Shown here in pieces: positions 1 to 64,000 of a DNA stretch of 64,000 bases; position 1 is the stretch's first letter, and every line of letters begins with the position of its first letter. This DNA is from Ruminococcus sp. (lineage in GTDB: Bacteria > Bacillota > Clostridia > Oscillospirales > Acutalibacteraceae), in the NCBI GenBank assembly GCA_022768065.1, contig JALELS010000014.1:1-64000 (forward strand), read 5' to 3'. The notes beneath the pieces were generated by a model. That model did not search any database and had not been told where the DNA came from. It saw only the letters and a program-made list of their open reading frames with translations. Position numbers and translations under genes: made by a program.

Positions 1-1
1 A

Positions 2-118
2 TTCGAGGATTTTCAAAAACAGTTAGCCGTTCATCAGCGCAACTACAACAATTTTCCTATGCGTCCTCTTAACTGGCGCTCTCCTAAACAGGTCTTATTT
101 GCTTTCCCTACTCTGTAA
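2..118 (+). CDS. IS transposase, C-terminal end (partial)
   Basis: The first bases read in frame as the last 38 residues of a transposase, ending with TAA. The reading contains NYNNFPMRPLNWRSP, which resembles the end of DDE integrase-core transposases of the IS3/IS481 kind, where a YN..RP...L..SP stretch closes the catalytic domain. The catalytic residues lie outside the window. The stop codon falls inside a terminal inverted repeat (114-139), as is usual for a compact IS. The frame is seen directly; the family assignment is tentative. It is missing from the ORF track because its start is off the edge. Confidence 0.6.
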   Translation, partial: FEDFQKQLAVHQRNYNNFPMRPLNWRSPKQVLFAFPTL

Positions 119-139
119 CACATCATTGTCAAACCTACA
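114..139 (+). repeat. IS right terminal inverted repeat
   Basis: This 26-base stretch overlaps the transposase stop codon and ends in CA. Its reverse complement matches 22 of 26 bases at 33899-33924, which begins with TG and precedes another IS-like 5' end. Ends of the form TG...CA with an inverted match are typical of IS termini. It marks the IS/chromosome boundary at about 139/140. Confidence 0.6.
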
Positions 140-503
140 TACGGCAGTTTCCCCGTAAAAGTTCAGCCGTATTTCCCGAAAAAACGCCGTCTTTTTGCGT
201 AAAACCGAGAGAAATAAGCTCGTCCGAAAACTCGGAAAGACGGCAAACCGCCGTATCAAAGCCGCGGCGGAAAGCAAAATCGAGCGCCGAACGAAGCAAT
301 CCGTCGATAACGGACAGCTCGTTCTTATCCGATTTTATACGCTCTAAAATGCAGATATTTCCGTTTAATGAAAACAGCAGCGAAAAATTATTGCCGCCGT
401 ATTCTGTTTTATACGCAGCGTAACGCACGTTATCGCGAAGCGTTTCTTCGGGAAAGAGACTTTGTAATTCGGATAATTCCGTAACACACTCAAATCTTAT
501 CAT
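135..503 (-). CDS. Small GNAT-like hypothetical protein, 3' end cut by an IS
   Basis: This 122-residue ORF overlaps the end of rluB by 14 bases, so it is probably the last gene of that operon. Its C-terminal half (LLRSALDFAFRRG, then a SLGFTQKDG stretch) looks like a divergent acetyltransferase (GNAT) fold, but no clear acetyl-CoA-binding motif is visible. The last codon and the TAG stop fall in the IS inverted repeat (135-139). The original C-terminus has therefore been replaced by IS sequence, and the protein may be slightly shortened. Function unknown; the GNAT link is an inference. Confidence 0.5.
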   Translation of the reverse strand: MIRFECVTELSELQSLFPEETLRDNVRYAAYKTEYGGNNFSLLFSLNGNICILERIKSDKNELSVIDGLLRSALDFAFRRGFDTAVCRLSEFSDELISLGFTQKDGVFSGNTAELLRGNCRM

Positions 504-1254
504 TTAAACCGCGCCTCAAATTGCCGCTTTGCTCCGCCGACGTCATAAGCGCGTGCACTTCGTCGGGCGTAAGATGGCGGTAATCGCCCGTCTTTAACAT
601 TCCGAGCTTTACGGAGCCTATCTTAATGCGTTTGAGCCTTGCAACCTCAAGGCCGAGGCTTTCGCACATTTTTCTTATCTGGCGGTTTCTGCCCTCGAAA
701 ATCGTAAGCTCGATAACCACGCGACCCTCTTCGCGTGAGACTACGCGGACTTCGGACGGCAATGTCATTTTACCGTCAATTTCCACGCCGTTTTCAAGCG
801 CCGCTCTCTGCTCTTTTGAAAGAGACGGATGTATTGTAACGCGATAGGTTTTGGGCACATGCATTGACGGGTGAGTTAAAGCGTTGGCAAATTCGCCGTC
901 GTTTGTCATAAGCAAAAGGCCCTCGCTTTCACGGTCAAGCCTGCCGACGGGATATATTCTCGCGTCTATATCGCTTACAAGCTCCGCAACACATTTTCTG
1001 TCCATCTCATCGCTCATGGTCGTAATAAATCCGCGCGGTTTATTAAGCATAATATAGACGTTTTCTTTCGGCGCGCTGAGCTTTTTGCCCGCAACCACAA
1101 CTTTGTCGGTTTTGGGATTTACCTTATCGCCCACACACGCGATTTTTCCGTTTACCCTGACCTTACCTGCCGCTATCAGCTCCTCGGATTTTCTTCTTGA
1201 AGCGACGCCGCTCTCAGCCATAAATTTTTGCAGTCTGATCTTCACATCAGTCAT
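490..1254 (-). CDS. rluB: Ribosomal large-subunit pseudouridine synthase, RluB/RsuA family
   Basis: This enzyme converts a uridine in 23S rRNA to pseudouridine. An S4 RNA-binding domain occupies residues 5-50 (RLQKFMAESGVASRRKSEEL). The catalytic motif GRLDRESEGLLLMTNDG follows, with the nucleophile Asp near residue 107. The 254-residue length fits the RluB/RsuA group. The ATG at 1254 was chosen over the ORF-track start because a GGTGA Shine-Dalgarno sits six bases upstream. The gene overlaps the end of dacF by eight bases, so the two are likely co-transcribed. Family assignment is firm; RluB rather than RsuA or RluE is inferred from the Firmicutes setting. Confidence 0.9.
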   Translation of the reverse strand: MTDVKIRLQKFMAESGVASRRKSEELIAAGKVRVNGKIACVGDKVNPKTDKVVVAGKKLSAPKENVYIMLNKPRGFITTMSDEMDRKCVAELVSDIDARIYPVGRLDRESEGLLLMTNDGEFANALTHPSMHVPKTYRVTIHPSLSKEQRAALENGVEIDGKMTLPSEVRVVSREEGRVVIELTIFEGRNRQIRKMCESLGLEVARLKRIKIGSVKLGMLKTGDYRHLTPDEVHALMTSAEQSGNLRRGLNDKI

Positions 1255-2404
1255 ATTTTTCACCAAAGCACTTTCCTAAAAAATTTTTAATCTTTTGCAG
1301 TAATGACTTTTTTTGAGCTTTTTGCGGACCCGATATATAATCGGCGCTTTCCGAAGTCACTATCGGCACTTCGGACAAAATTTCTCCGTTTAACCGATAA
1401 TATGCGGTTCCGACATTTTTGCCGCACTCAACGGGAGCATATTCAAATTTATCAAGACAAATCAGAACTTCGGGTTCGGTATTTTTCAGCGAAGCAAAAT
1501 ACGGCGTATATAGAAGCTTTACGCCCACCGAAGATTTATCCGAGCCGACAACGCCGAGCCTGACGTCAGAAAGGTCGCAGGGAAGAGTGCGGTTTTTGAC
1601 GACGGAAAAGCCGTAATTATACATTTTTTCGTGGTCGTTCCAATCATCGGGAGCATTTAACGTAACCGCAATAAGCGTTACGCCGCCGCGTCTTACTGCC
1701 GAGACGAGACATCTGCCGCTCTTTTCGGTAAAACCCGTCTTGATTCCTATGCAGTCTTCGTCTATGGTAAGGAGCCTGTTATGGTTTGTAAGGGTTCTGC
1801 GGTACGGCGGATTTCCGTAACTGACGCTCATACTTTTTTTAGAGCAAATACTTAAAAACTCGGGATTTTTAATTGCCTTAGCCCCGAGCAACGCCATATC
1901 GTATGCGGTAGAATAATGATTTTCGCTGTCAAGCCCCGAAGGAGTTTCAAACGAAGTGTCATTCATATTCAGCTCTTTTGCCCTTTGGTTCATAAGTGCG
2001 GTAAATTCATTTATACTGCCCGAAACCGCATATGCCGCGGCATTTGCGGCGTCATTGCCGGATGTGAGAAGCATACCGCATGCAAGCGTTTTTACCGAAA
2101 CGCTGTCCCCCGGGAGAAGTCCCATTGACGTTCCCTCGACAGACACAGCCTCTTTATGAACCGTAATCATTTCGTCGGGGCTTTTATACTCGAGAGCCAA
2201 AAGCGCCGTCATAATTTTCGTTGTGCTCGCCATAGGCAGCCTTTCGTGCTCGTTTTTTGCATATACGACCTCAAGAGTGTCGCTTGTCATCAAAATCGCC
2301 GCACGCGCGCTTAAAGTAAGTTCTTTGTTTTCGGCGAAAGCCGGAACGGTGCACAATACTGCCAAAATCACAGATAAAAAAACGCAAAAAAGTCTTTTAT
2401 ACAA
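1247..2404 (-). CDS. dacF: D-alanyl-D-alanine carboxypeptidase (DacF/PBP5-6 type)
   Basis: This is a serine peptidase (S11) that trims the terminal D-Ala from peptidoglycan stem peptides outside the membrane. A signal peptide (YKRLFCVFLSVILAVLC, cleaved after AFA near residue 24) is followed by the three penicillin-binding motifs: STTK at 60-63, SGN at 115-117 and KTG at 222-224. After these comes the usual beta-rich C-terminal domain and a KK-rich tail. TTG at 2404 is preferred over GTG at 2413 because AGGTGG lies five bases upstream of it. It sits next to gerW, a sporulation gene, which supports a DacF-like role in cortex or cell wall. The exact paralogue is an inference. Confidence 0.88.
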   Translation of the reverse strand: MYKRLFCVFLSVILAVLCTVPAFAENKELTLSARAAILMTSDTLEVVYAKNEHERLPMASTTKIMTALLALEYKSPDEMITVHKEAVSVEGTSMGLLPGDSVSVKTLACGMLLTSGNDAANAAAYAVSGSINEFTALMNQRAKELNMNDTSFETPSGLDSENHYSTAYDMALLGAKAIKNPEFLSICSKKSMSVSYGNPPYRRTLTNHNRLLTIDEDCIGIKTGFTEKSGRCLVSAVRRGGVTLIAVTLNAPDDWNDHEKMYNYGFSVVKNRTLPCDLSDVRLGVVGSDKSSVGVKLLYTPYFASLKNTEPEVLICLDKFEYAPVECGKNVGTAYYRLNGEILSEVPIVTSESADYISGPQKAQKKSLLQKIKNFLGKCFGEKYD

Positions 2405-2473
2405 ATCAACCACCTGCCATATTTTTAAAATATGCAGGCGGCAGATTTATTATTATGAAATTTGAGAAACGCT

Positions 2474-2926
2474 TTACTTATTATCTGAAGAAACGTCCTC
2501 TGCGGGAACTGCGGAAACATACTCCGCGGCGTCATTTGAAGCTGCTTTTTCTTTTTCTTTCTTTGCCTTATTAACTACGGAAGTAACCTTATCGAACATT
2601 TCGGGAACAAGGTTAACAACTCTTTCGGCAGCATTGTCAAATGCCGTGATGTGTTTAATGGTAACTTCACCGTCGGAAATAACGAGGAATGCTACCGGAG
2701 TGATGGTAACGCCGGCTCCGCCGCCGCCGCCGAAAATCTCTTTATTGGTCTTTGACGGGAAATCGGAACCGCCCGAAGCAAAGCCGTAAGTCACCTTAGA
2801 CACCGGGATTATTGTAATACCGCCGTCAATATTCATCGGTTCGCCGATTATCGTGCTTACGTTGACGAGATTTTTTACCTTTTCGATTGTTGTTTCGAGG
2901 ATTCCTGCTGCTGATTGTTCTTTCAT
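2474..2926 (-). CDS. gerW: GerW/YtfJ family spore protein
   Basis: The 150-residue protein matches the YtfJ (GerW) family: an N-terminal helix, the IIGEPMNIDGGITIIPVSKV stretch, a glycine run (FGGGGGAG), then ITPVAFLVISDG. In Bacillus subtilis GerW is a spore protein needed for normal germination through L-alanine receptors. The gene overlaps the DUF2953 gene by an ATGA tetranucleotide, so the two are translationally coupled. That pairing recurs in spore-forming Clostridia. The C-terminus is lysine- and alanine-rich and looks disordered. Confidence 0.88.
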   Translation of the reverse strand: MKEQSAAGILETTIEKVKNLVNVSTIIGEPMNIDGGITIIPVSKVTYGFASGGSDFPSKTNKEIFGGGGGAGVTITPVAFLVISDGEVTIKHITAFDNAAERVVNLVPEMFDKVTSVVNKAKKEKEKAASNDAAEYVSAVPAEDVSSDNK

Positions 2927-3639
2927 TTAGAAGCACCACCTTGTATATTTTGAGTTTCTGTTTTATTATCTCCATCTGTGACAACAGCCTTTTTGGGCTT
3001 TTGCCGCAGTAATTTGAGTACGACCTTAAATAACAGCCTGAATACGAGCCTTATGCCCGCACCGACAAGGAAAAACGGACGCAACGAAAATGCCGTTTTA
3101 AACTGCGCGCTTGAGAATGTGCCTATGAAGTCGGGCTCAACGCTTGCGTCATATTTTTTTACCTTTAAGTTGGAACAGATAAATCCGAGAGCCGGGAAAA
3201 CGTCCTCGCATATCTCGCCGTACTGAAGAGCGGTCTGAGCAGCGTCGCCGTTACTTGAAACGACTATCCAAAGATACAGTTCTTCAATTATAAAATGCTT
3301 TTTGACGCTTCGCATCATAAGCCCTACGGCGTCTGCCGAATCCTTGACAAGCTTTATTACGCCGTCCATACCTTGATTTTCATAGAAGGTTTTAAAAATA
3401 TTGGGCTTTTTGGGCTTTTCCTCTTCGGGTTCTTCCTTCTTTTCCTTTTCGGGTTTTTCCTTTTTGGGCTTAGGAGGCTTTTTTTCTTTTTTTGCCTTCG
3501 GGTAAATACTGAAATGCAAAAACAGCCAGCTTACGCTGAGTTTAAAGGCGTCGATATATTCCGCATCAATCCTGACCTTTATCAAAAGCACAAGGCATAT
3601 AAAAGCGATTATACCGAGTATTATGTAAAGCGCTGTCAA
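2923..3639 (-). CDS. DUF2953 membrane protein
   Basis: The protein has one N-terminal membrane segment (LYIILGIIAFICLVLLI), then a region extremely rich in Lys, Glu and Pro (about residues 50-80). A conserved DUF2953 domain follows (YLWIVVSSNGDAAQTALQYG and following). DUF2953 proteins have no known biochemical role but often stand next to gerW/ytfJ, as here. The start is TTG at 3639: a GGAGGTG Shine-Dalgarno sits eight bases upstream, and the ORF-track start lies on the far side of it. A role in spore or envelope function is inferred only from the neighbour. Confidence 0.82.
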   Translation of the reverse strand: MTALYIILGIIAFICLVLLIKVRIDAEYIDAFKLSVSWLFLHFSIYPKAKKEKKPPKPKKEKPEKEKKEEPEEEKPKKPNIFKTFYENQGMDGVIKLVKDSADAVGLMMRSVKKHFIIEELYLWIVVSSNGDAAQTALQYGEICEDVFPALGFICSNLKVKKYDASVEPDFIGTFSSAQFKTAFSLRPFFLVGAGIRLVFRLLFKVVLKLLRQKPKKAVVTDGDNKTETQNIQGGASK

Positions 3640-3728
3640 CCTACGGGCACCTCCTTCGCTTTGCAATTTACAGTCTGCCCCGCACATTTTGCGAGACACT
3701 ATAATAGATTATATAAAAAAACGCATCA

Positions 3729-4316
3729 TTATTCAAGAGAATTTATGTCGGAATTGTCAACTTTTTTACTTTCTTCGGAATTTTCTTCCTCGGGAAGCTC
3801 GTTTTTTGGGAGCTCGGGCAATTCGTCAAGAGATTCCACGCCGAAACAGCGTAAAAATTCAGGAGTGGTTCCGTACACAAGCGGTCTGCCCGGAAGTTCA
3901 AGCCTGCCCTTTTCTTCGATGAGTCTTTTTTGGCAGAGAGTGGATATAACGCCCGAGCAATCAACGCCCCTCACCTGCTCTACAAAAGCCTTGGTAACGG
4001 GTTGATTGTACGCTATAACGGCAAGCACCTCAAACGCGGCGTTTGAAAGCGGCGCGTTCTTTTTGACCTCAAGCACCGAACGTATAAGGTCGGCATACTC
4101 GGTTCGCGACGACAGCTGATATTTATCGCCGAGCTTTAAAAGACATATGCCGCTTGAACGCTCATCAAGAGAAGCGGACAAATTAAGAAGCGTTCTGCGG
4201 CAGGTCTCCTCATCAACAGAGAGCACCTCGGCAAGCTTACCTATCTCAAGAGGTTCACCCACGGAAAACAGAACCGCCTCGGCGGCAGATGTAAGATTTT
4301 TTGCGTTTACAGGCAT
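3729..4316 (-). CDS. scpB: Segregation and condensation protein ScpB
   Basis: ScpB is the winged-helix subunit that, as a dimer, binds the kleisin ScpA in the bacterial SMC condensin complex, which compacts and separates chromosomes. The N-terminal half shows the family pattern (EAVLFSVGEPLEIGKLAEVL, then SNAAFEVLAVIAYNQPVTKAFVEQVRG). The C-terminus is an acidic, serine-rich tail typical of the family. It starts three bases after the scpA stop, a classic operon pair. The 195-residue length is normal. Confidence 0.93.
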   Translation of the reverse strand: MPVNAKNLTSAAEAVLFSVGEPLEIGKLAEVLSVDEETCRRTLLNLSASLDERSSGICLLKLGDKYQLSSRTEYADLIRSVLEVKKNAPLSNAAFEVLAVIAYNQPVTKAFVEQVRGVDCSGVISTLCQKRLIEEKGRLELPGRPLVYGTTPEFLRCFGVESLDELPELPKNELPEEENSEESKKVDNSDINSLE

Positions 4317-4319
4317 TTT

Positions 4320-5060
4320 TTACTCCCACTCCTCAGAAACGGTATCTCCGAAATCAGCCGACAAAAGCTCTATGCTCGTATCGCTTCCGTCGCCGCTGAC
4401 CATAACTTTTTTATCCTTGGCAAGTTCAAGCACGGCAAGAAATGTAGCCACCATATCCGAGCGCGACTGTGCGTCCGAAAAAAGGTCGGTAAATTTTCTC
4501 TTGCTGCCGACGCTTGCGAATTTCTTATATATAGAACGGATTTTTGACCCGACCGATACTATTTTTTTAGCCACTATCTCGCGAAACGCCTCTATGGGAG
4601 GCGGAAGATTGCGAAGCTTTCTGCCGGCGGCGGAAAGATACGCTCTTAACAGCTCTGCGCCGTCATGGACTCTTGTATATGTAGGGTCGGTCTTTAATTT
4701 AACAGGTTCGCGTACAAAGTGGTCAAAGCCGTCGGTACGCTGTGACAGCTTTTCAGCCATAAGCTTGCAGTCGCGGTACTCGATAAGCTCGCCCGTAAGC
4801 TCCCTTTTAAGCTCGTCCGCTTCCTCGTGAACCGGCAAAAGCGAAACCGTCTTTAAATAGACGAGCCGCGCCGCCATCTCAAGGAATTCACTTGCCACAT
4901 ACATATCTTCGTCCTGCATACGGCGGACATATTCGAGATATTGGTCGACGAGTTCCACTATCGGAATATCATATATATTAAGTTTGTGTTTGGCGATAAG
5001 GCTCAAAAGCAGGTCCATAGGCCCCTCGAACACGTCGAGCTTATATGATATTTGTTCCAT
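4320..5060 (-). CDS. scpA: Segregation and condensation protein ScpA
   Basis: ScpA is the kleisin that bridges the SMC heads and binds ScpB. The N-terminus carries the diagnostic FEGPMDLLLSLIAKHKLNIYDIPI motif, then EFLEMAARLVYLKTVSLLP. A winged-helix region near the C-terminus (VATFLAVLELAKDKKV) closes the protein. The 246-residue length is normal. It lies 12 bases downstream of the site-2 protease gene and three bases upstream of scpB, so the three are probably one transcript. Confidence 0.93.
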   Translation of the reverse strand: MEQISYKLDVFEGPMDLLLSLIAKHKLNIYDIPIVELVDQYLEYVRRMQDEDMYVASEFLEMAARLVYLKTVSLLPVHEEADELKRELTGELIEYRDCKLMAEKLSQRTDGFDHFVREPVKLKTDPTYTRVHDGAELLRAYLSAAGRKLRNLPPPIEAFREIVAKKIVSVGSKIRSIYKKFASVGSKRKFTDLFSDAQSRSDMVATFLAVLELAKDKKVMVSGDGSDTSIELLSADFGDTVSEEWE

Positions 5061-5071
5061 TTTTACGTCCT

Positions 5072-5746
5072 TTATTTAGATAATGCTCTGAACGGGAATC
5101 CTATTACGTAATCGAGTCCGTAATACAATGCGTTTTCAAGAAAAGCCAAGGGTTTGTCAAGCACACCTAAAAAGATAAGCACAAATACGGCTATAATTAT
5201 ATATCTCTCGTAACGCATAAATTTGTAGTAATACTTGTTTGGGATAAGAAGCTGTAATATTCTCGAACCGTCAAGGGGCGGTATCGGAATAAGGTTAAAC
5301 ACAGCCAAACCCACGTTTATGGTGGCGGCAAATCTGAAGAACAGAATAAATGCCTGCACAATGACAGAGGAGCCGAAGAGGGTAAAAATGTTTTTCAAAA
5401 GCAAAAACACCACTGCCATCAAAATATTGGCAATAGGACCTGCAACGGCTGTGAGCGCCATACCCTTTTTGGGATTTTTAAAGTTTCTCGGATTTATCGG
5501 AACGGGTTTTGCATAGCCGAATCCGACAAGGATTATCATAAGCGCGCCTATCCAGTCGATATGCGCCATGGGATTTAATGTGAGTCTGCCCGCCAGACGA
5601 GGCGTATTGTCGCCGAGCTTTGTCGCAATAAGCGCATGGGCATATTCGTGCACGGGCATGGTGCAGAAAATTACAAACGCAAGCGCAAAAACACTTACCA
5701 ATATTTCTATGGGCGTATAGCCGCCCCTGAGAATACTAAAGAGCAT
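5072..5746 (-). CDS. Site-2 protease family zinc metalloprotease (M50)
   Basis: This small (224 residues) integral membrane protease has the HExxH zinc site as HEYAHA near residue 29. The second metal-binding site, NLIPIPPLDGSRIL, lies in the C-terminal half, and about five hydrophobic segments are visible. Members of this compact M50 subgroup cleave substrates inside the membrane; the substrate here is unknown. No PDZ domain is present, which separates it from RseP. Its place just upstream of scpA is common in Clostridia. It is not identifiable as SpoIVFB. Confidence 0.88.
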   Translation of the reverse strand: MLFSILRGGYTPIEILVSVFALAFVIFCTMPVHEYAHALIATKLGDNTPRLAGRLTLNPMAHIDWIGALMIILVGFGYAKPVPINPRNFKNPKKGMALTAVAGPIANILMAVVFLLLKNIFTLFGSSVIVQAFILFFRFAATINVGLAVFNLIPIPPLDGSRILQLLIPNKYYYKFMRYERYIIIAVFVLIFLGVLDKPLAFLENALYYGLDYVIGFPFRALSK

Positions 5747-5775
5747 TTGGTTTTCTCCTTTTTGCAGAAAGGTAA

Positions 5776-6609
5776 TTATACAATTATTTTGACTACCCTG
5801 TCAATATTGTTAAAATCATAGAGAATTTCCGAAGATACTTTACCGTCAAATATTTCTCGGATACTTTCACCTTGAGAATCACCGCATTCAAAGAGCAATT
5901 CGCCGCCCTTATTGCAGTTTTTGAGCCATTTGTCGCAAATCGCTCTGTAAAACAAAAGCCCGTCTTTTCCGCCGTCAAGAGCCGTTTTCGGCTCAAATCC
6001 GACCTCCCTTTGCAAAGAGGAAATCTCCTCCGACCTTATATACGGCGGATTGGATATTATAAGGTCCGCCTTCGGTAAATCGGGACAGCCTGAAAGCACA
6101 TCGCACTCGATTATATTTTCGCTCGGAAAATCGTAACGCTCTGCATTTTTACGAAGATAAGACAGTGCTTCGGGGTATTTTTCCACAAGGTAGACATCGG
6201 CAAAAGGATTTCGGTTCTTAACGGTAATGCCTATACAGCCGCTGCCCGAGCAAAGGTCATAAACAACGGCCCTCTTACGGTTTTTCAGAAACAAATCGGC
6301 GTTTTCCGCAAGCATTTCGGTTTCGGGTCGCGGAATCAGTACGCCCTTGCCGACGTTAAATGTGAATTCGCAGAAGTCCCATTCGCCGAGTATATATTGC
6401 AAAGGCTCGCCGAGAGCGCGCCTTTTTGTAAGCTCTGTAAGAAGCTCCGCGTCTTTTTCGGGCAAAAGATCATCACCGTGGCACAGCACGTCGCGGCGCG
6501 TTTTTGCCGCAGCCTTTATCAAAAGACATTCGCTGTCGAAACGATAATCGTCAATTCCGACGCATTTGAGCGTATTTTCGGTATTTTTCAGCGCGTCGAT
6601 AAGCGTCAT
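5776..6609 (-). CDS. prmC: Release factor glutamine methyltransferase PrmC
   Basis: PrmC methylates the glutamine of the GGQ motif in peptide chain release factors. It has the N-terminal helical domain, the SAM-binding VYDLCSGSGCIGITVK motif, and the signature NPPY (SNPPYI) that accepts the target glutamine. The 277-residue length is typical. Its ATG overlaps the stop of the DUF1385 gene in an ATGA tetranucleotide, so the two are translationally coupled. prfA, often adjacent, is not in this window. Confidence 0.93.
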   Translation of the reverse strand: MTLIDALKNTENTLKCVGIDDYRFDSECLLIKAAAKTRRDVLCHGDDLLPEKDAELLTELTKRRALGEPLQYILGEWDFCEFTFNVGKGVLIPRPETEMLAENADLFLKNRKRAVVYDLCSGSGCIGITVKNRNPFADVYLVEKYPEALSYLRKNAERYDFPSENIIECDVLSGCPDLPKADLIISNPPYIRSEEISSLQREVGFEPKTALDGGKDGLLFYRAICDKWLKNCNKGGELLFECGDSQGESIREIFDGKVSSEILYDFNNIDRVVKIIV

Positions 6610-7580
6610 TTTATTTCGTCGTCCTCGGGGTTGTCGGTTATTACGGCTTCGAGCGACGCTATGCCGACTTCTATAATATCATCTGTGGGTTCCTGCGTTG
6701 TTATTCGCTGCATCCAAAGACCCGGTGCGGAAAGAATTTTTACAAACAGATTATCGTGCCTGCCTGCATATTTGATAAATTCATAACCGATACCCATAAC
6801 AAGCGGAAGAACAAGCAGTTTTACAAGTATCCACACCGCGCGGTTGACGTTTTGCAAACCGGGGAAAATGAGAACAAGCGCGGACGAGAGCAGTATGCTC
6901 AAAATTATCATAACAAACATAAAGCTCGTTCCGCAGCGGGGGTGAAAGCGGCTCTGCTTTCTGACGTTTTCAACCGTCAGGGGCAAGCCGTGCTCATAGC
7001 AGAAAATTGTTTTGTGCTCGGCGCCGTGATACATAAACACACGGTGAATTTCTTTCATTTTTGAAACTATCGCCATATAGGCAACAAATATTATGATTCT
7101 TACGATTCCCTCAAAGAGAGGATGAAATTTTTGAAGATGACCGCCGGTTACAAGGTCGATAAGCCACGACGGAAGCCACATAAACAGGAAGAATGCGAGA
7201 GCGAAGCCGAGTACGGAGGAAATAACGCCTATGACATTCATCATTTTTGGTCCGAAACGGTCGTTAAGCCAACGGTCGAGCTTTGACATATCCTGCTCGT
7301 CTTCGGTAAGACCCTGAGTGGATTTTTCAGCCGACTCCATAAGATACCCGTAGCCCGTTACAAGAGATTCGACGAACCCGACTATACCTCTGATTATCGG
7401 AATACCGAAGAATTTGCACTTGTCGCGCCACGGCTTTACATTTTTATATGTTGTTTCGATTTCTCCGTTCGGCAGTCTTACCGCCATGGCGGAGCCTTTC
7501 GGCCCGCGCATCATTACGCCCTCTATAAGAGCCTGACCGCCCACGGAGGTTTTGTGATATTTCCTGACTTCTTCGCTCAA
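6606..7580 (-). CDS. DUF1385 (YqhQ-like) membrane protein
   Basis: The 324-residue protein carries the DUF1385 signature GGQALIEGVMMRGP near its start. Further on is a conserved MYHGAEHKTIFCYEHGLPL stretch, with HPRCGTSF after it, and several membrane helices. These Cys and His residues suggest metal binding, but no biochemical role is established for the family. The start is TTG at 7580, seven bases after AAGGAG. It is coupled to prmC by a four-base overlap, an arrangement seen widely in Firmicutes. Confidence 0.88.
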   Translation of the reverse strand: MSEEVRKYHKTSVGGQALIEGVMMRGPKGSAMAVRLPNGEIETTYKNVKPWRDKCKFFGIPIIRGIVGFVESLVTGYGYLMESAEKSTQGLTEDEQDMSKLDRWLNDRFGPKMMNVIGVISSVLGFALAFFLFMWLPSWLIDLVTGGHLQKFHPLFEGIVRIIIFVAYMAIVSKMKEIHRVFMYHGAEHKTIFCYEHGLPLTVENVRKQSRFHPRCGTSFMFVMIILSILLSSALVLIFPGLQNVNRAVWILVKLLVLPLVMGIGYEFIKYAGRHDNLFVKILSAPGLWMQRITTQEPTDDIIEVGIASLEAVITDNPEDDEIK

Positions 7581-7595
7581 AATTATTCTCCTTTT

Positions 7596-9014
7596 TTATT
7601 GCTGAGTTTGCTGTATCGGAAACACAACGGTCACGGTAGTGCCCCTGCCCTCAATACTGTTAAGAGAGAGTGTGCCGTTGTGCCTTTTTACAATTTCATT
7701 AACCACCGCAAGACCTATACCCGAGCCTCTGACAGACGCATTGGCTTTATAGAACTTCTCTGTGACATACGGGAGATCCGCAGATGGAATACCGCAGCCG
7801 GTATCCGCTATCGTTATTGTGACAAAGCCTTTTTCCGCCTTTGCCGTAACGCTTATCGTGCCGCCTGCTTCGGTATACTTAAAAGAATTGTCAAGTATGT
7901 TTACGAACACCTGTTTAATGCGGTTCGGGTCGCCCGTCATAGGTGCCGGAACCTCGGAAACATTATATAAAAGCTCTTTGCCCTCGCGCATGGAGCGGTC
8001 CTTAAAGACGAATACCGCCTCGTCAAGCTCCGCCAAAACGTCCATTGACGACATACGCATAGTCAAATTGCCGTTTTCCATTCTTGAAAAATCGAGAAGC
8101 TCCTCAACGAGACTTGTAAGCCGCTCCGACTCGCTTATTATGACATTAAGACCACGCTTTGTAAGCGCCTCGTCCTTTATCGGGTCCTCGAGTATTGTCT
8201 CGCCCCAGCCTTTTATGGCTGTCAGCGGAGTGCGAAGCTCATGTGAAACGGTTGAAATAAACTCGTTTTTCATTCGCTCGCTCTCTTTTATTTCGTGTGC
8301 CATATTATTTATGGACTCGCAGAGCTGACCTATTTCATCATCTCCGCCTGCGTCCTCTATACGTGCGCTGAGGTCGCCCTTGGCTATTTTTATTGCCGTT
8401 TCGTTTATCTTTTTAACCGGTCTTACTATCGAACGCACAAAGAAAAGCCCCGACACCGTAACAAAAGCTATAATAACAACAGCGATAAAGCACATCAGAA
8501 GAATTACCCTGATAAGCTGTGAATCAATATCCGACAGAGAAATTATATATCTGACGGCGCCTGAGTTTTGGCCGCCCGATGACGGGAGCATATACGAAAG
8601 CGCCATAACCTTTTCGCCGGAGCTCATTCTGCCGACCCATGTAGCCTTGCCCGTATCGGAAAGGCGCGCCTCGGCATAATCCGGATACTTTTCGTTTTCG
8701 ACCGAAAACCCGCTTGAAGATACTACGACGTTTCCGCTTCGGTCTATTACCCAAACCTCCATAACCGATTTATCGCTGAAGTCCTCGACAAACTGCTTGG
8801 CGCGGAGATTAAAGGTATCATCGGAGCTGTCATTTGAAATGCTGAAATACGACGAGACGACATTTGTGGCTCTTGAATCAAGCGTTACGCGAACAGCCTC
8901 GTAATACTGCTCTTTAAAGAGAACCGAAGCTACTATGATTATGCAAAAAAGCACAAATATTATGGCACAAAGGGTGTTTAAAACCCAACGTGCGGTTATG
9001 CTCTTTTTTGCCAC
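7596..9014 (-). CDS. Membrane sensor histidine kinase (HAMP-HisKA-HATPase)
   Basis: A classic sensor kinase of 472 residues. Its parts are TM1 (about 12-34), an extracellular sensor domain of about 130 residues, TM2 (about 168-193) and a HAMP linker. The HisKA domain has the phospho-acceptor His258 in STVSHELRTPLTAI. The ATPase domain shows the N box (VFVNILDNSFKYT), G1 (ADTGCGIP) and G2 (GSGIGLAVV) boxes. It resembles WalK/PhoR-type kinases. The response regulator is directly upstream on the same strand. GTG start at 9014 behind AAAGGAG. The signal sensed is unknown. Confidence 0.92.
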   Translation of the reverse strand: MAKKSITARWVLNTLCAIIFVLFCIIIVASVLFKEQYYEAVRVTLDSRATNVVSSYFSISNDSSDDTFNLRAKQFVEDFSDKSVMEVWVIDRSGNVVVSSSGFSVENEKYPDYAEARLSDTGKATWVGRMSSGEKVMALSYMLPSSGGQNSGAVRYIISLSDIDSQLIRVILLMCFIAVVIIAFVTVSGLFFVRSIVRPVKKINETAIKIAKGDLSARIEDAGGDDEIGQLCESINNMAHEIKESERMKNEFISTVSHELRTPLTAIKGWGETILEDPIKDEALTKRGLNVIISESERLTSLVEELLDFSRMENGNLTMRMSSMDVLAELDEAVFVFKDRSMREGKELLYNVSEVPAPMTGDPNRIKQVFVNILDNSFKYTEAGGTISVTAKAEKGFVTITIADTGCGIPSADLPYVTEKFYKANASVRGSGIGLAVVNEIVKRHNGTLSLNSIEGRGTTVTVVFPIQQTQQ

Positions 9015-9038
9015 GTTTTTGTCGCTCCTTTCACCTTT

Positions 9039-9746
9039 TTATTCTATCCACTTATAGCCTCTGCCCCAAATGGTTACGAGATGTTTCGGCTGAGTCGGCT
9101 CGTCCTCCACCTTGTTGCGAAGTCTGTGAATATTTACGTCCACCACTTTGTCATCCACAAAGTATTCGTCGCCCCACACCTTATTGAGTATATCGGTGCG
9201 CGACAACGTGACGTCGGGATTTTTAAACAGATAGTCAAGAAGCTGAAATTCTATCTGCGTAAGCTCTATGGGACTGCCGTTTTTATAAAGGAGCCTGTCG
9301 CGGTAATCGAGCGAAAAATCGCCGACTGTTGTAAGGTCGGGATTTCTCACCGCGGCTTTTTCGTTTTCGTTCATTATCGACACACGCCTGTATACGGCGT
9401 CTACTCTTGCCATAAGTTCGGACGGGGAAAACGGTTTTGTGACGTAATCGTCGGCACCGACCAAAAGCCCCGTCACCTTATCCATTTCCTGTGTTTTTGC
9501 CGTCAGCATAATTATACCTATTTTGCTGCTTTTGGCGCGGAGATATTTGCACACCTCAAGCCCGTCTTTCAGCGGCATCATTATATCAAGCACGGCAACG
9601 TCTATATCGCCGTTTTCTTCTTCATACTTATTTATGGCTTCTTCGCCGTTTTCAGCCTCGACTACGTCATAACCGCTTCGCTTTAAATTTATTACTATAA
9701 ATTCGCGAATCGAAGCTTCGTCTTCGGCTATAAGAACTTTTTTCAT
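9039..9746 (-). CDS. OmpR/PhoB-family response regulator
   Basis: A two-domain transcription factor. The receiver domain (1-120) carries the phosphorylatable Asp54 (VLDIMMP) and a switch-region LTAKTQ. A winged-helix DNA-binding domain follows (LDYLFKNPDVTLSRTDILNKVWG, ending in TIWGRGYKW). It is paired with the adjacent kinase, 24 bases away. GGAGGT lies just before the ATG. It resembles WalR/PhoP-type regulators, but the WalRK accessory genes (yycH, yycI) are absent, so it is a distinct system. Confidence 0.92.
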   Translation of the reverse strand: MKKVLIAEDEASIREFIVINLKRSGYDVVEAENGEEAINKYEEENGDIDVAVLDIMMPLKDGLEVCKYLRAKSSKIGIIMLTAKTQEMDKVTGLLVGADDYVTKPFSPSELMARVDAVYRRVSIMNENEKAAVRNPDLTTVGDFSLDYRDRLLYKNGSPIELTQIEFQLLDYLFKNPDVTLSRTDILNKVWGDEYFVDDKVVDVNIHRLRNKVEDEPTQPKHLVTIWGRGYKWIE

Positions 9747-9758
9747 TTTTACCTCCGG

Positions 9759-11096
9759 TCATTCTATTGCGTTTGAATGCGCCCTGATATATTCCTCGGT
9801 TATCTTCATATTTTTACCGGCTTCGGTTATCTTTGCCGCATATGTGAGCGATGACGATTGAAAAATCACGGTATAGCCGTCCTTGGGCTTATGCTGCCAA
9901 TCGGTGCTCGGCACGGTCACCACGCTGAAAAGCTCGGCTCCGTTTTTTTGAGCCGTGGAATCATACAGATAAAACGTGCTTGTACGCTCCTGAATGTCAT
10001 TTTTGACGCACACCGTGCCTATCCACTTCTTATCAAATGTGAACATATACGACGAAGAGTACAGCATCAGCATTTCGCTTTTTTCGTAAAGCGAGCCGTC
10101 CTCAAGCCCGTACCAGACTGTAAGAGACAGCGGCTCTGTATCGTCGCCGCTTACGGAATATGAATTCGGGAGCGGCAGAGAAACGGGAATCTCAAATCTG
10201 CCGTCTTTATCTATATCGGCAAAAGACAATTTGGACGAGCGCTCCGTCGGCGGCGAATCGGAAGAGTTGCCTGACGTCAGAAGCGAAACCGGCTTACCGT
10301 CGAAAAGACCGATTACGTCGGTAATTACCGCAGAATCGCTGATTACCGAATCCACAAATATATGCGGGCTGCTGCCCGTCTCACATTTTAAAAGAGATAT
10401 GCTGACAGCCGGAGTCATTTCGGTTTCGCCTGCAAGATATATACTTCCGCTGCCGTCCATTTTAAACAGCCTGCCGTAGGTTTTGTTTATATCCGACGAG
10501 GAACTTATTATGACGTTGAAAATTTCAGCCTTACCGTCCTCATCGAGGTCACAGGTTATAGACTGCGAATAGTTTTCGGTTAAAATGGAGCGTAAAACGA
10601 AAGTGCCCGAAGAATTATCCGGCTCATAAACCGTCATTATTTTATTACCGCGGCTCTCGTAAAGTGACCAACAGACCACAATCTCGCTTATACCGTCGGA
10701 ATTCATATCGCAAAAATCTATTTTATAGACTTCGCTTCCCGAGCCCTTAATGTCGGCAATCGAGCGCCACTCGCCGTCGCGGCAGTCAAGGAAATGCAAA
10801 TACACCGCGGTTTCATCGGTGGAATAGCTGTAAAGCGCTATTGCCTCGTCATCGCCGTCTCCGTCAAAATCATATAGAATAAACGACGAACGGTAATCGC
10901 CTGTCGTGGGAGTTTTCATAACGAGGTTTTTATCGTTTACGGCTTTTTCAAACGCTTTTTGTATACCTGCGTTTTCGCCCGAAAGCGCAGGCGGGTGCAT
11001 CATTTTGTCAACCGCTTTGAGCGTAAGATTGCATCCGCTTAAAGACAGACAGAGGCAAAGACACAGAAGAAGCATTGCAAATAATTTCTTTTTCAT
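9759..11096 (-). CDS. VCBS/FG-GAP-like lipoprotein
   Basis: A 445-residue exported protein with a lipobox (LSLSGC, Cys near residue 22), so it is probably anchored on the outer face of the membrane. The mature part has several repeats of the form DFDGDGDDEAIAL, DMNSDGISEIVV, DLDEDGKAEIF and DIDKDGRFEIPV. These are calcium-binding, beta-propeller-like VCBS/FG-GAP motifs. It lies 12 bases upstream of the response regulator and is probably co-transcribed, so it may feed or be controlled by that two-component system (inference). Ligand unknown. Confidence 0.82.
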   Translation of the reverse strand: MKKKLFAMLLLCLCLCLSLSGCNLTLKAVDKMMHPPALSGENAGIQKAFEKAVNDKNLVMKTPTTGDYRSSFILYDFDGDGDDEAIALYSYSTDETAVYLHFLDCRDGEWRSIADIKGSGSEVYKIDFCDMNSDGISEIVVCWSLYESRGNKIMTVYEPDNSSGTFVLRSILTENYSQSITCDLDEDGKAEIFNVIISSSSDINKTYGRLFKMDGSGSIYLAGETEMTPAVSISLLKCETGSSPHIFVDSVISDSAVITDVIGLFDGKPVSLLTSGNSSDSPPTERSSKLSFADIDKDGRFEIPVSLPLPNSYSVSGDDTEPLSLTVWYGLEDGSLYEKSEMLMLYSSSYMFTFDKKWIGTVCVKNDIQERTSTFYLYDSTAQKNGAELFSVVTVPSTDWQHKPKDGYTVIFQSSSLTYAAKITEAGKNMKITEEYIRAHSNAIE

Positions 11097-11115
11097 ATAT
11101 CCCTGCCCCCTTTTT

Positions 11116-12420
11116 TTACTGCTCGGAAGCAGTCGAATTTATTGTAACATAATATGTGCCGTGAGCCCAGACGGAGGTGTCGCCTGCTACCGATATGATA
11201 ACCGGCACTTTTTGCTCGCCCTCTTTTACGTCAAGCGATGAAAGGTCAAGCTTTACAGACAGCATATCGGGATTTATTTTTGATATACTGTCGGCGGGAC
11301 CTATGAGTTTTACCCCGTCTATTCCGTTTGATGTGATAACCGAATTATACCCCTGCTTCTGACCGGTTATCGTAATATTTGACGCCGGTACCGAAAATGT
11401 ACCGGAGGTCATACCGGACATATTCACGCTGACTTTGAAATTCTTTATCGACTGGTCGGTTATCATAAATTCCGTTATATCGGAAGCCTTGAAATTAAGG
11501 GTATTAAGTCCCGCGTCAAGCTCCGAGAAGTCAATCGTGCCGATGCTAAGCGACGTTATCTGATCGACCTTTTCCACGGGTACCGCCGCCGATATTCTCG
11601 ACGGACTTACCGAGAAGTTTATATTGCCGTCAAGGTAGCTTGCCGGAGCGTTTCTGAAAGTCACGGTTGTAGGCAATTCGACAAGCTTTAAGACGGGCAT
11701 TGTCATTGTAATTGCCGTGTCGCCCTCAAGTATGCTTACATTTGAGAGTTCATCTGCCGAGGCACCGACGAGTTTTAGCTCGGGGGTTACGGTTGTGGTA
11801 GCCGTAAGAGGTGCGGAGATTGACGTTTCGGCTGTAACGCTCGTTACCTTATTCACCTCGGTGGACGGACCGCTGACAATAACCGTGTTTTTGGAAAATA
11901 CGATATTGCCGAGAATACAGCCGTCCGTTACGGTTTTGTTATCCGGTGCGATTATTGACGGCTTTAATGCCATCTCCGTTTCTTTATATGTGTCAAAATA
12001 CACTTCGATATAGTTTTTGGAAAGACCCACTATATCGAAATTGTCGGATTTATCTGACGTAGCTTTAAGCTGCAAGCTCTTTTTGCCCGCCGAATCGACG
12101 TAATTGGTCTGCGCCACAACCGAAAAATCGTCTGCGGTGAGCGCCGACACAATGAATTTTTTACCCTTGACGGTAATATCCACGGTGTAATTGTTGTCGC
12201 CGAATATCTGAAGATTGAGCTGCGCGGGCACACTGTTGTCCATATCTATTTTTACGGGAACGGAGGATACCGTAACCTCAACCTCGGGGCTTTTTTCGAT
12301 TGATACCCATATCCATATACCGAATGCCAAAATTACAGACAGCAACAAAACAAATTTATTGTTGTAAAGGAGACTGCGAAGCCCTTTGACGTTTGCTTTT
12401 TTTTCGTTATTTTTGCTCAT
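11116..12420 (-). CDS. cdaR: YbbR-domain protein, CdaR-type regulator of c-di-AMP synthase
   Basis: It has a single N-terminal membrane anchor (KFVLLLSVILAFGIWIWVSI), then repeated YbbR domains outside the cell. The repeats show alternating TVKGKKFIVSALTADDFSV-like and LKLVGASADEL-like units, about four copies. In Bacillus and Listeria the homologue CdaR binds and modulates the diadenylate cyclase CdaA. The gene overlaps the end of cdaA by 14 bases, the standard cdaA-cdaR arrangement. The usual third gene, glmM, does not follow. Confidence 0.88.
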   Translation of the reverse strand: MSKNNEKKANVKGLRSLLYNNKFVLLLSVILAFGIWIWVSIEKSPEVEVTVSSVPVKIDMDNSVPAQLNLQIFGDNNYTVDITVKGKKFIVSALTADDFSVVAQTNYVDSAGKKSLQLKATSDKSDNFDIVGLSKNYIEVYFDTYKETEMALKPSIIAPDNKTVTDGCILGNIVFSKNTVIVSGPSTEVNKVTSVTAETSISAPLTATTTVTPELKLVGASADELSNVSILEGDTAITMTMPVLKLVELPTTVTFRNAPASYLDGNINFSVSPSRISAAVPVEKVDQITSLSIGTIDFSELDAGLNTLNFKASDITEFMITDQSIKNFKVSVNMSGMTSGTFSVPASNITITGQKQGYNSVITSNGIDGVKLIGPADSISKINPDMLSVKLDLSSLDVKEGEQKVPVIISVAGDTSVWAHGTYYVTINSTASEQ

Positions 12421-13303
12421 GAGTGCGTCTTCCTTTCAACCATTTTTTCAATTTTGAATTTCCCTCGTCCTCTTCGGGTTTAACGAAATGCTCCATAAGT
12501 ATCTCGCGAAGGTCGCCGTCCGAAATGCCGCGGCGAAGCCTGCCCTTGTATGCCACGGAAATGGCGCCCGTCTCTTCGGACACGACAACTATTACCGCGT
12601 CGCTTTGCTCGCTCATACCTATGGACGCTCTGTGACGTGTTCCGAGCTCGCTGCTTATGTTGTGATTGGGCGTCAGCGGAAGTATACATCCCGCGGCGCA
12701 AATTCTGCCGTCGCGGAAAACCGCGGCACCGTCGTGAAGCGGCGCTCCCGGATAAAAAATATTACCTATCATCTCCGGCGAAACCTTGGCGTCGATAACC
12801 GTACCCGACGAAATAATGTCGCCCAAAATAGTCTCCTGCTCAAAAACCATAAGCGCGCCTATGTGCTTATCGCTCATGTCGGAGCTTGCGCGGCATACGG
12901 CATTGACCATTTTCTGCATCTCTTCGCGGCGCTTTTCCTCCGCTCCCGAACGGAAACCGAAGAAATTGAACTTAGATACCGAACTTCTGCCGACGCTCTC
13001 AAGCGCATGGCGTATCTCGGGGGTAAATATGATGACGAGCACCAACAAAAGGTTATTGAAAACAAGCGACAAAATGTAGTTGCTCGCCTGCATGCCGAAC
13101 AAGTTGACAAGAGCATATACTATCAAGAGCAAAATAAAGCCCTTGGCAAGCTGAACCGCCTTTGTTTCGCGTATCAGCTTTATGGCGCTGTAAATTACGA
13201 ATGTAACAAGAATTACATCAAGCACATCCGAAATGCTGTTAAAGCTCATAATGGCCCTGCCGATTTCGCTCCAAAAGTCTTTGAAATTCAAAAGCTGCAA
13301 CAT
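12407..13303 (-). CDS. cdaA: Diadenylate cyclase CdaA (c-di-AMP synthase)
   Basis: CdaA joins two ATP molecules into cyclic di-AMP, a second messenger for osmolyte transport and wall stability. Three N-terminal membrane helices (about 28-95) precede the DAC domain. The active-site DGA motif lies at 191-193 (HDGAAVF) and RHR at 223-225 (GTRHRASIG). The C-terminus is charged, as in the family. Length is 298 residues. It leads the cdaA-cdaR operon. A promoter with TTGCAA/TACAAT and 17-base spacing lies at 13404-13431 (see the repeat at 13328-13410). Confidence 0.94.
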   Translation of the reverse strand: MLQLLNFKDFWSEIGRAIMSFNSISDVLDVILVTFVIYSAIKLIRETKAVQLAKGFILLLIVYALVNLFGMQASNYILSLVFNNLLLVLVIIFTPEIRHALESVGRSSVSKFNFFGFRSGAEEKRREEMQKMVNAVCRASSDMSDKHIGALMVFEQETILGDIISSGTVIDAKVSPEMIGNIFYPGAPLHDGAAVFRDGRICAAGCILPLTPNHNISSELGTRHRASIGMSEQSDAVIVVVSEETGAISVAYKGRLRRGISDGDLREILMEHFVKPEEDEGNSKLKKWLKGRRTHEQK

Positions 13304-13327
13304 ACTTTACACCCGTTTCAATAAAAA

Positions 13328-13410
13328 ATACAATATATCGTAATTAAAAACTACCGTCTGCCGCCCTTGCGGCAAATGAAATAATCATAAATAATCACGA
13401 TATATTGTAT
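13328..13410. repeat. Long inverted repeat with facing promoter-like boxes before cdaA
   Basis: Two perfect 14-base arms (ATACAATATATCGT at 13328-13341 and its reverse complement at 13397-13410) enclose 55 bases. The enclosed part holds a smaller hairpin (TGCCGC...GCGGCA). Each arm contains a TACAAT -10 box. On the minus strand TTGCAA lies 17 bases upstream (the cdaA promoter). On the plus strand TTTACA at 13306-13311 lies 17 bases before TACAAT at 13329. It could be a regulatory site or a small palindromic repeat; function unknown. Confidence 0.6.
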
Positions 13411-13415
13411 CACAG

Positions 13416-14564
13416 TCAACTGTTTTTTGCAATTTTTACTATGGAAGTTAACAATAAATTAACATCCTGCTTTTTTGTGAATATTGACGGCGCTATTCGG
13501 ACGGTGCCTTCGCGGAGCGTTCCGTACGTATTATGAGCCGACGGCGCACAGTGAAGCCCCGCTCTGACGGCTATATTGTCTTTTGCGAGAAGCGCCGCCG
13601 TCTGTTCGCTGTGCAGGCCGTCCACATTAAACGACAAAAGCGGAACAAAGTTCTTTTCCGAAGAAAACGGGTCTGTATACAGGCGAATGTTCGGAATATT
13701 TTTTAATGTTTTATATATATCCGCTATATGGCCCTGTTCGCTTTTATAAATCTGCGAGACGCCGCGAGACGAAACGAAGCGTATCCCCTCGCCGAGAGAA
13801 AGTATTCCCGGTACGTTAAGCGTACCGCTTTCAAATCGGTCGGGATAAATTTCGGGTTGAGAAAGGACCGCCGAAAAACTGCCCGTGCCGCCCTCGATAA
13901 ACGAATTGAGATGTTCGTCGGAATTTATCACAAGAAGCCCCGTACCCATAGGGCCGTAAAGTCCTTTATGCCCTGCCGTACACAAAAAATCTATTTTTTC
14001 GCGGCTCATATCTATATCGACAATACCGGCTGTCTGTGCGGCATCAAGCACAAACAAGGCTCCGTTTTCGTGGGCAAGCTTCGCGAGCTTTGCCGTGGGA
14101 AGTCTCTCGCCGAAAACATTTGACGCGCCCGTGCAGATTACAGCTCTTGTATTACTTCTGAACAGCCTTTTGAAATTAGCCACGGTTTCATCATCGGTTT
14201 TGCCGACAGGGGCAATGTCATATCCTGCCGTTCCGCTACTCCTTAACGCCTCAAGCGGCCGCATTACGGCATTATGGTCAAAGCAGGAGCATATAAAGCG
14301 GCACCCCGGCACACACAAACCCTTTATAACGATATTCAGAGCCTCGGTACAATTCTTTGTAAATATTACGTTCTCGGGAGCGTCCGTACCGAAAAATTCG
14401 GCGACTCTTTTACGTGTTTCGTATACCGCTTCCGAGGTGAGATAGGACATTTCGTGACCGCCTCTGCCCGGATTTGCACCGTACCGAACCGTTGCGCGGC
14501 TCATTGTTTTTATAACCTCGGGAGGTTTGGGATAAGAAGTGGCGGCATTATCAAAATATATCAT
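13416..14564 (-). CDS. Cysteine desulfurase-like aminotransferase (class V)
   Basis: A PLP enzyme of the CsdB/NifS type that removes sulfur (or selenium) from cysteine (or selenocysteine). The N-terminus is the standard MIYFDNAATSYPKPPEV. The PLP lysine is in TAGHKGLYGPMG and the mobile catalytic cysteine in AGLHCAPSAH. The start at 14564 replaces the ORF-track start because MIYFDNAAT is the family start and it overlaps the DUF3343 stop as ATGA. The partner DUF3343 gene suggests a sulfur or selenium transfer pair. Sulfur versus selenium cannot be decided; selD and selA are not in the window. Confidence 0.9.
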   Translation of the reverse strand: MIYFDNAATSYPKPPEVIKTMSRATVRYGANPGRGGHEMSYLTSEAVYETRKRVAEFFGTDAPENVIFTKNCTEALNIVIKGLCVPGCRFICSCFDHNAVMRPLEALRSSGTAGYDIAPVGKTDDETVANFKRLFRSNTRAVICTGASNVFGERLPTAKLAKLAHENGALFVLDAAQTAGIVDIDMSREKIDFLCTAGHKGLYGPMGTGLLVINSDEHLNSFIEGGTGSFSAVLSQPEIYPDRFESGTLNVPGILSLGEGIRFVSSRGVSQIYKSEQGHIADIYKTLKNIPNIRLYTDPFSSEKNFVPLLSFNVDGLHSEQTAALLAKDNIAVRAGLHCAPSAHNTYGTLREGTVRIAPSIFTKKQDVNLLLTSIVKIAKNS

Positions 14565-14791
14565 TTTTCCCACTGCGTTTCGAGTATTTCTATGCCGGAG
14601 AGCCTGAGCACCCCTATAACCGACTCCGTGGCATTCGGGACGACGAGCGAATAGCCGCACCCCTCGCCCTTTGACGGATTAGGCGTCTTTCTCACAAAAG
14701 AACGGATATTCCGCGCCGATAAAATATCCCGCGCCTTTAAAGCGAAGGTGACAGAGCCGACTTTTATTATCAGCCTATTCATATATTTCAT
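14561..14791 (-). CDS. DUF3343 putative Se/S carrier-like protein
   Basis: A 76-residue protein with the DUF3343 pattern: a ferredoxin-like beta-alpha-beta start (RLIIKVGSVTFALKARDIL) and a single-cysteine loop GEGCGYSLVVP. The family is described as a putative selenium or sulfur carrier, with the cysteine as the likely acceptor. Translational coupling to the cysteine desulfurase suggests that it takes the persulfide or selenide from it. An internal ATG (MNRLII) three codons in could be the true start. Confidence 0.85.
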   Translation of the reverse strand: MKYMNRLIIKVGSVTFALKARDILSARNIRSFVRKTPNPSKGEGCGYSLVVPNATESVIGVLRLSGIEILETQWEK

Positions 14792-14875
14792 TCCCCTCGA
14801 ATAAAGAAATTAAACACACTTTTCTTTTACATATTATGCGTTTTATCGCGCCGCGGTGAAACATAAAATTACCCC

Positions 14876-14928
14876 TTGACAAACGAAGCCGAGCGGTGTA
14901 ATATAACACCGTTATATAACACTGTTAT
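14876..14928 (+). promoter_or_regulatory. tetR promoter with tandem 13-bp palindromic operators
   Basis: TTGACA (14876-14881) and TAATAT (14899-14904) are spaced by 17 bases, a near-ideal sigma-A promoter. Two 13-base palindromes abut: ATAACACCGTTAT at 14903-14915 (one mismatch) and ATAACACTGTTAT at 14916-14928 (perfect, central C). The first overlaps the -10 box. This is the expected layout for autorepression by the TetR encoded 15 bases downstream. Confidence 0.85.
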
Positions 14929-14942
14929 ACGGAGAGTACGAA

Positions 14943-15557
14943 ATGCCCGAAACACATTCAACATTGGAGCACATACACATTGCCGCAAAAAAGGAATTTC
15001 TCGAAAAGGGATTTCGTTCGGCGTCGCTGAGGAACATAGTAAAATCGGCAGGAGTTACCACAGGCGCCTTTTACGGCTACTATTCAAGCAAAGAAGAGCT
15101 TTTTGCCGCACTTGTGGACGAACATTACAAATACCTGCTCACAAAATACAAACAGTCGCTCTCGGGGTTTGAGGAGCTGTCGCCGAAAAGGCAGACGGAG
15201 AGAATGGGCTCGGTTGGCAAAGAATGTATGCAGGAAATGCTCGTATATATGCACTCTCACCGCGACGAGTTTCACCTGATACTGCTTTGCTCCGACGGAA
15301 CACCTTACTCCACACTTACAGATGATTTGGTAGAGCTTGAAATTAAGGCTACAAACCGTTACTGCGACACTCTCAGAGGGCTCGGCAAAACCGTTCCCGA
15401 CATCGACGAAAGACTTGAGCACATACTCGTAACGGGTATGATGAACGCATATTTTGAAATAATAATTCATGATATGCCGATGGAGAATGCCGAAAAGTAT
15501 CTTTGTGAGTTAAACGATTTCTATACAGCCGGATGGCTTAAAATTATGGGGCAGTAA
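14943..15557 (+). CDS. TetR/AcrR-family transcriptional regulator
   Basis: The N-terminal helix-turn-helix domain is typical: AAKKEFLEKGFRSASLRNIVKSAGVTTGAFYGYYSSKEELF, about residues 14-55. A C-terminal ligand/dimer domain of about 140 residues of unknown specificity follows. It is preceded by tandem palindromes that overlap its promoter, so it most likely represses itself and the ABC exporter pair downstream. Length is 204 residues. GGAGAG stands close before the ATG. Confidence 0.9.
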   Translation: MPETHSTLEHIHIAAKKEFLEKGFRSASLRNIVKSAGVTTGAFYGYYSSKEELFAALVDEHYKYLLTKYKQSLSGFEELSPKRQTERMGSVGKECMQEMLVYMHSHRDEFHLILLCSDGTPYSTLTDDLVELEIKATNRYCDTLRGLGKTVPDIDERLEHILVTGMMNAYFEIIIHDMPMENAEKYLCELNDFYTAGWLKIMGQ

Positions 15558-15579
15558 TGCTCTGTAATTTTTGCCGCGC

Positions 15580-15599
15580 CAGTTAGTAATTGCTAACTG
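15580..15599 (+). promoter_or_regulatory. Palindrome between tetR and the ABC genes
   Basis: CAGTTAG and CTAACTG form a perfect 7-base dyad with a 6-base centre, 23 bases after the tetR stop. It differs from the tetR operator. It may be a weak hairpin or a second protein-binding site controlling the exporter genes. No clear T-run follows, so a terminator is unlikely. Confidence 0.35.
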
Positions 15600-15723
15600 T
15601 ATTTGTTCGTAATTTTGTCATTTTCAAGGCAAAGCAGAAAACAAGTCAACAAAAGAGAGCACGGTTTCTCTTTATAAATAATTTCAAAGAAGGAGGTTTT
15701 TCTTTTTAAAAAAACAATCAGAT

Positions 15724-17475
15724 TTGCAAAGGCTTCTCGGCTATGCCGGAAAGCGCGGGATCCTGACCTATTTTTCTTGGATCCTCTCGGCGGCAAGCGC
15801 ACTTTTGGCACTTGTTCCGTTCTATTTCATATGGCGTATACTTAAAGAGGTAATCGAAGTATCGCCTGATTTTGGCAAGGCGGTAAATGTGACGCGTTAC
15901 GGCTGGCTTGCGGTGATTTTTGCCGCGGCGGCAATTCTCGTATACATAGGCGGACTTATGTGCTCGCATTTGTCGGCATTCCGCATAGCTACAAACCTGC
16001 GAATAGATTTAACAAAACACATTGCCTCGCTTCCTCTCGGTACAGCAGAGAGCTTCGGAACAGGCAAGCTGCGCCGAATTGTCTCGGAAACCGCCGGCGC
16101 CGCGGAAACATATCTCGCACATCAGTTCCCCGACAAATTCAAAGCGATGGCGACTATTTTGGGCCTTCTCGCGCTGCTGTTTATATTTGATTGGCGGCTC
16201 GGACTGCTAAGCCTTGTACCGGTGCTCCTCGGTTTTTTGTGTATGACGAAGATGACCGGCAAAAGTATGCAAAAAAAGATGACCGAATATCAGAACGCAC
16301 TCTCGGATATGTCAAACGAGGCAGTTGAATATGTCCGTGGCATACCCGTGGTTAAAACGTTCGGTCAGACGGTATTTTCTTTTAAGAAGTTTAAAAAGAC
16401 AATAGATAATTACGGCAAATGGACCTTGGCTTACACAAAAGAGCTTCGCGGCCCGATGACCGCGTTTACACTTGCCGTAAACAGCGTATTTGCGTTTCTC
16501 ATACTCGGAGCGTTTTTGTTTACAAAAGACGGCGTAATGGGCAAATTCCTGCTGAATCTGCTCTTTTACATTATAATCACACCGGCAATAACAACCACTC
16601 TCTCAAAGCTTATGTTTATGAGCGAAAATCAAATGATAGTAAAGGACGCGCTCGCAAGAGTTGACGAGGTTTTGAATGCCGAGCCGCTCAGCATATCGGA
16701 GCATCCGTCACATCCCAAGGACAATTCCGTAGAGCTTAAAAATGTCACATACAGCTACGACGGCAAAAAAGACGCACTCTCGGATATTACGCTTAAAATA
16801 GGCGCCTGTGAAACCGTAGCTTTTGTGGGTCCGTCGGGCGGCGGCAAATCCACCCTCGCCTGCCTTACCGCAAGATTTTTCGATCCGCAAAAGGGTAAAG
16901 TAATTATAGGCGGAACCGACATACGCGATATTGATAAAAAAGAGCTTATGAATACCGTTTCGTTTGTTTTCCAAAACAGCCGTCTTATTAAAGCGTCAAT
17001 TCTTGAAAACGTAAAGCTCGGCAAACCAAACGCCTCAAAAGAAGATGTAATGAAAGCTCTCAAAGCCGCTCAATGCACCGATATTATTGAGAAATTCCCG
17101 GACGGGGTCGATACGGTAATAGGCTCAAAGGGAGTTTATCTCTCAGGCGGCGAAGCACAGCGCATAGCAATAGCAAGAGCAATTTTGAAAGACTCACCGA
17201 TAGTTATTCTCGACGAAGCAACGGCTTTTGCCGACCCGGATAACGAAGTTAAAGTTCAGGCGGCTATCCGCGAGCTTTCAAACGGCAAAACGGTAATTAT
17301 GATAGCGCACAGGCTTTCTACCGTTGCAAATGCCGACAAAATATTTGTTTTATCTGACGGCAAGCTCGCAGAAGAGGGCAAATTTGACGAGCTGCGTGAA
17401 CGCGGCGGACTTTTCAGCTCTATGTGGGACGAATATCAAAAATCCGTTTGCTGGAAAGTATCAAAGGAGGCATAA
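15724..17475 (+). CDS. ABC exporter, fused permease/ATPase, first subunit
   Basis: A half-transporter of the type IV exporter fold. Six membrane helices lie in residues 1-300. The nucleotide-binding domain has Walker A GPSGGGKST (369-377), signature LSGGEAQ and Walker B VILDEATAFAD. Pairing with the next gene implies a heterodimeric drug, peptide or siderophore-like exporter. The start is uncertain. A strong AAGGAGG (15690-15696) is followed nine bases later in frame by TTAAAAAAACAATCA, where a homologue would read MKKQS, but TTA is not an accepted start codon. The nearest legal start, TTG at 15724, is 27 bases from the SD. Confidence 0.85.
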   Translation: MQRLLGYAGKRGILTYFSWILSAASALLALVPFYFIWRILKEVIEVSPDFGKAVNVTRYGWLAVIFAAAAILVYIGGLMCSHLSAFRIATNLRIDLTKHIASLPLGTAESFGTGKLRRIVSETAGAAETYLAHQFPDKFKAMATILGLLALLFIFDWRLGLLSLVPVLLGFLCMTKMTGKSMQKKMTEYQNALSDMSNEAVEYVRGIPVVKTFGQTVFSFKKFKKTIDNYGKWTLAYTKELRGPMTAFTLAVNSVFAFLILGAFLFTKDGVMGKFLLNLLFYIIITPAITTTLSKLMFMSENQMIVKDALARVDEVLNAEPLSISEHPSHPKDNSVELKNVTYSYDGKKDALSDITLKIGACETVAFVGPSGGGKSTLACLTARFFDPQKGKVIIGGTDIRDIDKKELMNTVSFVFQNSRLIKASILENVKLGKPNASKEDVMKALKAAQCTDIIEKFPDGVDTVIGSKGVYLSGGEAQRIAIARAILKDSPIVILDEATAFADPDNEVKVQAAIRELSNGKTVIMIAHRLSTVANADKIFVLSDGKLAEEGKFDELRERGGLFSSMWDEYQKSVCWKVSKEA

Positions 17476-17478
17476 GCT

Positions 17479-19209
17479 ATGATAAAGAAATTGCAAAGAC
17501 GCTTTGCGCTTTCAAGGAAAGGCGCCGTGGATACCGTAAAGGGCAGTATATTCTGTGCTTTACAAAATATTTCGTTTATGCTGCCGGTTATAATGCTCTA
17601 CTATCTTGTCAGCGAGCTGATAAGCAACAGCCTCAGTCGTTCACGCATTCCGTTTTATGTTATAGGCTGTGTAATATGCGCCGCCGTTATAGTTATATGC
17701 ACGATTTTACAGTATAACGGCACATTTTTCACCACATATGAGGAATCCGGCGTAAGGCGTGTAAGCCTTGCCGAACAGCTCCGCAAAATTCCCCTGTCAT
17801 TCTTCGGGAAAAAGGACCTCGCCGACCTTACGTCGTCCATTATGAACGACTGCGCCGTTCTTGAACAAAGCCAGTCGCACTTTGTGGAACCGCTCATAGG
17901 CTCGATAATATCGACGGTGCTGATTGCCGTTTCGCTTTTATTCTTCAATGTCCGTATGGCTCTTGCCGCAATATGGGTTCTTCCGGTAGCCTTTATAATA
18001 GTAGGTACTGCCTCGAATGTTCAAAAGAAGCTTTCGCAAAAATCCATGGCAGCCAAAATGGCGTGCGAGGACGGCATACAGGAATGTATTGAAACCATGG
18101 GCGATCTTCGCTCTAACAACGCCGAGGAAAAATATTTAAACGGTCTTGAAAAGAAAATAAGAGCAGTCGAAACAAGACTTATAAAGTCGGAACTCGGCAC
18201 GGCGGTATTCGTTGTATCGGCAAGCCTTGTATTACGTCTCGGCATAGCGACAACCGCACTCACCGGCGCATATCTGCTCACAAAAGGCGAGCTTGACATA
18301 ATTACATTCTTTATGTTTCTGCTTGTGGTCTCTCGCCTTTACGAACCGCTTGAGGGTTCACTTCAAAACCTTGCCGGCATAATCGCCACGAACTCAAACA
18401 TAGAGCGTATGAACGAAATCCTCGACTACGATATTCAGACCGGCAGCGACAAGCTGACAAACAACGGGTACGATATAGAATTTTCGGACGTAGGATTTTC
18501 TTATAACAGCAAAGAAGCGGTTTTGCGCGATGTTTCATTTACGGCAAAGCAAGGCGAAGTAACCGCTTTGGTAGGGCCGTCCGGCGGAGGAAAGACAACC
18601 GTATCGCGTCTTGCCACAAGGTTTTGGGATATTGACAAGGGTAAAATAACCGTAGGCGGTATGGATATTTCAAAGACCGATCCCGAGACGCTTATGTCGC
18701 TTTATTCGGTAGTTTTCCAAGATGTAACGCTCTTTGACAACACCATAACGGAAAACATACGCATAGGCAAAAAAGACGCCACAGATGAAGAGGTCATTGC
18801 CGCCGCAAAGCTTGCAAACGTAACCGAATTCGTTGAAAAGCTCCCCGACAAATGGAATTCAACCATAGGCGAAAACGGATGCGAATTATCCGGAGGCGAA
18901 CGTCAGAGAATATCAATCGCAAGAGCATTTTTGAAGGACGCCCCCATAATTTTGCTTGACGAAGCCACGGCAAGCCTTGACGTTGAAAACGAGACGGCAA
19001 TACAAACCGCTCTTTCACGCCTTATTAAAAATAAGACCGTCCTTATTATTGCACATCGTATGCGCACGGTATCTGGTGCCGACAAAATCGTTGTGCTGAA
19101 AGACGGCTCGGTAGCGGAACAGGGTTCTCCCTCGACGCTTATAAAAGAAAACGGTGAATTCGCCCGTATGGTCAAGCTTCAGACGGAAAGTCTTGAATGG
19201 ACTATATAA
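17479..19209 (+). CDS. ABC exporter, fused permease/ATPase, second subunit
   Basis: A partner half-transporter of 576 residues, starting three bases after the first. The six-helix membrane domain occupies roughly residues 20-310. The ATPase domain has Walker A GPSGGGKTT, Q-loop (VVFQDVTLFDN), signature LSGGERQ and Walker B IILLDEATASLD. Both subunits keep catalytic Glu after Walker B and an H-loop histidine (IAHR), so neither site is obviously dead. A strong terminator follows at 19240. The substrate cannot be predicted. Confidence 0.9.
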   Translation: MIKKLQRRFALSRKGAVDTVKGSIFCALQNISFMLPVIMLYYLVSELISNSLSRSRIPFYVIGCVICAAVIVICTILQYNGTFFTTYEESGVRRVSLAEQLRKIPLSFFGKKDLADLTSSIMNDCAVLEQSQSHFVEPLIGSIISTVLIAVSLLFFNVRMALAAIWVLPVAFIIVGTASNVQKKLSQKSMAAKMACEDGIQECIETMGDLRSNNAEEKYLNGLEKKIRAVETRLIKSELGTAVFVVSASLVLRLGIATTALTGAYLLTKGELDIITFFMFLLVVSRLYEPLEGSLQNLAGIIATNSNIERMNEILDYDIQTGSDKLTNNGYDIEFSDVGFSYNSKEAVLRDVSFTAKQGEVTALVGPSGGGKTTVSRLATRFWDIDKGKITVGGMDISKTDPETLMSLYSVVFQDVTLFDNTITENIRIGKKDATDEEVIAAAKLANVTEFVEKLPDKWNSTIGENGCELSGGERQRISIARAFLKDAPIILLDEATASLDVENETAIQTALSRLIKNKTVLIIAHRMRTVSGADKIVVLKDGSVAEQGSPSTLIKENGEFARMVKLQTESLEWTI

Positions 19210-19239
19210 CATTCGGTATTATCGAAACTTAACAAACAA

Positions 19240-19273
19240 AAAACGGCAAGCACCGCGGTGCCTGTCGTTTTTA
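19240..19273 (+). terminator. Rho-independent terminator of the ABC operon
   Basis: A hairpin of about 15 pairs, with arms AAAACGGCAAGCACCG and CGGTGCCTGTCGTTTT (one wobble, one mismatch), ends in a T-rich run. It lies about 30 bases after the stop of the second ABC gene. Confidence 0.8.
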
Positions 19274-19424
19274 TTTTCGGTATCGCACATAAGTCAGCAT
19301 GCACATAATATTTAATCCGCCGTGCGGTAAAAATTTTCACGGAAGTTAATAAAAAAGAAAGAGCCGACACAGTAATGATTCCGTCACAATACGGAAACTA
19401 AACGGTGTCTGCTCCGGTTTAAGT

Positions 19425-19501
19425 TGGCGCGCCTGACTGGATTCGAACCAGCCGCCTTCAGAGTCGGAGTCTGACGCTCTATCCAAATGAGCTACAGGCG
19501 C
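19425..19501 (-). tRNA. tRNA-Arg (anticodon CCG)
   Basis: Read on the minus strand, a complete cloverleaf is seen. The acceptor stem is GCGCCTG with CAGGCGC, the D arm has GCTCATTTGGATAGAGC, and the anticodon stem TCAGA/TCTGA carries loop CTCCGAC, giving anticodon CCG. The T arm is GCTGGTTCGAATCCAGT. Discriminator G and CCA are encoded. It reads codon CGG. The 358-base gap between the ABC genes and ychF otherwise holds only the terminator and no open frame with support. Confidence 0.95.
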
Positions 19502-19568
19502 ATATTAAATAAAACACAACTGCTTTGTGCGGACGAAGCATCTCGACCGCACGAAGCATTTTTATGTC

Positions 19569-20663
19569 TCAGACGTTAAATCTGAAAAGAACTATATCTC
19601 CGTCCTGCATAACATAATCCTTGCCCTCGGAGCGTATTTTGCCCTTTTCCTTTGCAGTCTGCATCGAACCGCACGCCATAAGCTCGTCAAAAGAGATAAC
19701 TTCGGCACGAATAAAGCCGCGCTCAAAATCGGAGTGTATTTTACCTGCCGCCTGGGGAGCCTTGGTACCTTTCTTTATTGTCCACGCTCTGACCTCGGGT
19801 TCGCCTGCGGTGAGGTAAGATATGAGTCCGAGCAAGCTGTACGAACGCTGTATAAGCATATCGAGTCCGCCGCTCTCAATACCAGCGTCCGACAGGAACA
19901 TTTCCTTTTCCTCTTTTGAGAGAGACGAAATTTCCGCTTCAAGTTCGGCACATATCGGAAGCACTTCGGCACCCTCTGCCTTTGCTATTTCACAGACAGC
20001 TTTATATCTCTCGTTATTTTCGATGTTCGAGGCAAAATCATCTTCGCTCATATTGCAGGCGTAAATTACGGGCTTTGCGGAAAGCAAACCTATATCCGCC
20101 AATATGGCCTTTTCATCGTCGTCCGCCTCCACGGCACGAGCACTGACGCCGTTTTCGAGCTCCGTTTTAAGACGTTTTAAAAACTCGAGTTCCGTAAGAA
20201 GGCTCTTATCGCCCTTAGCCGCCTTTGCGGTACGGTCTATGCGGCGGTCAAGAATCTCAAGGTCGGAGAGAATGAGCTCAAGATTTATGGTTTCAATGTC
20301 TCTTTTCGGGTCAACCGAGCCGCTGACGTGCATTATATCGTCGTTATCAAAGCATCGTACAACATGTATAACAGCGTCAACCTCGCGGATATGCGACAGA
20401 AACTTATTACCGAGACCCTCACCCTTGGAGGCACCTTTTACAAGACCCGCTATATCGACAAATTCGATTACCGCAGGAGTTATTTTCTTAGGCGAATACA
20501 TTTTGGCAAGCTCGTCAAGTCTGTAATCGGGCACAGCCACAACACCTACGTTCGGCTCAATAGTGCAGAACGCATAGTTTGCAACCTCCGCGCCCGCATT
20601 GGTTATAGCATTAAAAAGCGTACTCTTGCCTACGTTCGGCAAACCTACGATACCAAGTTTCAT
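19569..20663 (-). CDS. ychF: YchF/OLA1-family GTP/ATP-binding protein
   Basis: A universally conserved P-loop NTPase of 364 residues that binds ribosomes and prefers ATP. The G1 loop GLPNVGKST lies at residues 6-14. Others are G3 (VDIAGLVKGAS), the unusual G4 NMSE in place of NKxD (IYACNMSEDD), and the C-terminal TGS-like domain with RAWTIKKGTKAPQAAGKIHSDFERGF. These are diagnostic for YchF. It is the upstream partner of the DUF4358 gene only by distance (16 bases), so co-transcription is possible. Confidence 0.95.
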   Translation of the reverse strand: MKLGIVGLPNVGKSTLFNAITNAGAEVANYAFCTIEPNVGVVAVPDYRLDELAKMYSPKKITPAVIEFVDIAGLVKGASKGEGLGNKFLSHIREVDAVIHVVRCFDNDDIMHVSGSVDPKRDIETINLELILSDLEILDRRIDRTAKAAKGDKSLLTELEFLKRLKTELENGVSARAVEADDDEKAILADIGLLSAKPVIYACNMSEDDFASNIENNERYKAVCEIAKAEGAEVLPICAELEAEISSLSKEEKEMFLSDAGIESGGLDMLIQRSYSLLGLISYLTAGEPEVRAWTIKKGTKAPQAAGKIHSDFERGFIRAEVISFDELMACGSMQTAKEKGKIRSEGKDYVMQDGDIVLFRFNV

Positions 20664-20679
20664 TATGAATTTACATCCT

Positions 20680-21207
20680 TTATTTATAAAATTCTGATAT
20701 TGCTTTTGACGCCTTATCGGGGTCGCTGCAAATAACCATAATTACATAGTCTCCGCTTACTTCGACAAGGCAATTATCTATTTTTTTATTTTCATCGGAG
20801 CTGAGGGTGGAATATGAGCCGCGGCAATCCGAAAGCCTGCCGTCAACAGCCGACGCCGCAATGTTTTTTTCGTTTTCATTGTTCACCCTGAACACCGCGA
20901 TTTCATCTGCCGAAAGCGCCGATGAGCTCTTGTACACCGCTGCATTTTCGATAATTGCGACGGGTACGCCGTAGTAATTGCTGACCTGCTCGTTTTGAAG
21001 CTTTACAACGCCGCTGAGCGAAGTTTCGGATAAAATGCGCTCTGCTATCTGCTCTGCCGACGTCGCCGATATTATGTGCGACGTTTTTTCTTTACCGCTG
21101 TGCCGTATATAACCCTTACCGAGGATTACAGCCGCCAGAGCCGCCGCGAGCAGCAACAATGCGAGCGTGAGCGCTATCCCCTTCTTCTTTTTGCTTTTTT
21201 GTGACAT
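20680..21207 (-). CDS. DUF4358 membrane-anchored protein
   Basis: A 175-residue protein with a lysine-rich cytoplasmic start (QKSKKKKG), one membrane helix (IALTLALLLLAAALAAVIL) and an extracellular DUF4358 domain (EQIAERILSETSL ... YYGVPVAIIENAAVY). The family is found in Clostridia and has no known role. The ATG at 21207 was chosen because AAGGAA sits at the right distance; the 26 extra residues in the ORF track are not protein-like. Confidence 0.8.
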   Translation of the reverse strand: MSQKSKKKKGIALTLALLLLAAALAAVILGKGYIRHSGKEKTSHIISATSAEQIAERILSETSLSGVVKLQNEQVSNYYGVPVAIIENAAVYKSSSALSADEIAVFRVNNENEKNIAASAVDGRLSDCRGSYSTLSSDENKKIDNCLVEVSGDYVIMVICSDPDKASKAISEFYK

Positions 21208-21402
21208 AAGCAAATTCCTTTTCCGCACATGGCGGTGGATTTTTAATAAGCTACCCCAAATACAGTTTACAGCCGCAAGCCGCAAAACGACCTATAAATA
21301 TTATCACAATTTACGATATTTAGCAACAGCGCAAAATTTCTTTTGCGTTTTTTAACCGGGTTGCCGCGGCGGTGCCTTACGGCACACGCTTTTTCGGCGA
21401 AT

Positions 21403-22347
21403 TCACGTCAAATCCGCATTGCCGCTTTTTTTGCACACGAAGCAATACCAATCGCCGTCACGGTGCGTTTCGATTATGTTAAACCCGTTTTCACAGAGTT
21501 TTTCTTTTACTTCGTCCGCGCGCGGCGCTATAATTCCCGAAGTAATAAAAACGGCGTCGTTCTTCATAAATGCGCCCACCTGTGAAGAGAACATCATTAC
21601 AACGTCTGCCACGATATTTGCCGCAACAACGTCAAATTTTCCTGTTACCTTATCTGCGAGATTACCGCATATAACGGTATATTCGGGCTCGGAAAATCCG
21701 TTTACCCTGCCGTTTTCTCTCGCGGTTTTAACAGCCAATTCGTCTATATCTACACCGACGGCTTTTTCCGCTCCGAAAAGAAGCGACGCAATTGACAATA
21801 TACCGCTTCCGCAACCGGTATCAAGAACAGACGAGCCCTTTTTTACATATTTTTCAAGAGATTCAAGGCATAGCTTGGTGGTGTTATGTCCGCCCGTGCC
21901 GAATGCAAGCCCCGGCTCTATAGAGAGCACGGCGCGATTGTCGGAATTATCGTAATCGTCAATCCACAGCGGTCTTATAAGAAGCTTGTCGCCTATTTTG
22001 AGAGGTTTGAAATATTCTTTCCAATTATTTTCCCAGTCCTCGTTTTTGCAAACGGAGAGGTCTATTTTATTGGGTATATTTTCCGCTTTCAGCCTCTCGC
22101 TGAGATACGAAACCGCCTCGCTCGGATTTTCGTCTTCGGGAATGTATATGTGGATAAAGCCCTTTGTACGGTCTTTTTTCAACAGTTCTTCATCAATGAG
22201 GTCGATATTTGCTATCTTCCAGGTTTCCTCTTCGAGATTCCTGTAATCCTCGATGTATATTCCGTATGGAACGGTCATATTGGCAATTGCCGCCGCCTTA
22301 TCAATATCATCGGCGTTTATCTCAAGTGAAATTTCAGTCCAATTCAT
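21403..22347 (-). CDS. prmA: Ribosomal protein L11 methyltransferase PrmA
   Basis: PrmA trimethylates lysines of ribosomal protein L11. The N-terminal substrate-binding domain begins MNWTEISLEI. The SAM domain has VLDTGCGSGILSIASLLFGA, and the family motif PGLAFGTGGHNTTKLCLESLE precedes it. The 314-residue length is normal. In many Firmicutes it follows dnaJ, as in this strand order (hrcA-grpE-dnaK-dnaJ-dut-prmA), although terminators and dut intervene here. Confidence 0.94.
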   Translation of the reverse strand: MNWTEISLEINADDIDKAAAIANMTVPYGIYIEDYRNLEEETWKIANIDLIDEELLKKDRTKGFIHIYIPEDENPSEAVSYLSERLKAENIPNKIDLSVCKNEDWENNWKEYFKPLKIGDKLLIRPLWIDDYDNSDNRAVLSIEPGLAFGTGGHNTTKLCLESLEKYVKKGSSVLDTGCGSGILSIASLLFGAEKAVGVDIDELAVKTARENGRVNGFSEPEYTVICGNLADKVTGKFDVVAANIVADVVMMFSSQVGAFMKNDAVFITSGIIAPRADEVKEKLCENGFNIIETHRDGDWYCFVCKKSGNADLT

Positions 22348-22362
22348 TTTAAAGTCCTTTTA

Positions 22363-22806
22363 TTATTTTTTGCCGGTGGAGCCGAAGCCGCCCTCGCCGC
22401 GGTCTGTATCGGAAAGCTCCGAAACCTCGCAAACGGGCATACAAGATACCGGCATTATTACAAGCTGCGCTATTCTCTCGCCGGGCATAACGGTATAGCT
22501 CTCGCGTTTTTGATTTATAACGCCTACCTTGAGCTCACCGCGGTAATCGCTGTCTATAACGCCTACGGAATTGAGGAGTCCTATGCCGTGTTTTACCGAA
22601 AGACCGCTGCGCGCAAAAATAAACGCCGCATATTCGCTTGACGGTATTTCAATGGCAAGACCCGTCGGAATCACCGCAGTATCTCCGCAGAAAAGAGTGA
22701 GCGGTTCTTTTAAAAGAGCGCACAGATCAAGACCAGCACTGCCGGAGGTTGCTCTTTCGGGGACCTTGGCGTCAGGGTCGAGTTTTTTGATTTTTAAGGT
22801 TTCCAT
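22363..22806 (-). CDS. dut: dUTP diphosphatase (dUTPase)
   Basis: The trimeric enzyme hydrolyses dUTP to dUMP, keeping uracil out of DNA. The five dUTPase motifs are visible: ATSGSAGLDL, ARSGLSVKHGIGLLNSVGVID, DSDYRGELKVGVIN, GERIAQLVIMP and the C-terminal RGEGGFGSTG. The ATG at 22806 was chosen because AGAGGA lies eight bases upstream; the track starts at a TTG two codons earlier. It ends 15 bases before prmA, so the two are probably co-transcribed. Confidence 0.95.
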   Translation of the reverse strand: METLKIKKLDPDAKVPERATSGSAGLDLCALLKEPLTLFCGDTAVIPTGLAIEIPSSEYAAFIFARSGLSVKHGIGLLNSVGVIDSDYRGELKVGVINQKRESYTVMPGERIAQLVIMPVSCMPVCEVSELSDTDRGEGGFGSTGKK

Positions 22807-22828
22807 AAACAAATTCCTCTCTGAAAAA

Positions 22829-22860
22829 AATAAAGGATAGTTTTAACACTATCCTTTATT
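22829..22860 (-). terminator. Terminator after dnaJ
   Basis: A perfect 13-base stem (AATAAAGGATAGT with ACTATCCTTTATT) closes a six-base loop. On the minus strand it is followed by a run of seven T. It ends the heat-shock operon before dut. Confidence 0.88.
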
Positions 22861-22887
22861 TTAACATAAACACGCTATGTTTTAAAG

Positions 22888-24045
22888 TTATTTTTTTCTT
22901 TTGCCGAAGAAGCCCTTTTTCTCTTCTTCCTTACCGTAATTTGCGGGATTTCCGAAAGAAGCGTCAAGCTGTTTCATAAGCTCTTTTTGCTCCGAAGTCA
23001 ACTCTCGCGGAACATCAACGATAACTCTGACAAGCTCGTCGCCGTGACCTCTGCCGTTAAGGCTCTGGATACCGCGGTTTTTAAGCTTAAATACCGTTCC
23101 GCTCTGAGTGCCTGCGGGTACGTTGTATTTAACCTTGCCGTCAAGAGTCGGAACCTGAAGCTCGCAGCCGAGAGCTGCCGCAGGGAAGCTTATATGCATC
23201 TCAACCCAAACATTGTAGCCGTCACGCTCGAATATCGGGTGAGGACGTACGTTTACCGCGATGCGAAGATCTCCTGCCGGGCCGCCGTTTGCGCCCTTGT
23301 TGCCCTGACCGCGCGCATTTATAATCTGACGGTCGTCAATACCCGCCGGAATATCAACGGTGAGCGTTGCGGTCTTACGAATTCTGCCTGCGCCGTGACA
23401 TTTTTTACAGGGCGAGTCGATAATCGTTCCTCTGCCGCCGCACTTGGGACAGGCCTTTTGAGTCTGGAACATACCGAACGGGGTTCTCTGCGAAGATGTT
23501 ACCTGACCTTTTCCGTGGCACTCCGGGCACGTTTTGGGTGAAGTTCCGGGGGCAGCGCCGCTGCCGTGGCACTCGTCGCAAACCTCTATTCTGCTGTATG
23601 TCACATCGCGCTTGCAGCCCTTTGCCGCCTCTTCAAACGAGACGGTAACGGTAGCCTGAGTATCGGTGCCGCGCTGAGGTGCGTTGGGGTTTGAGTTGCC
23701 TCCGCCGAATCCGCCTCCGAAGCCGCCGCCGAAAATATTGCTGAATATATCGCCGAGGTCAAAGTCAAATCCTGCGCCGCCGTATGCTCCGCCCTGCGCT
23801 CCTGCGCCGTAATTCGGGTCTACGCCCGCGTGGCCGAACTGGTCATAGCGCGCTTTTTTCTGAGGGTCCGAGAGGACCTCATACGCCTCGTTTGCCTCCT
23901 TAAACTTTTCCTCGGCTTCTTTATTGCCGGGGTTTAAGTCGGGATGATATTTTTTAGCAGTTTGGCGATATGCTTTTTTTATCTCATCTTCGGTGGCGTT
24001 TTTGCTTACGCCGAGGACTTCGTAATAATCTCTTTTTTCTGCCAT
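22888..24045 (-). CDS. dnaJ: Chaperone DnaJ (Hsp40)
   Basis: DnaJ delivers unfolded proteins to DnaK and triggers its ATPase. The J domain (1-70) holds HPD ([10 protein letters not shown]). A Gly/Phe-rich linker follows, then four CxxCxGxG zinc repeats ([32 protein letters not shown]) and the C-terminal substrate domains. The 385-residue length is normal for type I DnaJ. It is last in the hrcA-grpE-dnaK-dnaJ cluster. Confidence 0.97.
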
Positions 24046-24151
24046 ATAACAATCACTCCGTGGCGCCGTCGGCGCCGCTGTTTATAGTATATTTGAAATA
24101 ACACATTTCCGCCTTCTCCCCCGAAACGGAAGAGAAAGCGGACAAAAGTGA

Positions 24152-26014
24152 TTATTTCTTGTTGGGATCGTCCTCAACGTCGGTGTAATTGGTCTCGTAG
24201 TAACCGTCCTGACCGGGAGCATTGCCCTGTGCGCCGGCACCCGGGTTCTGCTGAGCGCCGCCTGCTGCCTGCTGAGCCGCAGCAGCCTGTTTGTAGATTT
24301 CTTCCGAAATCTTGTAGAAGCTCTGAGTAAGCGCTTCTTTCTTAGCCTTGATGTCGTCGGCGTTGTCGCCCTTCAAAGCCTCTTTAAGAGCGTTCAGTTT
24401 GTCTTCAACGTCCTTTTTGTCGGTTTCGTTTATCTTGTCGCCGTTTTCGGAGAGAATCTTCTCGCACTGATAAACCATCTGATCGGCTTCGTTGCGAGTA
24501 TCGACTTCCTCTTTGCGCTTCTTATCTGCCTCTTCGTACTGAGCGGCTTCCTTAACTGCCTTATCAATATCGTCTTTTGACATATTGGTGGAGGAGGTTA
24601 TGGAAATGGACTGCTCTTTCTGAGTGCCGAGGTCCTTAGCCGAAACATGAACTATACCGTTAGCATCGATATCAAAAGTAACTTCGATCTGAGGTACGCC
24701 GCGGGGAGCAGGCATAATACCGTCGAGGTGGAATACGCCGAGAGTCTTGTTATCCTTTGCAAATTCTCTCTCGCCCTGAAGTACGTGAACTTCAACGGAA
24801 GTCTGATTATCGGCTGCCGTAGAGAAGATCTGGCTCTTCTTTGTGGGGATTGTGGTATTTCTCTCAATAATTTTGGTGGAAACGCCGCCCATAGTCTCAA
24901 TACCGAGTGAAAGCGGAGTTACATCAAGAAGAAGTATACCCTCAACGTCGCCGCCTAAAACGCCGCCCTGGATAGCCGCGCCGACTGCAACGCATTCATC
25001 GGGGTTAATACCCTTGAAAGGCTCAATGCCTGTGAAGTTCTTTATAGCTTCCTGAACTGCCGGAATTCTTGAAGAACCGCCGACAAGAAGAATCTTGTTG
25101 AGGTCGGACGCTTTAAGACCGGAGTCGGAAAGAGCCTGACGAACGGGACCCATTGTAGCTTCGACAAGGTCTGCGGTCATCTCGTTGAACTTAGCTCTTG
25201 TAAGAGTGGTTTCAAGATGCTTGGGGCCTGTGGCATCGGCTGTGATGAAGGGAAGGCTTATCTGAGAGGTGGTAACGCCGGAAAGCTCAATCTTAGCTTT
25301 TTCGGCAGCCTCTTTAAGTCTCTGCATAGCCATTTTATCATTGCGAAGGTCTACGCCCTGCTCTTTTTTAAACTCATCTGCAAGCCAGTCGATAATTCTC
25401 TGGTCGAAATCGTCGCCGCCGAGGTGGTTGTTACCTGCCGTGGCAAGAACTTCCTGAACGCCGTCGCCCATCTCAATGATTGATACATCGAATGTACCGC
25501 CGCCGAGGTCGTATACCATTACCTTCTGGTCCGACTCCTTATCAATACCGTAAGCCAAAGCTGCGGCTGTCGGCTCGTTGATTATTCTCTTAACATCAAG
25601 GCCTGCAATTTTGCCTGCGTCCTTTGTAGCCTGACGCTGTGAATCCGTGAAATATGCGGGAACCGTAATGACAGCCTCTGTAACCTTGCCGCCGAGATAG
25701 CTCTCTGCGTCGCTCTTGAGCTTCTGAAGAATCATTGCGGATATTTCCTGCGGAGTGTAGCTTTTATCGTCTATGGTAACCTTATAATCGGAACCCATAT
25801 GTCTCTTTATTGAAGAAACGGTTCTTTCGGGATTGGTGATTGCCTGACGTTTTGCAACCTGACCGACCATTCTCTCACCGGTCTTTGAAAATGCAACAAC
25901 CGACGGAGTGGTTCTTGCACCCTCTGCATTTGCGATAACAACGGGCTCGCCGCCCTCGATAACCGCTACGCATGAATTTGTAGTACCTAAATCAATACCT
26001 ATTACCTTAGCCAT
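24152..26014 (-). CDS. dnaK: Chaperone DnaK (Hsp70)
   Basis: The ATP-dependent folding chaperone, 620 residues. The N-terminal motif [14 protein letters not shown] and the phosphate loop [13 protein letters not shown] mark the ATPase domain. The substrate-binding domain begins after the [14 protein letters not shown] linker. The C-terminus is Gln/Ala/Gly-rich and acidic (ending DVEDDPNKK). It follows grpE by 31 bases and is controlled through the CIRCE site upstream of hrcA. Confidence 0.98.
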
Positions 26015-26045
26015 AATTTATTCCTCCAAAACATTATTTATTATT

Positions 26046-26591
26046 TTAATTGGCGACTTTAACCATTGCGGGACGCAATATTCTGTCGCCAAGCTTATAG
26101 CCTTTTGAAAATACGTCGATAATGACGTTTTCCTCTTCGTTTTCGTCATCCACGTGCATAACCGCATTGTGGAGATTTGGGTCAAAGGAATCGCCCTTTT
26201 CGCCGAAAGACTCAACGCCGAGTTTTTTAAATACCTCCGAGAACTGATTGTAAATCATATCAATTCCCTTCATATAATCTTCGGGTGACGCGTTTTTGTT
26301 TTCCGCGGCGCGTTCAAAGTTATCCATAACGGGTAAAAGCTCCGCCAAAACAAGTGCCTTTGAGTCGCTGTACGCCGCCTCTTTTTCTTTCTGCGAGCGC
26401 TTACGGAAATTATCGTACTCAGCGAGTGTACGCAAAAGCTTGTCGTTGACGTCTTTAAGCCGGGAAGCCAAATTCTCGGCCTCGGAGACCTCTTTTTCGA
26501 CCTCGATTTCTACGTTATCGGTCTTTTCGCCTTCGATATTTTCGGTCTTTTTATCAGCGCCTTTCGGCTCTGTTTCTTTTTTCTTTGCCAT
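26046..26591 (-). CDS. grpE: Nucleotide exchange factor GrpE
   Basis: GrpE releases ADP from DnaK. A charged, disordered N-terminus leads into a long coiled coil (ENLASRLKDVNDKLLRTLAEYDNFRKRS). A beta-rich head with the family motif GDSFDPNLHNAVMH follows, ending in RPAMVKVAN. Length is 181 residues. It lies between hrcA and dnaK in the standard order. Confidence 0.96.
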   Translation of the reverse strand: MAKKKETEPKGADKKTENIEGEKTDNVEIEVEKEVSEAENLASRLKDVNDKLLRTLAEYDNFRKRSQKEKEAAYSDSKALVLAELLPVMDNFERAAENKNASPEDYMKGIDMIYNQFSEVFKKLGVESFGEKGDSFDPNLHNAVMHVDDENEEENVIIDVFSKGYKLGDRILRPAMVKVAN

Positions 26592-26649
26592 TCGTTTTCA
26601 GCCCTTTCATTATGAACAGGTTATGTTAAATTCGTTACCGAATTAAAAG

Positions 26650-27693
26650 CTAATCGTCAATATTGTGTGAGAGTATTCTGCTGACAATATCGGTGAGATA
26701 TTTAAGGCTCGGAATAAGGCGGCTGTAATCAAGCCTTGTCGGGCCTATTATTCCGATAGTGCCGCTGTCTCTGCCGCCCACCTTGTATTCGCCGAATATC
26801 ATACTTGAATTCTGAAGTTCGCGGAACAGGTTTTCGCGGCCTATTAAAACATTCGGGGTATCTTCCGTTCCCTTTTTCTCGGTGTATTTTTTAAACACCT
26901 GCGACAAAGGTTCCGAGCGGCGGAGAAACTCCATAAGCTCGTATGCGTTTGACTCAAACTCACGGTAATTCAGAAGATTTGACTGGCCCTCGAGCAGGAG
27001 CTCGGTGCGCTCCGTCATAGACGCCAAATCAGCCAGGGTTACAAGAAGCGGAGTCATTGTAAATGATTTATCGCCGAGCGACAGCGCCACGGTTTGGATT
27101 TTTGCAATGCTGAGGCTTGCCGCCGGTTTGCCTATAAAATACTGCTTTGTTATATTGTAAAACGTCTCGACTATATCGAGAGTTATTTCGGAACTTGTTC
27201 TGCACACGCGGCTTTTAAGTATACCCGACGAAGTCAGCATAACGACCATTGCGGTTTTTGTTCCTATGGGGACAAGCTCGACGCGGCGTATAACCGCCTG
27301 ACTGTCGGCAGGAGTGGTTGACACTGCCGCGCAGCCCGTAAGCTCCGAAAGGACAAGGCCGGCTTTTTCGAGCACGCTCTTTGTCTCGGACGGAACGCCC
27401 TCAAGCTTTGAGTCGATAATGCGTTTTTCTTTATCGGAAAGCTCGTATCTGCCCATAAGGTTATCGACATAATAACGATAGCCCTCGCTCGACGGAATTC
27501 TGCCTGCCGAAGTGTGCGGCTGCTCAAGATAACCTGCCGTAACAAGATCCGCCATATCGTTACGAACCGTAGCGGACGAAACGGAAAGCCCAGGCAAATT
27601 TACAAGAGCCTTTGAGCCGACAGGTTCGCCGGACAATATATATCTTTCTACAACGGCGGCAAGAATCTTTTTCTTGCGTTCTGTCATTTCCAT
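26650..27693 (-). CDS. hrcA: Heat-inducible transcription repressor HrcA
   Basis: HrcA binds CIRCE and represses the class I heat-shock genes. A winged helix lies near the start (ILAAVVERYILSGEPVGSKAL, SSATVRNDMADL), then the family stretch GYLEQPHTSAGRIPSSEGYRYYVD. The C-terminal GAF-like domain ends with GPTRLDYSRLIPSLKYLTDIV. The start is placed at MEMTERKKKIL (27693), since the track start would put the CIRCE site inside the coding region. A second ATG two codons on is also possible. Confidence 0.95.
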   Translation of the reverse strand: MEMTERKKKILAAVVERYILSGEPVGSKALVNLPGLSVSSATVRNDMADLVTAGYLEQPHTSAGRIPSSEGYRYYVDNLMGRYELSDKEKRIIDSKLEGVPSETKSVLEKAGLVLSELTGCAAVSTTPADSQAVIRRVELVPIGTKTAMVVMLTSSGILKSRVCRTSSEITLDIVETFYNITKQYFIGKPAASLSIAKIQTVALSLGDKSFTMTPLLVTLADLASMTERTELLLEGQSNLLNYREFESNAYELMEFLRRSEPLSQVFKKYTEKKGTEDTPNVLIGRENLFRELQNSSMIFGEYKVGGRDSGTIGIIGPTRLDYSRLIPSLKYLTDIVSRILSHNIDD

Positions 27694-27722
27694 ATCGTTC
27701 GCCTTCTTTCTTTTTAGCACCG

Positions 27723-27749
27723 TTAGCACTCTTTGCCACTGAGTGCTAA
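27723..27749 (-). promoter_or_regulatory. CIRCE operator (HrcA site)
   Basis: TTAGCACTC and GAGTGCTAA are separated by nine bases, a perfect match to the CIRCE consensus. It lies between the promoter and the hrcA start, so HrcA should block transcription of the whole cluster at normal temperature. Confidence 0.97.
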
Positions 27750-27758
27750 TCTATACAT

Positions 27759-27787
27759 ATATTATCCCCAAAATTTCGCTTTGTCAA
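27759..27787 (-). promoter_or_regulatory. Promoter of the hrcA-grpE-dnaK-dnaJ operon
   Basis: On the minus strand TTGACA (27782-27787) and TAATAT (27759-27764) are 17 bases apart. The CIRCE element starts about ten bases downstream of the -10 box, in the usual position around the transcription start. Confidence 0.85.
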
Positions 27788-27913
27788 TACTTAAAGAGGA
27801 ATTTATTTGTAAATAAATTGTTAATACGGAAGGTTTTGTGCCAAATAAAAGCCGCATATATCAAAAGCGGCGATTTAAGCCGCTCAAAAGCGTCGTCACC
27901 GAGTTACAGAAAG

Positions 27914-27940
27914 AAAAAAGGCGACCGCCGAGCGGTCGCC
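27914..27940 (-). terminator. Terminator after proC
   Basis: The stem GGCGACCGC/GCGGTCGCC with a three-to-four-base loop is followed on the minus strand by TTTTTT. It lies about 40 bases past the proC stop. Confidence 0.85.
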
Positions 27941-27979
27941 GAAAAATACATATTTTGTTTTTGCGGAGCTTAAAGCATA

Positions 27980-28777
27980 TCAGACTTTTTTGTCCTTTTG
28001 AAGCGCTGCGTCTACGGCATTGCAAACGGCGCTTTCAAATCCGTCCCTCTGGAGAGATACGACGCCCTCGATTGTTGTTCCGCCGGGGGAACATACCTTA
28101 TCTATAAGCTCCCACGGATGCTCGTCGCTCTCAAGTATTTTTTTTGCGCTGCCGAGAACGGTCTGAGCCGCTATTTCAAGCGCCACGGATTTATTCATAC
28201 CGTTTTTGACAGCCGATCTCGCAAGCGAATCTATAAACATATAGGCATACGCCGGAGCGCACCCGGCAATCGAGCAAAACAGCGGAAAATAATTTTCGGA
28301 AAGAGGCATAACCTTACCGAAAGAAGAACAGAGCTTATTTACAAATTCCTTTTGGTCGTCGGTTACCGATTCGCTGCAGCAATAGGCGCTCATTGCCTCA
28401 AGCACGGTTGCGTTGATGTTCGGCATAATTCTGATTATGGGCGCTTCATATCCGAGAAGATTCTCTATAAAATCGGTTGTCTTGCCTGCCGCTATCGACA
28501 CGACCAAGCTGTTGTTTTCGCGGAGTTTTTTGGATATTGACGGAAGAAGCGACGGAAAAACATTCGGTTTTACCGCCAAAACCACTGCGTCCGCAAAATC
28601 TATGAGGCTGTCGGGAGTCTCGCTGACGCACACCGAAAATTCATCGCTCAAAAGACGTGCTTTTGCAATATCGATATCGTATACCGATATATCCTCCGCC
28701 TTGAAATTACCCGACGAAACCGCTCCGCCGACAATGGCGGAAGCCATATTTCCCGCGCCGAAAAAACCTATTTTCAT
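27980..28777 (-). CDS. proC: Pyrroline-5-carboxylate reductase
   Basis: ProC performs the last step of proline synthesis, reducing pyrroline-5-carboxylate with NAD(P)H. The Rossmann motif [15 protein letters not shown] is at the start. The C-terminal helical domain has [18 protein letters not shown] and the signature [16 protein letters not shown]. Length is 265 residues. Its ATG overlaps the mscL stop in an ATGA tetranucleotide, an uncommon pairing with an osmotic-release channel; proline is also an osmoprotectant, so the link may be functional (inference). Confidence 0.94.
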
Positions 28778-29259
28778 TTTGATTGTTCCTCACTTTCAAG
28801 CTCCGAGGTGCAATGGGGGCATCTCGTTGCATTTATATCAATTTCACTCTTGCAATAAGGGCATATCTTTGTGGTGGGTGCCGGTTTTTCCTCTTCGTGC
28901 GGCTTTGAAGTTTTCTCTCTCAGCGTATTTATTCCCTTGATAAACAGGAATATTATAAACGCCATAATAAGGAAATCAAGCGCAGTACCTATAAAAGTAC
29001 CGTAATTTAAGGTGGCTACACCTGCGGCTTTTGCATCCGCCGCCGTGGCAAAATCGCCCTTGCCGAGAGGCAAAAACCAATTGTTGAAATCTATACCGCC
29101 GGTTACAAGACTTATCACCGGCATAATGATGTCGTTTACGAGTGAATTTACTATCTTTTGGAACGCGCCGCCTATAATAACGCCTACGGCAAGGTCGATA
29201 ACGCTCCCGCGAGAGATAAACTCTTTAAATTCCTTCATAAAGCCCTTTTTCTTCGCCAT
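28774..29259 (-). CDS. mscL: Large-conductance mechanosensitive channel MscL with C-terminal zinc ribbon
   Basis: MscL opens under membrane tension to release solutes during osmotic downshock. The N-terminal amphipathic helix ([26 protein letters not shown]) and TM1 are canonical. TM2 is [17 protein letters not shown]. Unlike E. coli MscL, the C-terminus carries a CxxC...CxxC zinc ribbon ([18 protein letters not shown]). The start MAKKKG at 29259 was chosen over the track start. It is coupled to proC. Confidence 0.93.
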
Positions 29260-29322
29260 TTTCAACACTTCCAAACAAACATTGTATTTATTTATTCATT
29301 TTACTACAATTTTCCGCAAAAA

Positions 29323-30201
29323 TCAAACCCCGGACAAGTCGAATTTCGGGATAAAGCCCGTTTTTGCCGAAGTTCTCTCCTGCATAAATCCGTTTTTAAG
29401 CCCCAAGTCAAAAAACGTGTTTATGACTTTGTCGTATTCGGCGGATACGATTCTCCTCCTCAATTCTTTATACTTAAACGCTTCGCCGCACGGCGTGTAT
29501 TGGCTCATTATGCTGACGAAGGTGTCGTGCGGCAGATTTTCGCTTATCCATTTAAGTATTTTTACCGACTGAGCCGTATTGCCCGGCAATACGAGATGAC
29601 GGATTACAACTCCCCTTTGCATTATACCGTCTTTAAATATATCGGTTTCGGTCTGACGCCGCATCTCAAGTACGGCTTCGGACGCTTTTTCAAAATAATC
29701 GGGAGCCGCAGAATATTTTGCCGAAACGTCCGCGTCATAATATTTTAAGTCCGGCAGATAAACATCCACAAGTCCGTCAAGTGATTTTATGCTCTCTGCC
29801 CTGTCATAGCCGCCGGTATTGTAAACCACGGGCACGGGCGGCTTGTACTTTTCAAGAGCGCCGCGAATGAACGGCACAAAATGAGTGGGGTTTACGAGAT
29901 TTATGTTATGCGCGCCCTTTGACACAAGTTCTTTCATAATATCGATAAAACGCTCTTCGGATACGCTTTTTCCGAAATCGTCGTGGCTTATGTCATAATT
30001 CTGACAGAAAACGCATCTCAGCGAACATCCGGAAAAAAATATTGCACCCGAACCGTTTGTGCCGCTTATAACGGGTTCCTCCCACATATGAAGCGCCGCT
30101 CTCGCTATAACGGCATTATACGGCATTTTGCAAAAGCCGTGCGAGGGCTTGTCATACTCCCTGTCTGTATGGCAGGCGCGCGGACAGGCTGTACATATCA
30201 T
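29323..30201 (-). CDS. Radical SAM protein, PflX-like (COG1313)
   Basis: The radical-SAM cluster motif appears as CSLRCVFCQNYDIS (CxxxCxxC form). An extra N-terminal cysteine motif, CTACPRACHTDR, is typical of the PflX-like group, so a second cluster or metal is likely. These proteins resemble pyruvate-formate-lyase activators but their target is unknown. The true start is MICTACPRAC at 30201, which overlaps the lipase stop as ATGA; the seven extra residues of the track are upstream of it. Length is 293 residues. Confidence 0.88.
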   Translation of the reverse strand: MICTACPRACHTDREYDKPSHGFCKMPYNAVIARAALHMWEEPVISGTNGSGAIFFSGCSLRCVFCQNYDISHDDFGKSVSEERFIDIMKELVSKGAHNINLVNPTHFVPFIRGALEKYKPPVPVVYNTGGYDRAESIKSLDGLVDVYLPDLKYYDADVSAKYSAAPDYFEKASEAVLEMRRQTETDIFKDGIMQRGVVIRHLVLPGNTAQSVKILKWISENLPHDTFVSIMSQYTPCGEAFKYKELRRRIVSAEYDKVINTFFDLGLKNGFMQERTSAKTGFIPKFDLSGV

Positions 30202-31100
30202 ATTTTCACCCCTTCTTTGCAATCGGAATAAAGCGCATTTTTTAGCGACGATATTCTGAGTTTTACATTTTCTTTTGTTATTTTGCCGTTAAGCGCTATA
30301 TCGTAGCCGTGAAATGTGCCTTTTGTGTCATTCAGCACGGTTTTCGTTCCGAGCCGTAAAAGCTTCTCATTCATTGCCGCGCCCTCGTCATGCAGACAGT
30401 CGAATTCACAAAGCTCGATATAAGCGTTAGGGACGGGATTTGAAAAGCGGAGATTTAGAGGAACAGCACCGTCGCTTTGATTTTTAAGGTACATATCCCA
30501 CATAATTTTATTGTTTTTCGAGTCCCAAAGCGGTGTATCGCAAAAGCGCCTCATCGACTCGGTGTCACGCACATTTGCGCACACGGGATAGATAAGCATT
30601 AAAAATGATATATCCGCTCCGAACCTGTCTGCGGTATAGGCGGCAAGAACCGCTCCGGCGCTGTCTCCGCCGACTGCCGCGGCAGAATACGGAAACATTT
30701 TTTTAACGGCGGCAAACGATGACAGCGCGTCATTTTTTGCCGCTGGATACGGGTATTTCGGTAAAAGACGATAGTCGGGGCAAATAACGCGGCACGGAGT
30801 TTTTGCGGCATATTCCGCCGCAAGCTTTTTATGGAACGGCGACGCACTGTATCCGAATCCTCCGCCGTGGAAATATAACAGCACAGGGGTATCTTTTTTG
30901 CAATTTTCGGGTTCAAAAATATCAAGGCGCAGTTTTTTCCCGTCGGAAATTATGTATTCGCTCCTTAAATTCACATCTTTATTAAAAGGCGTGAATTTAT
31001 ACATAACTCGGAGAGCCGGAATCGACAAGCGGAGAATTTCCTCGGAAAACGGCAATCGGCGGCAGTACCGACGAAGTTCACGGTCTATATTGTATTTCAA
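30198..31100 (-). CDS. Alpha/beta hydrolase, HSL/lipase-esterase family
   Basis: It has the hormone-sensitive-lipase oxyanion motif HGGGFGYSAS and the nucleophile elbow GGDSAGAVLA. A Asp/His pair follows near the end (ELCEFDCLHDEG and GTFHGYDIA). This marks an intracellular esterase for small acyl esters. It is translationally coupled to the PflX-like gene, but no joint pathway is evident. Length is 300 residues. Confidence 0.88.
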   Translation of the reverse strand: MKYNIDRELRRYCRRLPFSEEILRLSIPALRVMYKFTPFNKDVNLRSEYIISDGKKLRLDIFEPENCKKDTPVLLYFHGGGFGYSASPFHKKLAAEYAAKTPCRVICPDYRLLPKYPYPAAKNDALSSFAAVKKMFPYSAAAVGGDSAGAVLAAYTADRFGADISFLMLIYPVCANVRDTESMRRFCDTPLWDSKNNKIMWDMYLKNQSDGAVPLNLRFSNPVPNAYIELCEFDCLHDEGAAMNEKLLRLGTKTVLNDTKGTFHGYDIALNGKITKENVKLRISSLKNALYSDCKEGVKI

Positions 31101-31162
31101 ATTTTCGCCTCCGATGCAAAATCAAATAAAATCAATGTCGCCGAGTAAAAACGGCGCTCGCA

Positions 31163-32509
31163 CTATCTTTCGGCACTTTTCTTTTCCCGTTTGCGGTAAA
31201 ACGCCATAAACACTATCCCCGTAATATCCGCCAAAAACCAGCCTATGGGCACAGCCCACCATATGCCGTTTACGCCTATTTTCGGGACGGGCGCCGTAAT
31301 ATATGCCAAAAGCACTCTTGTTCCGAGCGATATAACGGTGAGCAAAAGCGATATTTCGGGCTTTTCCGTGCCGCGGAAATATCCGTACAGCAGAAACAAT
31401 ATTCCGATTCCGCAGTAAAAGCTCCCCTCGATTCTGAGATACACTTTACTGGTTTCGATTATAGCCGTCTCGTCGGAGCTTACAAATATTTTCATCAAAG
31501 ACGGTGCAAAAATAAACACCAAGACCGAGACGATGGCGCAAAACACAAATGATATAATAAATGCCTTTTTAACGCCCTCGCGGACGCGTTTCGTTTTTCC
31601 TCCGCCGTAGTTCTGCGATATAAACAATGAAAACGCATTACCGAATTCCTGCGCCGGCATATAAGCGAGAGTATCTATCTTGACCGCCGCGGCGAACGCC
31701 GCCATAACCACAGTCCCGAAGCTGTTGACAAGTCCCTGAATCATCAGTATGCCGAAATTCATAACCGACTGCTGCACGCACGCAGAAAGAGAGTGGCGCG
31801 CAATTCCCGGAAGAGTCTTTTTAACGAGGGCAAAATTTTCTTTCTTAGGTCTTACCGACGGTACTTTTAAATACACATACAGCATTATACCGACGCCCGA
31901 CAGCACTTCTGCGGTAACGGTAGCCGCAGCCGCCCCCGTAACGCCGAAGCCGAATTTAACGACAAAAAGCATATCCAAAACGATATTTACCGCGGCGGAA
32001 ACACCGAGGAAATAAAGCGGAACAACAGAATTGCCGAGCGCTCGTAAAAGAAACGCGAAATAATTATAGAGGAACGTAAAAAATATGCCGAAAAACACCG
32101 TAATAACATATTTTCTCATAAGCGGATAAACGCTGTCGGGTACTCTGAGGGCGTGAAGTATAGGGTCTGCAAACAAAAACGCGCAAATATTTATCACGAG
32201 CGAAAAAGCCGCAATAAACACAAATGAAGCCGCCACATTGTTTTTAAGTCTTTGCTCGTCTCCCCTGCCTTTGCAGACGGAAAACACGGCTCCGCCGCCC
32301 ATACAAAGCCCGGCTATTACGGAAATAAGGAAAGTCATAAGCGTATATGCCGAGCCGACGGCGGCAAGCGCGTCCGCTCCGAGGAAACGTCCCACTATCA
32401 GCGTATCGGCAATGTTATAGCATTGCTGTAAAAGATTGCCGAGTATCATAGGGTATGCAAAAAGCAGCATCGACTTTGTAACGCTGCCGCGAGTTAAATC
32501 TTTTTCCAC
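31163..32509 (-). CDS. MATE-family multidrug/Na+ antiporter
   Basis: A 12-helix efflux pump in two six-helix halves, about 448 residues. The N-terminus is characteristic (LTRGSVTKSMLLFAYPMILGNLLQQCYNIADTLIVGRFLG). MATE proteins export drugs or metabolites in exchange for Na+ or H+; substrate unknown. GTG at 32509 (VEKDLTRGSV) was chosen because GACGGTGAT lies just upstream and the extra 19 residues of the track read poorly. Confidence 0.9.
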   Translation of the reverse strand: MEKDLTRGSVTKSMLLFAYPMILGNLLQQCYNIADTLIVGRFLGADALAAVGSAYTLMTFLISVIAGLCMGGGAVFSVCKGRGDEQRLKNNVAASFVFIAAFSLVINICAFLFADPILHALRVPDSVYPLMRKYVITVFFGIFFTFLYNYFAFLLRALGNSVVPLYFLGVSAAVNIVLDMLFVVKFGFGVTGAAAATVTAEVLSGVGIMLYVYLKVPSVRPKKENFALVKKTLPGIARHSLSACVQQSVMNFGILMIQGLVNSFGTVVMAAFAAAVKIDTLAYMPAQEFGNAFSLFISQNYGGGKTKRVREGVKKAFIISFVFCAIVSVLVFIFAPSLMKIFVSSDETAIIETSKVYLRIEGSFYCGIGILFLLYGYFRGTEKPEISLLLTVISLGTRVLLAYITAPVPKIGVNGIWWAVPIGWFLADITGIVFMAFYRKREKKSAER

Positions 32510-32688
32510 TTTATCACCGTCAAATAATGCTGACAATATGGTATCACAGTTCGGCGCAAAAAACAATGCGGAAGAATGGACGAGCGCAATCCGATATGCC
32601 TAAAGCATGTCGGCGCGGGAAAATTAACGCAGTACACGGGAAAGTAGGAAATTAAAACCGTATCGCGGCAGATTTTCCTATACCTACG

Positions 32689-32714
32689 CATTTGTCCGCT
32701 TAATCGGACAAATG
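32689..32714. promoter_or_regulatory. 10-bp perfect dyad upstream of the SWIM protein gene
   Basis: CATTTGTCCG and CGGACAAATG are separated by six bases. The dyad lies 36 bases before the start codon of the next gene. It could be an operator or an RNA hairpin in the leader. No T-run follows, so it is not a terminator. The rest of 32510-32688 shows no gene or clear signal. Confidence 0.45.
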
Positions 32715-32750
32715 ATGTTTTATCATAGAGATAAGAAAGGAGTTTTTGCA

Positions 32751-33563
32751 ATGCGTAAAATAGGATTTTGGGCTGAAAAAGAGCCCAACGAAGAACAAGA
32801 AAACAAAACAGAGCAATGCAAAACCGAAGAAACAGCGGCTAAAAAGTCGGTGGTAAGAGTTTACTTCCCGGCGAGAGGATTCGCCTGCTCATATTATAAC
32901 GACAAATTCGACCTGAAAAAAGGCGACAGAGTTTACGTAGACGGCAAACTTGAGGGACTTTTGGGGTTTGTAACGGAAGTCAGCTATTGCTTTAAAATCA
33001 GGCTCTCGGAATACAAGCGCGTAATATATCGCGTTGACACGGAGATTCGCGGCAAGCTTTATTTACTCGGCGACTTCTTTATATCTTTTGGCAGAAATGT
33101 AATTCCGAAAGGAAAAATTTTTCCGTGGTTCATTTGCCCGAACGCCGAGGACGATGTTGTTTGTTCATACGACGAAGGGATTGAAGCAGAGATTGCAAAT
33201 ACGGGGTCCCCTTGTGACGAACTGCCGCCCGACGACATAATACCGTACTTTTGCATTGATAAAAACACAGTCAGCGCCGTTGTAGATCTCGGCAAGGCGC
33301 ATCCCAACGGAATGTACGAGGTTGGATTCACATTTGACGGAACAAAGGCAAGCCGTATGACGTGCGGCTGTTGCGACATCGGATTTTGTATGCACGAAAG
33401 CGCTGCCGTTTCGGCGCTTCGCGGAATTTTAACCGCAATAGAGAAGAATGAAAAATTCGCCGAGATGTATAACGAAAGCGGCTATGCCGCGCTGATAAAT
33501 AAGAACTCCGTACTTGAAAACACGCTTAATTCAAATAAGATAACCTGTATGGAGCTTTTATAA
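32751..33563 (+). CDS. Protein with SWIM-like zinc-binding motif, function unknown
   Basis: The 270-residue protein is not recognised as a known enzyme. A charged N-terminus (EKEPNEEQENKTEQ) precedes a beta-rich region (VVRVYFPARGFACSYYNDKFDLKKGDRVYVDGKLEG). A CxCx5CxH site, CGCCDIGFCMH, lies near residue 212 and fits the SWIM zinc-finger pattern. SWIM domains bind DNA or protein in bacterial and eukaryotic contexts. AAAGGAG lies before the ATG at 32751, so the 13 extra track residues are excluded. A hairpin terminator follows. It stands alone between opposite-strand genes. Confidence 0.7.
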   Translation: MRKIGFWAEKEPNEEQENKTEQCKTEETAAKKSVVRVYFPARGFACSYYNDKFDLKKGDRVYVDGKLEGLLGFVTEVSYCFKIRLSEYKRVIYRVDTEIRGKLYLLGDFFISFGRNVIPKGKIFPWFICPNAEDDVVCSYDEGIEAEIANTGSPCDELPPDDIIPYFCIDKNTVSAVVDLGKAHPNGMYEVGFTFDGTKASRMTCGCCDIGFCMHESAAVSALRGILTAIEKNEKFAEMYNESGYAALINKNSVLENTLNSNKITCMELL

Positions 33564-33596
33564 GAAGTTTAAACTTCGGCTCTCTCTTGCCCACAC

Positions 33597-33635
33597 AAAA
33601 AACGGAGCACTCAGCTAAGACTGAGCGCTCCGTTT
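33597..33635. terminator. Bidirectional terminator
   Basis: AAAACGGAGC...ACTCAG pairs with CTGAG...GCTCCGTTTT in a long stem with A-run and T-run on either side. It can serve both the SWIM gene and the convergent DUF4177-like gene. Confidence 0.85.
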
Positions 33636-33682
33636 TGTTGTCATTCGCAGCGGTGCCGAAACAAACCGTAACAACACCGTAT

Positions 33683-33862
33683 TTATTTGTTATCAAATAC
33701 AAGGTCAAGGGCGAGCATTTTTCCGCTCGGTCCGAGCTTTACGGGTACAAAGCCGAGATACTTATACCCTTTTGAGGCGTATTCTTCAATCACCTCCCTG
33801 TGAGAGGTAAGCTCTGCACAAGACACCTTATTGTTGTCATAATTAACTCTGACAAACTCCAT
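33683..33862 (-). CDS. Small DUF4177-like protein
   Basis: A 59-residue protein that matches the size and pattern of DUF4177 (MEFVRVNYDNN ... EEYASKGYKYLGFVPVKLGPSG, ending DLVFDNK). The family has no known role. AAGGAG is well placed before the ATG at 33862; the track's TTG start is two codons earlier. A shared terminator lies just downstream. Confidence 0.72.
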   Translation of the reverse strand: MEFVRVNYDNNKVSCAELTSHREVIEEYASKGYKYLGFVPVKLGPSGKMLALDLVFDNK

Positions 33863-33898
33863 TGTCAATTCTCCTTTCCGCTGTTTTCATCTATAAAG

Positions 33899-34065
33899 TG
33901 TATGTGTTACAATGATGTGTGACAAAAGGGGAAAATAAAAGTAGCGAATAGAGCAAACCTGTGTTAAGGTAGAGTTGCCTAAACCAAACCGAAAGACAGG
34001 AGAGCCTATTCGCTATGAATAAGATATTTAATTATAAGTACGGTGCAAATGGGTGCAACCATTGA
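33899..34065 (+). mobile_element. IS 5' end remnant (left inverted repeat plus first transposase codons)
   Basis: The first 26 bases match, inverted, the IS end at 114-139 (22 of 26). Next comes a leader in which AGCGAATAG (33943-33951) and CTATTCGCT (34006-34014) can pair. The second arm abuts an ATG at 34015 with CAGGAGAG before it. Such a hairpin, which hides the start when the IS is transcribed from outside, is a known IS safety device. The frame reads MNKIFNYKYG and then hits TGA at 34063 in foreign sequence. The rest of the IS is gone. Confidence 0.6.
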
Positions 34066-34531
34066 CTACGCTATACTTGGCTTGCACGGAGAGTCTATGG
34101 GCAGTGGAATAAGCATATCGTCATTAAAATATAAGCCTGATGTTGATTTTGTGATTGCAGATTGTGGATACGGAGTTTTGAGTGATGTGCTTGAACATAA
34201 GATAAAACAAATTTTTCATTTACCTAAAGGATTTCTCAAATATCTGGATTTTTTTGCCAAGAATATATTCGGATATTCTTTTTATGATGTTCGCCCTATT
34301 GATTGTCTGAAAGAAAATGATGTACCTGTTTGTTTTATTCACGGTAAAAATGATAATTTTATCGATTATGCTCAAAGCCAAAATATGAGTAAGGCAACAC
34401 CCGGCTACAGTGAAGTTCATCTGTTTGACGGTGCAGATCATGCTCAATCTATTGAAAAAGATAAAAATAGGTATTATACAATAGTCGAAAATTTTTTAAA
34501 TAAAGTTTTAGAAAAAATATATCAGAATTAG
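34043..34531 (+). pseudogene. Alpha/beta hydrolase, 5'-truncated
   Basis: It encodes the C-terminal half of a serine hydrolase of the COG1073 type. The nucleophile elbow LGLHGESMGSG stands almost at the start. Acid (VCFIHGKNDNF) and histidine (FDGADHAQS) regions follow in normal order. About 100-150 N-terminal residues, including the first strands, are missing. The break coincides with the IS remnant, so the gene was cut by an IS insertion plus deletion. Base composition is AT-rich, unlike neighbouring core genes. Confidence 0.75.
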
Positions 34532-34612
34532 TTAAGATGAATTCTATATTTCCAATAAAATTTATTGCTTAAATTTATAAACAGAGTTATTGAAAGATAA
34601 AATGTATATGAT

Positions 34613-34644
34613 AAAACCCCTCAGAATTTTTTCTGAGGGGTTTT
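34613..34644. terminator. Bidirectional terminator between hydrolase remnant and tnpV
   Basis: AAAACCCCTCAGAA and TTCTGAGGGGTTTT form a perfect 14-base stem with a TTTT loop. The flanking A and T runs let it act in both directions. Confidence 0.88.
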
Positions 34645-34647
34645 ATG

Positions 34648-35025
34648 CTATTTATAGATAATTTCTTTGTTTATAATCTCTCTGACTTGATTTTTTATAT
34701 TGTTAATAGAACCGACCCAAGCCATCATATCATTAGCTTTCAATTCTTCCGTTATATTTTGATTTTTAGCAAACTCGTCAATAAGCCTGCTTTCTGTTTC
34801 ATTTGCCAATAAATCAATATCGTGAAGATAAGAGTTTAGTTTACCGCTTGTGATAAGATTGTAATATCTAACCTTTCGATTTTCCTTGAGCCATCTTTTG
34901 TGCCTTTGTCCCCAAATGCCGATAGAATAGTTCTTACTTTCAGAAATGGTTAAACAAGGAATGTAATAATCACCCTGCAATTCATACCAAAGTCCGTTGC
35001 TTTCATCAAAAATATATTTTTCCAT
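34648..35025 (-). CDS. tnpV: TnpV-family transposon-associated protein
   Basis: The 125-residue protein matches the TnpV family carried by Clostridium transposons such as Tn4451 and by many gut integrative elements. It starts MEKYIFDESNGLWYELQGDYYIPCL, then IGIWGQRHKRWLKE and GKLNSYLHDID. TnpV has no firmly assigned role in transposition. No large resolvase (TnpX) is present, so this is a leftover of a mobile element. Confidence 0.85.
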   Translation of the reverse strand: MEKYIFDESNGLWYELQGDYYIPCLTISESKNYSIGIWGQRHKRWLKENRKVRYYNLITSGKLNSYLHDIDLLANETESRLIDEFAKNQNITEELKANDMMAWVGSINNIKNQVREIINKEIIYK

Positions 35026-35081
35026 TTTGTAATCCTCCGAAATAATAAATTATACCTACAATTCATCATTCCAACCGATTA

Positions 35082-35125
35082 CAAAAACCGAAATGGAGAG
35101 ACTTCCTTACGAAGCCTCTCCCATT
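35082..35125 (-). terminator. Terminator-like hairpin beyond the left att copy
   Basis: AATGG...AGAGA and CTCTCC...ATT pair across a loop, with an inner CTTC/GAAG. On the minus strand it is followed by GGTTTTTG. It lies just outside the tRNA-Gln fragment and is probably the original terminator of that tRNA gene, moved away by the insertion. Confidence 0.55.
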
Positions 35126-35142
35126 GGATGTCTGTTTTCTCG

Positions 35143-35178
35143 TGGCTGGGGAATAGGGATTCGAACCCCAACAAACAG
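35143..35178 (+). repeat. Left att copy (tRNA-Gln 3' fragment)
   Basis: This stretch is identical over 36 bases to 38009-38044 and contains the T arm and acceptor end of tRNA-Gln. Similarity continues a few bases further (GTCAGAG shared after one mismatch). No D arm or anticodon stem follows, so it is not a functional tRNA. Confidence 0.88.
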
Positions 35179-35380
35179 CGTCAGAGGCTCGCAATCTTTT
35201 TTCAAAACCGCCTGTTTAAACCATTTTTCAGACTTTACGTCTCTCAAAAATCTCTCAGAATTTTATTTTTGCTCAGCACAGCAAATTTGTATGAAAAATT
35301 GCGAACCTTACATAAGGGAGGCTTAAGCAACTTATAAAATTTTATATCGCCAATGCTGTAATAATCAAATAATAACTTTT

Positions 35381-35790
35381 CTAAGCTTTTATAAAAATAG
35401 CATTAGTGAATATTTTATTTTCATCTTTGTGAATGCCCTTCATCCCTATAAATTTAAAGTTATTTTGCCATAAAAATTGCTATTTTGTTCTTCGGTTTCT
35501 GTAATTTCAAACCCGAATTTTTCATAAAAATGATACAATCTATTCTTGTGGTCTAAATCAACAGTTGATAAATGACCGTAAATAGTTTTGTATCCGTTTT
35601 CTTTTGCATAAGATATAAGCTTTTGCATCATAAAAGTTCCATATCACTTGCAAAAATCTCTGTCCTTATAATGCCTTATGTCACCGATTAATATTGTATC
35701 ATCCGACTTTATTGTGCATAATATTCTTGCTTTAGGTATTTTGCCTTTATTTGCAACTATTTGTAGTGAACATCCATATGCAGAATCGGC
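35381..35790 (-). pseudogene. GNAT acetyltransferase, broken
   Basis: One frame reads an acetyltransferase core: KARILCTIKSDDTILIGDIR, then the acetyl-CoA loop, then YAKENGYKTIYGHLS and FYEKFGF. A TGA at 35644-35646 sits where the loop should read K-G-Y-G, so one base change likely destroyed it. Near 35470 the frame appears to shift, since a second frame continues with WQNNFKFIGMKGIHKD to a TAG at 35381. The start is also missing. The ORF track lists only the part after the stop. Confidence 0.7.
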
Positions 35791-35817
35791 TTTTTCTTAA
35801 ATAACATAAAACTATCC

Positions 35818-36192
35818 TTATATTGTTTTAATAATATTATAATCGCTAACAGAGTTCTTTTTTGTTACCGCTCTCTCAATATAATATTCCATATTACTGT
35901 TAAATGAGTTCCATTGAACAACTTCAGCATAATTATTTGAAATATTATCCCTCATAATTTTAAATAAAGAAGATGACTGATAATAACTGTATGAGCCATA
36001 ACTATTAGGCAATATTACAAACAGCAGCGCATTACTATAACTTATTCTTCCATTACGACTTTGATTGCGTAAAGAATATGATATTTCCCAAGGAATCCAT
36101 TGATCTTCGTCATATCTATATGTTTCTCTCATATTAGGTGATATTAAAACTATGGCTTTGGAATTTTGAAATTTGCTGTCTCTTAAAATCTC
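35818..36192 (-). pseudogene. TIR-like (MTH538/DUF1863-type) protein, 5'-truncated
   Basis: The frame reads SKAIVLISPNMRET, then DQWIPWEISYSLRNQSRNGR, then ALLFVILPNSYGSYSYY. This is the pattern of MTH538-type TIR-like domains, a group that includes ThsB sensors of Thoeris anti-phage systems. The open frame extends upstream of the annotated ATG through the LISP strand to a TGA at 36193-36195. The first beta strand and its DxxxD-like region are lost. No ThsA-like NADase gene is nearby. The remnant is probably non-functional. Confidence 0.65.
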
Positions 36193-36228
36193 TCAAAGAC
36201 TCTCACAATATTTTGAAACAAAGAAAAA

Positions 36229-37017
36229 GTGCCCGAATATTGCCGTAAAAAGCAGTATTCAGGCATAAAAAAACAACCTCGGAACACGAATGTTCCGAGG
36301 TTTTGTCTAATCACCATAAAACAGATTTTTTGTTTATTTTCAATAGGAATACGAACCTTATATAACCTAAAATTACTAAAATCGTCACAAGAACTCATCA
36401 AAACCAATGTGGCAAAGGACATAGTCCTGCCGACTGTGCACGAAAACAAGCATAGACCAATCACTGATGACGAACGCCGAATGACACTTGAAACCATACC
36501 AAAATACTATGCAGGAACAATGGTGCTTACAATGTTATGCTGCGGACTTCGACCTATAGAAATCCGAAGAATGAAGTGGGATTGGATAGATTTTGAAAAC
36601 GCAATTCTGACTGTCGGCAAATCCAAAACGGAAGCAGGAACAGGACGAAAGATACCGATTCCGCCACAATTAACAAAAGTCTTGTGTGAACATAAGGCTA
36701 AAAACTTAAACGGACAATATGTATTTGTGAGATGTAAGAATCCAAGTCTACCTATGGATGAAAACGTCTTTTATCACGTATGGCATAACTTCAAACGAGA
36801 AATGGACATTGCTAACGGTGCTACTGTATACAGAAATCAAATCACAAAAAGCACTCTTGCACCCGACTTTGAGCCATATTTATTAAGACACACATTCTGC
36901 ACAAACTGCCAAGCAGCAGGTTTACCAATCAATGTTGCCAAGGATCTTATGGGACATTCGGACATATCCGTAACTGCAAAAATCTATACTCATATGGTTG
37001 ACGAGGTGTTTAAATAA
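36229..37017 (+). pseudogene. Tyrosine integrase, N-terminally truncated
   Basis: The catalytic domain of a phage/ICE-type tyrosine recombinase is clear from about residue 65 on: Arg in CCGLRPIEIRRMKW, Lys in SKTEAGTGRKIPIP, LLRHTFCTNCQAAG, His in LMGHSD and nucleophile Tyr in YTHMVDEVF. The N-terminal arm-binding and core-binding domains are absent. The first 60 or so track residues run through a terminator hairpin and are not integrase-like. It probably cannot recombine on its own. It is the source of the tRNA-Gln att arrangement. Confidence 0.8.
36275..36304. terminator. Strong hairpin before the integrase remnant
   Basis: AACCTCGGAACA and TGTTCCGAGGTT form a 12-base perfect stem with a CGAA tetraloop, flanked by A-run and T-run. 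It lies inside the first part of the ORF-track integrase frame, which argues that this part is not coding. Confidence 0.85.
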
Positions 37018-37109
37018 AATCGGCACCGCCTCGCAGGGTTCACAGAAAACAAATTTAAGACAGCATAAGCTTCAAACTATTCTACCTCATAATTTAAGGG
37101 TAAATTAAT

Positions 37110-37150
37110 AAAGGCAACTGATAAAATTTGAAATATCGGTTGCCTTTGTT
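37110..37150 (+). terminator. Terminator after the integrase remnant
   Basis: AAAGGCAACTGATA pairs with TATCGGTTGCCTTT (14 pairs, one wobble) around a ten-base loop, followed by GTTTG. It lies about 90 bases after the integrase stop. Confidence 0.7.
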
Positions 37151-37214
37151 TGTAATATAAGATTTTTATTATTGCAATCTTTTACGATAATTGTATAATA
37201 TAAATGGTGATGAT

Positions 37215-37763
37215 ATGGGGAAAAAAGAAAATAGGAACAAAGAAAAAAAGATAATATTTTCTGAAGAAATTGATGGTTTAATCAATGGACTTGCATTAGG
37301 ACTTGCATTTGTAATAATAGGACTAATTTTGACATTCAAATCTGATTACTTTGGAAATAATGTTGCAAATACTATTGTGCAATGGTGCTTTATTATAATC
37401 GGATCACTTGGATTAGCAACCGAAATACCAAAATTATTAAAAAAGAATGGTATCCAAGGAACTGATGATTTGTTATTAGGTAGTATCTTTTTTGGAGCAT
37501 GGCTAATTCTATATTTATCGTTCAGCAAAACATGGGTAAATATATTATCTTTTTTTCTGCTTTTATTTGGGCTGTATGCATTAATTAAAGGAATAGCTGA
37601 AGTTTTTTATTCCTTAATATCCAGTTCTAAAAAAGGTTCTAAAACAAACAAAATATCAATAAAAAAACTATTAACCAATATGATATTATTATTGACGCAA
37701 CTCGCTGGTTTTGCTTTAGTTATTGTTCAGATTATAAAAGCGGTACAAGAATTGAATATGTAG
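37215..37763 (+). CDS. Unknown membrane protein of the tRNA-Gln element
   Basis: The 182-residue protein has a charged start (MGKKENRNKEKK) and then about four or five hydrophobic segments: LALGLAFVIIGLILTF, CFIIIGSLGLA, FGAWLILYLSF and ILLLTQLAGFALVIVQII among them. No family is recognised. AT-rich codons and its place between integrase and att mark it as cargo. The ATG at 37215 follows GGTGAT; the track starts eight codons earlier without a ribosome site. Its own terminator follows at 37768. Confidence 0.65.
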   Translation: MGKKENRNKEKKIIFSEEIDGLINGLALGLAFVIIGLILTFKSDYFGNNVANTIVQWCFIIIGSLGLATEIPKLLKKNGIQGTDDLLLGSIFFGAWLILYLSFSKTWVNILSFFLLLFGLYALIKGIAEVFYSLISSSKKGSKTNKISIKKLLTNMILLLTQLAGFALVIVQIIKAVQELNM

Positions 37764-37767
37764 AATA

Positions 37768-37800
37768 AAAAATGCGAAGTATAACATTTCGTATTTTTTA
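37768..37800 (+). terminator. Terminator of the membrane protein gene
   Basis: AAAATGCGAA and TTTCGTATTTT pair around a short loop and are followed by a T-rich run, right after the stop codon. The 37801-37970 stretch beyond it shows no gene. Confidence 0.7.
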
Positions 37801-37970
37801 TTTAACCCAGCAATGTCTGTTACGTGTCTGCTTTCAAATTGACAATAATGGGCTGTTTTGTGCAATTTGGTTTGCAAATTAGTGGCACATAGGTATCACA
37901 CAAGTGTCTCATTCCAGATTAAAAGGAAATAAAAAAGCACTTGAAAAGGTGCAAAAATGTGCCAAACGGC

Positions 37971-38004
37971 AAAAAATAATGGACAGTTCGTGATGAACTG
38001 TCCA
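37971..38004 (-). terminator. Terminator of tRNA-Gln supplied by the element
   Basis: TGGACAGTTC and GAACTGTCCA form a perfect ten-base stem with a GTGAT loop. On the minus strand ATTATTTTTTG follows. It stands five bases past the tRNA CCA end. Confidence 0.85.
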
Positions 38005-38008
38005 AATT

Positions 38009-38082
38009 TGGCTGGGGAATAGGGATTCGAACCCCAACAAACAGAGTCAGAGTCTGTCGTGCTACCGTTACACAATTCCCCA
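38009..38082 (-). tRNA. tRNA-Gln (anticodon CTG)
   Basis: On the minus strand the acceptor stem is TGGGGAA with TTCCCCA. The anticodon stem ACAGA/TCTGT carries loop CTCTGAC, giving anticodon CTG (reads CAG). The T arm is TTGGGGTTCGAATCCC, and G plus CCA are encoded. The 74-base gene is complete. Its 3' half is also the right att copy of the integrated element (38009-38044). Confidence 0.95.
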
Positions 38083-38243
38083 ATAGCAACAACGTCTTTT
38101 ACGTTGCGAATGATATTATACTATGAGGTACAGACAAAGTCAACATTTTTTTACGGTAATTTTAAAAAAGGTTGATTGTCCGAATTTCAACATCAAACGG
38201 CAGACTTACAAACGAATGCACAGAGACAGCGTTTAAACATCTT

Positions 38244-38291
38244 AAAAACAGGCGGTTAACCGCTATCAAGGCAAAGTTTTACTTAACCGCC
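38244..38291 (-). terminator. Hairpin overlapping the end of a 57-residue ORF
   Basis: GGCGGTTAA (38251-38259) and TTAACCGCC (38283-38291) are a perfect nine-base pair. On the minus strand TGTTTTTAAG follows. The upstream arm includes the last codons and stop of the small gene, so transcription ends very close to the stop. Confidence 0.7.
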
Positions 38292-38452
38292 GTCGAAAAC
38301 TCCCTTTTCGGCTCTTCATTAGTTGAATGTGCAAGCGCAAAATCCTCCTGCTCGATATTTTGGCAGCGCGAGAACAAATCATCGTAGGCTGTAATATCCG
38401 TGGGGGGCTTTTTTGTTTTTGAGAAAATTTTTGCAATCGGTAATTTATTCAT
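38279..38452 (-). CDS. Small protein of 57 residues, function unknown
   Basis: This frame is below the ORF-track cutoff. It starts MNKLPIAKIFSKTKKPP and ends EEPKREFSTAVK. AGGTGGGG sits just before the ATG, one of the stronger ribosome sites here, and a terminator overlaps the stop. The protein is soluble, with a basic first part and an acidic middle. No family is recognised. The plus-strand ORF at 38172-38387 over the same place is a shadow. Confidence 0.6.
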   Translation of the reverse strand: MNKLPIAKIFSKTKKPPTDITAYDDLFSRCQNIEQEDFALAHSTNEEPKREFSTAVK

Positions 38453-38464
38453 TGTTACCCCACC

Positions 38465-38501
38465 TAAAAATATAAAAGGACCGCCTCAAACGAGACAGTC
38501 C
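38465..38501 (-). terminator. Terminator of the 75-residue membrane protein gene
   Basis: GGACTGTCTC and GAGGCGGTCC pair on the minus strand (two wobbles) with a four-base loop, then TTTTATATTTTT. It separates this gene from the 57-residue ORF downstream. Confidence 0.75.
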
Positions 38502-38532
38502 ATGACTTCTTACACACACCCGATTGCGTACC

Positions 38533-38760
38533 TTATTTTTTAAATCCCTGATTATCCTGCCACCAATCATATTCATCCCATTTATCTTCTATGGATGAAT
38601 TGTCCGATTTGCTTGACCCTGCCCAAAGCCCTATTATCTTAACCACGAGCCATATTACACCTACAACAACGACTATAGGCTTTAACAGCCATACATAGTC
38701 GGGAAACCAAGTGCAAAAAGCTAAAACCAAAACAAATGCGAAAATAAAAAATCCTATCAT
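38533..38760 (-). CDS. Small two-helix membrane protein
   Basis: The 75-residue protein has two hydrophobic segments (MIGFFIFAFVLVLAFCTWF and PIVVVVGVIWLVVKIIGLW) and an acidic, Trp-rich tail (DKWDEYDWWQDN). No known family. GAGGAG is perfectly placed before the ATG at 38760, so the 17 residues added by the track are rejected. A possible 16-codon ORF lies 16 bases upstream. Confidence 0.65.
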   Translation of the reverse strand: MIGFFIFAFVLVLAFCTWFPDYVWLLKPIVVVVGVIWLVVKIIGLWAGSSKSDNSSIEDKWDEYDWWQDNQGFKK

Positions 38761-38776
38761 TTTATACTCCTCGCTC

Positions 38777-38827
38777 TTATCTGAGCTTCCACTCGGCATA
38801 ATCCTTTGCATTTTTAAATGTTTGCAT
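38777..38827 (-). CDS. Possible 16-residue leader ORF
   Basis: AAGGGGG, eight bases, then ATG opens the frame MQTFKNAKDYAEWKLR and a TAA. It ends 16 bases before the membrane protein's ATG. On the minus strand TTGCAT and TACACT with 16-base spacing lie upstream and could be the promoter. It may be a leader peptide or a real microprotein. Support is the ribosome site only. Confidence 0.35.
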   Translation of the reverse strand: MQTFKNAKDYAEWKLR

Positions 38828-38988
38828 ATCGTATACCCCCTTGCTTGCTATATTCAGTGTAGCACAAGCAAATAAAAATGCAAGAGGGTTTATGTAAAAT
38901 ATACGTTTTTCGATTGTGATTAAGGCGCCGATTTAGTCCGCCGCAACTGACGCAATCCCCACGGATAAACAATTATTGCGGCAAAATA

Positions 38989-40446
38989 TTACGAATTGCC
39001 CTTTATATTCGGGTGATAAAGTTTAGCCATACCGCCGGTGCTTGTTTCGCGGTATTTGGCGGAGAGATCTCTGCCTGTTTCATACATTGTTTCTATTATG
39101 AGGTCAAGCGAGATTTTTCGCGTTGCTGTAAGGAAATTGGCAAGGTTAATGGCATTTATGGAACGCATTGCGGCTACGGCGTTTCGCTCTATACACGGAA
39201 TCTGTACAAGGCCGTATATCGGGTCGCACGTAAGTCCCAAATGATGCTCTATTGCGTTTTCGGCGGCGTACTCTATCTGCTCAAGGCTCATTCCGAAAAG
39301 CTCGCCGAGAGCCGCCGCGGTCATGGCGCACGCCGTTCCGATTTCTGCCTGACAGCCGCACTCAGCACCGCTTATCGACGCATTTGTTTTTACCAAAAGC
39401 CCAATAATCGCCGCCGTAGCGAGCGCTTTTTCTATTTCTCTGTCGCTGTAACCACGCTTTTTTTGGAAGTACAGCATTACGGCAGGCAATACTCCGCTTG
39501 CACCGCACGTGGGCGCGGTAACTATGCGGCCGCCTGCGGCATTTTGCTCGCCCACGGCATAGGCATACGCGCAAACTATGCGGTTTTCGCGAGTTTCGGG
39601 AGATTCGTCGATATGGTTCTGCCTGAATAAAAATCCCGCTTTTCTCGATACGCCGAGTCCGCCGGGAAGAATCCCCTCTGTATTCAGTCCCTCTTTTACG
39701 CAGTCACGCATACAATCCCAGACTTCGCCGAGGAAATCCCGTATATCGCTCCCCTCGGTCTTTTCGACATACTCCCATATACGCATATCGTTTTTACGGC
39801 AATGGTCCGCAATATCCTTAAATGTGCTGAATTCATATATCGGCTTGCTCTCAGCCATTTTCATACCCTTTATCGTAACCTCGCCGCCGCCTATACTGCA
39901 GGCAAGCATACTGTCGCAGAGTTTTTCATTCTTATAGGCAAAAAGCTCCATGGTATTCGGGTGCGGAAGGTCTGTTTTGGCAAAATCAAATTCAACGGTT
40001 GTGTCAATCGGAGACAATGTTTCTTTGACTATGCGGTCGGTGCCGTGCCCCCTGCCCGTTAAGGCGAGAGAGCCGTATAAAATCACCTTGATTTTATCGG
40101 CGTCGGGATTTTTCGCTTTGAAAATGCGGCAGATTTTTTCCGGCCCCATAGTATGCGAGCTTGAGGGTCCCCTGCCTATTTTATACATCTGCCTTATTGA
40201 CTGAAGCCCCTTTGACGGCTCTTTTTCCGTTTTCTGTGCACCTGTGCCGAATGCGAAATCATCAAGAGACAGATGGAACGCGCTGCAAAGATTGCATATC
40301 GCGTCAAACGACGGCGTTGTCTCTCCCTTTTCCCAATTTGAAAGAGTATTCACGCTGACGCCGAGAATATCCGCCAAAGCGGTTTTGGTTATGCCGTGCT
40401 GTTTTTGCAAAGCCGCTATTTTTTTGCCGAAAGAACGATTTTCCAT
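38989..40446 (-). CDS. sdaA: L-serine ammonia-lyase (Fe-S) with N-terminal helix-turn-helix domain
   Basis: The enzyme deaminates L-serine to pyruvate using a [4Fe-4S] cluster. Residues 1-60 are an XRE/Cro-type helix-turn-helix ([35 protein letters not shown]). A single chain with beta and alpha parts follows: [10 protein letters not shown], then [22 protein letters not shown] and [14 protein letters not shown], which supply the cluster cysteines. The chain is 485 residues, about 30 longer than E. coli SdaA because of the fusion. GGGAGTGG precedes the ATG at 40446. The fused domain may make it self-regulating. Confidence 0.92.
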
Positions 40447-40473
40447 TTTACCACTCCCAAACATTTAATTCGG

Positions 40474-41997
40474 TTAACCCAATATTGAAAAATTGCTGTA
40501 CCGTTCGTTTTCAAACACGGTAAAAGCGCCTACCAAAGCCGAAACGAACAAAACAAGAGTAAAAATAATATAAGATATAAATTTAAGCGTCTTTTGATTA
40601 TCGGGCACAGCCGAATAGAGATTTATAATTATGAGCGTTCCGAAAAGCACGGTGACAAACGCTATATCGGCGAGATACCGTATATTGACCCCACCCAGGC
40701 ACATATCGAGGAAAGCCACCGCAACGGGCATAATTACGCCGAGCAAAAACGTGGCTCTCTTCCAAAATTCCGTCTTTTTTGTAAGAACACACGGTACCCC
40801 GAAAATACCGACTGACGCCGGAAGATTAAACATACCCATGGTCCGTGTAAAATAAATATACTTTTTATAACCGCCGGCATACACATCCGCGCTGAGATGA
40901 AAAAACGGAAATTCGGTTTTAAAGTCGGGCATTTGCAGAAAGTAGTGATAAATCGCAGGCAAAAACAGAGCCGGGGTCACGGCATATTTTGAAACGTCGG
41001 CAACTGTCAGCTGATATGCCGAACCGAAGTCGAATACCGACGAAAAGCGCGCATAATTATACCACATTTGAAATGCCGCTCCGATTAAAACCGGTAAGGC
41101 AAAAGACAGCACGGATAATATTTTCACTTTCGCTTTTAAATCCTTACGGCAAAGAACATTTAAATAAAGCGGCACCATAATAACGGACATAAGAGCCATA
41201 TTGGGTCTTGACATAACCGTAAGCACCAAAGAAATGCCTGCCAAAAAGAACTCAAGGCATTTTGCCGCCGTTTTTTTCTTACCGTAAGCCGCAAGCGAAA
41301 ACATCATAAACAGTGATAAAAAGCAAACTCCGCTAATCACCGCCGTATAATACATATCGGCGCTCACTAAAAGCATAAACAAAAGGCTGCCCGTCTCTAC
41401 CGCGGCAAATCCGAAAAACACGAGAACCTTATTTGGATTTTTACAGAATATTTTGACCGCCTTTAAATATGTAACCGCAACAGCAGTTACAGCCGCCGTA
41501 AACAGTATAAAGCACACTGTAGCTGCCGACGGCACCTTTCCGGTTATAAAGTAATACGGATAATAAACCGTTATAATAGGCGCTATTCCGAAATAAGAAT
41601 AATATTTGCCGCCGTACAGCGCTCTGTCCCACAGATAGCTAATACCCGTTCTGCTTGCTCGGTCATAGGGGTTTGAAAGCGCCAAAAGCTCCTGCGGCGG
41701 TTCTATATCAATATAAAGTTGATGCTTTAAAAAGGCGTCAAATTGCTGTTCGTAAGCGTTTTTATTGTAGAGCCTGTCAAATGGGTACACCGCGGCGGGT
41801 TTGAAAATGCCGACAAATATGGAAACTCCGAACAGAATACACAACAGCCAAAAAAGTGCAAAGGTGATGTTTGTACCCTTTTTGTTTCGGTCGAGTACGC
41901 ACGTGTGAAGACGCGCCTTGCCGCTGAACACATAAAACAACGCAAGGCTCAACACCTCTACCGTGATAAATCCCGAAAAGCTCATTTGACTATGCAC
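40474..41997 (-). CDS. Polytopic membrane protein, GT-C glycosyltransferase-like
   Basis: A 507-residue protein with about eleven hydrophobic segments and a large first loop (YPFDRLYNKNAYEQQFDAFLKHQLYIDIEPP). A later GGVNIRYLADIAF motif is also seen. The topology and size resemble GT-C glycosyltransferases that use lipid-linked sugars, but I cannot point to a sure catalytic Asp/Glu pair. The first loop motif recurs in uncharacterised Clostridia proteins. It ends 28 bases before sdaA on the same strand. Confidence 0.6.
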   Translation of the reverse strand: MHSQMSFSGFITVEVLSLALFYVFSGKARLHTCVLDRNKKGTNITFALFWLLCILFGVSIFVGIFKPAAVYPFDRLYNKNAYEQQFDAFLKHQLYIDIEPPQELLALSNPYDRASRTGISYLWDRALYGGKYYSYFGIAPIITVYYPYYFITGKVPSAATVCFILFTAAVTAVAVTYLKAVKIFCKNPNKVLVFFGFAAVETGSLLFMLLVSADMYYTAVISGVCFLSLFMMFSLAAYGKKKTAAKCLEFFLAGISLVLTVMSRPNMALMSVIMVPLYLNVLCRKDLKAKVKILSVLSFALPVLIGAAFQMWYNYARFSSVFDFGSAYQLTVADVSKYAVTPALFLPAIYHYFLQMPDFKTEFPFFHLSADVYAGGYKKYIYFTRTMGMFNLPASVGIFGVPCVLTKKTEFWKRATFLLGVIMPVAVAFLDMCLGGVNIRYLADIAFVTVLFGTLIIINLYSAVPDNQKTLKFISYIIFTLVLFVSALVGAFTVFENERYSNFSILG

Positions 41998-42104
41998 TCC
42001 CGTTTTGGCTCATACTTTCTCAAAAGCACTTTTAATATTGTTATTGTAACATATCGAAACGAAAAATAAAACAGTAAAAAAGCTTTAAGCACGGCAATAT
42101 TTAA

Positions 42105-42133
42105 TTGCACAAGATAAGCTATTATGATACAAT
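42105..42133 (+). promoter_or_regulatory. Promoter of pncB
   Basis: TTGCAC (42105-42110) and TACAAT (42128-42133) are spaced by 17 bases, about 30 bases before the coding start. It drives pncB and probably ppa and capA, which follow closely on the same strand. Confidence 0.7.
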
Positions 42134-42162
42134 ATTTATAACTTATATGAGAGGTGATTATT

Positions 42163-43617
42163 TTGGCAGATTATATAAAGGCTTCCGATTTGGCTCTGCT
42201 GACCGAGGGCTACGAGCTTACCATGGCTGACGGTTTTATGGGCGCGGGTATGAAAGATACCATAGCCTATTTTGACCTGTTCTTCAGACGTGTTCCCGAT
42301 AACGGCGGTTTTGCCATCGCGGCGGGGCTTTCAAAGGTTATAGATTATCTTGAACATCTGCATTTTTGCGAGGACGATATAGAATACCTCAAATCAAAGG
42401 GCATTTCAGACGAGCTTGCAAATTATCTTAAAGATTTCAAATTCACCTGTGACGTATGGGCAATACCCGAGGGCACGCCGATTTTTCCGAATGAACCCAT
42501 TATAAAGGTACGCGGCCCGATAATAGAGGCTCAGCTTATAGAAACAATGCTTTTGCTCTCGATAAATCAGCAAAGCCTTATTGCCACAAAGGCAAACCGC
42601 TTTGTAAGGGCGGCACACGGAACGGCTGTTGCGGAATTCGGCACAAGACGCGCTCAGGGCGTGGACGAAGCTGTTTACGGCGCGAGAGCCGCATATATAG
42701 GCGGATGTGTTGCGACCTCCGGAGTTATACCCGAGAGAGAATTCGGCATACCCTCTGTCAATACAATGATACACTCGTGGGTACAGCTTTTTGACAGCGA
42801 ATACGACGCTTTTTGTGAATATGCAAGACGTCACCCGGACGACTGCACTCTGGTAGTTGACACCTATGACACTATCCGCTCCGGCGTACCCAATGCCATA
42901 AAGGCTTTTAACGATGTTCTTTTGCCTCTCGGAAAACGTCCCAAGAGCGTAAGAATAGATTCGGGCGACATCACATACCTTTCAAAGAGAGTCAGAAAGA
43001 TGCTTGATGTTGCGGGATACCCCGACTGCGACATTATGGCGTCAAACTCGCTTGACGAGCACCTTATAAGCGATATGGTCTCGCAGGGTGCAAAGGTTGA
43101 CTGCTTTATAGTCGGCGAAAGACTTATAACCTCTGCCTCATCTCCCCTTTTCGGCGGCGTTTACAAGCTGTCCGCAATAGAAAAGGACGGCAAAACGATA
43201 CCGAAAATAAATCTTTCGGAAAATGTCAGAAAGATAACCATACCGTCGTCAAAGCAGGTATACAGGCTTATTGACAAAGACTCCGGCAAGGCGATAGCGG
43301 ACGTACTCACCCTCGACGGCGAGACGATAGACGAAAGTAAGCCGTATGTACTCTTTGACCCGGATTTCACCTGGAAGAGGAAAGAAATAGAAAACTTTGT
43401 AACGAGAAAGCTTCTCGTTCCGATATTTGAGGGCGGCAAAAAGGTCTACAACGAACCGTCGCTCGACGAAATACGCGAATACTGCCTAAGGCAGACCGAC
43501 ACGCTTTGGGACGAGGTTAAGCGCTTTGAAAATCCGCACAAATACTATGTTGATCTCTCTAAAAATCTTTGGGCGGAAAGAAACGGTCTGATAGAAAAAT
43601 TCAAGGGCATTAAATAA
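42163..43617 (+). CDS. pncB: Nicotinate phosphoribosyltransferase
   Basis: It makes nicotinate mononucleotide from nicotinate and PRPP, with ATP hydrolysis, in NAD salvage. The start region LALLTEGYELTMADGFM and FFRRVPDNGGFAIAAGL are typical. AEFGTRRAQG and VDTYDTIRSGVPNAIKA belong to the active site, as does RIDSGDI. TTG at 42163 was chosen because GAGAGGTG lies six bases upstream; the track's GTG lies within that ribosome site. Length is 484 residues. Confidence 0.94.
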   Translation: MADYIKASDLALLTEGYELTMADGFMGAGMKDTIAYFDLFFRRVPDNGGFAIAAGLSKVIDYLEHLHFCEDDIEYLKSKGISDELANYLKDFKFTCDVWAIPEGTPIFPNEPIIKVRGPIIEAQLIETMLLLSINQQSLIATKANRFVRAAHGTAVAEFGTRRAQGVDEAVYGARAAYIGGCVATSGVIPEREFGIPSVNTMIHSWVQLFDSEYDAFCEYARRHPDDCTLVVDTYDTIRSGVPNAIKAFNDVLLPLGKRPKSVRIDSGDITYLSKRVRKMLDVAGYPDCDIMASNSLDEHLISDMVSQGAKVDCFIVGERLITSASSPLFGGVYKLSAIEKDGKTIPKINLSENVRKITIPSSKQVYRLIDKDSGKAIADVLTLDGETIDESKPYVLFDPDFTWKRKEIENFVTRKLLVPIFEGGKKVYNEPSLDEIREYCLRQTDTLWDEVKRFENPHKYYVDLSKNLWAERNGLIEKFKGIK

Positions 43618-43637
43618 TTTTTACGGAGGGTTTTACT

Positions 43638-44168
43638 ATGAATATATGGCACGACATAAGCCCCGACAGGATAACCAAAACCGCATTTGACGCGGTTATA
43701 GAAATCAGCAAGGGCAGCAAAATGAAATATGAGCTCGATAAGGAAACGGGTCTTTTGCGGCTTGACAGGGTTTTGTATACTTCTACCCACTACCCCGCAA
43801 ACTACGGATTTATTCCGAGGACATATGCTAAAGACAACGACCCTCTTGACGTGCTCGTTCTCTGCTCTGAGCAGATAGAGCCCATGGCGCTCGTCAAATG
43901 CTATCCGATAGGCGTTATAACAATGCTTGACAACGGGTTCCCGGACGATAAGATTATATCCATTCCGTTTGATGACCCGATGTACAACTCATATACCGAC
44001 ATAACGCAGCTGCCCGCGCACATTTCCGATGAAATGAAGCACTTTTTCGCCGTATATAAAACGCTCGAAAACAAAAAGACCGTTATCGACGAGACAAAAG
44101 GCGCTTTTGCGGCAGCCGACATTATAGAGGATTCGATAAAGCGCTATACACAGGTATTTGAAAAGTAA
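43638..44168 (+). CDS. ppa: Inorganic pyrophosphatase, family I
   Basis: It hydrolyses pyrophosphate, pulling biosynthetic reactions forward, including the pyrophosphate-releasing pncB step next door. The metal/phosphate sites are visible: KMKYELDKETG, RVLYTSTHYPANYGFIP, and the DNDPLDVLVL signature (DxDPxD). Length is 176 residues. ACGGAGGG precedes the ATG. It starts 20 bases after pncB. Confidence 0.94.
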   Translation: MNIWHDISPDRITKTAFDAVIEISKGSKMKYELDKETGLLRLDRVLYTSTHYPANYGFIPRTYAKDNDPLDVLVLCSEQIEPMALVKCYPIGVITMLDNGFPDDKIISIPFDDPMYNSYTDITQLPAHISDEMKHFFAVYKTLENKKTVIDETKGAFAAADIIEDSIKRYTQVFEK

Positions 44169-44189
44169 TTTTGGGTGTGGGGTAAAGAA

Positions 44190-45422
44190 GTGAAAAACAA
44201 GGCTGTTAAAATTTTCATGATAATCATTGTTGCGGTTGTAGCCGTATTCGGCACCGTGGCAATAGTTAATTCATCAAAAAACGGTTGGGAGCCTGCGGTC
44301 AAAGAGACTAAGGAGCCGAAAACCAAAAAAACGGCATCTGTTGCCGCGGTTTCCGATGAAACCGTGACTGCGGAGAAAAAAGAACCGGTTAAAATCAGTA
44401 TGCTCTCGGTCGGTGACAATCTCATACACGACGGAATTTACGAACAAGCCAAAAAGCGCTCGAAAAACGGCGGATATGATTTTTCATATGCATATAAAAA
44501 CGTCGCGTCTACCGTAGCCGCCGCAGATATAGCCACCATAAACCAAGAAACGATAATAGCAAAAAGCTTTGAACCGTCCGGCTATCCGCTTTTCAACTCG
44601 CCTCAGGAGGTCGGCGAAGAAGTCAAAAAAATAGGCTTTGACGTAGTAAGCCTCGCAAATAACCATATGCTTGACAAGGGCGCAAAGGGTCTTTCGGAGG
44701 CTATTGATTTCTGGAACAATATCGGCGGCGTCACAATGACCGGCGCTTACAAAGACGAAAACGACATGAACCGCCTTGAATACATAGAAAAAGACGGTAT
44801 TAAGATAGGTCTTGTGGGCATAACCCGCTACACAAACGGTCTGTCTCTGCCTAAAAACAGCGCACTCAAGATAATATACACCTCCGACGAAGATACAATC
44901 AAATCAAAAATCCAAAAGGCAAAAGCCGAATGTGATATTGTTTTGGTAAACGTTCATTGGGGCGAAGAATATACGACGACCCCCAACAACGACCAGCGCA
45001 CGCTTGCAAACAAAATGGCGTCGTGGGGTGCGGACGTAATTATAGGTCATCACCCGCACGTAATACAGCCTGTTGAATGGATAGACAACGGTAACGGCAC
45101 AAAAACGCTTGTGGCATATTCGCTCGGCAACTTCATTTCACAGCAAAATACGGCATCGAGAGTTATAGGCGGTATGCTTCACTACGACTTGACAAAGGAC
45201 TACGACACCGGGAAAACAACGGTTGACAATGTGGTTTTTGAGCCGATTGTGACGCACTATGTAAAAGGAAATCACGATGTGCAAATCTACCCTCTTTCGC
45301 AATACACCGACGCACTCGCAAAAGCACAGGCTTCAAGGCTCAAGCAAAACGACTTCAGCATTAAGTACATCAACGACTTTGTGGGCAAGGTTATTGACAA
45401 GCAGTTTTTAAAGCAGTCATAA
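44190..45422 (+). CDS. CapA-family (PGA_cap) metallophosphatase-like protein
   Basis: A membrane-anchored protein with helix VKIFMIIIVAVVAVFGTVAIV. A Lys/Thr-rich linker leads to the CapA domain: LSVGDNLIHDGI, LANNHMLDKGAKGLSEA, NVHWGEEYTTTPNNDQ and IIGHHPHVIQPVEW. The Asp, Asn and His residues fit the calcineurin-like fold. The family is named for Bacillus poly-gamma-glutamate capsule synthesis, but capB/capC are absent, so a general envelope role is more likely. GTG at 44190 is preferred to GTG at 44175. Confidence 0.88.
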   Translation: MKNKAVKIFMIIIVAVVAVFGTVAIVNSSKNGWEPAVKETKEPKTKKTASVAAVSDETVTAEKKEPVKISMLSVGDNLIHDGIYEQAKKRSKNGGYDFSYAYKNVASTVAAADIATINQETIIAKSFEPSGYPLFNSPQEVGEEVKKIGFDVVSLANNHMLDKGAKGLSEAIDFWNNIGGVTMTGAYKDENDMNRLEYIEKDGIKIGLVGITRYTNGLSLPKNSALKIIYTSDEDTIKSKIQKAKAECDIVLVNVHWGEEYTTTPNNDQRTLANKMASWGADVIIGHHPHVIQPVEWIDNGNGTKTLVAYSLGNFISQQNTASRVIGGMLHYDLTKDYDTGKTTVDNVVFEPIVTHYVKGNHDVQIYPLSQYTDALAKAQASRLKQNDFSIKYINDFVGKVIDKQFLKQS

Positions 45423-45437
45423 TTTATTCGTAAAACA

Positions 45438-45467
45438 AAAAGGGAGCTTTTAACAGCTCCCTTTTTT
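45438..45467 (+). terminator. Terminator of the pncB-ppa-capA unit
   Basis: GGGAGCT and AGCTCCC pair around TTTAAC and are followed by TTTTTT. It lies about 20 bases past the capA stop, and the preceding A-run makes it usable by deoC on the other strand as well. Confidence 0.9.
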
Positions 45468-45482
45468 ATCGGTATTTAGTAG

Positions 45483-46145
45483 TCAGTTTTTATCTAAAGC
45501 GCTTTTTGCAAGACTCACAAGAGCACTCGCACCGAGTCTGTCCGCGCCCTCCGAAAGGAACTCTGCGGCGTCCTCTTGCGTGTGAATACCGCCTGCCGCC
45601 TTTATTTTTATGGACGGAGACACGTATTTCTTAAAGAGCTTTATATCATTATGCGTTGCGCCCGCATGGGAAAAGCCCGTTGAGGTTTTGATATAATCCG
45701 CTTTGCTGCGGCTTACAATATCGCACATTGTTTTCTTTTCGTCCTCGGTTAAAAGGCAAGTTTCGATTATTACCTTGAGGCATTTGTCGCCGCAAACCTC
45801 TTTCAGCGTTTTTATCTCATTTTCAACATAATCGGTATTTCCGCTTTTAAGTGCGCCGATGTTTATTACCATATCTATTTCGTCCGCACCGTCAAGCAGC
45901 GCCTGTTTTGTTTCAAACGCCTTAACCTCGGTCGTACTATAACCGTTAGGGAAACCTACAACGGTGCAGATACGCGTTTTACCGGCGGCATATTCAGAAG
46001 CAAGCTTTACGTAACACGGCGGAATACAAACGCTTGCGGTTTTATACTCCACAGCCTCGTCAATCAGACGTTTTATGTCATCGGGTACGGCGGTCTGTTT
46101 TAAATTTGTGTGGTCACAATGCGATAATATTTCGTTTATATCCAT
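45483..46145 (-). CDS. deoC: Deoxyribose-phosphate aldolase
   Basis: DeoC splits deoxyribose-5-phosphate into glyceraldehyde-3-phosphate and acetaldehyde, in deoxynucleoside breakdown. The Schiff-base lysine is in YIKTSTGFSHAGAT and the second lysine in IKIKAAGGIHT. The N-terminal CDHTNLKQTA is typical. The ATG at 46145 is six bases after GGGAGG; the track adds 20 non-conserved residues. It stands as a single gene between terminators. Confidence 0.94.
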   Translation of the reverse strand: MDINEILSHCDHTNLKQTAVPDDIKRLIDEAVEYKTASVCIPPCYVKLASEYAAGKTRICTVVGFPNGYSTTEVKAFETKQALLDGADEIDMVINIGALKSGNTDYVENEIKTLKEVCGDKCLKVIIETCLLTEDEKKTMCDIVSRSKADYIKTSTGFSHAGATHNDIKLFKKYVSPSIKIKAAGGIHTQEDAAEFLSEGADRLGASALVSLAKSALDKN

Positions 46146-46208
46146 TTTCATCCTCCCTCGGTCAGATTCTGTAATTATTTTAGCATAAACTTTTAATACT
46201 ATCAATTA

Positions 46209-46250
46209 CAAAAACCGCCGCAAAGAGTAGCACTCTCCGCGGCGGTTTAA
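46209..46250 (-). terminator. Terminator after htpG
   Basis: AACCGCCGC pairs with GCGGCGGTT, with a further AAGAG/CTCT-type inner stem, followed on the minus strand by TTTTTG. It lies about 20 bases after the htpG stop. Confidence 0.85.
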
Positions 46251-46270
46251 AAAGCCGATTCGATATTCCG

Positions 46271-48154
46271 TTATTTTGTCATAAGATTGCAGACAAGATT
46301 TGAAAGCTCCACCGGATCGTCAACAGACATACCGCCTATAAGGCGCGCCTGTGCATAGAGAATCTTTGCGTAATCGTGAAGACCGTCTTTATCGTCCTTA
46401 TAAAGAGACTTGAGTTTTTCGGCTATCGGATGGTTTGAATTTATTTCAAGCACTACCGTAGCTTTGGCGTCCTTGCCGTTCGGCATGGAATTCAGAACCT
46501 TCTGCATTTCAAGTGAAATGGCGCCCTCGCTCGAAAGGCAGACGGGATGATCTTTAAGCTTATCGGTAAATCTTACTTCATGGACATTTTCGCCGAGAGC
46601 GTCTTTCATTTCTTTGAGCATATCGGCGTTATCCTCGTTTTCCTTTTTGAGAGCTTCTTTCTCCTCTTCGGTGCCGAGGTCAACCTCTTCGGTGCAGACA
46701 TTCACAAAGGTCTTTTCGTCGTATTCGTTAAGCGCACGAAGAGCAAATTCATCGACATAATCGGTGAGATAAAGTATTTCGTAACCCTTATCCTTAACCG
46801 AATCCACCTGAGGAAGCATATCTATTTTATCGGTTGTTTCACCTGCCGCGTAATAGATGTCCTTTTGACCGTCCTTCATACGGGATACATATTCCTTTAA
46901 GGTTACGGGCTTCTTTTCGCTCGACGAATGGAACAGGAGTAAATCCTTGAGGCTGTCTTTATGAATACCGTAATCGCTGTATACGCCGAATTTAATCTGC
47001 ATACCGAACGCTTCAAAGAATTTTTCGTATGTTTCACGGTCGGTTTCAAGCATCTTTTTAAGCTCGGAATCTATCTTCTTTTCTATGGTTTTTGCGATAA
47101 GCTTTAACTGATGGTCATGCTGAAGTACCTCACGTGAAATGTTAAGCGAGAGATCCTCGCTGTCTACAAGACCCTTGACAAAACTGAAATGGTCGGGCAA
47201 GAGGTCCTTGCACTTGTCCATTATCAAAACGCCTTTTGAGTAAAGCTGCAAGCCCTTTTCGTATTCCTTGGTGTAGTAATCAAACGGAGCGTGTGACGGA
47301 ATGAAAAGAAGCGCGTCATATGTTGCCTGACCCTCGGTTTTATAATGAATAACCTTGAGAGGCTTTTCGTAATCCATAAACTTATCTTTATAAAAAGCTT
47401 CGTATTCCTCAGGCTTTATCTCTTTTTTGTTCTTTTTCCAAAGGGGAATCATGCTGTTTAAAGTCTCGTCCTCTTTTACAGTTTCGTATTCGTCCTCCGT
47501 GCCCTCTTTGAGACGTCTCTTTTCGACCGTCATTTTTATCGGGTAACGGACATAGTCGGAGTACTTTTTAACTATCGTCTTGATAGTGTATTCCTCAAGG
47601 AACTGAGAATACTTTTCTTCATCCGTATCGTCTTTGATATGGAGAGTTATCGTGGTACCGACATCGGGTTTGTCGCACTCCTCTACGGTATAGCCCTCTA
47701 CACCCTTAGACTGCCAGCGATAAGCCTCGTTTTCACCGTAAGCGCGGCTTTCAACGGTCACACAGTCGCTTACCATAAATGCGGAATAAAATCCTACGCC
47801 GAACTGACCGATAACGTCTATATCTTTTGCGTCGGCGTTTTCCTGCTTAAATGCGAGAGAGCCGCTCTTTGCGATAGTACCGAGGTTGCTCTCAAGCTCG
47901 TCCTTGGTCATACCGATACCGTTATCGGAAATTGTGAGAGTTCTCTTTTCCTTATCGGGAGTAATTCTGATTTCAAAATCCCCGTGTGACATTCCCACGT
48001 TTTGGTCGGTCAGCGAACGGAAATACAGCTTATCAACAGCATCGCTTGCATTTGATATAAGTTCGCGCAAAAATATTTCTTTATGCGTGTATATTGAGTT
48101 TATCATTAAATCAAGCAGCTTTTTTGATTCAGCTTTAAACTGTTTTGTACGCAT
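46271..48154 (-). CDS. htpG: Chaperone HtpG (Hsp90)
   Basis: A homodimeric ATP-dependent chaperone. The GHKL ATPase domain has [17 protein letters not shown] and [14 protein letters not shown], then [10 protein letters not shown]. The middle domain contains [11 protein letters not shown]. The C-terminal dimer domain ends [20 protein letters not shown]. Length is 627 residues. CAGGTGAT lies before the ATG at 48154, and the 15 extra track residues are excluded. No CIRCE site is seen upstream. Confidence 0.96.
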
Positions 48155-48321
48155 ACAAATCACCTGATTCCATAAAAATAGCCCTTTTTCAAAGAGCATA
48201 AATATTATAGCACCGTAAATTTAAAAGTCAAGAAAAGTCAAAAAGAGTTAATAAACAGTTTACATATTATCAGACAAAATTCTATTATTTTTGTTTTTTG
48301 AAAAAATTTTTCAAAAAAAGC

Positions 48322-48352
48322 TTGACTTAGAGTAAACTCCAAGTGTTAAATT
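48322..48352 (+). promoter_or_regulatory. MerR-type promoter with 19-bp spacer and operator dyad
   Basis: TTGACT (48322-48327) and TAAATT (48347-48352) are 19 bases apart, the stretched spacing that MerR-family activators correct by untwisting DNA. Between and across them lies CTTAGAGT-AA-ACTCCAAG (48326-48343), a near-perfect dyad with one mismatch. This resembles sites of AdhR-type MerR regulators. A MerR gene closes the operon at 51099, so it is the likely activator. Confidence 0.82.
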
Positions 48353-48426
48353 ATATTTAAAGATAAGCACACTTAACATCAGCGCCCCGACGGGCTCTGA
48401 TAAAACTTTAAAAGGAGCTGATTACA

Positions 48427-48966
48427 ATGAGTAAAAAGGTTCTCATTATTTCATCAAGTCCGAGAAAACACGGCAACTCGGATTTACTCTGCGATGAATT
48501 CGCACGCGGAGCAAAAGACGCCGGAAACGAGGTTGAAAAGGTCTTTCTTGCCGATAAAAATATAAATTACTGCCGTGGCTGCGGCGTATGCAATTCCACA
48601 CACAAATGCGTTCAAAAGGACGATATGGCGGAGCTTAATGACAAAATGGTCGAAGCCGACGTTATAGTTCTTGCTTCTCCCGTGTATTTCTATACCGTTG
48701 ACGCACAGCTTAAAACATTTATTGACAGGTGCGTACCGCGTTACACAGAGATGTCGGACAAAGATTTCTATTATATTCTGACAGCGGCGGACCCCGACAA
48801 AGCGGCGTTTGACAAGTCGATAGAATGTATAAGAGGCTTTACGCTCGACTGCCTTGACGGTGCAAAAGAAAAAGGAATAATAAAGGGCGCCGGTGTATTT
48901 GAAAAAGGCGAAATTAAAGATAAGCCCGAATATAAAGAATGCTATAACATGGGCAAAAACGTATAA
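48427..48966 (+). CDS. Flavodoxin-like NAD(P)H:FMN oxidoreductase
   Basis: The 179-residue protein starts with the FMN-reductase pattern LIISSSPRKHGNSDLLCDEF. A cysteine group CRGCGVCNSTHKC follows, typical of a subgroup of Clostridia flavoproteins that may carry an Fe-S cluster or redox cysteines. ASPVYFYTVDAQLKTFIDR completes the flavin site. It is the first gene behind the MerR promoter, with AAAGGAG before the ATG. It probably reduces a small electrophile, quinone or metal; substrate unknown. Confidence 0.88.
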   Translation: MSKKVLIISSSPRKHGNSDLLCDEFARGAKDAGNEVEKVFLADKNINYCRGCGVCNSTHKCVQKDDMAELNDKMVEADVIVLASPVYFYTVDAQLKTFIDRCVPRYTEMSDKDFYYILTAADPDKAAFDKSIECIRGFTLDCLDGAKEKGIIKGAGVFEKGEIKDKPEYKECYNMGKNV

Positions 48967-48989
48967 AGCGATTTTAGGAGATTGATATT

Positions 48990-49547
48990 ATGGAAAACAC
49001 TTTGACAAGAAAAAGACAGATTATAACCGCCAAAACTCTCACGACGGTTATAGGAATAGTTTTATCGGTCGCAATGCCGCAGTTATTTCATGTAATAGGA
49101 GCCGTGAGCGGTACCGGCAGCTTGCCCGGCTCGGCGTTTCTGCCGATGCATCTCGGCGTATTCTTTACCGCTCTTTTGGCAGGTCCTGCGGTGGGCGCCG
49201 TAACGGGAGCGGTAAGTCCCCTTTTGAGCTTTGCGCTCACCGGTATGCCGTCGGCGGCGCTTCTTCCGTTTATGATGATAGAGCTTACCGTATACGGTCT
49301 TGTGTGCGGACTTCTCAAAAACAAAAAAATGCCCGTCATTTTAAAGGTACTCATTGCTCAAATTCTCGGCAGAGCCGTTCGTGCGGCTGCGATTTTAATT
49401 GCGTTTTACGGGTTTAAAAGCACGGCGGTTGCACCGTCAATAATACTTTCAAGCATTGTATCGGGTCTTCCCGGACTCATTTTGCAGTGGACGCTGCTTC
49501 CGCTTCTTGTTTACCGTGCCAAAGGGTTAAACAAATACTATGAATAA
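48990..49547 (+). CDS. ECF transporter substrate-binding (S) component-like membrane protein
   Basis: A 185-residue, six-helix protein. The motif AMPQLFHVIG... and PMHLGVFFTALLAGPAVGAVTGAVSPLLSFAL fits S-components of energy-coupling factor vitamin importers. S-components use a shared EcfA/A'/T module, which is not in the window. Alanine-rich GxxxA packing near the N-terminus supports this. The vitamin cannot be assigned. It lies 23 bases after the flavoprotein gene and overlaps the DUF1893 gene by eight bases. Confidence 0.75.
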   Translation: MENTLTRKRQIITAKTLTTVIGIVLSVAMPQLFHVIGAVSGTGSLPGSAFLPMHLGVFFTALLAGPAVGAVTGAVSPLLSFALTGMPSAALLPFMMIELTVYGLVCGLLKNKKMPVILKVLIAQILGRAVRAAAILIAFYGFKSTAVAPSIILSSIVSGLPGLILQWTLLPLLVYRAKGLNKYYE

Positions 49548-49947
49548 TACGGAAAAGGCAAAAGAACGCCTTAAAAACGGCGCGTCGCTCGTGCTGTATG
49601 ACGGAAAAGAATTCATCGAAGAAAACGGCAAAGGGCTGTCCCCTCTTTTGAAGCTGATTGACGGCAAAACCGATTTATCGCGTTTTTGCGCTGCCGACAA
49701 AATCATAGGAAAAGCCGCCGCCTCGCTTTTTGCGATGCTTAAAATCAAAAATGTGTACGGCGAGGTTTTAAGCCGCAAAGCCATACCGATACTCGAAAAA
49801 TACGGTATAACATACACTTGCGGCACCGTAACGGACAACATCAAAAATCGCGACGGCACGGGGATTTGTCCTATGGAACAGACCGTTGACGGCATAGACG
49901 ACGCCGAAACGGCATTGAAAGCCATAAAAGAAAAATTAAAACTATGA
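49540..49947 (+). CDS. DUF1893 protein (deaminase-like fold family)
   Basis: The 135-residue protein matches DUF1893 (TM1506-like): NGASLVLYDGKEFIEENGKGLSPLL, then DKIIGKAAASLFAMLKIKNVYGEVLSRKA and NRDGTGICPMEQTV. The Thermotoga relative has a cytidine-deaminase-like fold, but the family has no assigned reaction. ICPME supplies the only conserved-looking cysteine. It is coupled to the genes on both sides by overlaps, so it works with them. Confidence 0.85.
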   Translation: MNNTEKAKERLKNGASLVLYDGKEFIEENGKGLSPLLKLIDGKTDLSRFCAADKIIGKAAASLFAMLKIKNVYGEVLSRKAIPILEKYGITYTCGTVTDNIKNRDGTGICPMEQTVDGIDDAETALKAIKEKLKL

Positions 49948-49958
49948 GGATGAAAAAA

Positions 49959-51071
49959 ATGAAAAAACTCGGATTCGGTCTTATGAGACTGCCTGTTCTC
50001 GACAGCAACGACCCCTCTAAAATAGATATTCCGCAGGCTGAAAAAATGGTAGATAAATTTTTAGAGCGCGGCTTTACCTACTTTGATACAGCATATATGT
50101 ATCACGATTTCAAAAGCGAAGAAACCGCAAAGAAAATCATAGTAGACCGTCACCCGCGCGACAGTTTTACGCTCACCACAAAGTTGCCCACAATGATGTT
50201 GAAAACAAAGGAAGACAACAGGCGCATATTTGAAAAACAGCTCAAAAACTGCGGTGTTGACTATTTTGATTACTATCTTCTTCACAACTTAAACGTATCG
50301 AATTACGAGACGGCGACAAAGCTCGACTGTTTTGACTTCGTAGCCCGTATGAAAGAAGAGGGCAAAATAAAGACCGTCGGATTTTCGTATCACGATGACG
50401 CAAAGCTCCTCGACAGAATTTTAACCGAACACCCCGAAATCGAGATAGTTCAGCTTCAGATAAACTATCTTGACTGGGATAACCCCGGTATTCAGTCGCG
50501 CTTGTGCTATGAAACGGCAGTAAAACACGGCAAAAAGGTAATTGTAATGGAGCCCGTAAAAGGCGGAACACTTGCAAAAATACCCGACGAAGCCGAAAAG
50601 CTGCTCAAACAGTATGCTCCGGACGCATCAATTCCGTCATGGGCGGTAAGATTTGCCGCAAGTCACGACAGCGTTATGACTGTACTCAGCGGAATGAGCA
50701 CCTACGAGCAGCTCCTTGACAACACCGGATATATGGAAAACTTCAAGCCTTTGTCTAAGGAAGAATTTGAAATTATAGACAAGGTAGTAGATATTATAAA
50801 AGCTTCTATCACCGTACCCTGCACAGGCTGCAGTTACTGCACGGCAGGCTGCCCGAAGCATATTCCGATACCGAAGTACTTTGCTCTTTACAACGAAGAA
50901 ATGCGCGCGAGATATAAGGACTTTTCAATTCACAGCCAATACTACGAAAACCTCGCTAAAGAATACGGAAAAGCCTCGGACTGCATTAAGTGCAGAAAGT
51001 GCGAAAAGGCGTGTCCGCAACACATCAAGGTAAGCGAGCTCATGCCGCAAATTGCAAAGGCCTTTGAATAA
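49959..51071 (+). CDS. Aldo/keto reductase with C-terminal 4Fe-4S domain
   Basis: The aldo/keto reductase barrel occupies about residues 1-280: GFGLMRLPV, catalytic Tyr in FDTAYMYHDF, and YYLLHNLNV. A ferredoxin-like part follows, with CTGCSYCTAGCPKHIPIP and CIKCRKCEKACPQHI, enough cysteines for two clusters. Such fused enzymes are common in anaerobes and may take electrons from ferredoxin rather than NADPH. ATG at 49959 has GAGGA eight bases upstream; two earlier in-frame ATGs are less suitable. Substrate unknown. Confidence 0.9.
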   Translation: MKKLGFGLMRLPVLDSNDPSKIDIPQAEKMVDKFLERGFTYFDTAYMYHDFKSEETAKKIIVDRHPRDSFTLTTKLPTMMLKTKEDNRRIFEKQLKNCGVDYFDYYLLHNLNVSNYETATKLDCFDFVARMKEEGKIKTVGFSYHDDAKLLDRILTEHPEIEIVQLQINYLDWDNPGIQSRLCYETAVKHGKKVIVMEPVKGGTLAKIPDEAEKLLKQYAPDASIPSWAVRFAASHDSVMTVLSGMSTYEQLLDNTGYMENFKPLSKEEFEIIDKVVDIIKASITVPCTGCSYCTAGCPKHIPIPKYFALYNEEMRARYKDFSIHSQYYENLAKEYGKASDCIKCRKCEKACPQHIKVSELMPQIAKAFE

Positions 51072-51098
51072 GGGCTCAAAAAGAGAGGCGGTTTTAAA

Positions 51099-51491
51099 AT
51101 GACCATAGCGGAAGTTGCCGAAAAATACGACCTTACTCCCGATACGCTGCGCTATTATGAGAGGATAGGTCTTTTGCCGAAAGTCGGCAGGACACCAGGC
51201 GGAATACGCGATTACAAAGAACAGGACTGCGGTTGGATAGAATTTATTAAATGTATGCGTGCCGCAGGGCTGCCAGTAGAAGTTCTGATTGAATATGTAA
51301 GCCTTTTTTGCGAGGGTGACAGCACCGTTGCCGCAAGGAAAGAACTTCTGATAGAGCAGCGCGATCAGCTTAAAAAGAGAATTGCCGATCTTGAAAGTAC
51401 TCTCGCAAGGCTCAACAGAAAAATTGATAATTACGAAAGTATGTGTATCCCGTTTGAGAGAAAGCTCAAAGGAGAAAAGGCCGACCGTTAA
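51099..51491 (+). CDS. MerR-family transcriptional regulator (AdhR-like)
   Basis: The N-terminal helix-turn-helix and wing read TIAEVAEKYDLTPDTLRYYERIGLLPKVGRTPGGIRDYKEQD. A coiled-coil dimer helix follows (KELLIEQRDQLKKRIADLESTLARLNRKI). No metal-binding C-terminal loop is present; the only late cysteine is in YESMCIPF. That size and pattern fit AdhR/YraB regulators that respond to aldehydes or other electrophiles. It closes the operon and probably acts on the 48322 promoter. Confidence 0.9.
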   Translation: MTIAEVAEKYDLTPDTLRYYERIGLLPKVGRTPGGIRDYKEQDCGWIEFIKCMRAAGLPVEVLIEYVSLFCEGDSTVAARKELLIEQRDQLKKRIADLESTLARLNRKIDNYESMCIPFERKLKGEKADR

Positions 51492-51536
51492 CCCAATATT
51501 GCAAAGTACATTTTGCTTTTGCCGCTCCGAAATACA

Positions 51537-51579
51537 TTGATACAAATGACTTATTGTGTTAAAATAAAGGTTGTATCAA
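51537..51579 (+). promoter_or_regulatory. Promoter inside a 9-bp inverted repeat
   Basis: TTGATA (51537-51542) and TAAAAT (51560-51565) are 17 bases apart. TTGATACAA (51537-51545) and TTGTATCAA (51571-51579) are a perfect inverted pair; one half covers the -35 box and the other lies just past the start point. A repressor bound to both halves could loop or cover the promoter. Confidence 0.65.
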
Positions 51580-51602
51580 TAGTTTTTCGGGGTGGCATTT
51601 TT

Positions 51603-52259
51603 ATGTACATAAAAAGTCAGAATTTAAAACAGCTCTATCGCATAATTTTTTTGCTGTGCTGTGAGGCGGGGCTGATTTTTCAGTATGTTGACGGTCTGCG
51701 ACGCGGAAACGCCGACACGCTTTTGTATTACTATACCGTACAGAGCAATATAATCTGCTTTTTATATTTTTTCTTTCTCGCTGTTTTCAGTCCCAAAAAA
51801 GAAAAGTCGGTTTTCAGAGGAGCTGTAACTATGTGCATAGCCGTAACCGCAATAGCTTATTTGTTTATGCCGAACACCGCAAAAGCCGATGCGTCCTCCG
51901 ACAGGTTCTTTTATATCGGGAACATTCTTATGCATTATATAGTCCCCGCTATGGCAATACTTGACTATCTGCTGTTTTTCCCAAAGGGTCAATACAAAGC
52001 CCTGCATCCGCTTTGTTGGCTCATTTTGCCCTATCTGTACCTTCTGTTTACCATGATATGCGCAAAATTCGGCAGTAAGATGTTTTCCGGGTTCGGGTCT
52101 GTCAGCCGTTACCCGTATCCGTTTCTCGACACGGACATTTACGGCAAAAACAAGGTCATGCTCATACTCGTCCTCATTACGACGGCGTTTTTGGCTCTCG
52201 GTTACCTGTCGTTTGTTATTGATCGTCTGCTCGGAAAAAGCGGTAAAAAACTCAAATAA
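51603..52259 (+). CDS. Pr6Pr-family membrane protein
   Basis: A 218-residue protein with six hydrophobic segments: IIFLLCCEAGLIFQYV, LLYYYTVQSNIICFLYFFFL and HYIVPAMAILDYLLFF among them. The NxxxHY...D pattern (GNILMHYIVPAMAILD) and PYLYLLFTM fit the Pr6Pr family, a six-helix group with no firm biochemical role, distantly related to androgen-induced hydrolases. ATG at 51603 follows GGGGTGG; the 30 extra track residues run over the promoter and are rejected. Confidence 0.82.
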   Translation: MYIKSQNLKQLYRIIFLLCCEAGLIFQYVDGLRRGNADTLLYYYTVQSNIICFLYFFFLAVFSPKKEKSVFRGAVTMCIAVTAIAYLFMPNTAKADASSDRFFYIGNILMHYIVPAMAILDYLLFFPKGQYKALHPLCWLILPYLYLLFTMICAKFGSKMFSGFGSVSRYPYPFLDTDIYGKNKVMLILVLITTAFLALGYLSFVIDRLLGKSGKKLK

Positions 52260-52300
52260 TAAGAACTTCAAATCAAAAGCACTGTGAAGGAGTGATAAGA

Positions 52301-53047
52301 ATGGTAATTTATTTTACAGGCACCGGAAACAGCCGTCATTTGGCAAAAAAGGTCGGAGACGCCCTCGGCGAAACACCGATAAACTCCGTTGAATATATAA
52401 AAAACGGCAAAAACGGCGATTTTAGCAGTGACACGGCTTACGTTTTTGTTTGCCCGACTTACGCTTGGCAAATACCGCACATTTTTGAAAAATTCATAAG
52501 AGAATCGCAGTTTCGCGGAAATTCCAAGGCTTACTTTATTATGGACTGCGGCGGTGAAATAGGCAATGCGGCAAAGAAGTTAAAAGCGCTTTGTTCGTAC
52601 AGGAAATTTGAATTTATGGGCGTATACGAAGTAGTGATGCCCGAAAATTACACGGCTCTTTTTAACGCTCCCGACAAAAAAACGATACCATCGCTTATCG
52701 CGAATGCAGATAAAGCGGCGTTCGACGCGGCAGAATATATTAAGTCGAAAAAACCTTTCCCGGATGTTAAAGCAGGAATTGCGGATAAGCTTAAAAGCGG
52801 CATTGTAAATACGATTTTTTATAAATTCTTTGTTTCCGCCGACAAATTTTACGCGACGGACAAATGTATATCGTGCGGAAAATGCGTAAAAAATTGCATG
52901 CTGAACAACATTGAGCTTAAAGGCGGCAAACCCGTTTGGGGTAAAAACTGTACCCATTGTATGGCGTGTATCAACTTTTGCCCCACAGAAGCCATTGAAT
53001 ACGGCAAGCACTCAATAGGTCTTGAGCGTTATACTCTTACGGACTGA
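52301..53047 (+). CDS. EFR1-family flavodoxin/ferredoxin protein
   Basis: Flavodoxin-like N-terminus (IYFTGTGNSRHLAKKVGDAL, then VFVCPTYAWQIPHIFEKFI), and two 4Fe-4S motifs at the C-terminus (CISCGKCVKNCMLNNI and CTHCMACINFCPTEAIEYG). This combination defines EFR1-type electron-transfer proteins of anaerobes. The partner enzyme is unknown. AAGGAG precedes ATG at 52301. It lies between Pr6Pr and cupin genes on one strand. Confidence 0.9.
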   Translation: MVIYFTGTGNSRHLAKKVGDALGETPINSVEYIKNGKNGDFSSDTAYVFVCPTYAWQIPHIFEKFIRESQFRGNSKAYFIMDCGGEIGNAAKKLKALCSYRKFEFMGVYEVVMPENYTALFNAPDKKTIPSLIANADKAAFDAAEYIKSKKPFPDVKAGIADKLKSGIVNTIFYKFFVSADKFYATDKCISCGKCVKNCMLNNIELKGGKPVWGKNCTHCMACINFCPTEAIEYGKHSIGLERYTLTD

Positions 53048-53083
53048 ATATAAAAATAACTTTTTGAAAGGAATATAAACACT

Positions 53084-53413
53084 ATGGATAAAATCAAGAA
53101 CATTGAAAAATCAACCGTTCTTTGCCTTAAAGAACAAATCTCTTACGGCGACGGTCAGGTTGTGAGCAAAACACTCGCACAAAACGACGCCTTGAGCGTT
53201 ACTCTCTTTGCATTTGACAAGGGCGAGGAAATAAGCACGCACGAATCCGGCGGCGACGCTTTTGTTACCGCTATTGACGGCACGGGCAAAATAACAATAG
53301 ACGGCGTTCCTCATATACTCAAAGAGGGCGACTCAATTGTTATGCCGGCAGGTCATCCGCACGCTGTTTTCGGCGAAGAAAAATTCAAAATGTTACTCGT
53401 AGTGGTATTTTAA
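53084..53413 (+). CDS. Small cupin-domain protein
   Basis: The 109-residue single-domain cupin shows GEEISTHESGGDAFVTAIDGTGKITIDG and then MPAGHPHAVFG. Metal ligands His (STHE) and later His (GHPHAV) are present. Such small cupins often bind a metal or a small ligand, or serve as regulators. It ends the Pr6Pr-EFR1-cupin group and is followed by a terminator. Confidence 0.88.
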   Translation: MDKIKNIEKSTVLCLKEQISYGDGQVVSKTLAQNDALSVTLFAFDKGEEISTHESGGDAFVTAIDGTGKITIDGVPHILKEGDSIVMPAGHPHAVFGEEKFKMLLVVVF

Positions 53414-53433
53414 CGGGTAAGCTTAAATAAACA

Positions 53434-53474
53434 AAACAGGCTTTATGAATTGTGCTCATAAAGTCTGTTTTTTT
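53434..53474 (+). terminator. Terminator after the cupin gene
   Basis: AAACAGGCTTTATGA and TCATAAAGTCTGTTT form a stem of about 15 pairs (one wobble) with a seven-base loop, followed by TTTTT. Confidence 0.88.
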
Positions 53475-53539
53475 ATTTATACGGAATATTACGGCCGCCT
53501 CTTATAATAATACATACAGGGAAGTTTTTTGCCTTGATA

Positions 53540-53568
53540 TTGTCTTTTTGTGTGCGTCACGATAAAAT
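53540..53568 (+). promoter_or_regulatory. Promoter of the fruKA-ptsHI operon
   Basis: TTGTCT (53540-53545) and TAAAAT (53563-53568) are 17 bases apart, about 36 bases before the fruK start. No catabolite-response (cre) match is obvious, and no fruR gene is next to it. Confidence 0.55.
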
Positions 53569-53603
53569 AGGTACATCTGAATTTATAACAGGGAGTAATA
53601 GAT

Positions 53604-54506
53604 ATGATATACACTTTCACACTCAGTCCGGCGCTTGATTACGTTATGAATGTACCTTTTTTATCATACGATGACATAAACAGAGCTTCTTCGGAAAAGA
53701 TATTTTACGGCGGCAAAGGCATAAATGTATCTTCCGTACTGCACGAACTTCAGGTGGATTCGGTTTCACTCGGATTCATCGGCGGATTTACAGGAAAAGA
53801 GCTTGTGCGTCTTATAGCAAAGGACGGGCTTAAAAGTGATTTTACGGAAATATCCGGCGGAAATACACGAATCAACGTAAAGCTGCGTTTTGACGGCGAA
53901 CTTGATATTAACGCCGCAGGCCCCGCGGTTTCGCAGGAAGAGCTAAACGAGCTTTTTAAAAAGCTTGACAAAATCAAAAGCGGTGACTGCGTAGTTCTGT
54001 CGGGCAGCGTACCCTCTTCCCTGCCGGATGACATCTACGAGCAAATCCTTGAAAGGCTGTCCGATAAGGATGTACGCGCGGCAGTTGATACTACCGGTAA
54101 AAGACTTTTAAACACGCTTTGCCGAAAACCGTTTTTAATAAAGCCGAATCACCACGAGCTTGCGGAGATGTTCGGAAAAAAAGAGCTTACCTACGCCGAA
54201 ATCACGGAATACGGCAAAGAGCTGCAAAACCGCGGGGCGCAAAACGTGCTTGTCTCCTGCGGCGAAAAGGGCGCCGTACTTATAGATGAAAGCGGACGGG
54301 TGACGTGTGCCGACGCCGTCAGAGGGAGGCTCATAAACTCGGTCGGCTGCGGAGACAGTATGGTAGCGGGCTTTTTAGCCGGTATGGAGCTTAAAAACGA
54401 TATTGAGTATGCGTTTCGTCTTTCCGTGGCTTGTTCCGCGGCAACAGCATTTTCCGAGGGCCTCGGAAAGAAAGATCTTATATATGAAATTCTCAAAAAG
54501 CTTTAA
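53604..54506 (+). CDS. fruK: 1-phosphofructokinase (PfkB family)
   Basis: It phosphorylates fructose-1-phosphate to fructose-1,6-bisphosphate, the step after PTS uptake of fructose. The start TFTLSPALDYVMNV and KIFYGGKGINVSSVLHEL bind substrate. The catalytic motif is GRLINSVGCGDSMVAGFLAG. Length is 300 residues. It opens the operon and is followed 14 bases later by fruA. LacC-type tagatose-6-phosphate kinase is the main alternative, but the fructose PTS context favours FruK. Confidence 0.92.
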   Translation: MIYTFTLSPALDYVMNVPFLSYDDINRASSEKIFYGGKGINVSSVLHELQVDSVSLGFIGGFTGKELVRLIAKDGLKSDFTEISGGNTRINVKLRFDGELDINAAGPAVSQEELNELFKKLDKIKSGDCVVLSGSVPSSLPDDIYEQILERLSDKDVRAAVDTTGKRLLNTLCRKPFLIKPNHHELAEMFGKKELTYAEITEYGKELQNRGAQNVLVSCGEKGAVLIDESGRVTCADAVRGRLINSVGCGDSMVAGFLAGMELKNDIEYAFRLSVACSAATAFSEGLGKKDLIYEILKKL

Positions 54507-54519
54507 GGGAGGATAAAAT

Positions 54520-56460
54520 ATGCGTATCACCGACCTTTTGAACCCGAAAGCCGTCATGGTGAACACGGTTCTCAAAAGCAAGGATGAAGCTATTGACAAA
54601 CTTATAGAACTCCACGAAATATCCGGCGACCTGTTGGACGCCGAGCAGTATAAGAAAGATATTTTAAAAAGAGAAAAACAGGGTTCTACCGCTATCGGAA
54701 ACGGCATAGCGGTACCCCACGCAAAGTCAAAGGCGGTAAAAAAGGCGTCACTTTCGACGATAACGGTAAAAGGCGGCGTACCGTACGGCGCCCCCGACGG
54801 AAAAAACTCGGATCTGTTATTTATGATAGCGGCAGGCGACGAAAACGACGAGCACCTCACGATACTGTCGCGCCTTATGACAATGCTTATGGACGAACAT
54901 TTTGTTGCGGCGCTCAAAAGCGCAAAAAGCACCGAAGATTTTTTAAATATAATTGATACAAAAGAAGCCGAAAAATTCGGCGGCGATATTTCGAGGCATT
55001 CGGAGTCACATTACAGAATACTTGCCGTAACCGCCTGCCCCACCGGCATAGCGCACACATATATGGCAGCCGAGGCTCTTGAAAAAGCCGCAAAAAAGGC
55101 AGGAATCGAAATAAAGGTTGAAACCGACGGCTCGGGCGGCACAAAAAATGCTTTGACAAAAGAGGAAATCGAAAAATGTGACGGTATTATAGTTGCCGCC
55201 GACAGAAATGTTGAAACAGACCGATTTTCCGGCAAAAAGGTTCTTATAACATCGGTATCCGCCGGAATCAACAAACCGGATGAGCTTATAGAACGTATTT
55301 TATCGGGCGACGTACCCGTATACAAAAAGAAAAGCGGCAGTCCCCCTGCGGATGCCGAATATTCAGATGGAAACGGCTTCGGCAAAAGAATCTACAAGCA
55401 TCTTATGAACGGTGTATCTCATATGCTCCCGTTTGTTGTCGGGGGCGGCGTGCTGATAGCATTCGGATTTTTGGCGGACTCAATTTCCGGTGTAAAGGCA
55501 GGCGACACTCTCGGATATACAACACCAGTCGCCGCCGTGATATTTTGGATAGGCAAAGCGGCTTTTGCGTTTATGCTGCCAATTCTCTCTGGCTATATAT
55601 CAATGAGCATAGCCGATAGGCCCGGTCTGCTCGTCGGATTTGTCGGCGGTTATTTCGCAAGCCAAGGACTGACCCTCGCGTCGCTTCGCACGAACGGTCT
55701 TGAGGGCGACGGCACGGCGGTTTCGGGATTTTTAGGCGCATTGATAGCCGGATTTTTAGGCGGTCTGATTGTAAATCTTCTGAAGAAAATTTTTGCGTTC
55801 TTACCGAAAAGTATGGACGGCATAAAACCGGTATTTTTGTATCCTCTGTTCGGCACTCTTTTGATAGGACTCGTAATGGGTGTTATAAATCCGTTTATCG
55901 GAATATTGAACACGGGACTTTCAAACGGCCTTACGGCTCTCGGCGGCACAAGCCGTGTACTGCTTTGTACCGTTCTTGCCGCAATGATGGCTGTTGATAT
56001 GGGCGGACCGTTTAACAAAGCGGCATACGTTTTCGGCACAGCCGCAATTGCAAGCGGCAACTACTATATAATGGCTGCTGTAATGATAGGCGGTATGATA
56101 CCGCCAATAGCAATAGCCCTTTCAACAACATTCAACAAATCGAAGTGGACGGATGAAGAAAGACGCGGCGGAGCCGTAAACTATCTTATGGGGCTTTGCT
56201 TTATAACCGAGGGTGCTATACCCTATGCCGCCGCAGATCCGCTAAGGGTTATACCTGCCTGTATAATAGGTTCGGGTGTGGCAGGCGCGCTGTCGGGAAT
56301 GTTCGGCTGCGGAATACCCGCTCCGCACGGCGGAATTTTCGTATTCCCGGTAGCGGAGCACATCGGCGGCTATATCATCGCACTTGCGGCAGGTTCTTTG
56401 GCAGGTGCTCTGATGCTGTCGCTCTTTAAGAAAAGAAAAAGTCAAAAAGAGGTAATGTGA
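54520..56460 (+). CDS. fruA: PTS fructose transporter, fused IIA-IIB-IIC
   Basis: It imports fructose while phosphorylating it to fructose-1-phosphate. The IIA domain (1-145) holds phospho-His67 (AVPHAKSKAV). The IIB domain (about 165-260) holds phospho-Cys in VTACPTGIAHTYMAAEAL. The IIC domain (about 285-640) is the eight-to-ten-helix channel with GFVGGYFASQGLTLAS and AMMAVDMGGPFNKAAY. Length is 646 residues. Next gene ptsH begins two bases after the stop. Confidence 0.95.
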   Translation: MRITDLLNPKAVMVNTVLKSKDEAIDKLIELHEISGDLLDAEQYKKDILKREKQGSTAIGNGIAVPHAKSKAVKKASLSTITVKGGVPYGAPDGKNSDLLFMIAAGDENDEHLTILSRLMTMLMDEHFVAALKSAKSTEDFLNIIDTKEAEKFGGDISRHSESHYRILAVTACPTGIAHTYMAAEALEKAAKKAGIEIKVETDGSGGTKNALTKEEIEKCDGIIVAADRNVETDRFSGKKVLITSVSAGINKPDELIERILSGDVPVYKKKSGSPPADAEYSDGNGFGKRIYKHLMNGVSHMLPFVVGGGVLIAFGFLADSISGVKAGDTLGYTTPVAAVIFWIGKAAFAFMLPILSGYISMSIADRPGLLVGFVGGYFASQGLTLASLRTNGLEGDGTAVSGFLGALIAGFLGGLIVNLLKKIFAFLPKSMDGIKPVFLYPLFGTLLIGLVMGVINPFIGILNTGLSNGLTALGGTSRVLLCTVLAAMMAVDMGGPFNKAAYVFGTAAIASGNYYIMAAVMIGGMIPPIAIALSTTFNKSKWTDEERRGGAVNYLMGLCFITEGAIPYAAADPLRVIPACIIGSGVAGALSGMFGCGIPAPHGGIFVFPVAEHIGGYIIALAAGSLAGALMLSLFKKRKSQKEVM

Positions 56461-56461
56461 C

Positions 56462-56725
56462 ATGGTTTCGGCAAAGGTTAAAATCACGGACAAAGCGGGA
56501 ATTCATATGCGCCCTGCCAATAATTTTATATCGGCAATGGTAAAGTACCGCTCGGATATTAAAATCATTCACGGCGGAAACGAGATAAACGGAAAAAGCA
56601 TTATGAACATTATGGCGGCAGGACTTAAATACGGCGATGAAGTTGAAATAATCTGCACGGGAGAGGACGAAAAAGAAATGCTGAAAGAGGCGGTAAATCT
56701 CATAGAAAGCGGGCTTGAAAAATGA
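56462..56725 (+). CDS. ptsH: HPr phosphocarrier protein
   Basis: The 87-residue PTS carrier passes phosphate from Enzyme I to IIA. His15 lies in DKAGIHMRPANNF; the usual motif is GIHARPA, so Met replaces Ala next to it. The regulatory Ser46 region is NGKSIMNIMAAGLKYGD, keeping the site for HPr kinase that Firmicutes use in catabolite control. It overlaps ptsI by ATGA. The kinase hprK is not in the window. Confidence 0.92.
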   Translation: MVSAKVKITDKAGIHMRPANNFISAMVKYRSDIKIIHGGNEINGKSIMNIMAAGLKYGDEVEIICTGEDEKEMLKEAVNLIESGLEK

Positions 56726-58341
56726 CGTCTCTCTACGGTACGGGGGTTTGCCGCGGATATGCCGTCGGAAACGCCGTGGTAATTAAAACTGACACAAAAA
56801 AGCGGTCGGAACCCGAATTTTCGGGTGAAGCAAACGAGCTTGAAAGATTTAAAGACGCGCGTGAAAAATTCAAAACAGAAACCATGGCGCTGTACAAAAA
56901 GCTTTTTTCCGCCGCAGGCAGTAAAAATGCGGATATTCTTTTGGGTCACATAAGCCTTTGCGACGACCCGTTTTTCATATCCGAAACCGAGAAAACAATT
57001 AAAGAAGGAAAGACTGCCGCACAAGCGGTTAATGCGGTGTGTACCGAACTTTACGATATATTTTTTTCTTCGGACGACGAGCTCACAAAACAGCGCAGCT
57101 CCGATATTAACGACCTCAAAAACGGCATTACGGATATTCTTTTTGGAAACAAAGGCTTCTCGGCGGAAAACGTACCCGAAAACTCCGTACTTGTGTTTGA
57201 CGAGCTGACGCCGTCGGCTGTCTCGCGCATAAACAGGAAAAATACGGTTGCCGTAATTGCAAACGGCGGTTCAGTTACGTCTCATTCGGCAATACTCGCA
57301 CGGGCGCTGTCAATACCGACCGTACTCGGTGCGGCAAAAGCAACCGAGCGCATAAATTCGGGCGATACTCTGGCGGTTGACGGTGAAAGCGGCGAAATAA
57401 TAATAGAGCCGGATGAAGTCACCGCAGAAAATTTCAGCCGTATGGGAAAAGAGTACGACAGAAAAAAAGAAGAGGTCAAAAAATTCATAAATCGCAAAAC
57501 GCAGACAAAGGACGGCACCGAAAAAACCGTTTGCGCCAATATCGGCAACCCCTCGGACATTGAAAACGTAATAAAAAACGGCGCGGACGGTATAGGACTT
57601 TTCCGCACCGAGTTTTTATTTATGGACAGGGATAAAGAGCCGACTGAGGACGAACAGTATTTCGCCTATTCGTCGGTAATAAAAGCGATGAACGGCAAAG
57701 AAGTGATAATACGCACCCTTGACGTGGGCGGAGACAAAAATATACCGTACCTCGGCATTCCGAAAGAAGATAATCCGTTTTTGGGATTCAGAGCGATAAG
57801 GTTTTGTCTTAAAAACCGCGATATATTTAAAGTTCAGCTCAGGGCGATACTTCGCGCCGCCGTATTCGGAAATGTAAAAATAATGCTGCCGTTAGTAACG
57901 GTAAAGGCAGAAATCGACGACGCAAAAGAGCTTATAAGCGAATGCAAATCCGAACTGAAACGTGAACACAAACAGTTTAATGACGACGTGCCGATAGGCA
58001 TTATGGCGGAAACTCCGGCGGCTGTTTTTTCGGCTGAAGAGCTTGCGAAAAATTCGGATTTTTTCAGCATAGGAACAAATGACCTCACGGGGTATATAAT
58101 GGCGGCGGACAGAGGAAACCCAAATGTCGGCTACCTTTATGACACGGGGCAAAACGCAGTTCTTGCTGCTGTAAAAAGAATTATAAGCTGTGGCGAAAAG
58201 GCGGGAATACCCGTCGGTATGTGCGGAGAAGCCGCCGCGGACGAAAAGCTTATACCGGTATTTTTGCGGTGGGGTCTTGATGAATTCTCGGTCAGCCCCG
58301 AATCGGTACCGTATGTAAGAAAAATAATATCGGAAAATTAA
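56722..58341 (+). CDS. ptsI: PTS Enzyme I (phosphoenolpyruvate-protein phosphotransferase)
   Basis: Enzyme I takes phosphate from PEP and hands it to HPr. The active-site His is in NGGSVTSHSAILARALSIPTV. The PEP-binding barrel has GIGLFRTEFLFMDR, IRTLDVGGDK and NPFLGFRAIR. The C-terminus contains FSIGTNDLTGYIMAADRGN and GMCGEAAADE. The 539-residue length is slightly short of the usual 570. It sits in a fructose operon, so the general PTS proteins may be expressed with this sugar, or this pair may be a dedicated copy. Confidence 0.94.
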   Translation: MTSLYGTGVCRGYAVGNAVVIKTDTKKRSEPEFSGEANELERFKDAREKFKTETMALYKKLFSAAGSKNADILLGHISLCDDPFFISETEKTIKEGKTAAQAVNAVCTELYDIFFSSDDELTKQRSSDINDLKNGITDILFGNKGFSAENVPENSVLVFDELTPSAVSRINRKNTVAVIANGGSVTSHSAILARALSIPTVLGAAKATERINSGDTLAVDGESGEIIIEPDEVTAENFSRMGKEYDRKKEEVKKFINRKTQTKDGTEKTVCANIGNPSDIENVIKNGADGIGLFRTEFLFMDRDKEPTEDEQYFAYSSVIKAMNGKEVIIRTLDVGGDKNIPYLGIPKEDNPFLGFRAIRFCLKNRDIFKVQLRAILRAAVFGNVKIMLPLVTVKAEIDDAKELISECKSELKREHKQFNDDVPIGIMAETPAAVFSAEELAKNSDFFSIGTNDLTGYIMAADRGNPNVGYLYDTGQNAVLAAVKRIISCGEKAGIPVGMCGEAAADEKLIPVFLRWGLDEFSVSPESVPYVRKIISEN

Positions 58342-58353
58342 ATCAGGGCAATA

Positions 58354-58392
58354 TAAAAGGCTGTGAACATTACGTTCAACAGCCTTTCTGTT
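58354..58392 (+). terminator. Terminator after ptsI
   Basis: AAAGGCTGT-GAAC pairs with GTTCAACAGCCTTT with one bulged base and ends in a short T run. It also lies close to the end of the convergent symporter gene. Confidence 0.75.
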
Positions 58393-58408
58393 ATGTATCG
58401 CTTATGAA

Positions 58409-59935
58409 TTATTCTGCGGTTTTTGCTGCCTTGGCGGCTTTTCTTTCCTCTATTTCCTTTACGTACTCTCTCTGTTTACTCTCGGTAACTTTGTAGAAGA
58501 GCATGGGGATAATGGTAGCTACCATTGAAATAGCGCCCGAGAGGATAAGCACAGCCCAGAGCTTTTCGGAGCCCTCGGGAGTAACGGTATTATACGGGTC
58601 GGACGGGGAAATTCCCGAAATACCGTATGCCATAACGCCTATGAATGCGCCGACAGCCATACCGATTTTGTTGATGAAGGTCTGCATTGAGAAGCAGATA
58701 CCCTCTGCTCTTTCGCCCGTTTTCCACTCAAGGTATTCTACGGTATCACCTATCATAGCATAGGTTATTACGTTATTGATACCTTGCGGAAGTCCGAGAA
58801 GGACAAAGCCTATGGCAAGCCAAAGAAGGTTTGAAGAATTGTTGTATCCGCCGTTTCTGCCTATGAAGTACATGGCAAACATAACGACCGCTCCGAGAGC
58901 GTGTACATATATATAGGTCTTTTTCTTTCCGAGGTGCTTTGTGAACCAAGGAATAAGTACCGTTGCAATGGCTCCGCCGGGAACTACAAGGATTGTAAGA
59001 ATACTGTATACCGCCTCGTTTCCGAGAACATACTTTGCAAAGTAAAGTGAGCCTGTATACATATAAACGGTTCTGGCAGCGCCCAAAATACCCGAAAGAA
59101 GTATGAGCAAAAGCTGATCGTTTTTAAAGAGCAAACCGAGGTTATGGCCGAGTGACGGCGGAGTTGTATCGGTTGTATATCTTTCTCTTGTGTTCTTAAA
59201 GCCGTAGAAGAACATCGGCATAGACACAACAACAAGAACAACGGCGCAAATGAAATAAGTCCATTTAAGGGTGTGTGCATTGGCTGCGGAATTAGCGGCT
59301 ATAAGTACACCGTCGGCGTCTTTGTATTTAGCCGTTACGGCAGAAGTGATTATGGGTACAAATACCGTTACGGCACCTGCGCCTATTGTGCAGCAAAGAC
59401 GCGCAACCGTAAGAAGATTGCCGCGGATATTTGTGTTATTGGTCATAGCCGTTGAAAGTCCCCAATACGGAACGTCCGCTACGGTATATACCATAGACCA
59501 GATAACATATATAACGGAAATAATGATGAACGATTTTGCCGTGCTGTTATAGACAGGCAGGAAGCAGGCTATTGTAACCAAACCTATCGGGATAGCCATC
59601 CATTTAAGATACGGGCGGCATTTACCCCATTTGGTTCTCGTTCTGTCGACTATGGAACCCATAATCGGGTCATTAAGAGCGTCATATATTCTCGTAAAGA
59701 GCATAAGAAGCGCTACTGCGGTGGCGCCTGTCGTTTTTCCGATTTTAGCGTCCGCCATTAAAAGAGCATCGGTCATAAATATGGTAAGATACGAACCGAT
59801 GATGGTACAGATAAAGTTTTGGCCTATACCGGTAATGCTGTACGCAATAGCTTCGCGCGGCTGCATATTACCGTCATTCGGAGTAGTGCCGAACAGCTTG
59901 TGCCAGAAACTTTTCTTAACAGATTGCTTTTCCAT
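58409..59935 (-). CDS. GPH-family sugar:cation symporter (MFS)
   Basis: A 12-helix, 508-residue transporter of the glycoside-pentoside-hexuronide group. It begins with AYSITGIGQNFICTIIGSYLTIFMTDAL. The family motif NDPIMGSIVDRTRTKWGKCRPYLKW lies after TM2, and GDTVEYLEWKTGERAEGICFS marks the second half. GPH proteins import oligosaccharides, glycosides or uronic acids with Na+ or H+. No glycosidase neighbours are present, so the sugar is unknown. It runs away from a second GPH gene. Confidence 0.9.
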   Translation of the reverse strand: MEKQSVKKSFWHKLFGTTPNDGNMQPREAIAYSITGIGQNFICTIIGSYLTIFMTDALLMADAKIGKTTGATAVALLMLFTRIYDALNDPIMGSIVDRTRTKWGKCRPYLKWMAIPIGLVTIACFLPVYNSTAKSFIIISVIYVIWSMVYTVADVPYWGLSTAMTNNTNIRGNLLTVARLCCTIGAGAVTVFVPIITSAVTAKYKDADGVLIAANSAANAHTLKWTYFICAVVLVVVSMPMFFYGFKNTRERYTTDTTPPSLGHNLGLLFKNDQLLLILLSGILGAARTVYMYTGSLYFAKYVLGNEAVYSILTILVVPGGAIATVLIPWFTKHLGKKKTYIYVHALGAVVMFAMYFIGRNGGYNNSSNLLWLAIGFVLLGLPQGINNVITYAMIGDTVEYLEWKTGERAEGICFSMQTFINKIGMAVGAFIGVMAYGISGISPSDPYNTVTPEGSEKLWAVLILSGAISMVATIIPMLFYKVTESKQREYVKEIEERKAAKAAKTAE

Positions 59936-60134
59936 TAAGTTAACTCCTTTTCCTTTTTTACAACTTTATACAACTTACAAAAGTTATAAAAATAATTATA
60001 GTGCAGAAATCAAAAATAGTCAAATTGAATATTGCATATTTCCCATCTTTATTTTTTTAAACGACACAAAAACTCATTAGTGGTCAATATCACGCACATA
60101 TCGAAACGCTGCCTTGCTTACCTTATATTTTTAT

Positions 60135-60163
60135 TTGACTTATTACGCCGAAACCTTTATTAT
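60135..60163 (+). promoter_or_regulatory. Promoter of the second GPH symporter
   Basis: TTGACT (60135-60140) and TATTAT (60158-60163) are 17 bases apart, about 40 bases before the GTG start. The rest of the 266-base divergent gap (59936-60201) shows no gene. It is AT-rich, and no strong palindrome is seen. Confidence 0.7.
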
Positions 60164-60201
60164 ATTAGTTATGTATTATACTCAAATCGGAGGATGACGG
60201 C

Positions 60202-61608
60202 GTGAAAAAATCAAACAGTCTAATGAAAAAATTACCGGGATACATCGGCTACGGTGTAGGTGCTGTGGGTCTTGACCTCAGTTACGGAATGTTCTATTCG
60301 TTTTTGTCATATTACCTTTCAAGCGTGCTCGGACTTAAACCCGCATTTCTTTTGATACTCACCCCGATAGCACGTATCTGGGACGGCATTAATGACCCGA
60401 TGATGGGAACGATAGTTGACAATACGCGCACAAAATTCGGCAAATACCGCCCGTGGATACTCATAGGCGCATTCTCGAACGCGGTAGTTCTTACACTCCT
60501 CTTTACATCTTTCGGTATGAGCGGAACAAAGCTCTACATATATATAGCCGTAATGTATATTCTTTGGGGAATGACCAACACAATGGCAGACATTCCGTAT
60601 TGGTCGATGATACCCTCTTTTACAAGCGAGGCAAAAGAGAGAAACCTTGTGGCGACCATAGCGAGAACATTTTCGGGTCTCGGTCAGGGAATTATAACAA
60701 TATTGACCCCCATAATACTTCCCCTGCTCTCAACCGGTATGACGACCGAAAAGGGATACAGCGCAACGGGATTTTCACGTTGGGCTATGATATGCGGAAT
60801 AGCGCTTATACTGTTTTCGGCTACCTGCGTATTCAATACCAAAGAGACAAACGTCGTTTATAACGAAAAACAAAAATTCAGTTTCAAGCAGATATTCAAA
60901 ACCGTGGCTCACAACGACCAGCTTGTCGTATTTATGATATTCGCCATGCTTTCAAATGCGGGCTGGTATCTCACAAGCTCCACGGCGGTATACTATTTCA
61001 CCGATGTTTTGGGTCAGCCGAAAGGGCAGTCGCTTTTCCAGACAATCGGTGCGGTAGGCTCGGTAGTGGGTCTTTTGGTAATTCCCCTGCTCTCCGAGAA
61101 ATTCACAATGCGCTCAATATACACCATATCGCTCTCGATGACTATTTTGGGATACGCTTTGATGTTCATCTTCGGTCCGGTGCTTAAAATAGCGATAGCG
61201 CTCGACATATGCTATATTTTGGCTTCGGTGGGTATCAGTTCAATGTTTGTTTCGCAGACGGTATTCCTCGCGGATATAGTCGATTACGGCGAATACAAAA
61301 ACGGCTCTCGAAGCGAGAGTATAACTTTCTCGATGAAGGGCTTTTTGCAAAAAATGGCTTATACCATTCAGACTATTATTCTTTTCGGCGGCCTCGGTAT
61401 ATTCGGTTACAACGAACAAATCAGAGACGGCGTTATAAACAACGCCACCAAAGACGCAATAGGCGTAATAGCTTTCGGAATACCGCCCATACTTATAATC
61501 ATTTCAATGATAGTATTCCGCAGCAAATTTAAAATTCACGGTGAACTTGCCGAAAAAGTGCACAACTATATTACGGAAAAAAGAGCCGCAGACGGTGAAG
61601 ATAAATGA
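60202..61608 (+). CDS. GPH-family sugar:cation symporter (MFS)
   Basis: A 468-residue, 12-helix transporter of the same group as the divergent gene but only moderately similar to it. The family motif reads NDPMMGTIVDNTRTKFGKYRPWIL. VDYGEYKNGSRSESITFSMKGFLQK corresponds to the second conserved loop. GTG start at 60202 follows GGAGG by eight bases. The stop overlaps the ATG of the histidine phosphatase gene (ATGA), so the two are translated together. The sugar is unknown. Confidence 0.9.
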   Translation: MKKSNSLMKKLPGYIGYGVGAVGLDLSYGMFYSFLSYYLSSVLGLKPAFLLILTPIARIWDGINDPMMGTIVDNTRTKFGKYRPWILIGAFSNAVVLTLLFTSFGMSGTKLYIYIAVMYILWGMTNTMADIPYWSMIPSFTSEAKERNLVATIARTFSGLGQGIITILTPIILPLLSTGMTTEKGYSATGFSRWAMICGIALILFSATCVFNTKETNVVYNEKQKFSFKQIFKTVAHNDQLVVFMIFAMLSNAGWYLTSSTAVYYFTDVLGQPKGQSLFQTIGAVGSVVGLLVIPLLSEKFTMRSIYTISLSMTILGYALMFIFGPVLKIAIALDICYILASVGISSMFVSQTVFLADIVDYGEYKNGSRSESITFSMKGFLQKMAYTIQTIILFGGLGIFGYNEQIRDGVINNATKDAIGVIAFGIPPILIIISMIVFRSKFKIHGELAEKVHNYITEKRAADGEDK

Positions 61609-62330
61609 GAATCCTTATCATAAGACACGGCGACCCCGACTACGAAAAAGATTCACTGACTCAAAAAGGCCGGCACGAAGCAGAGCTTCTTGCGGATAAA
61701 ATGGAAAAGACCGACGTTACGGCTTTTTATGTCTCGCCGCTCGGCAGAGCGCAGGACACGGCAAACGTCACTCTTAAAAGGCTCGGAAGAAGTGCAAAAA
61801 CCTATCATTGGCTCAGGGAATTTCACGCTCCGATATTTGATAAAAAGACAAAAAAGCTTTGCGGTCCGTGGGACCTTATGCCGTCGTTTTTTACTAAAGA
61901 GGACGACCTATACGATGTAAAAAAATGGGCGGATACCGAGTTTATGAAGCAAGGCAGAGTGAAACAGGAGTACAGAAAAGTTTCGCAGGGTCTTGACAAG
62001 GTGCTTAAAGCGCACGGATACGAAAGAAAGGACAAATACTACAAAGCCGTAAATGCCAATAAAGACACAATAGCGTTCTTTTGCCATTTCGGCGTAGAAT
62101 GTGTTATGCTCTCACATCTGCTCAACATTTCGCCTGTCTGCCTGTGGCAGGGCTTTTGTGCCGCTCCGACTTCGGTTACGACGCTGTATACCGAAGAGCG
62201 CGAAAAAGGCATAGCGGTATGGCGCTGCAGCTCATTCGGAGATATTTCGCATCTGTACGCCGGCAACGAAGAACCCGCATTTGCCGCACGGTTTTGCGAA
62301 ATCTATGACGATATGTCGCAAAGGCACTGA
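61605..62330 (+). CDS. Histidine phosphatase family protein
   Basis: The phosphoglycerate-mutase-like fold is shown by LIIRHGDPDYEKDSLTQKGRHEAELL, where RHG holds the catalytic His. YVSPLGRAQDTANVT and CHFGVECVMLSHLL follow, the latter giving the second His. Length is 241 residues. Coupling to a sugar symporter suggests that it dephosphorylates an imported or cytosolic sugar phosphate, but this is only an inference. Confidence 0.9.
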   Translation: MRILIIRHGDPDYEKDSLTQKGRHEAELLADKMEKTDVTAFYVSPLGRAQDTANVTLKRLGRSAKTYHWLREFHAPIFDKKTKKLCGPWDLMPSFFTKEDDLYDVKKWADTEFMKQGRVKQEYRKVSQGLDKVLKAHGYERKDKYYKAVNANKDTIAFFCHFGVECVMLSHLLNISPVCLWQGFCAAPTSVTTLYTEEREKGIAVWRCSSFGDISHLYAGNEEPAFAARFCEIYDDMSQRH

Positions 62331-62342
62331 TAAAAAACATAT

Positions 62343-62385
62343 AAAAAGGGGCTGTGAAAAACTTCTCGTTTTTACAGTCCCTTTT
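62343..62385. terminator. Bidirectional terminator
   Basis: AAAAGGGGCTGTGAAAA and TTTTTACAGTCCCTTTT pair around a short loop. A and T runs flank it. It ends the symporter-phosphatase transcript and lies about 20 bases past murC. Confidence 0.85.
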
Positions 62386-62407
62386 AAATATCAGGATTTT
62401 TATTAAA

Positions 62408-63781
62408 TTATTTAAGCTTATCTATCATCATATGAGCCGCTTTGTATATATCGCCGCAGCCGAGAGTCAGGACAAGGTCGCCGTCCTTTGCGTTTTTAAC
62501 CACATAGTCGGCAACTTCCCCAAATGTATTGAACCACACGGAGCCCGGAATTTTTGCGGCGAGCTGAGAAGTGTATACATTATAGGTATTGACTTCACGC
62601 GAACCCATTATTTCGGTCATTACGCAATGGTCGGGTATGCTGAGCACCTTTGCGAAGTCGTCCATCAGCATATATGTGCGTGAATAGGTAAACGGTTGGA
62701 ATACCGCCCAAACGCTGTTATACCCCATCTCCATAGCGGCGTCAATGGTAACCTTGAGTTCTGCGGGGTGGTGTGCATAGTCGTCAACAAAGGTAATGCC
62801 CTTATACTTGCCGAGCAGCTCAAAACGCCTGTGGGCACCGCTGAAAGCGTCAAGTCCCTCGCGGCACGACTCGGCATCCGCTCCGGAATACATTGAAGCC
62901 GCCAAAGCCGCAAGCGCATTAAGGACATTGTGAAGCCCGGGAACTCTGAGTTTTATGTGGCAGAGGAACTCGCCCTTATGCATAGCGTCAAATTCATAAT
63001 AAGCGCCGTGTACGGGAGCGATATTTTCGGGATAATAGTCGTTCTCTTCCGCCATACCGAAAGTAATGAGATCCTTGCCCGAAATACCCTCCATGGCTTT
63101 TAAGGTGTTGGCGTCGTCGCCGTTGTAAATTACCGCCTTTGTCGCCATAGAAGCAAATTTATGGAAGCTCTTAATAAGATTGTCAAGCGTTTTGAAATAG
63201 TCGAGATGATCCTCGTCTATATTGAGTATAACGGCAACATCCGGTGACAGGTCAAGAAAAGTATCGACAAATTCGCATGCCTCGCAGACGAAATTTTCAC
63301 TCTTGCCTACCCTGCCGCTTGAACCCATCATGGGGAGTTTTCCGCCGATTACGGCAGAGGGGTCAAGCTTTGCGGTTATCATTATCTGCGTAGTCATAGA
63401 TGTGGTTGTGGTCTTGCCGTGAGTTCCGCAAATGCCTACGCAGTTCTTATACATTCTCGAAATTGCGCCGAAAAGCTTTGAGCGCTCAAAGGTCGGTATA
63501 CCGCTTGCCTTAGCGGCTACAAGCTCCGGATTATCTTTAAGCAAAGCCGCGGTATAAACTATCATCTCGGCGCCCTTGATGTTTTCAGCTTTTTGACCCA
63601 TGGTAACGGGTATACCGAGTTTACGTATTCTGTCAAGCGTATCGCTCTCGTTATTATCCGAGCCGGAAAGCTCATAGCCCCAGCTGTGAAGTATCTCGGC
63701 AAGCGGGCACATACCGCTGCCGCCTATCCCAATAAAATGTACTCTCTTTACTTCTTTTAAAAGTGTATCTATGTCTTTCAT
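62408..63781 (-). CDS. murC: UDP-N-acetylmuramate--L-alanine ligase
   Basis: MurC adds L-alanine to UDP-MurNAc in the cytoplasmic part of peptidoglycan synthesis. The N-terminal UDP site is HFIGIGGSGMCPLAEIL. The ATP loop is GICGTHGKTTTTSM. The central FLDLSPDVAVILNIDEDHLDYF and the C-terminal DDYAHHPAELKVTIDA are typical. Length is 457 residues from the ATG at 63781; the track start three codons earlier lies almost on the ribosome site. It stands alone on this strand. Confidence 0.95.
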   Translation of the reverse strand: MKDIDTLLKEVKRVHFIGIGGSGMCPLAEILHSWGYELSGSDNNESDTLDRIRKLGIPVTMGQKAENIKGAEMIVYTAALLKDNPELVAAKASGIPTFERSKLFGAISRMYKNCVGICGTHGKTTTTSMTTQIMITAKLDPSAVIGGKLPMMGSSGRVGKSENFVCEACEFVDTFLDLSPDVAVILNIDEDHLDYFKTLDNLIKSFHKFASMATKAVIYNGDDANTLKAMEGISGKDLITFGMAEENDYYPENIAPVHGAYYEFDAMHKGEFLCHIKLRVPGLHNVLNALAALAASMYSGADAESCREGLDAFSGAHRRFELLGKYKGITFVDDYAHHPAELKVTIDAAMEMGYNSVWAVFQPFTYSRTYMLMDDFAKVLSIPDHCVMTEIMGSREVNTYNVYTSQLAAKIPGSVWFNTFGEVADYVVKNAKDGDLVLTLGCGDIYKAAHMMIDKLK

Positions 63782-63941
63782 ATAAGCCATACCTTTCGGT
63801 TTATTATGTCAGTATCTCCGACTAAGATATATTATATTGCATTTTACCGAAAATTTAAACCCTTAAATTACCTTTCACAATATATTTTCGATGTTCATAT
63901 TATGGTGTATAGATATCCATTCCGTAAAAGGAGGGAAAAGA

Positions 63942-64000
63942 ATGAAAAATATCGTTATTGCCGGCGGTGACAAAAGAATGAACTGTCTCGCCGAACAGCT
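63942..64000 (+). CDS. Probable dipicolinate synthase subunit A (5' end only)
   Basis: An ATG eleven bases after AAGGAGGG opens a frame that runs off the window: MKNIVIAGGDKRMNCLAEQ. The nucleotide-binding start with GGDKR resembles DpsA/SpoVFA, which with subunit B makes the spore compound dipicolinate. Only 19 residues are visible, so other Rossmann proteins cannot be excluded. It diverges from murC; the 63791-63941 gap shows no other gene. Confidence 0.45.
   Translation, partial: MKNIVIAGGDKRMNCLAEQ

Follow-up and report, generated by a model that had tools for sequence, protein, structure and literature searches.

A conserved cassette of an ECF S-component, DUF1893 and an aldo/keto reductase in gut Clostridia, located behind a MerR-type promoter in Ruminococcus sp.

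Introduction

Group II ECF transporters, such as RibU, FolT, ThiT and PanT, are composed of a six-helix S-component with an AxxxA-like first helix and of an EcfA1-EcfA2-EcfT module, which is shared and encoded elsewhere in the genome. Both the N- and the C-terminal end of the S-component are cytosolic. In the AdhR regulon of Bacillus subtilis and in the related NmlR clade, a MerR-type regulator with Cys52 acts on a dyad within an overlong promoter spacer, and the AdhR regulon contains oxidoreductases, among them AdhA/AdhC, a formaldehyde dehydrogenase, as well as the proteinase YraA; the primary source for the AdhR operator is reportedly Huyen et al. 2009. The regulon includes a carboxymuconolactone decarboxylase (CMD) and depends on Cys52, the defining sensor cysteine of AdhR (PMC4776306). 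Known Fe-S aldo/keto reductases (AKRs) combine an AKR barrel that bears the catalytic tetrad with a double 4Fe-4S domain at the C-terminus. A further family of relevance, DUF1893/TM1506, is represented by the structures 1VK9 and 9E9A (Borrelia burgdorferi), and for its ADP-ribosylation Iyer et al. 2011 is said to be the primary source. In a review, TM1506 is called auto-ADP-ribosylating on an Asp residue (PMC8946771), which corrects the statement of a first-pass annotation of the present DNA that DUF1893 has no known reaction. In our literature search by name, which covered 5.4 million papers, TM1506 was named in one paper and DUF1893 in none.

Here we describe an operon in which these families meet, within a 64,000-nucleotide stretch of a Ruminococcus sp. 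contig (the window). It shares with the AdhR regulon a Cys52-containing regulator, a dyad in an overlong spacer and the presence of oxidoreductases, but its genes encode an ECF S-component, DUF1893 and an Fe-S AKR, and neither AdhA/AdhC nor YraA is among them. In contrast to the group II transporters, the S-component has no sequence relative in the PDB and is paired with, or in other species fused to, a soluble DUF1893 or DUF362 protein. The AKR differs from the known Fe-S AKRs in being linked to DUF1893 by operon and, in other species, by gene fusion.

Results

Gene content of the operon

Five genes on the same strand follow the promoter, as the first-pass annotation had proposed, and its flavoprotein with a CxxCxxC motif and its aldo/keto reductase with two ferredoxin motifs were both confirmed by Pfam matches (Table 1). 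The cysteine motif of the flavoprotein is C-x2-C-x2-C-x5-C, and the AKR carries two C-x2-C-x2-C-x3-C motifs of the 4Fe-4S type. The start of DUF1893 overlaps the end of the S-component gene by 8 nt. For the AKR, in-frame ATG codons are present at 49944, in the region of 49953, and at 49959, of which relatives favour the last (MKKLGF); the start is ambiguous, and therefore an ATGA overlap with DUF1893 is possible but not certain.

Table 1. Features of the operon, with window positions and the basis of each assignment.
Feature	Position	Strand	Basis
MerR-type promoter	48322..48352	+	sequence; -35 TTGACT 48322-48327, spacer 19 bp, -10 TAAATT 48347-48352
Operator dyad CTTAGAGT-AA-ACTCCAAG	48326..48343	+	exact match; putative binding site of the MerR regulator
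5'-UTR hairpin ATCAG..CTGAT, small	48378..48401	+	RNA fold of 48355-48430, z -2.59
Fe-S flavoprotein, FMN_red (NADPH-dependent FMN reductase family), accessory	48427..48966	+	PF03358, 86.3 bits
ECF-transporter S-component, core member	48990..49547	+	PF12822, 32.5 bits
DUF1893/TM1506, core member, deaminase-like fold	49540..49947	+	PF08973, 138.3 bits
Fe-S aldo/keto reductase, type A	49959..51071 (start 49944-49959)	+	PF00248, 172.3 bits, plus Fer4
MerR regulator, NmlR/AdhR type	51099..51491	+	MerR Pfam matches; Cys52 in FIKCMR motif

The hairpin in the 5'-UTR may be incidental. No Rfam family matched the operon stretch, and no riboswitch was found at the cassette either in the window or in 12 related loci; in these 12 loci, matches to FMN and c-di-GMP-I riboswitches were located outside the cassette. 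Simple scans of the operon returned 11 promoter matches (shuffle mean 5.9) and 10 terminator matches (shuffle mean 4.6). The stem-loop 3' of the MerR gene was not repeated elsewhere in the genome.

Promoter and regulator

The promoter with a 19-bp spacer was present as first annotated, and its dyad, with 0 mismatches, was the sole site in the window when up to two mismatches were allowed (shuffle mean 0.21). The genome contained four sites of the dyad and none of the reversed pattern. The further dyads precede genes for a CMD, an AKR-flavodoxin pair and a cupin, a set of putative targets that resembles the AdhR/NmlR carbonyl-stress regulon. A relaxed form of the dyad promoter was found at nine sites in 815 kb, all nine upstream of the cassette, versus 0–1 in shuffled sequence.

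According to the first-pass annotation, absence of the dyad before orthologous operons would speak against the proposed operon; the dyad and its promoter architecture recurred before the cassette in about ten lineages besides that of the window. In one of these, a flavoprotein gene encoding a 54% identical protein is likewise the first behind the dyad. Another is represented by a named isolate, Christensenella intestinihominis, in which the dyad is followed by ECF_S, DUF1893 and AKR genes. The majority of cassettes have neither a recognisable dyad nor a recognisable MerR gene, and inducibility is for this reason placed outside the core.

Among NCBIfam models, NmlR was by far the best for the window MerR, with a score of 141.3 bits that lies under the cut-off of 175, and the protein is therefore named NmlR/AdhR-like rather than assigned to the curated family. 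The electrophile-sensing, AdhR-like type that had been suggested for it is supported by the CMD gene behind another dyad and by Cys52, which all five of the cassette-borne copies inspected, including that of the window, retain. The dyad is assigned to this regulator only putatively, since the genome encodes one additional MerR-type protein. On the whole, the window operon is very probably under AdhR/NmlR-like control.

Conservation of the cassette

The neighbourhood search that the first-pass annotation had suggested, for DUF1893 beside ECF S-components and Fe-S AKRs, returned the same combination in other genomes. In 80 DUF1893 loci from other species, the S-component gene was immediately upstream of DUF1893 in 62, an AKR was close by in 47, and DUF362 was near in 13. 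ECF_S-DUF1893 pairs with no AKR or DUF362 neighbour detected made up 12 of the 80 loci, some of these truncated by contig ends, and DUF1893 stood alone in nine. Among 150 genomes of the family, 28 had a strong match to this S-component, and every one of these also encoded DUF1893 (Fisher p 7e-25); some match to the S-component model was present in 33 of the 34 genomes with DUF1893 (p 1.6e-11).

In-frame fusions without an intervening stop codon were found in several arrangements: ECF_S-DUF1893 (seven loci), DUF1893-ECF_S in the reverse order (one locus), DUF1893-AKR (two loci) and DUF362-ECF_S (one locus). As both ends of an S-component are cytosolic, every fusion places its enzyme in the cytosol.

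Co-occurrence, adjacency and fusions all support the claim that the window genes belong together. A fixed operon of five genes was not borne out: the flavoprotein and MerR genes are optional and occur in only a few relatives. Judged by sequence, the core of the cassette is ECF_S-DUF1893, the AKR is its commonest partner, and the oxidoreductases (AKR type A, AKR type B and DUF362) are interchangeable. The cassette is real, widely conserved in gut Clostridia and hitherto uncharacterised, and ECF_S, DUF1893 and AKR almost certainly form a functional unit.

Predicted structures and conserved residues

The proposed ECF S-component-like importer was supported at the level of family and predicted fold. 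The Pfam score is marginally above the PF12822 cut-off of 30.7, and the AlphaFold model (pLDDT 93.5) matched TmRibU and FolT with a Foldseek probability of 1.00, and ThiT and PanT with 0.99, at TM values of 0.5–0.6 and E-values of at least 0.0095. In the first helix, position 26 was Ala or Ser in all 53 aligned proteins (S26 in the window) and position 22 mostly Ala, Ser or Gly, with Leu or Ile in some (G22 in the window), small residues that may form an AxxxA-like motif for docking to EcfT. Invariant residues were P30, H34, L51-P52-M53, M86-P87, E98 and Q166. A CbiQ/EcfT match of 175.6 bits with two adjoining ATPase genes identifies an EcfA1-EcfA2-EcfT module in the same genome, away from the window operon.

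Neither riboswitches nor known S-component families gave a clue to the cargo. The CD3073 S-component of NCBIfam was rejected as an identity, as its score of 20 bits lies far below the cut-off of 180. Genomes that lack DUF1893 contain paralogous S-components next to DUF3842 or a small nucleoside-kinase-like protein; these are therefore assigned to a different subfamily and gave no cargo.

The deaminase-like fold named for DUF1893 was borne out by the full-length Pfam match and by the model (pLDDT 95.1), which superposes on the PDB homologue 1VK9 (Foldseek E-value 1.1e-12, TM 0.88 by query). The protein has the DK..GKAAA and CPxE motifs of its family, and D53, N103, R104 and C110-P-M-E113 were invariant in an alignment of 46 sequences. 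The gene context differs within the same phylum: in another branch of the Firmicutes, DUF1893 occurs without an importer, examples being its fusion to homoserine kinase and its location next to radA-disA, and its reaction thus need not concern the cargo.

The AKR retained its tetrad (D45, Y50, K77 and H111 in alignment numbering) and all eight cysteines in 100% of 51 relatives. Its only PDB counterpart, 1YNP, is a distant AKR and has no Fe-S domain.

Discussion

The conserved core, including its single-polypeptide form, the usual partner (an Fe-S AKR or, in other species, a second AKR or DUF362) and an AdhR/NmlR-type promoter and regulator in a subset of species are established here from sequence. 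The whole model, in which they form an electrophile-inducible cassette for uptake and reduction, is given a probability of about 0.5. MerR would occupy the dyad inside the overlong spacer and, upon reaction of Cys52 with an aldehyde or other electrophile, would remodel the promoter and thereby switch on the operon. A small molecule would then be captured outside by the S-component, using the housekeeping EcfA1-EcfA2-EcfT encoded elsewhere, and DUF1893, attached to or next to it at the cytosolic face, would bind or chemically modify the cargo, possibly with NAD(+), given that auto-ADP-ribosylation has been reported for the family. The Fe-S AKR would subsequently reduce the cargo with low-potential electrons supplied via its two clusters or the flavoprotein. 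That one and the same molecule is imported and reductively processed is put forward tentatively. The likeliest purpose would be salvage of a cofactor or precursor when carbonyl stress uses up the same; removal of an imported carbonyl compound is less likely. A more specific version, which we consider improbable, is vectorial capture, whereby DUF1893 at the cytosolic face of the S-component captures the incoming molecule covalently or converts it, NAD serving as co-substrate, the Fe-S AKR or DUF362 completes a novel cofactor, and AdhR-type electrophile control is added in some species.

DUF1893 might instead be a regulatory gate and not a cargo enzyme, with a change in NAD or redox state leading to auto-ADP-ribosylation, and the modified protein gating either the S-component itself or the docking of that component to EcfT. 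Its direct fusion to either end of the S-component, the strictly invariant Asp53 and the reported modification of an Asp (PMC8946771) are in favour of such a role, which is nevertheless unlikely, as the DUF1893-AKR fusions argue for a place near the reductase, and in six loci DUF1893 lies beside an AKR with no adjoining importer.

The AdhR-like control, the flavoprotein and the AKR are typical of electrophile defence, and some cassettes contain an ArsP_1 permease; the cassette could accordingly serve general carbonyl or quinone detoxification, the S-component being a mere membrane anchor or exporter helper without uptake. This is rather improbable in view of its predicted match to solved vitamin-binding S-components, its invariant residues, which argue for a bound ligand, and the presence of an ECF module in the genome.

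Repair or remodelling of a damaged cofactor, in which a pyridine- or nucleotide-type precursor is imported and made into the active cofactor by DUF1893 with AKR or DUF362, is more doubtful still. It is in keeping with the DUF362 loci and the DUF362-ECF_S fusion, DUF362 being a member of the LarA clan (PMC11770544), and with one species that adds a LarC-like nickel insertion protein (DUF362-LarC-ECF_S-DUF1893, behind the dyad). However, LarC was confined to this single lineage, and there was no direct sign of the cargo.

Chance packing of unrelated genes through genome streamlining, for which only the seldom shared flavoprotein and MerR genes would speak, is refuted for ECF_S-DUF1893-AKR by the co-occurrence, the fusions in both orders and the spread over many genera.

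With the uptake-and-reduction cassette as the preferred reading, poorly understood families, namely an orphan ECF S-component, DUF1893/TM1506 and an Fe-S AKR, with DUF362 as a fourth, are now placed in one cassette, so that three unknown proteins can be tested jointly. The natural fusions could be used directly, as single polypeptides, to screen for ligands, and with the AdhR-type promoter comes an inducing condition to test. The cargo, if found, would give a function to DUF1893 and to a subfamily of S-components, and it might prove to be a cofactor, or else a carbonyl compound from the host or the diet, that is imported by gut bacteria.

The cassette in other genomes

The association of DUF1893 with an ECF-transporter S-component (ECF_S) and an Fe-S aldo/keto reductase (AKR), suggested by the first-pass annotation, recurred in a DUF1893 scan of species-level genomes, which gave 80 loci, for the most part from Clostridia. 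ECF_S lay immediately upstream of DUF1893 in 62 of the 80 loci and an AKR was close by in 47, the other neighbours being DUF362 (13 loci), ArsP_1 (6), MerR (4) and FMN_red (4). Two AKR types were found, type A (AKR-A, the window's) and type B (AKR-B), which has 22–25% identity to AKR-A and likewise two Fe-S motifs; some loci carry both.

Among 150 genomes of the window's family, DUF1893 was present in 34 and some match to the S-component model in 74. All 28 genomes with a strong S-component match (≥ ~110 bits) contained DUF1893 (Fisher p = 7e-25, a value that ignores phylogeny and therefore overstates independence). Safer evidence for a module comes from the varied gene orders and from gene fusions, in which DUF1893, ECF_S, AKR-A and DUF362 are joined in several combinations (see table). 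Several fusions come from draft genomes; since they are many and the partner domain on either side is conserved, assembly error is unlikely as their general cause. A six-helix S-component has its N and C termini in the cytosol, which puts the soluble part of each fusion inside the cell.

At one locus (L040), DUF362, which is of the same clan as lactate racemase LarA, and a LarC-like nickel insertion protein precede ECF_S-DUF1893, with a MerR dyad in front of all. Genomes lacking DUF1893 (L239, L240, L243, L249, L250, L253, L256) have a sister subfamily of S-components with a LCPMHIPVLLCG-type motif, in several cases adjoining DUF3842 or a nucleoside-kinase-like protein; this is another orphan transporter context.

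Operon structure and gene products

The promoter and five genes were found where first annotated. The dyad, the putative MerR operator, is a single site in the window with 0 mismatches, against an expectation of 0.21 sites at ≤2 mismatches. Gene spacing is tight: the ECF_S and DUF1893 genes overlap by 8 nt, the AKR starts at the DUF1893 stop or just past it, varying with the choice of in-frame ATG, and the MerR gene begins 27 nt past the AKR stop. Directly 3′ of the MerR gene lies a long, very stable inverted repeat (MFE −39 kcal/mol, z −6.4). A TTTTT run comes after it, and within it lies a possible promoter of the next gene. The repeat had no further copy elsewhere in the same genome, and is probably a terminator or operator.

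Coordinates and loci of promoter elements, fusions and related features
Feature	Locus	Position	Remark
-35 box	window	48322-48327	TTGACT
-10 box	window	48347-48352	TAAATT; 19-bp spacer
Dyad	window	48326-48343	
Inverted repeat	window	51520-51598	
Own-genome dyad	L118		ahead of carboxymuconolactone decarboxylase
Own-genome dyad	L120		ahead of AKR-flavodoxin pair
Own-genome dyad	L003/L119		ahead of cupin gene
Cupin gene	L003	from 1583	
Cupin gene	C28 (own genome), the same gene	near 80240	
DUF362-LarC-like-ECF_S-DUF1893	L040	3583-5237	
ECF_S-DUF1893, stop-free frame	L013/L136, L023, L135, L142/L170, L143/L171, L145/L173, L147/L174		
DUF1893-ECF_S fusion	L179		reverse order
DUF1893-AKR-A fusion	L073, L134		
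DUF362-ECF_S fusion	L068		
Homoserine kinase-DUF1893 fusion	L175	3431-4810	
Homoserine kinase-DUF1893 fusion	L176	3373-4788	
Homoserine kinase-DUF1893 fusion	L177	3295-4731	
Homoserine kinase-DUF1893 fusion	L178	3233-4597	
Stand-alone DUF1893	L180	4413-4950	

The flavoprotein is of the FMN_red family and carries a putative cluster motif, C-x2-C-x2-C-x5-C, of the kind seen in iron-sulfur flavoproteins. The S-component matched Pfam ECF_trnsprt barely over the cut-off; its AlphaFold model, built from 53 relatives (pLDDT 93.5), had TmRibU, FolT, ThiT and PanT as closest PDB neighbours (Foldseek probability 0.99–1.00, with weak E-values, ≥0.0095). The AKR tetrad D45/Y50/K77/H111 and the eight cluster cysteines were 100% conserved in 51 relatives.

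DUF1893 gave a full Pfam match and is a homologue of Thermotoga maritima TM1506 (1VK9), on which its model superposes (pLDDT 95.1); true deaminases rank after 1VK9, with low similarity. Invariant residues in 46 relatives include D53, N103, R104 and CPME 110–113. Members of the TM1506 family are reported, at second hand in a review, to ADP-ribosylate themselves on Asp (PMC8946771). In more distant Firmicutes DUF1893 occurs without the importer, adjoining radA in L189 and L190. In one family genome (L128) it is next to genes for a cupin, O6-methylguanine-DNA methyltransferase and an MFS protein.

In others of these distant Firmicutes (L175–L178), likewise without the importer, DUF1893 is fused to homoserine kinase; the fusion gene sits in hom-(thrC)-thrB clusters, after which come radA- and disA-like genes, and the kinase (GHMP) part was Pfam-confirmed in L175 and L177. 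These contexts together indicate a general DUF1893 activity recruited by the cassette. A stand-alone DUF1893 gene of a distant Firmicute (L180) has a MerR-type dyad promoter ~120 bp upstream.

Regulator and putative dyad regulon

When the 80 loci (815 kb in all) were scanned under relaxed criteria for the dyad together with a -10 box at overlong spacing, 9 sites came up, against 1, 0, 0 and 0 in shuffles. As predicted for orthologous operons, all nine lay upstream of the cassette (L040/L041, L043, L045, L066/L096, L070, L098, L102), and family genomes added L024, L130 and L131; L123 and L043 seem to be one and the same stretch. The closest match to the window operon was L102 (Candidatus Soleaferrea massiliensis), with the order dyad-FMN_red-AKR-B-ECF_S-DUF1893-AKR-A-MerR. 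Most cassettes are without a detectable dyad, and its control is therefore limited to a subset.

The best NCBIfam model for the window MerR was NmlR, at a score under its cut-off, and the sensor Cys52 is present. The same genome holds three further dyads, ahead of a carboxymuconolactone decarboxylase, an AKR-flavodoxin pair and a cupin gene. The cupin gene carries a frameshift in this assembly and has an intact relative adjoining DUF1893 in L128. The AdhR regulon of Bacillus subtilis, which requires Cys52, likewise contains carboxymuconolactone decarboxylase (PMC4776306). Only one close homologue of the window MerR and one further MerR-type gene were found in this genome, which makes a small regulon controlled by the window MerR a plausible inference.

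Interpretation

The first-pass observation holds, on stronger evidence than was available to its author. Every part comes from a known family, and the cassette is therefore not a categorically new system; what is new is that ECF_S and DUF1893 recur as a pair, fused in some cases, with oxidoreductases that can stand in for one another. Rival readings are that DUF1893 acts as a gate, that the cassette serves detoxification only, or that it remodels a cofactor. Read most economically, the cassette would be a cargo-handling unit, in which the S-component and a housekeeping ECF module would import a small molecule, DUF1893 would act on it at the membrane, possibly with NAD, and the Fe-S reductase (or DUF362) would finish the conversion; in the window's lineage, expression of the cassette would be tied to electrophile stress.
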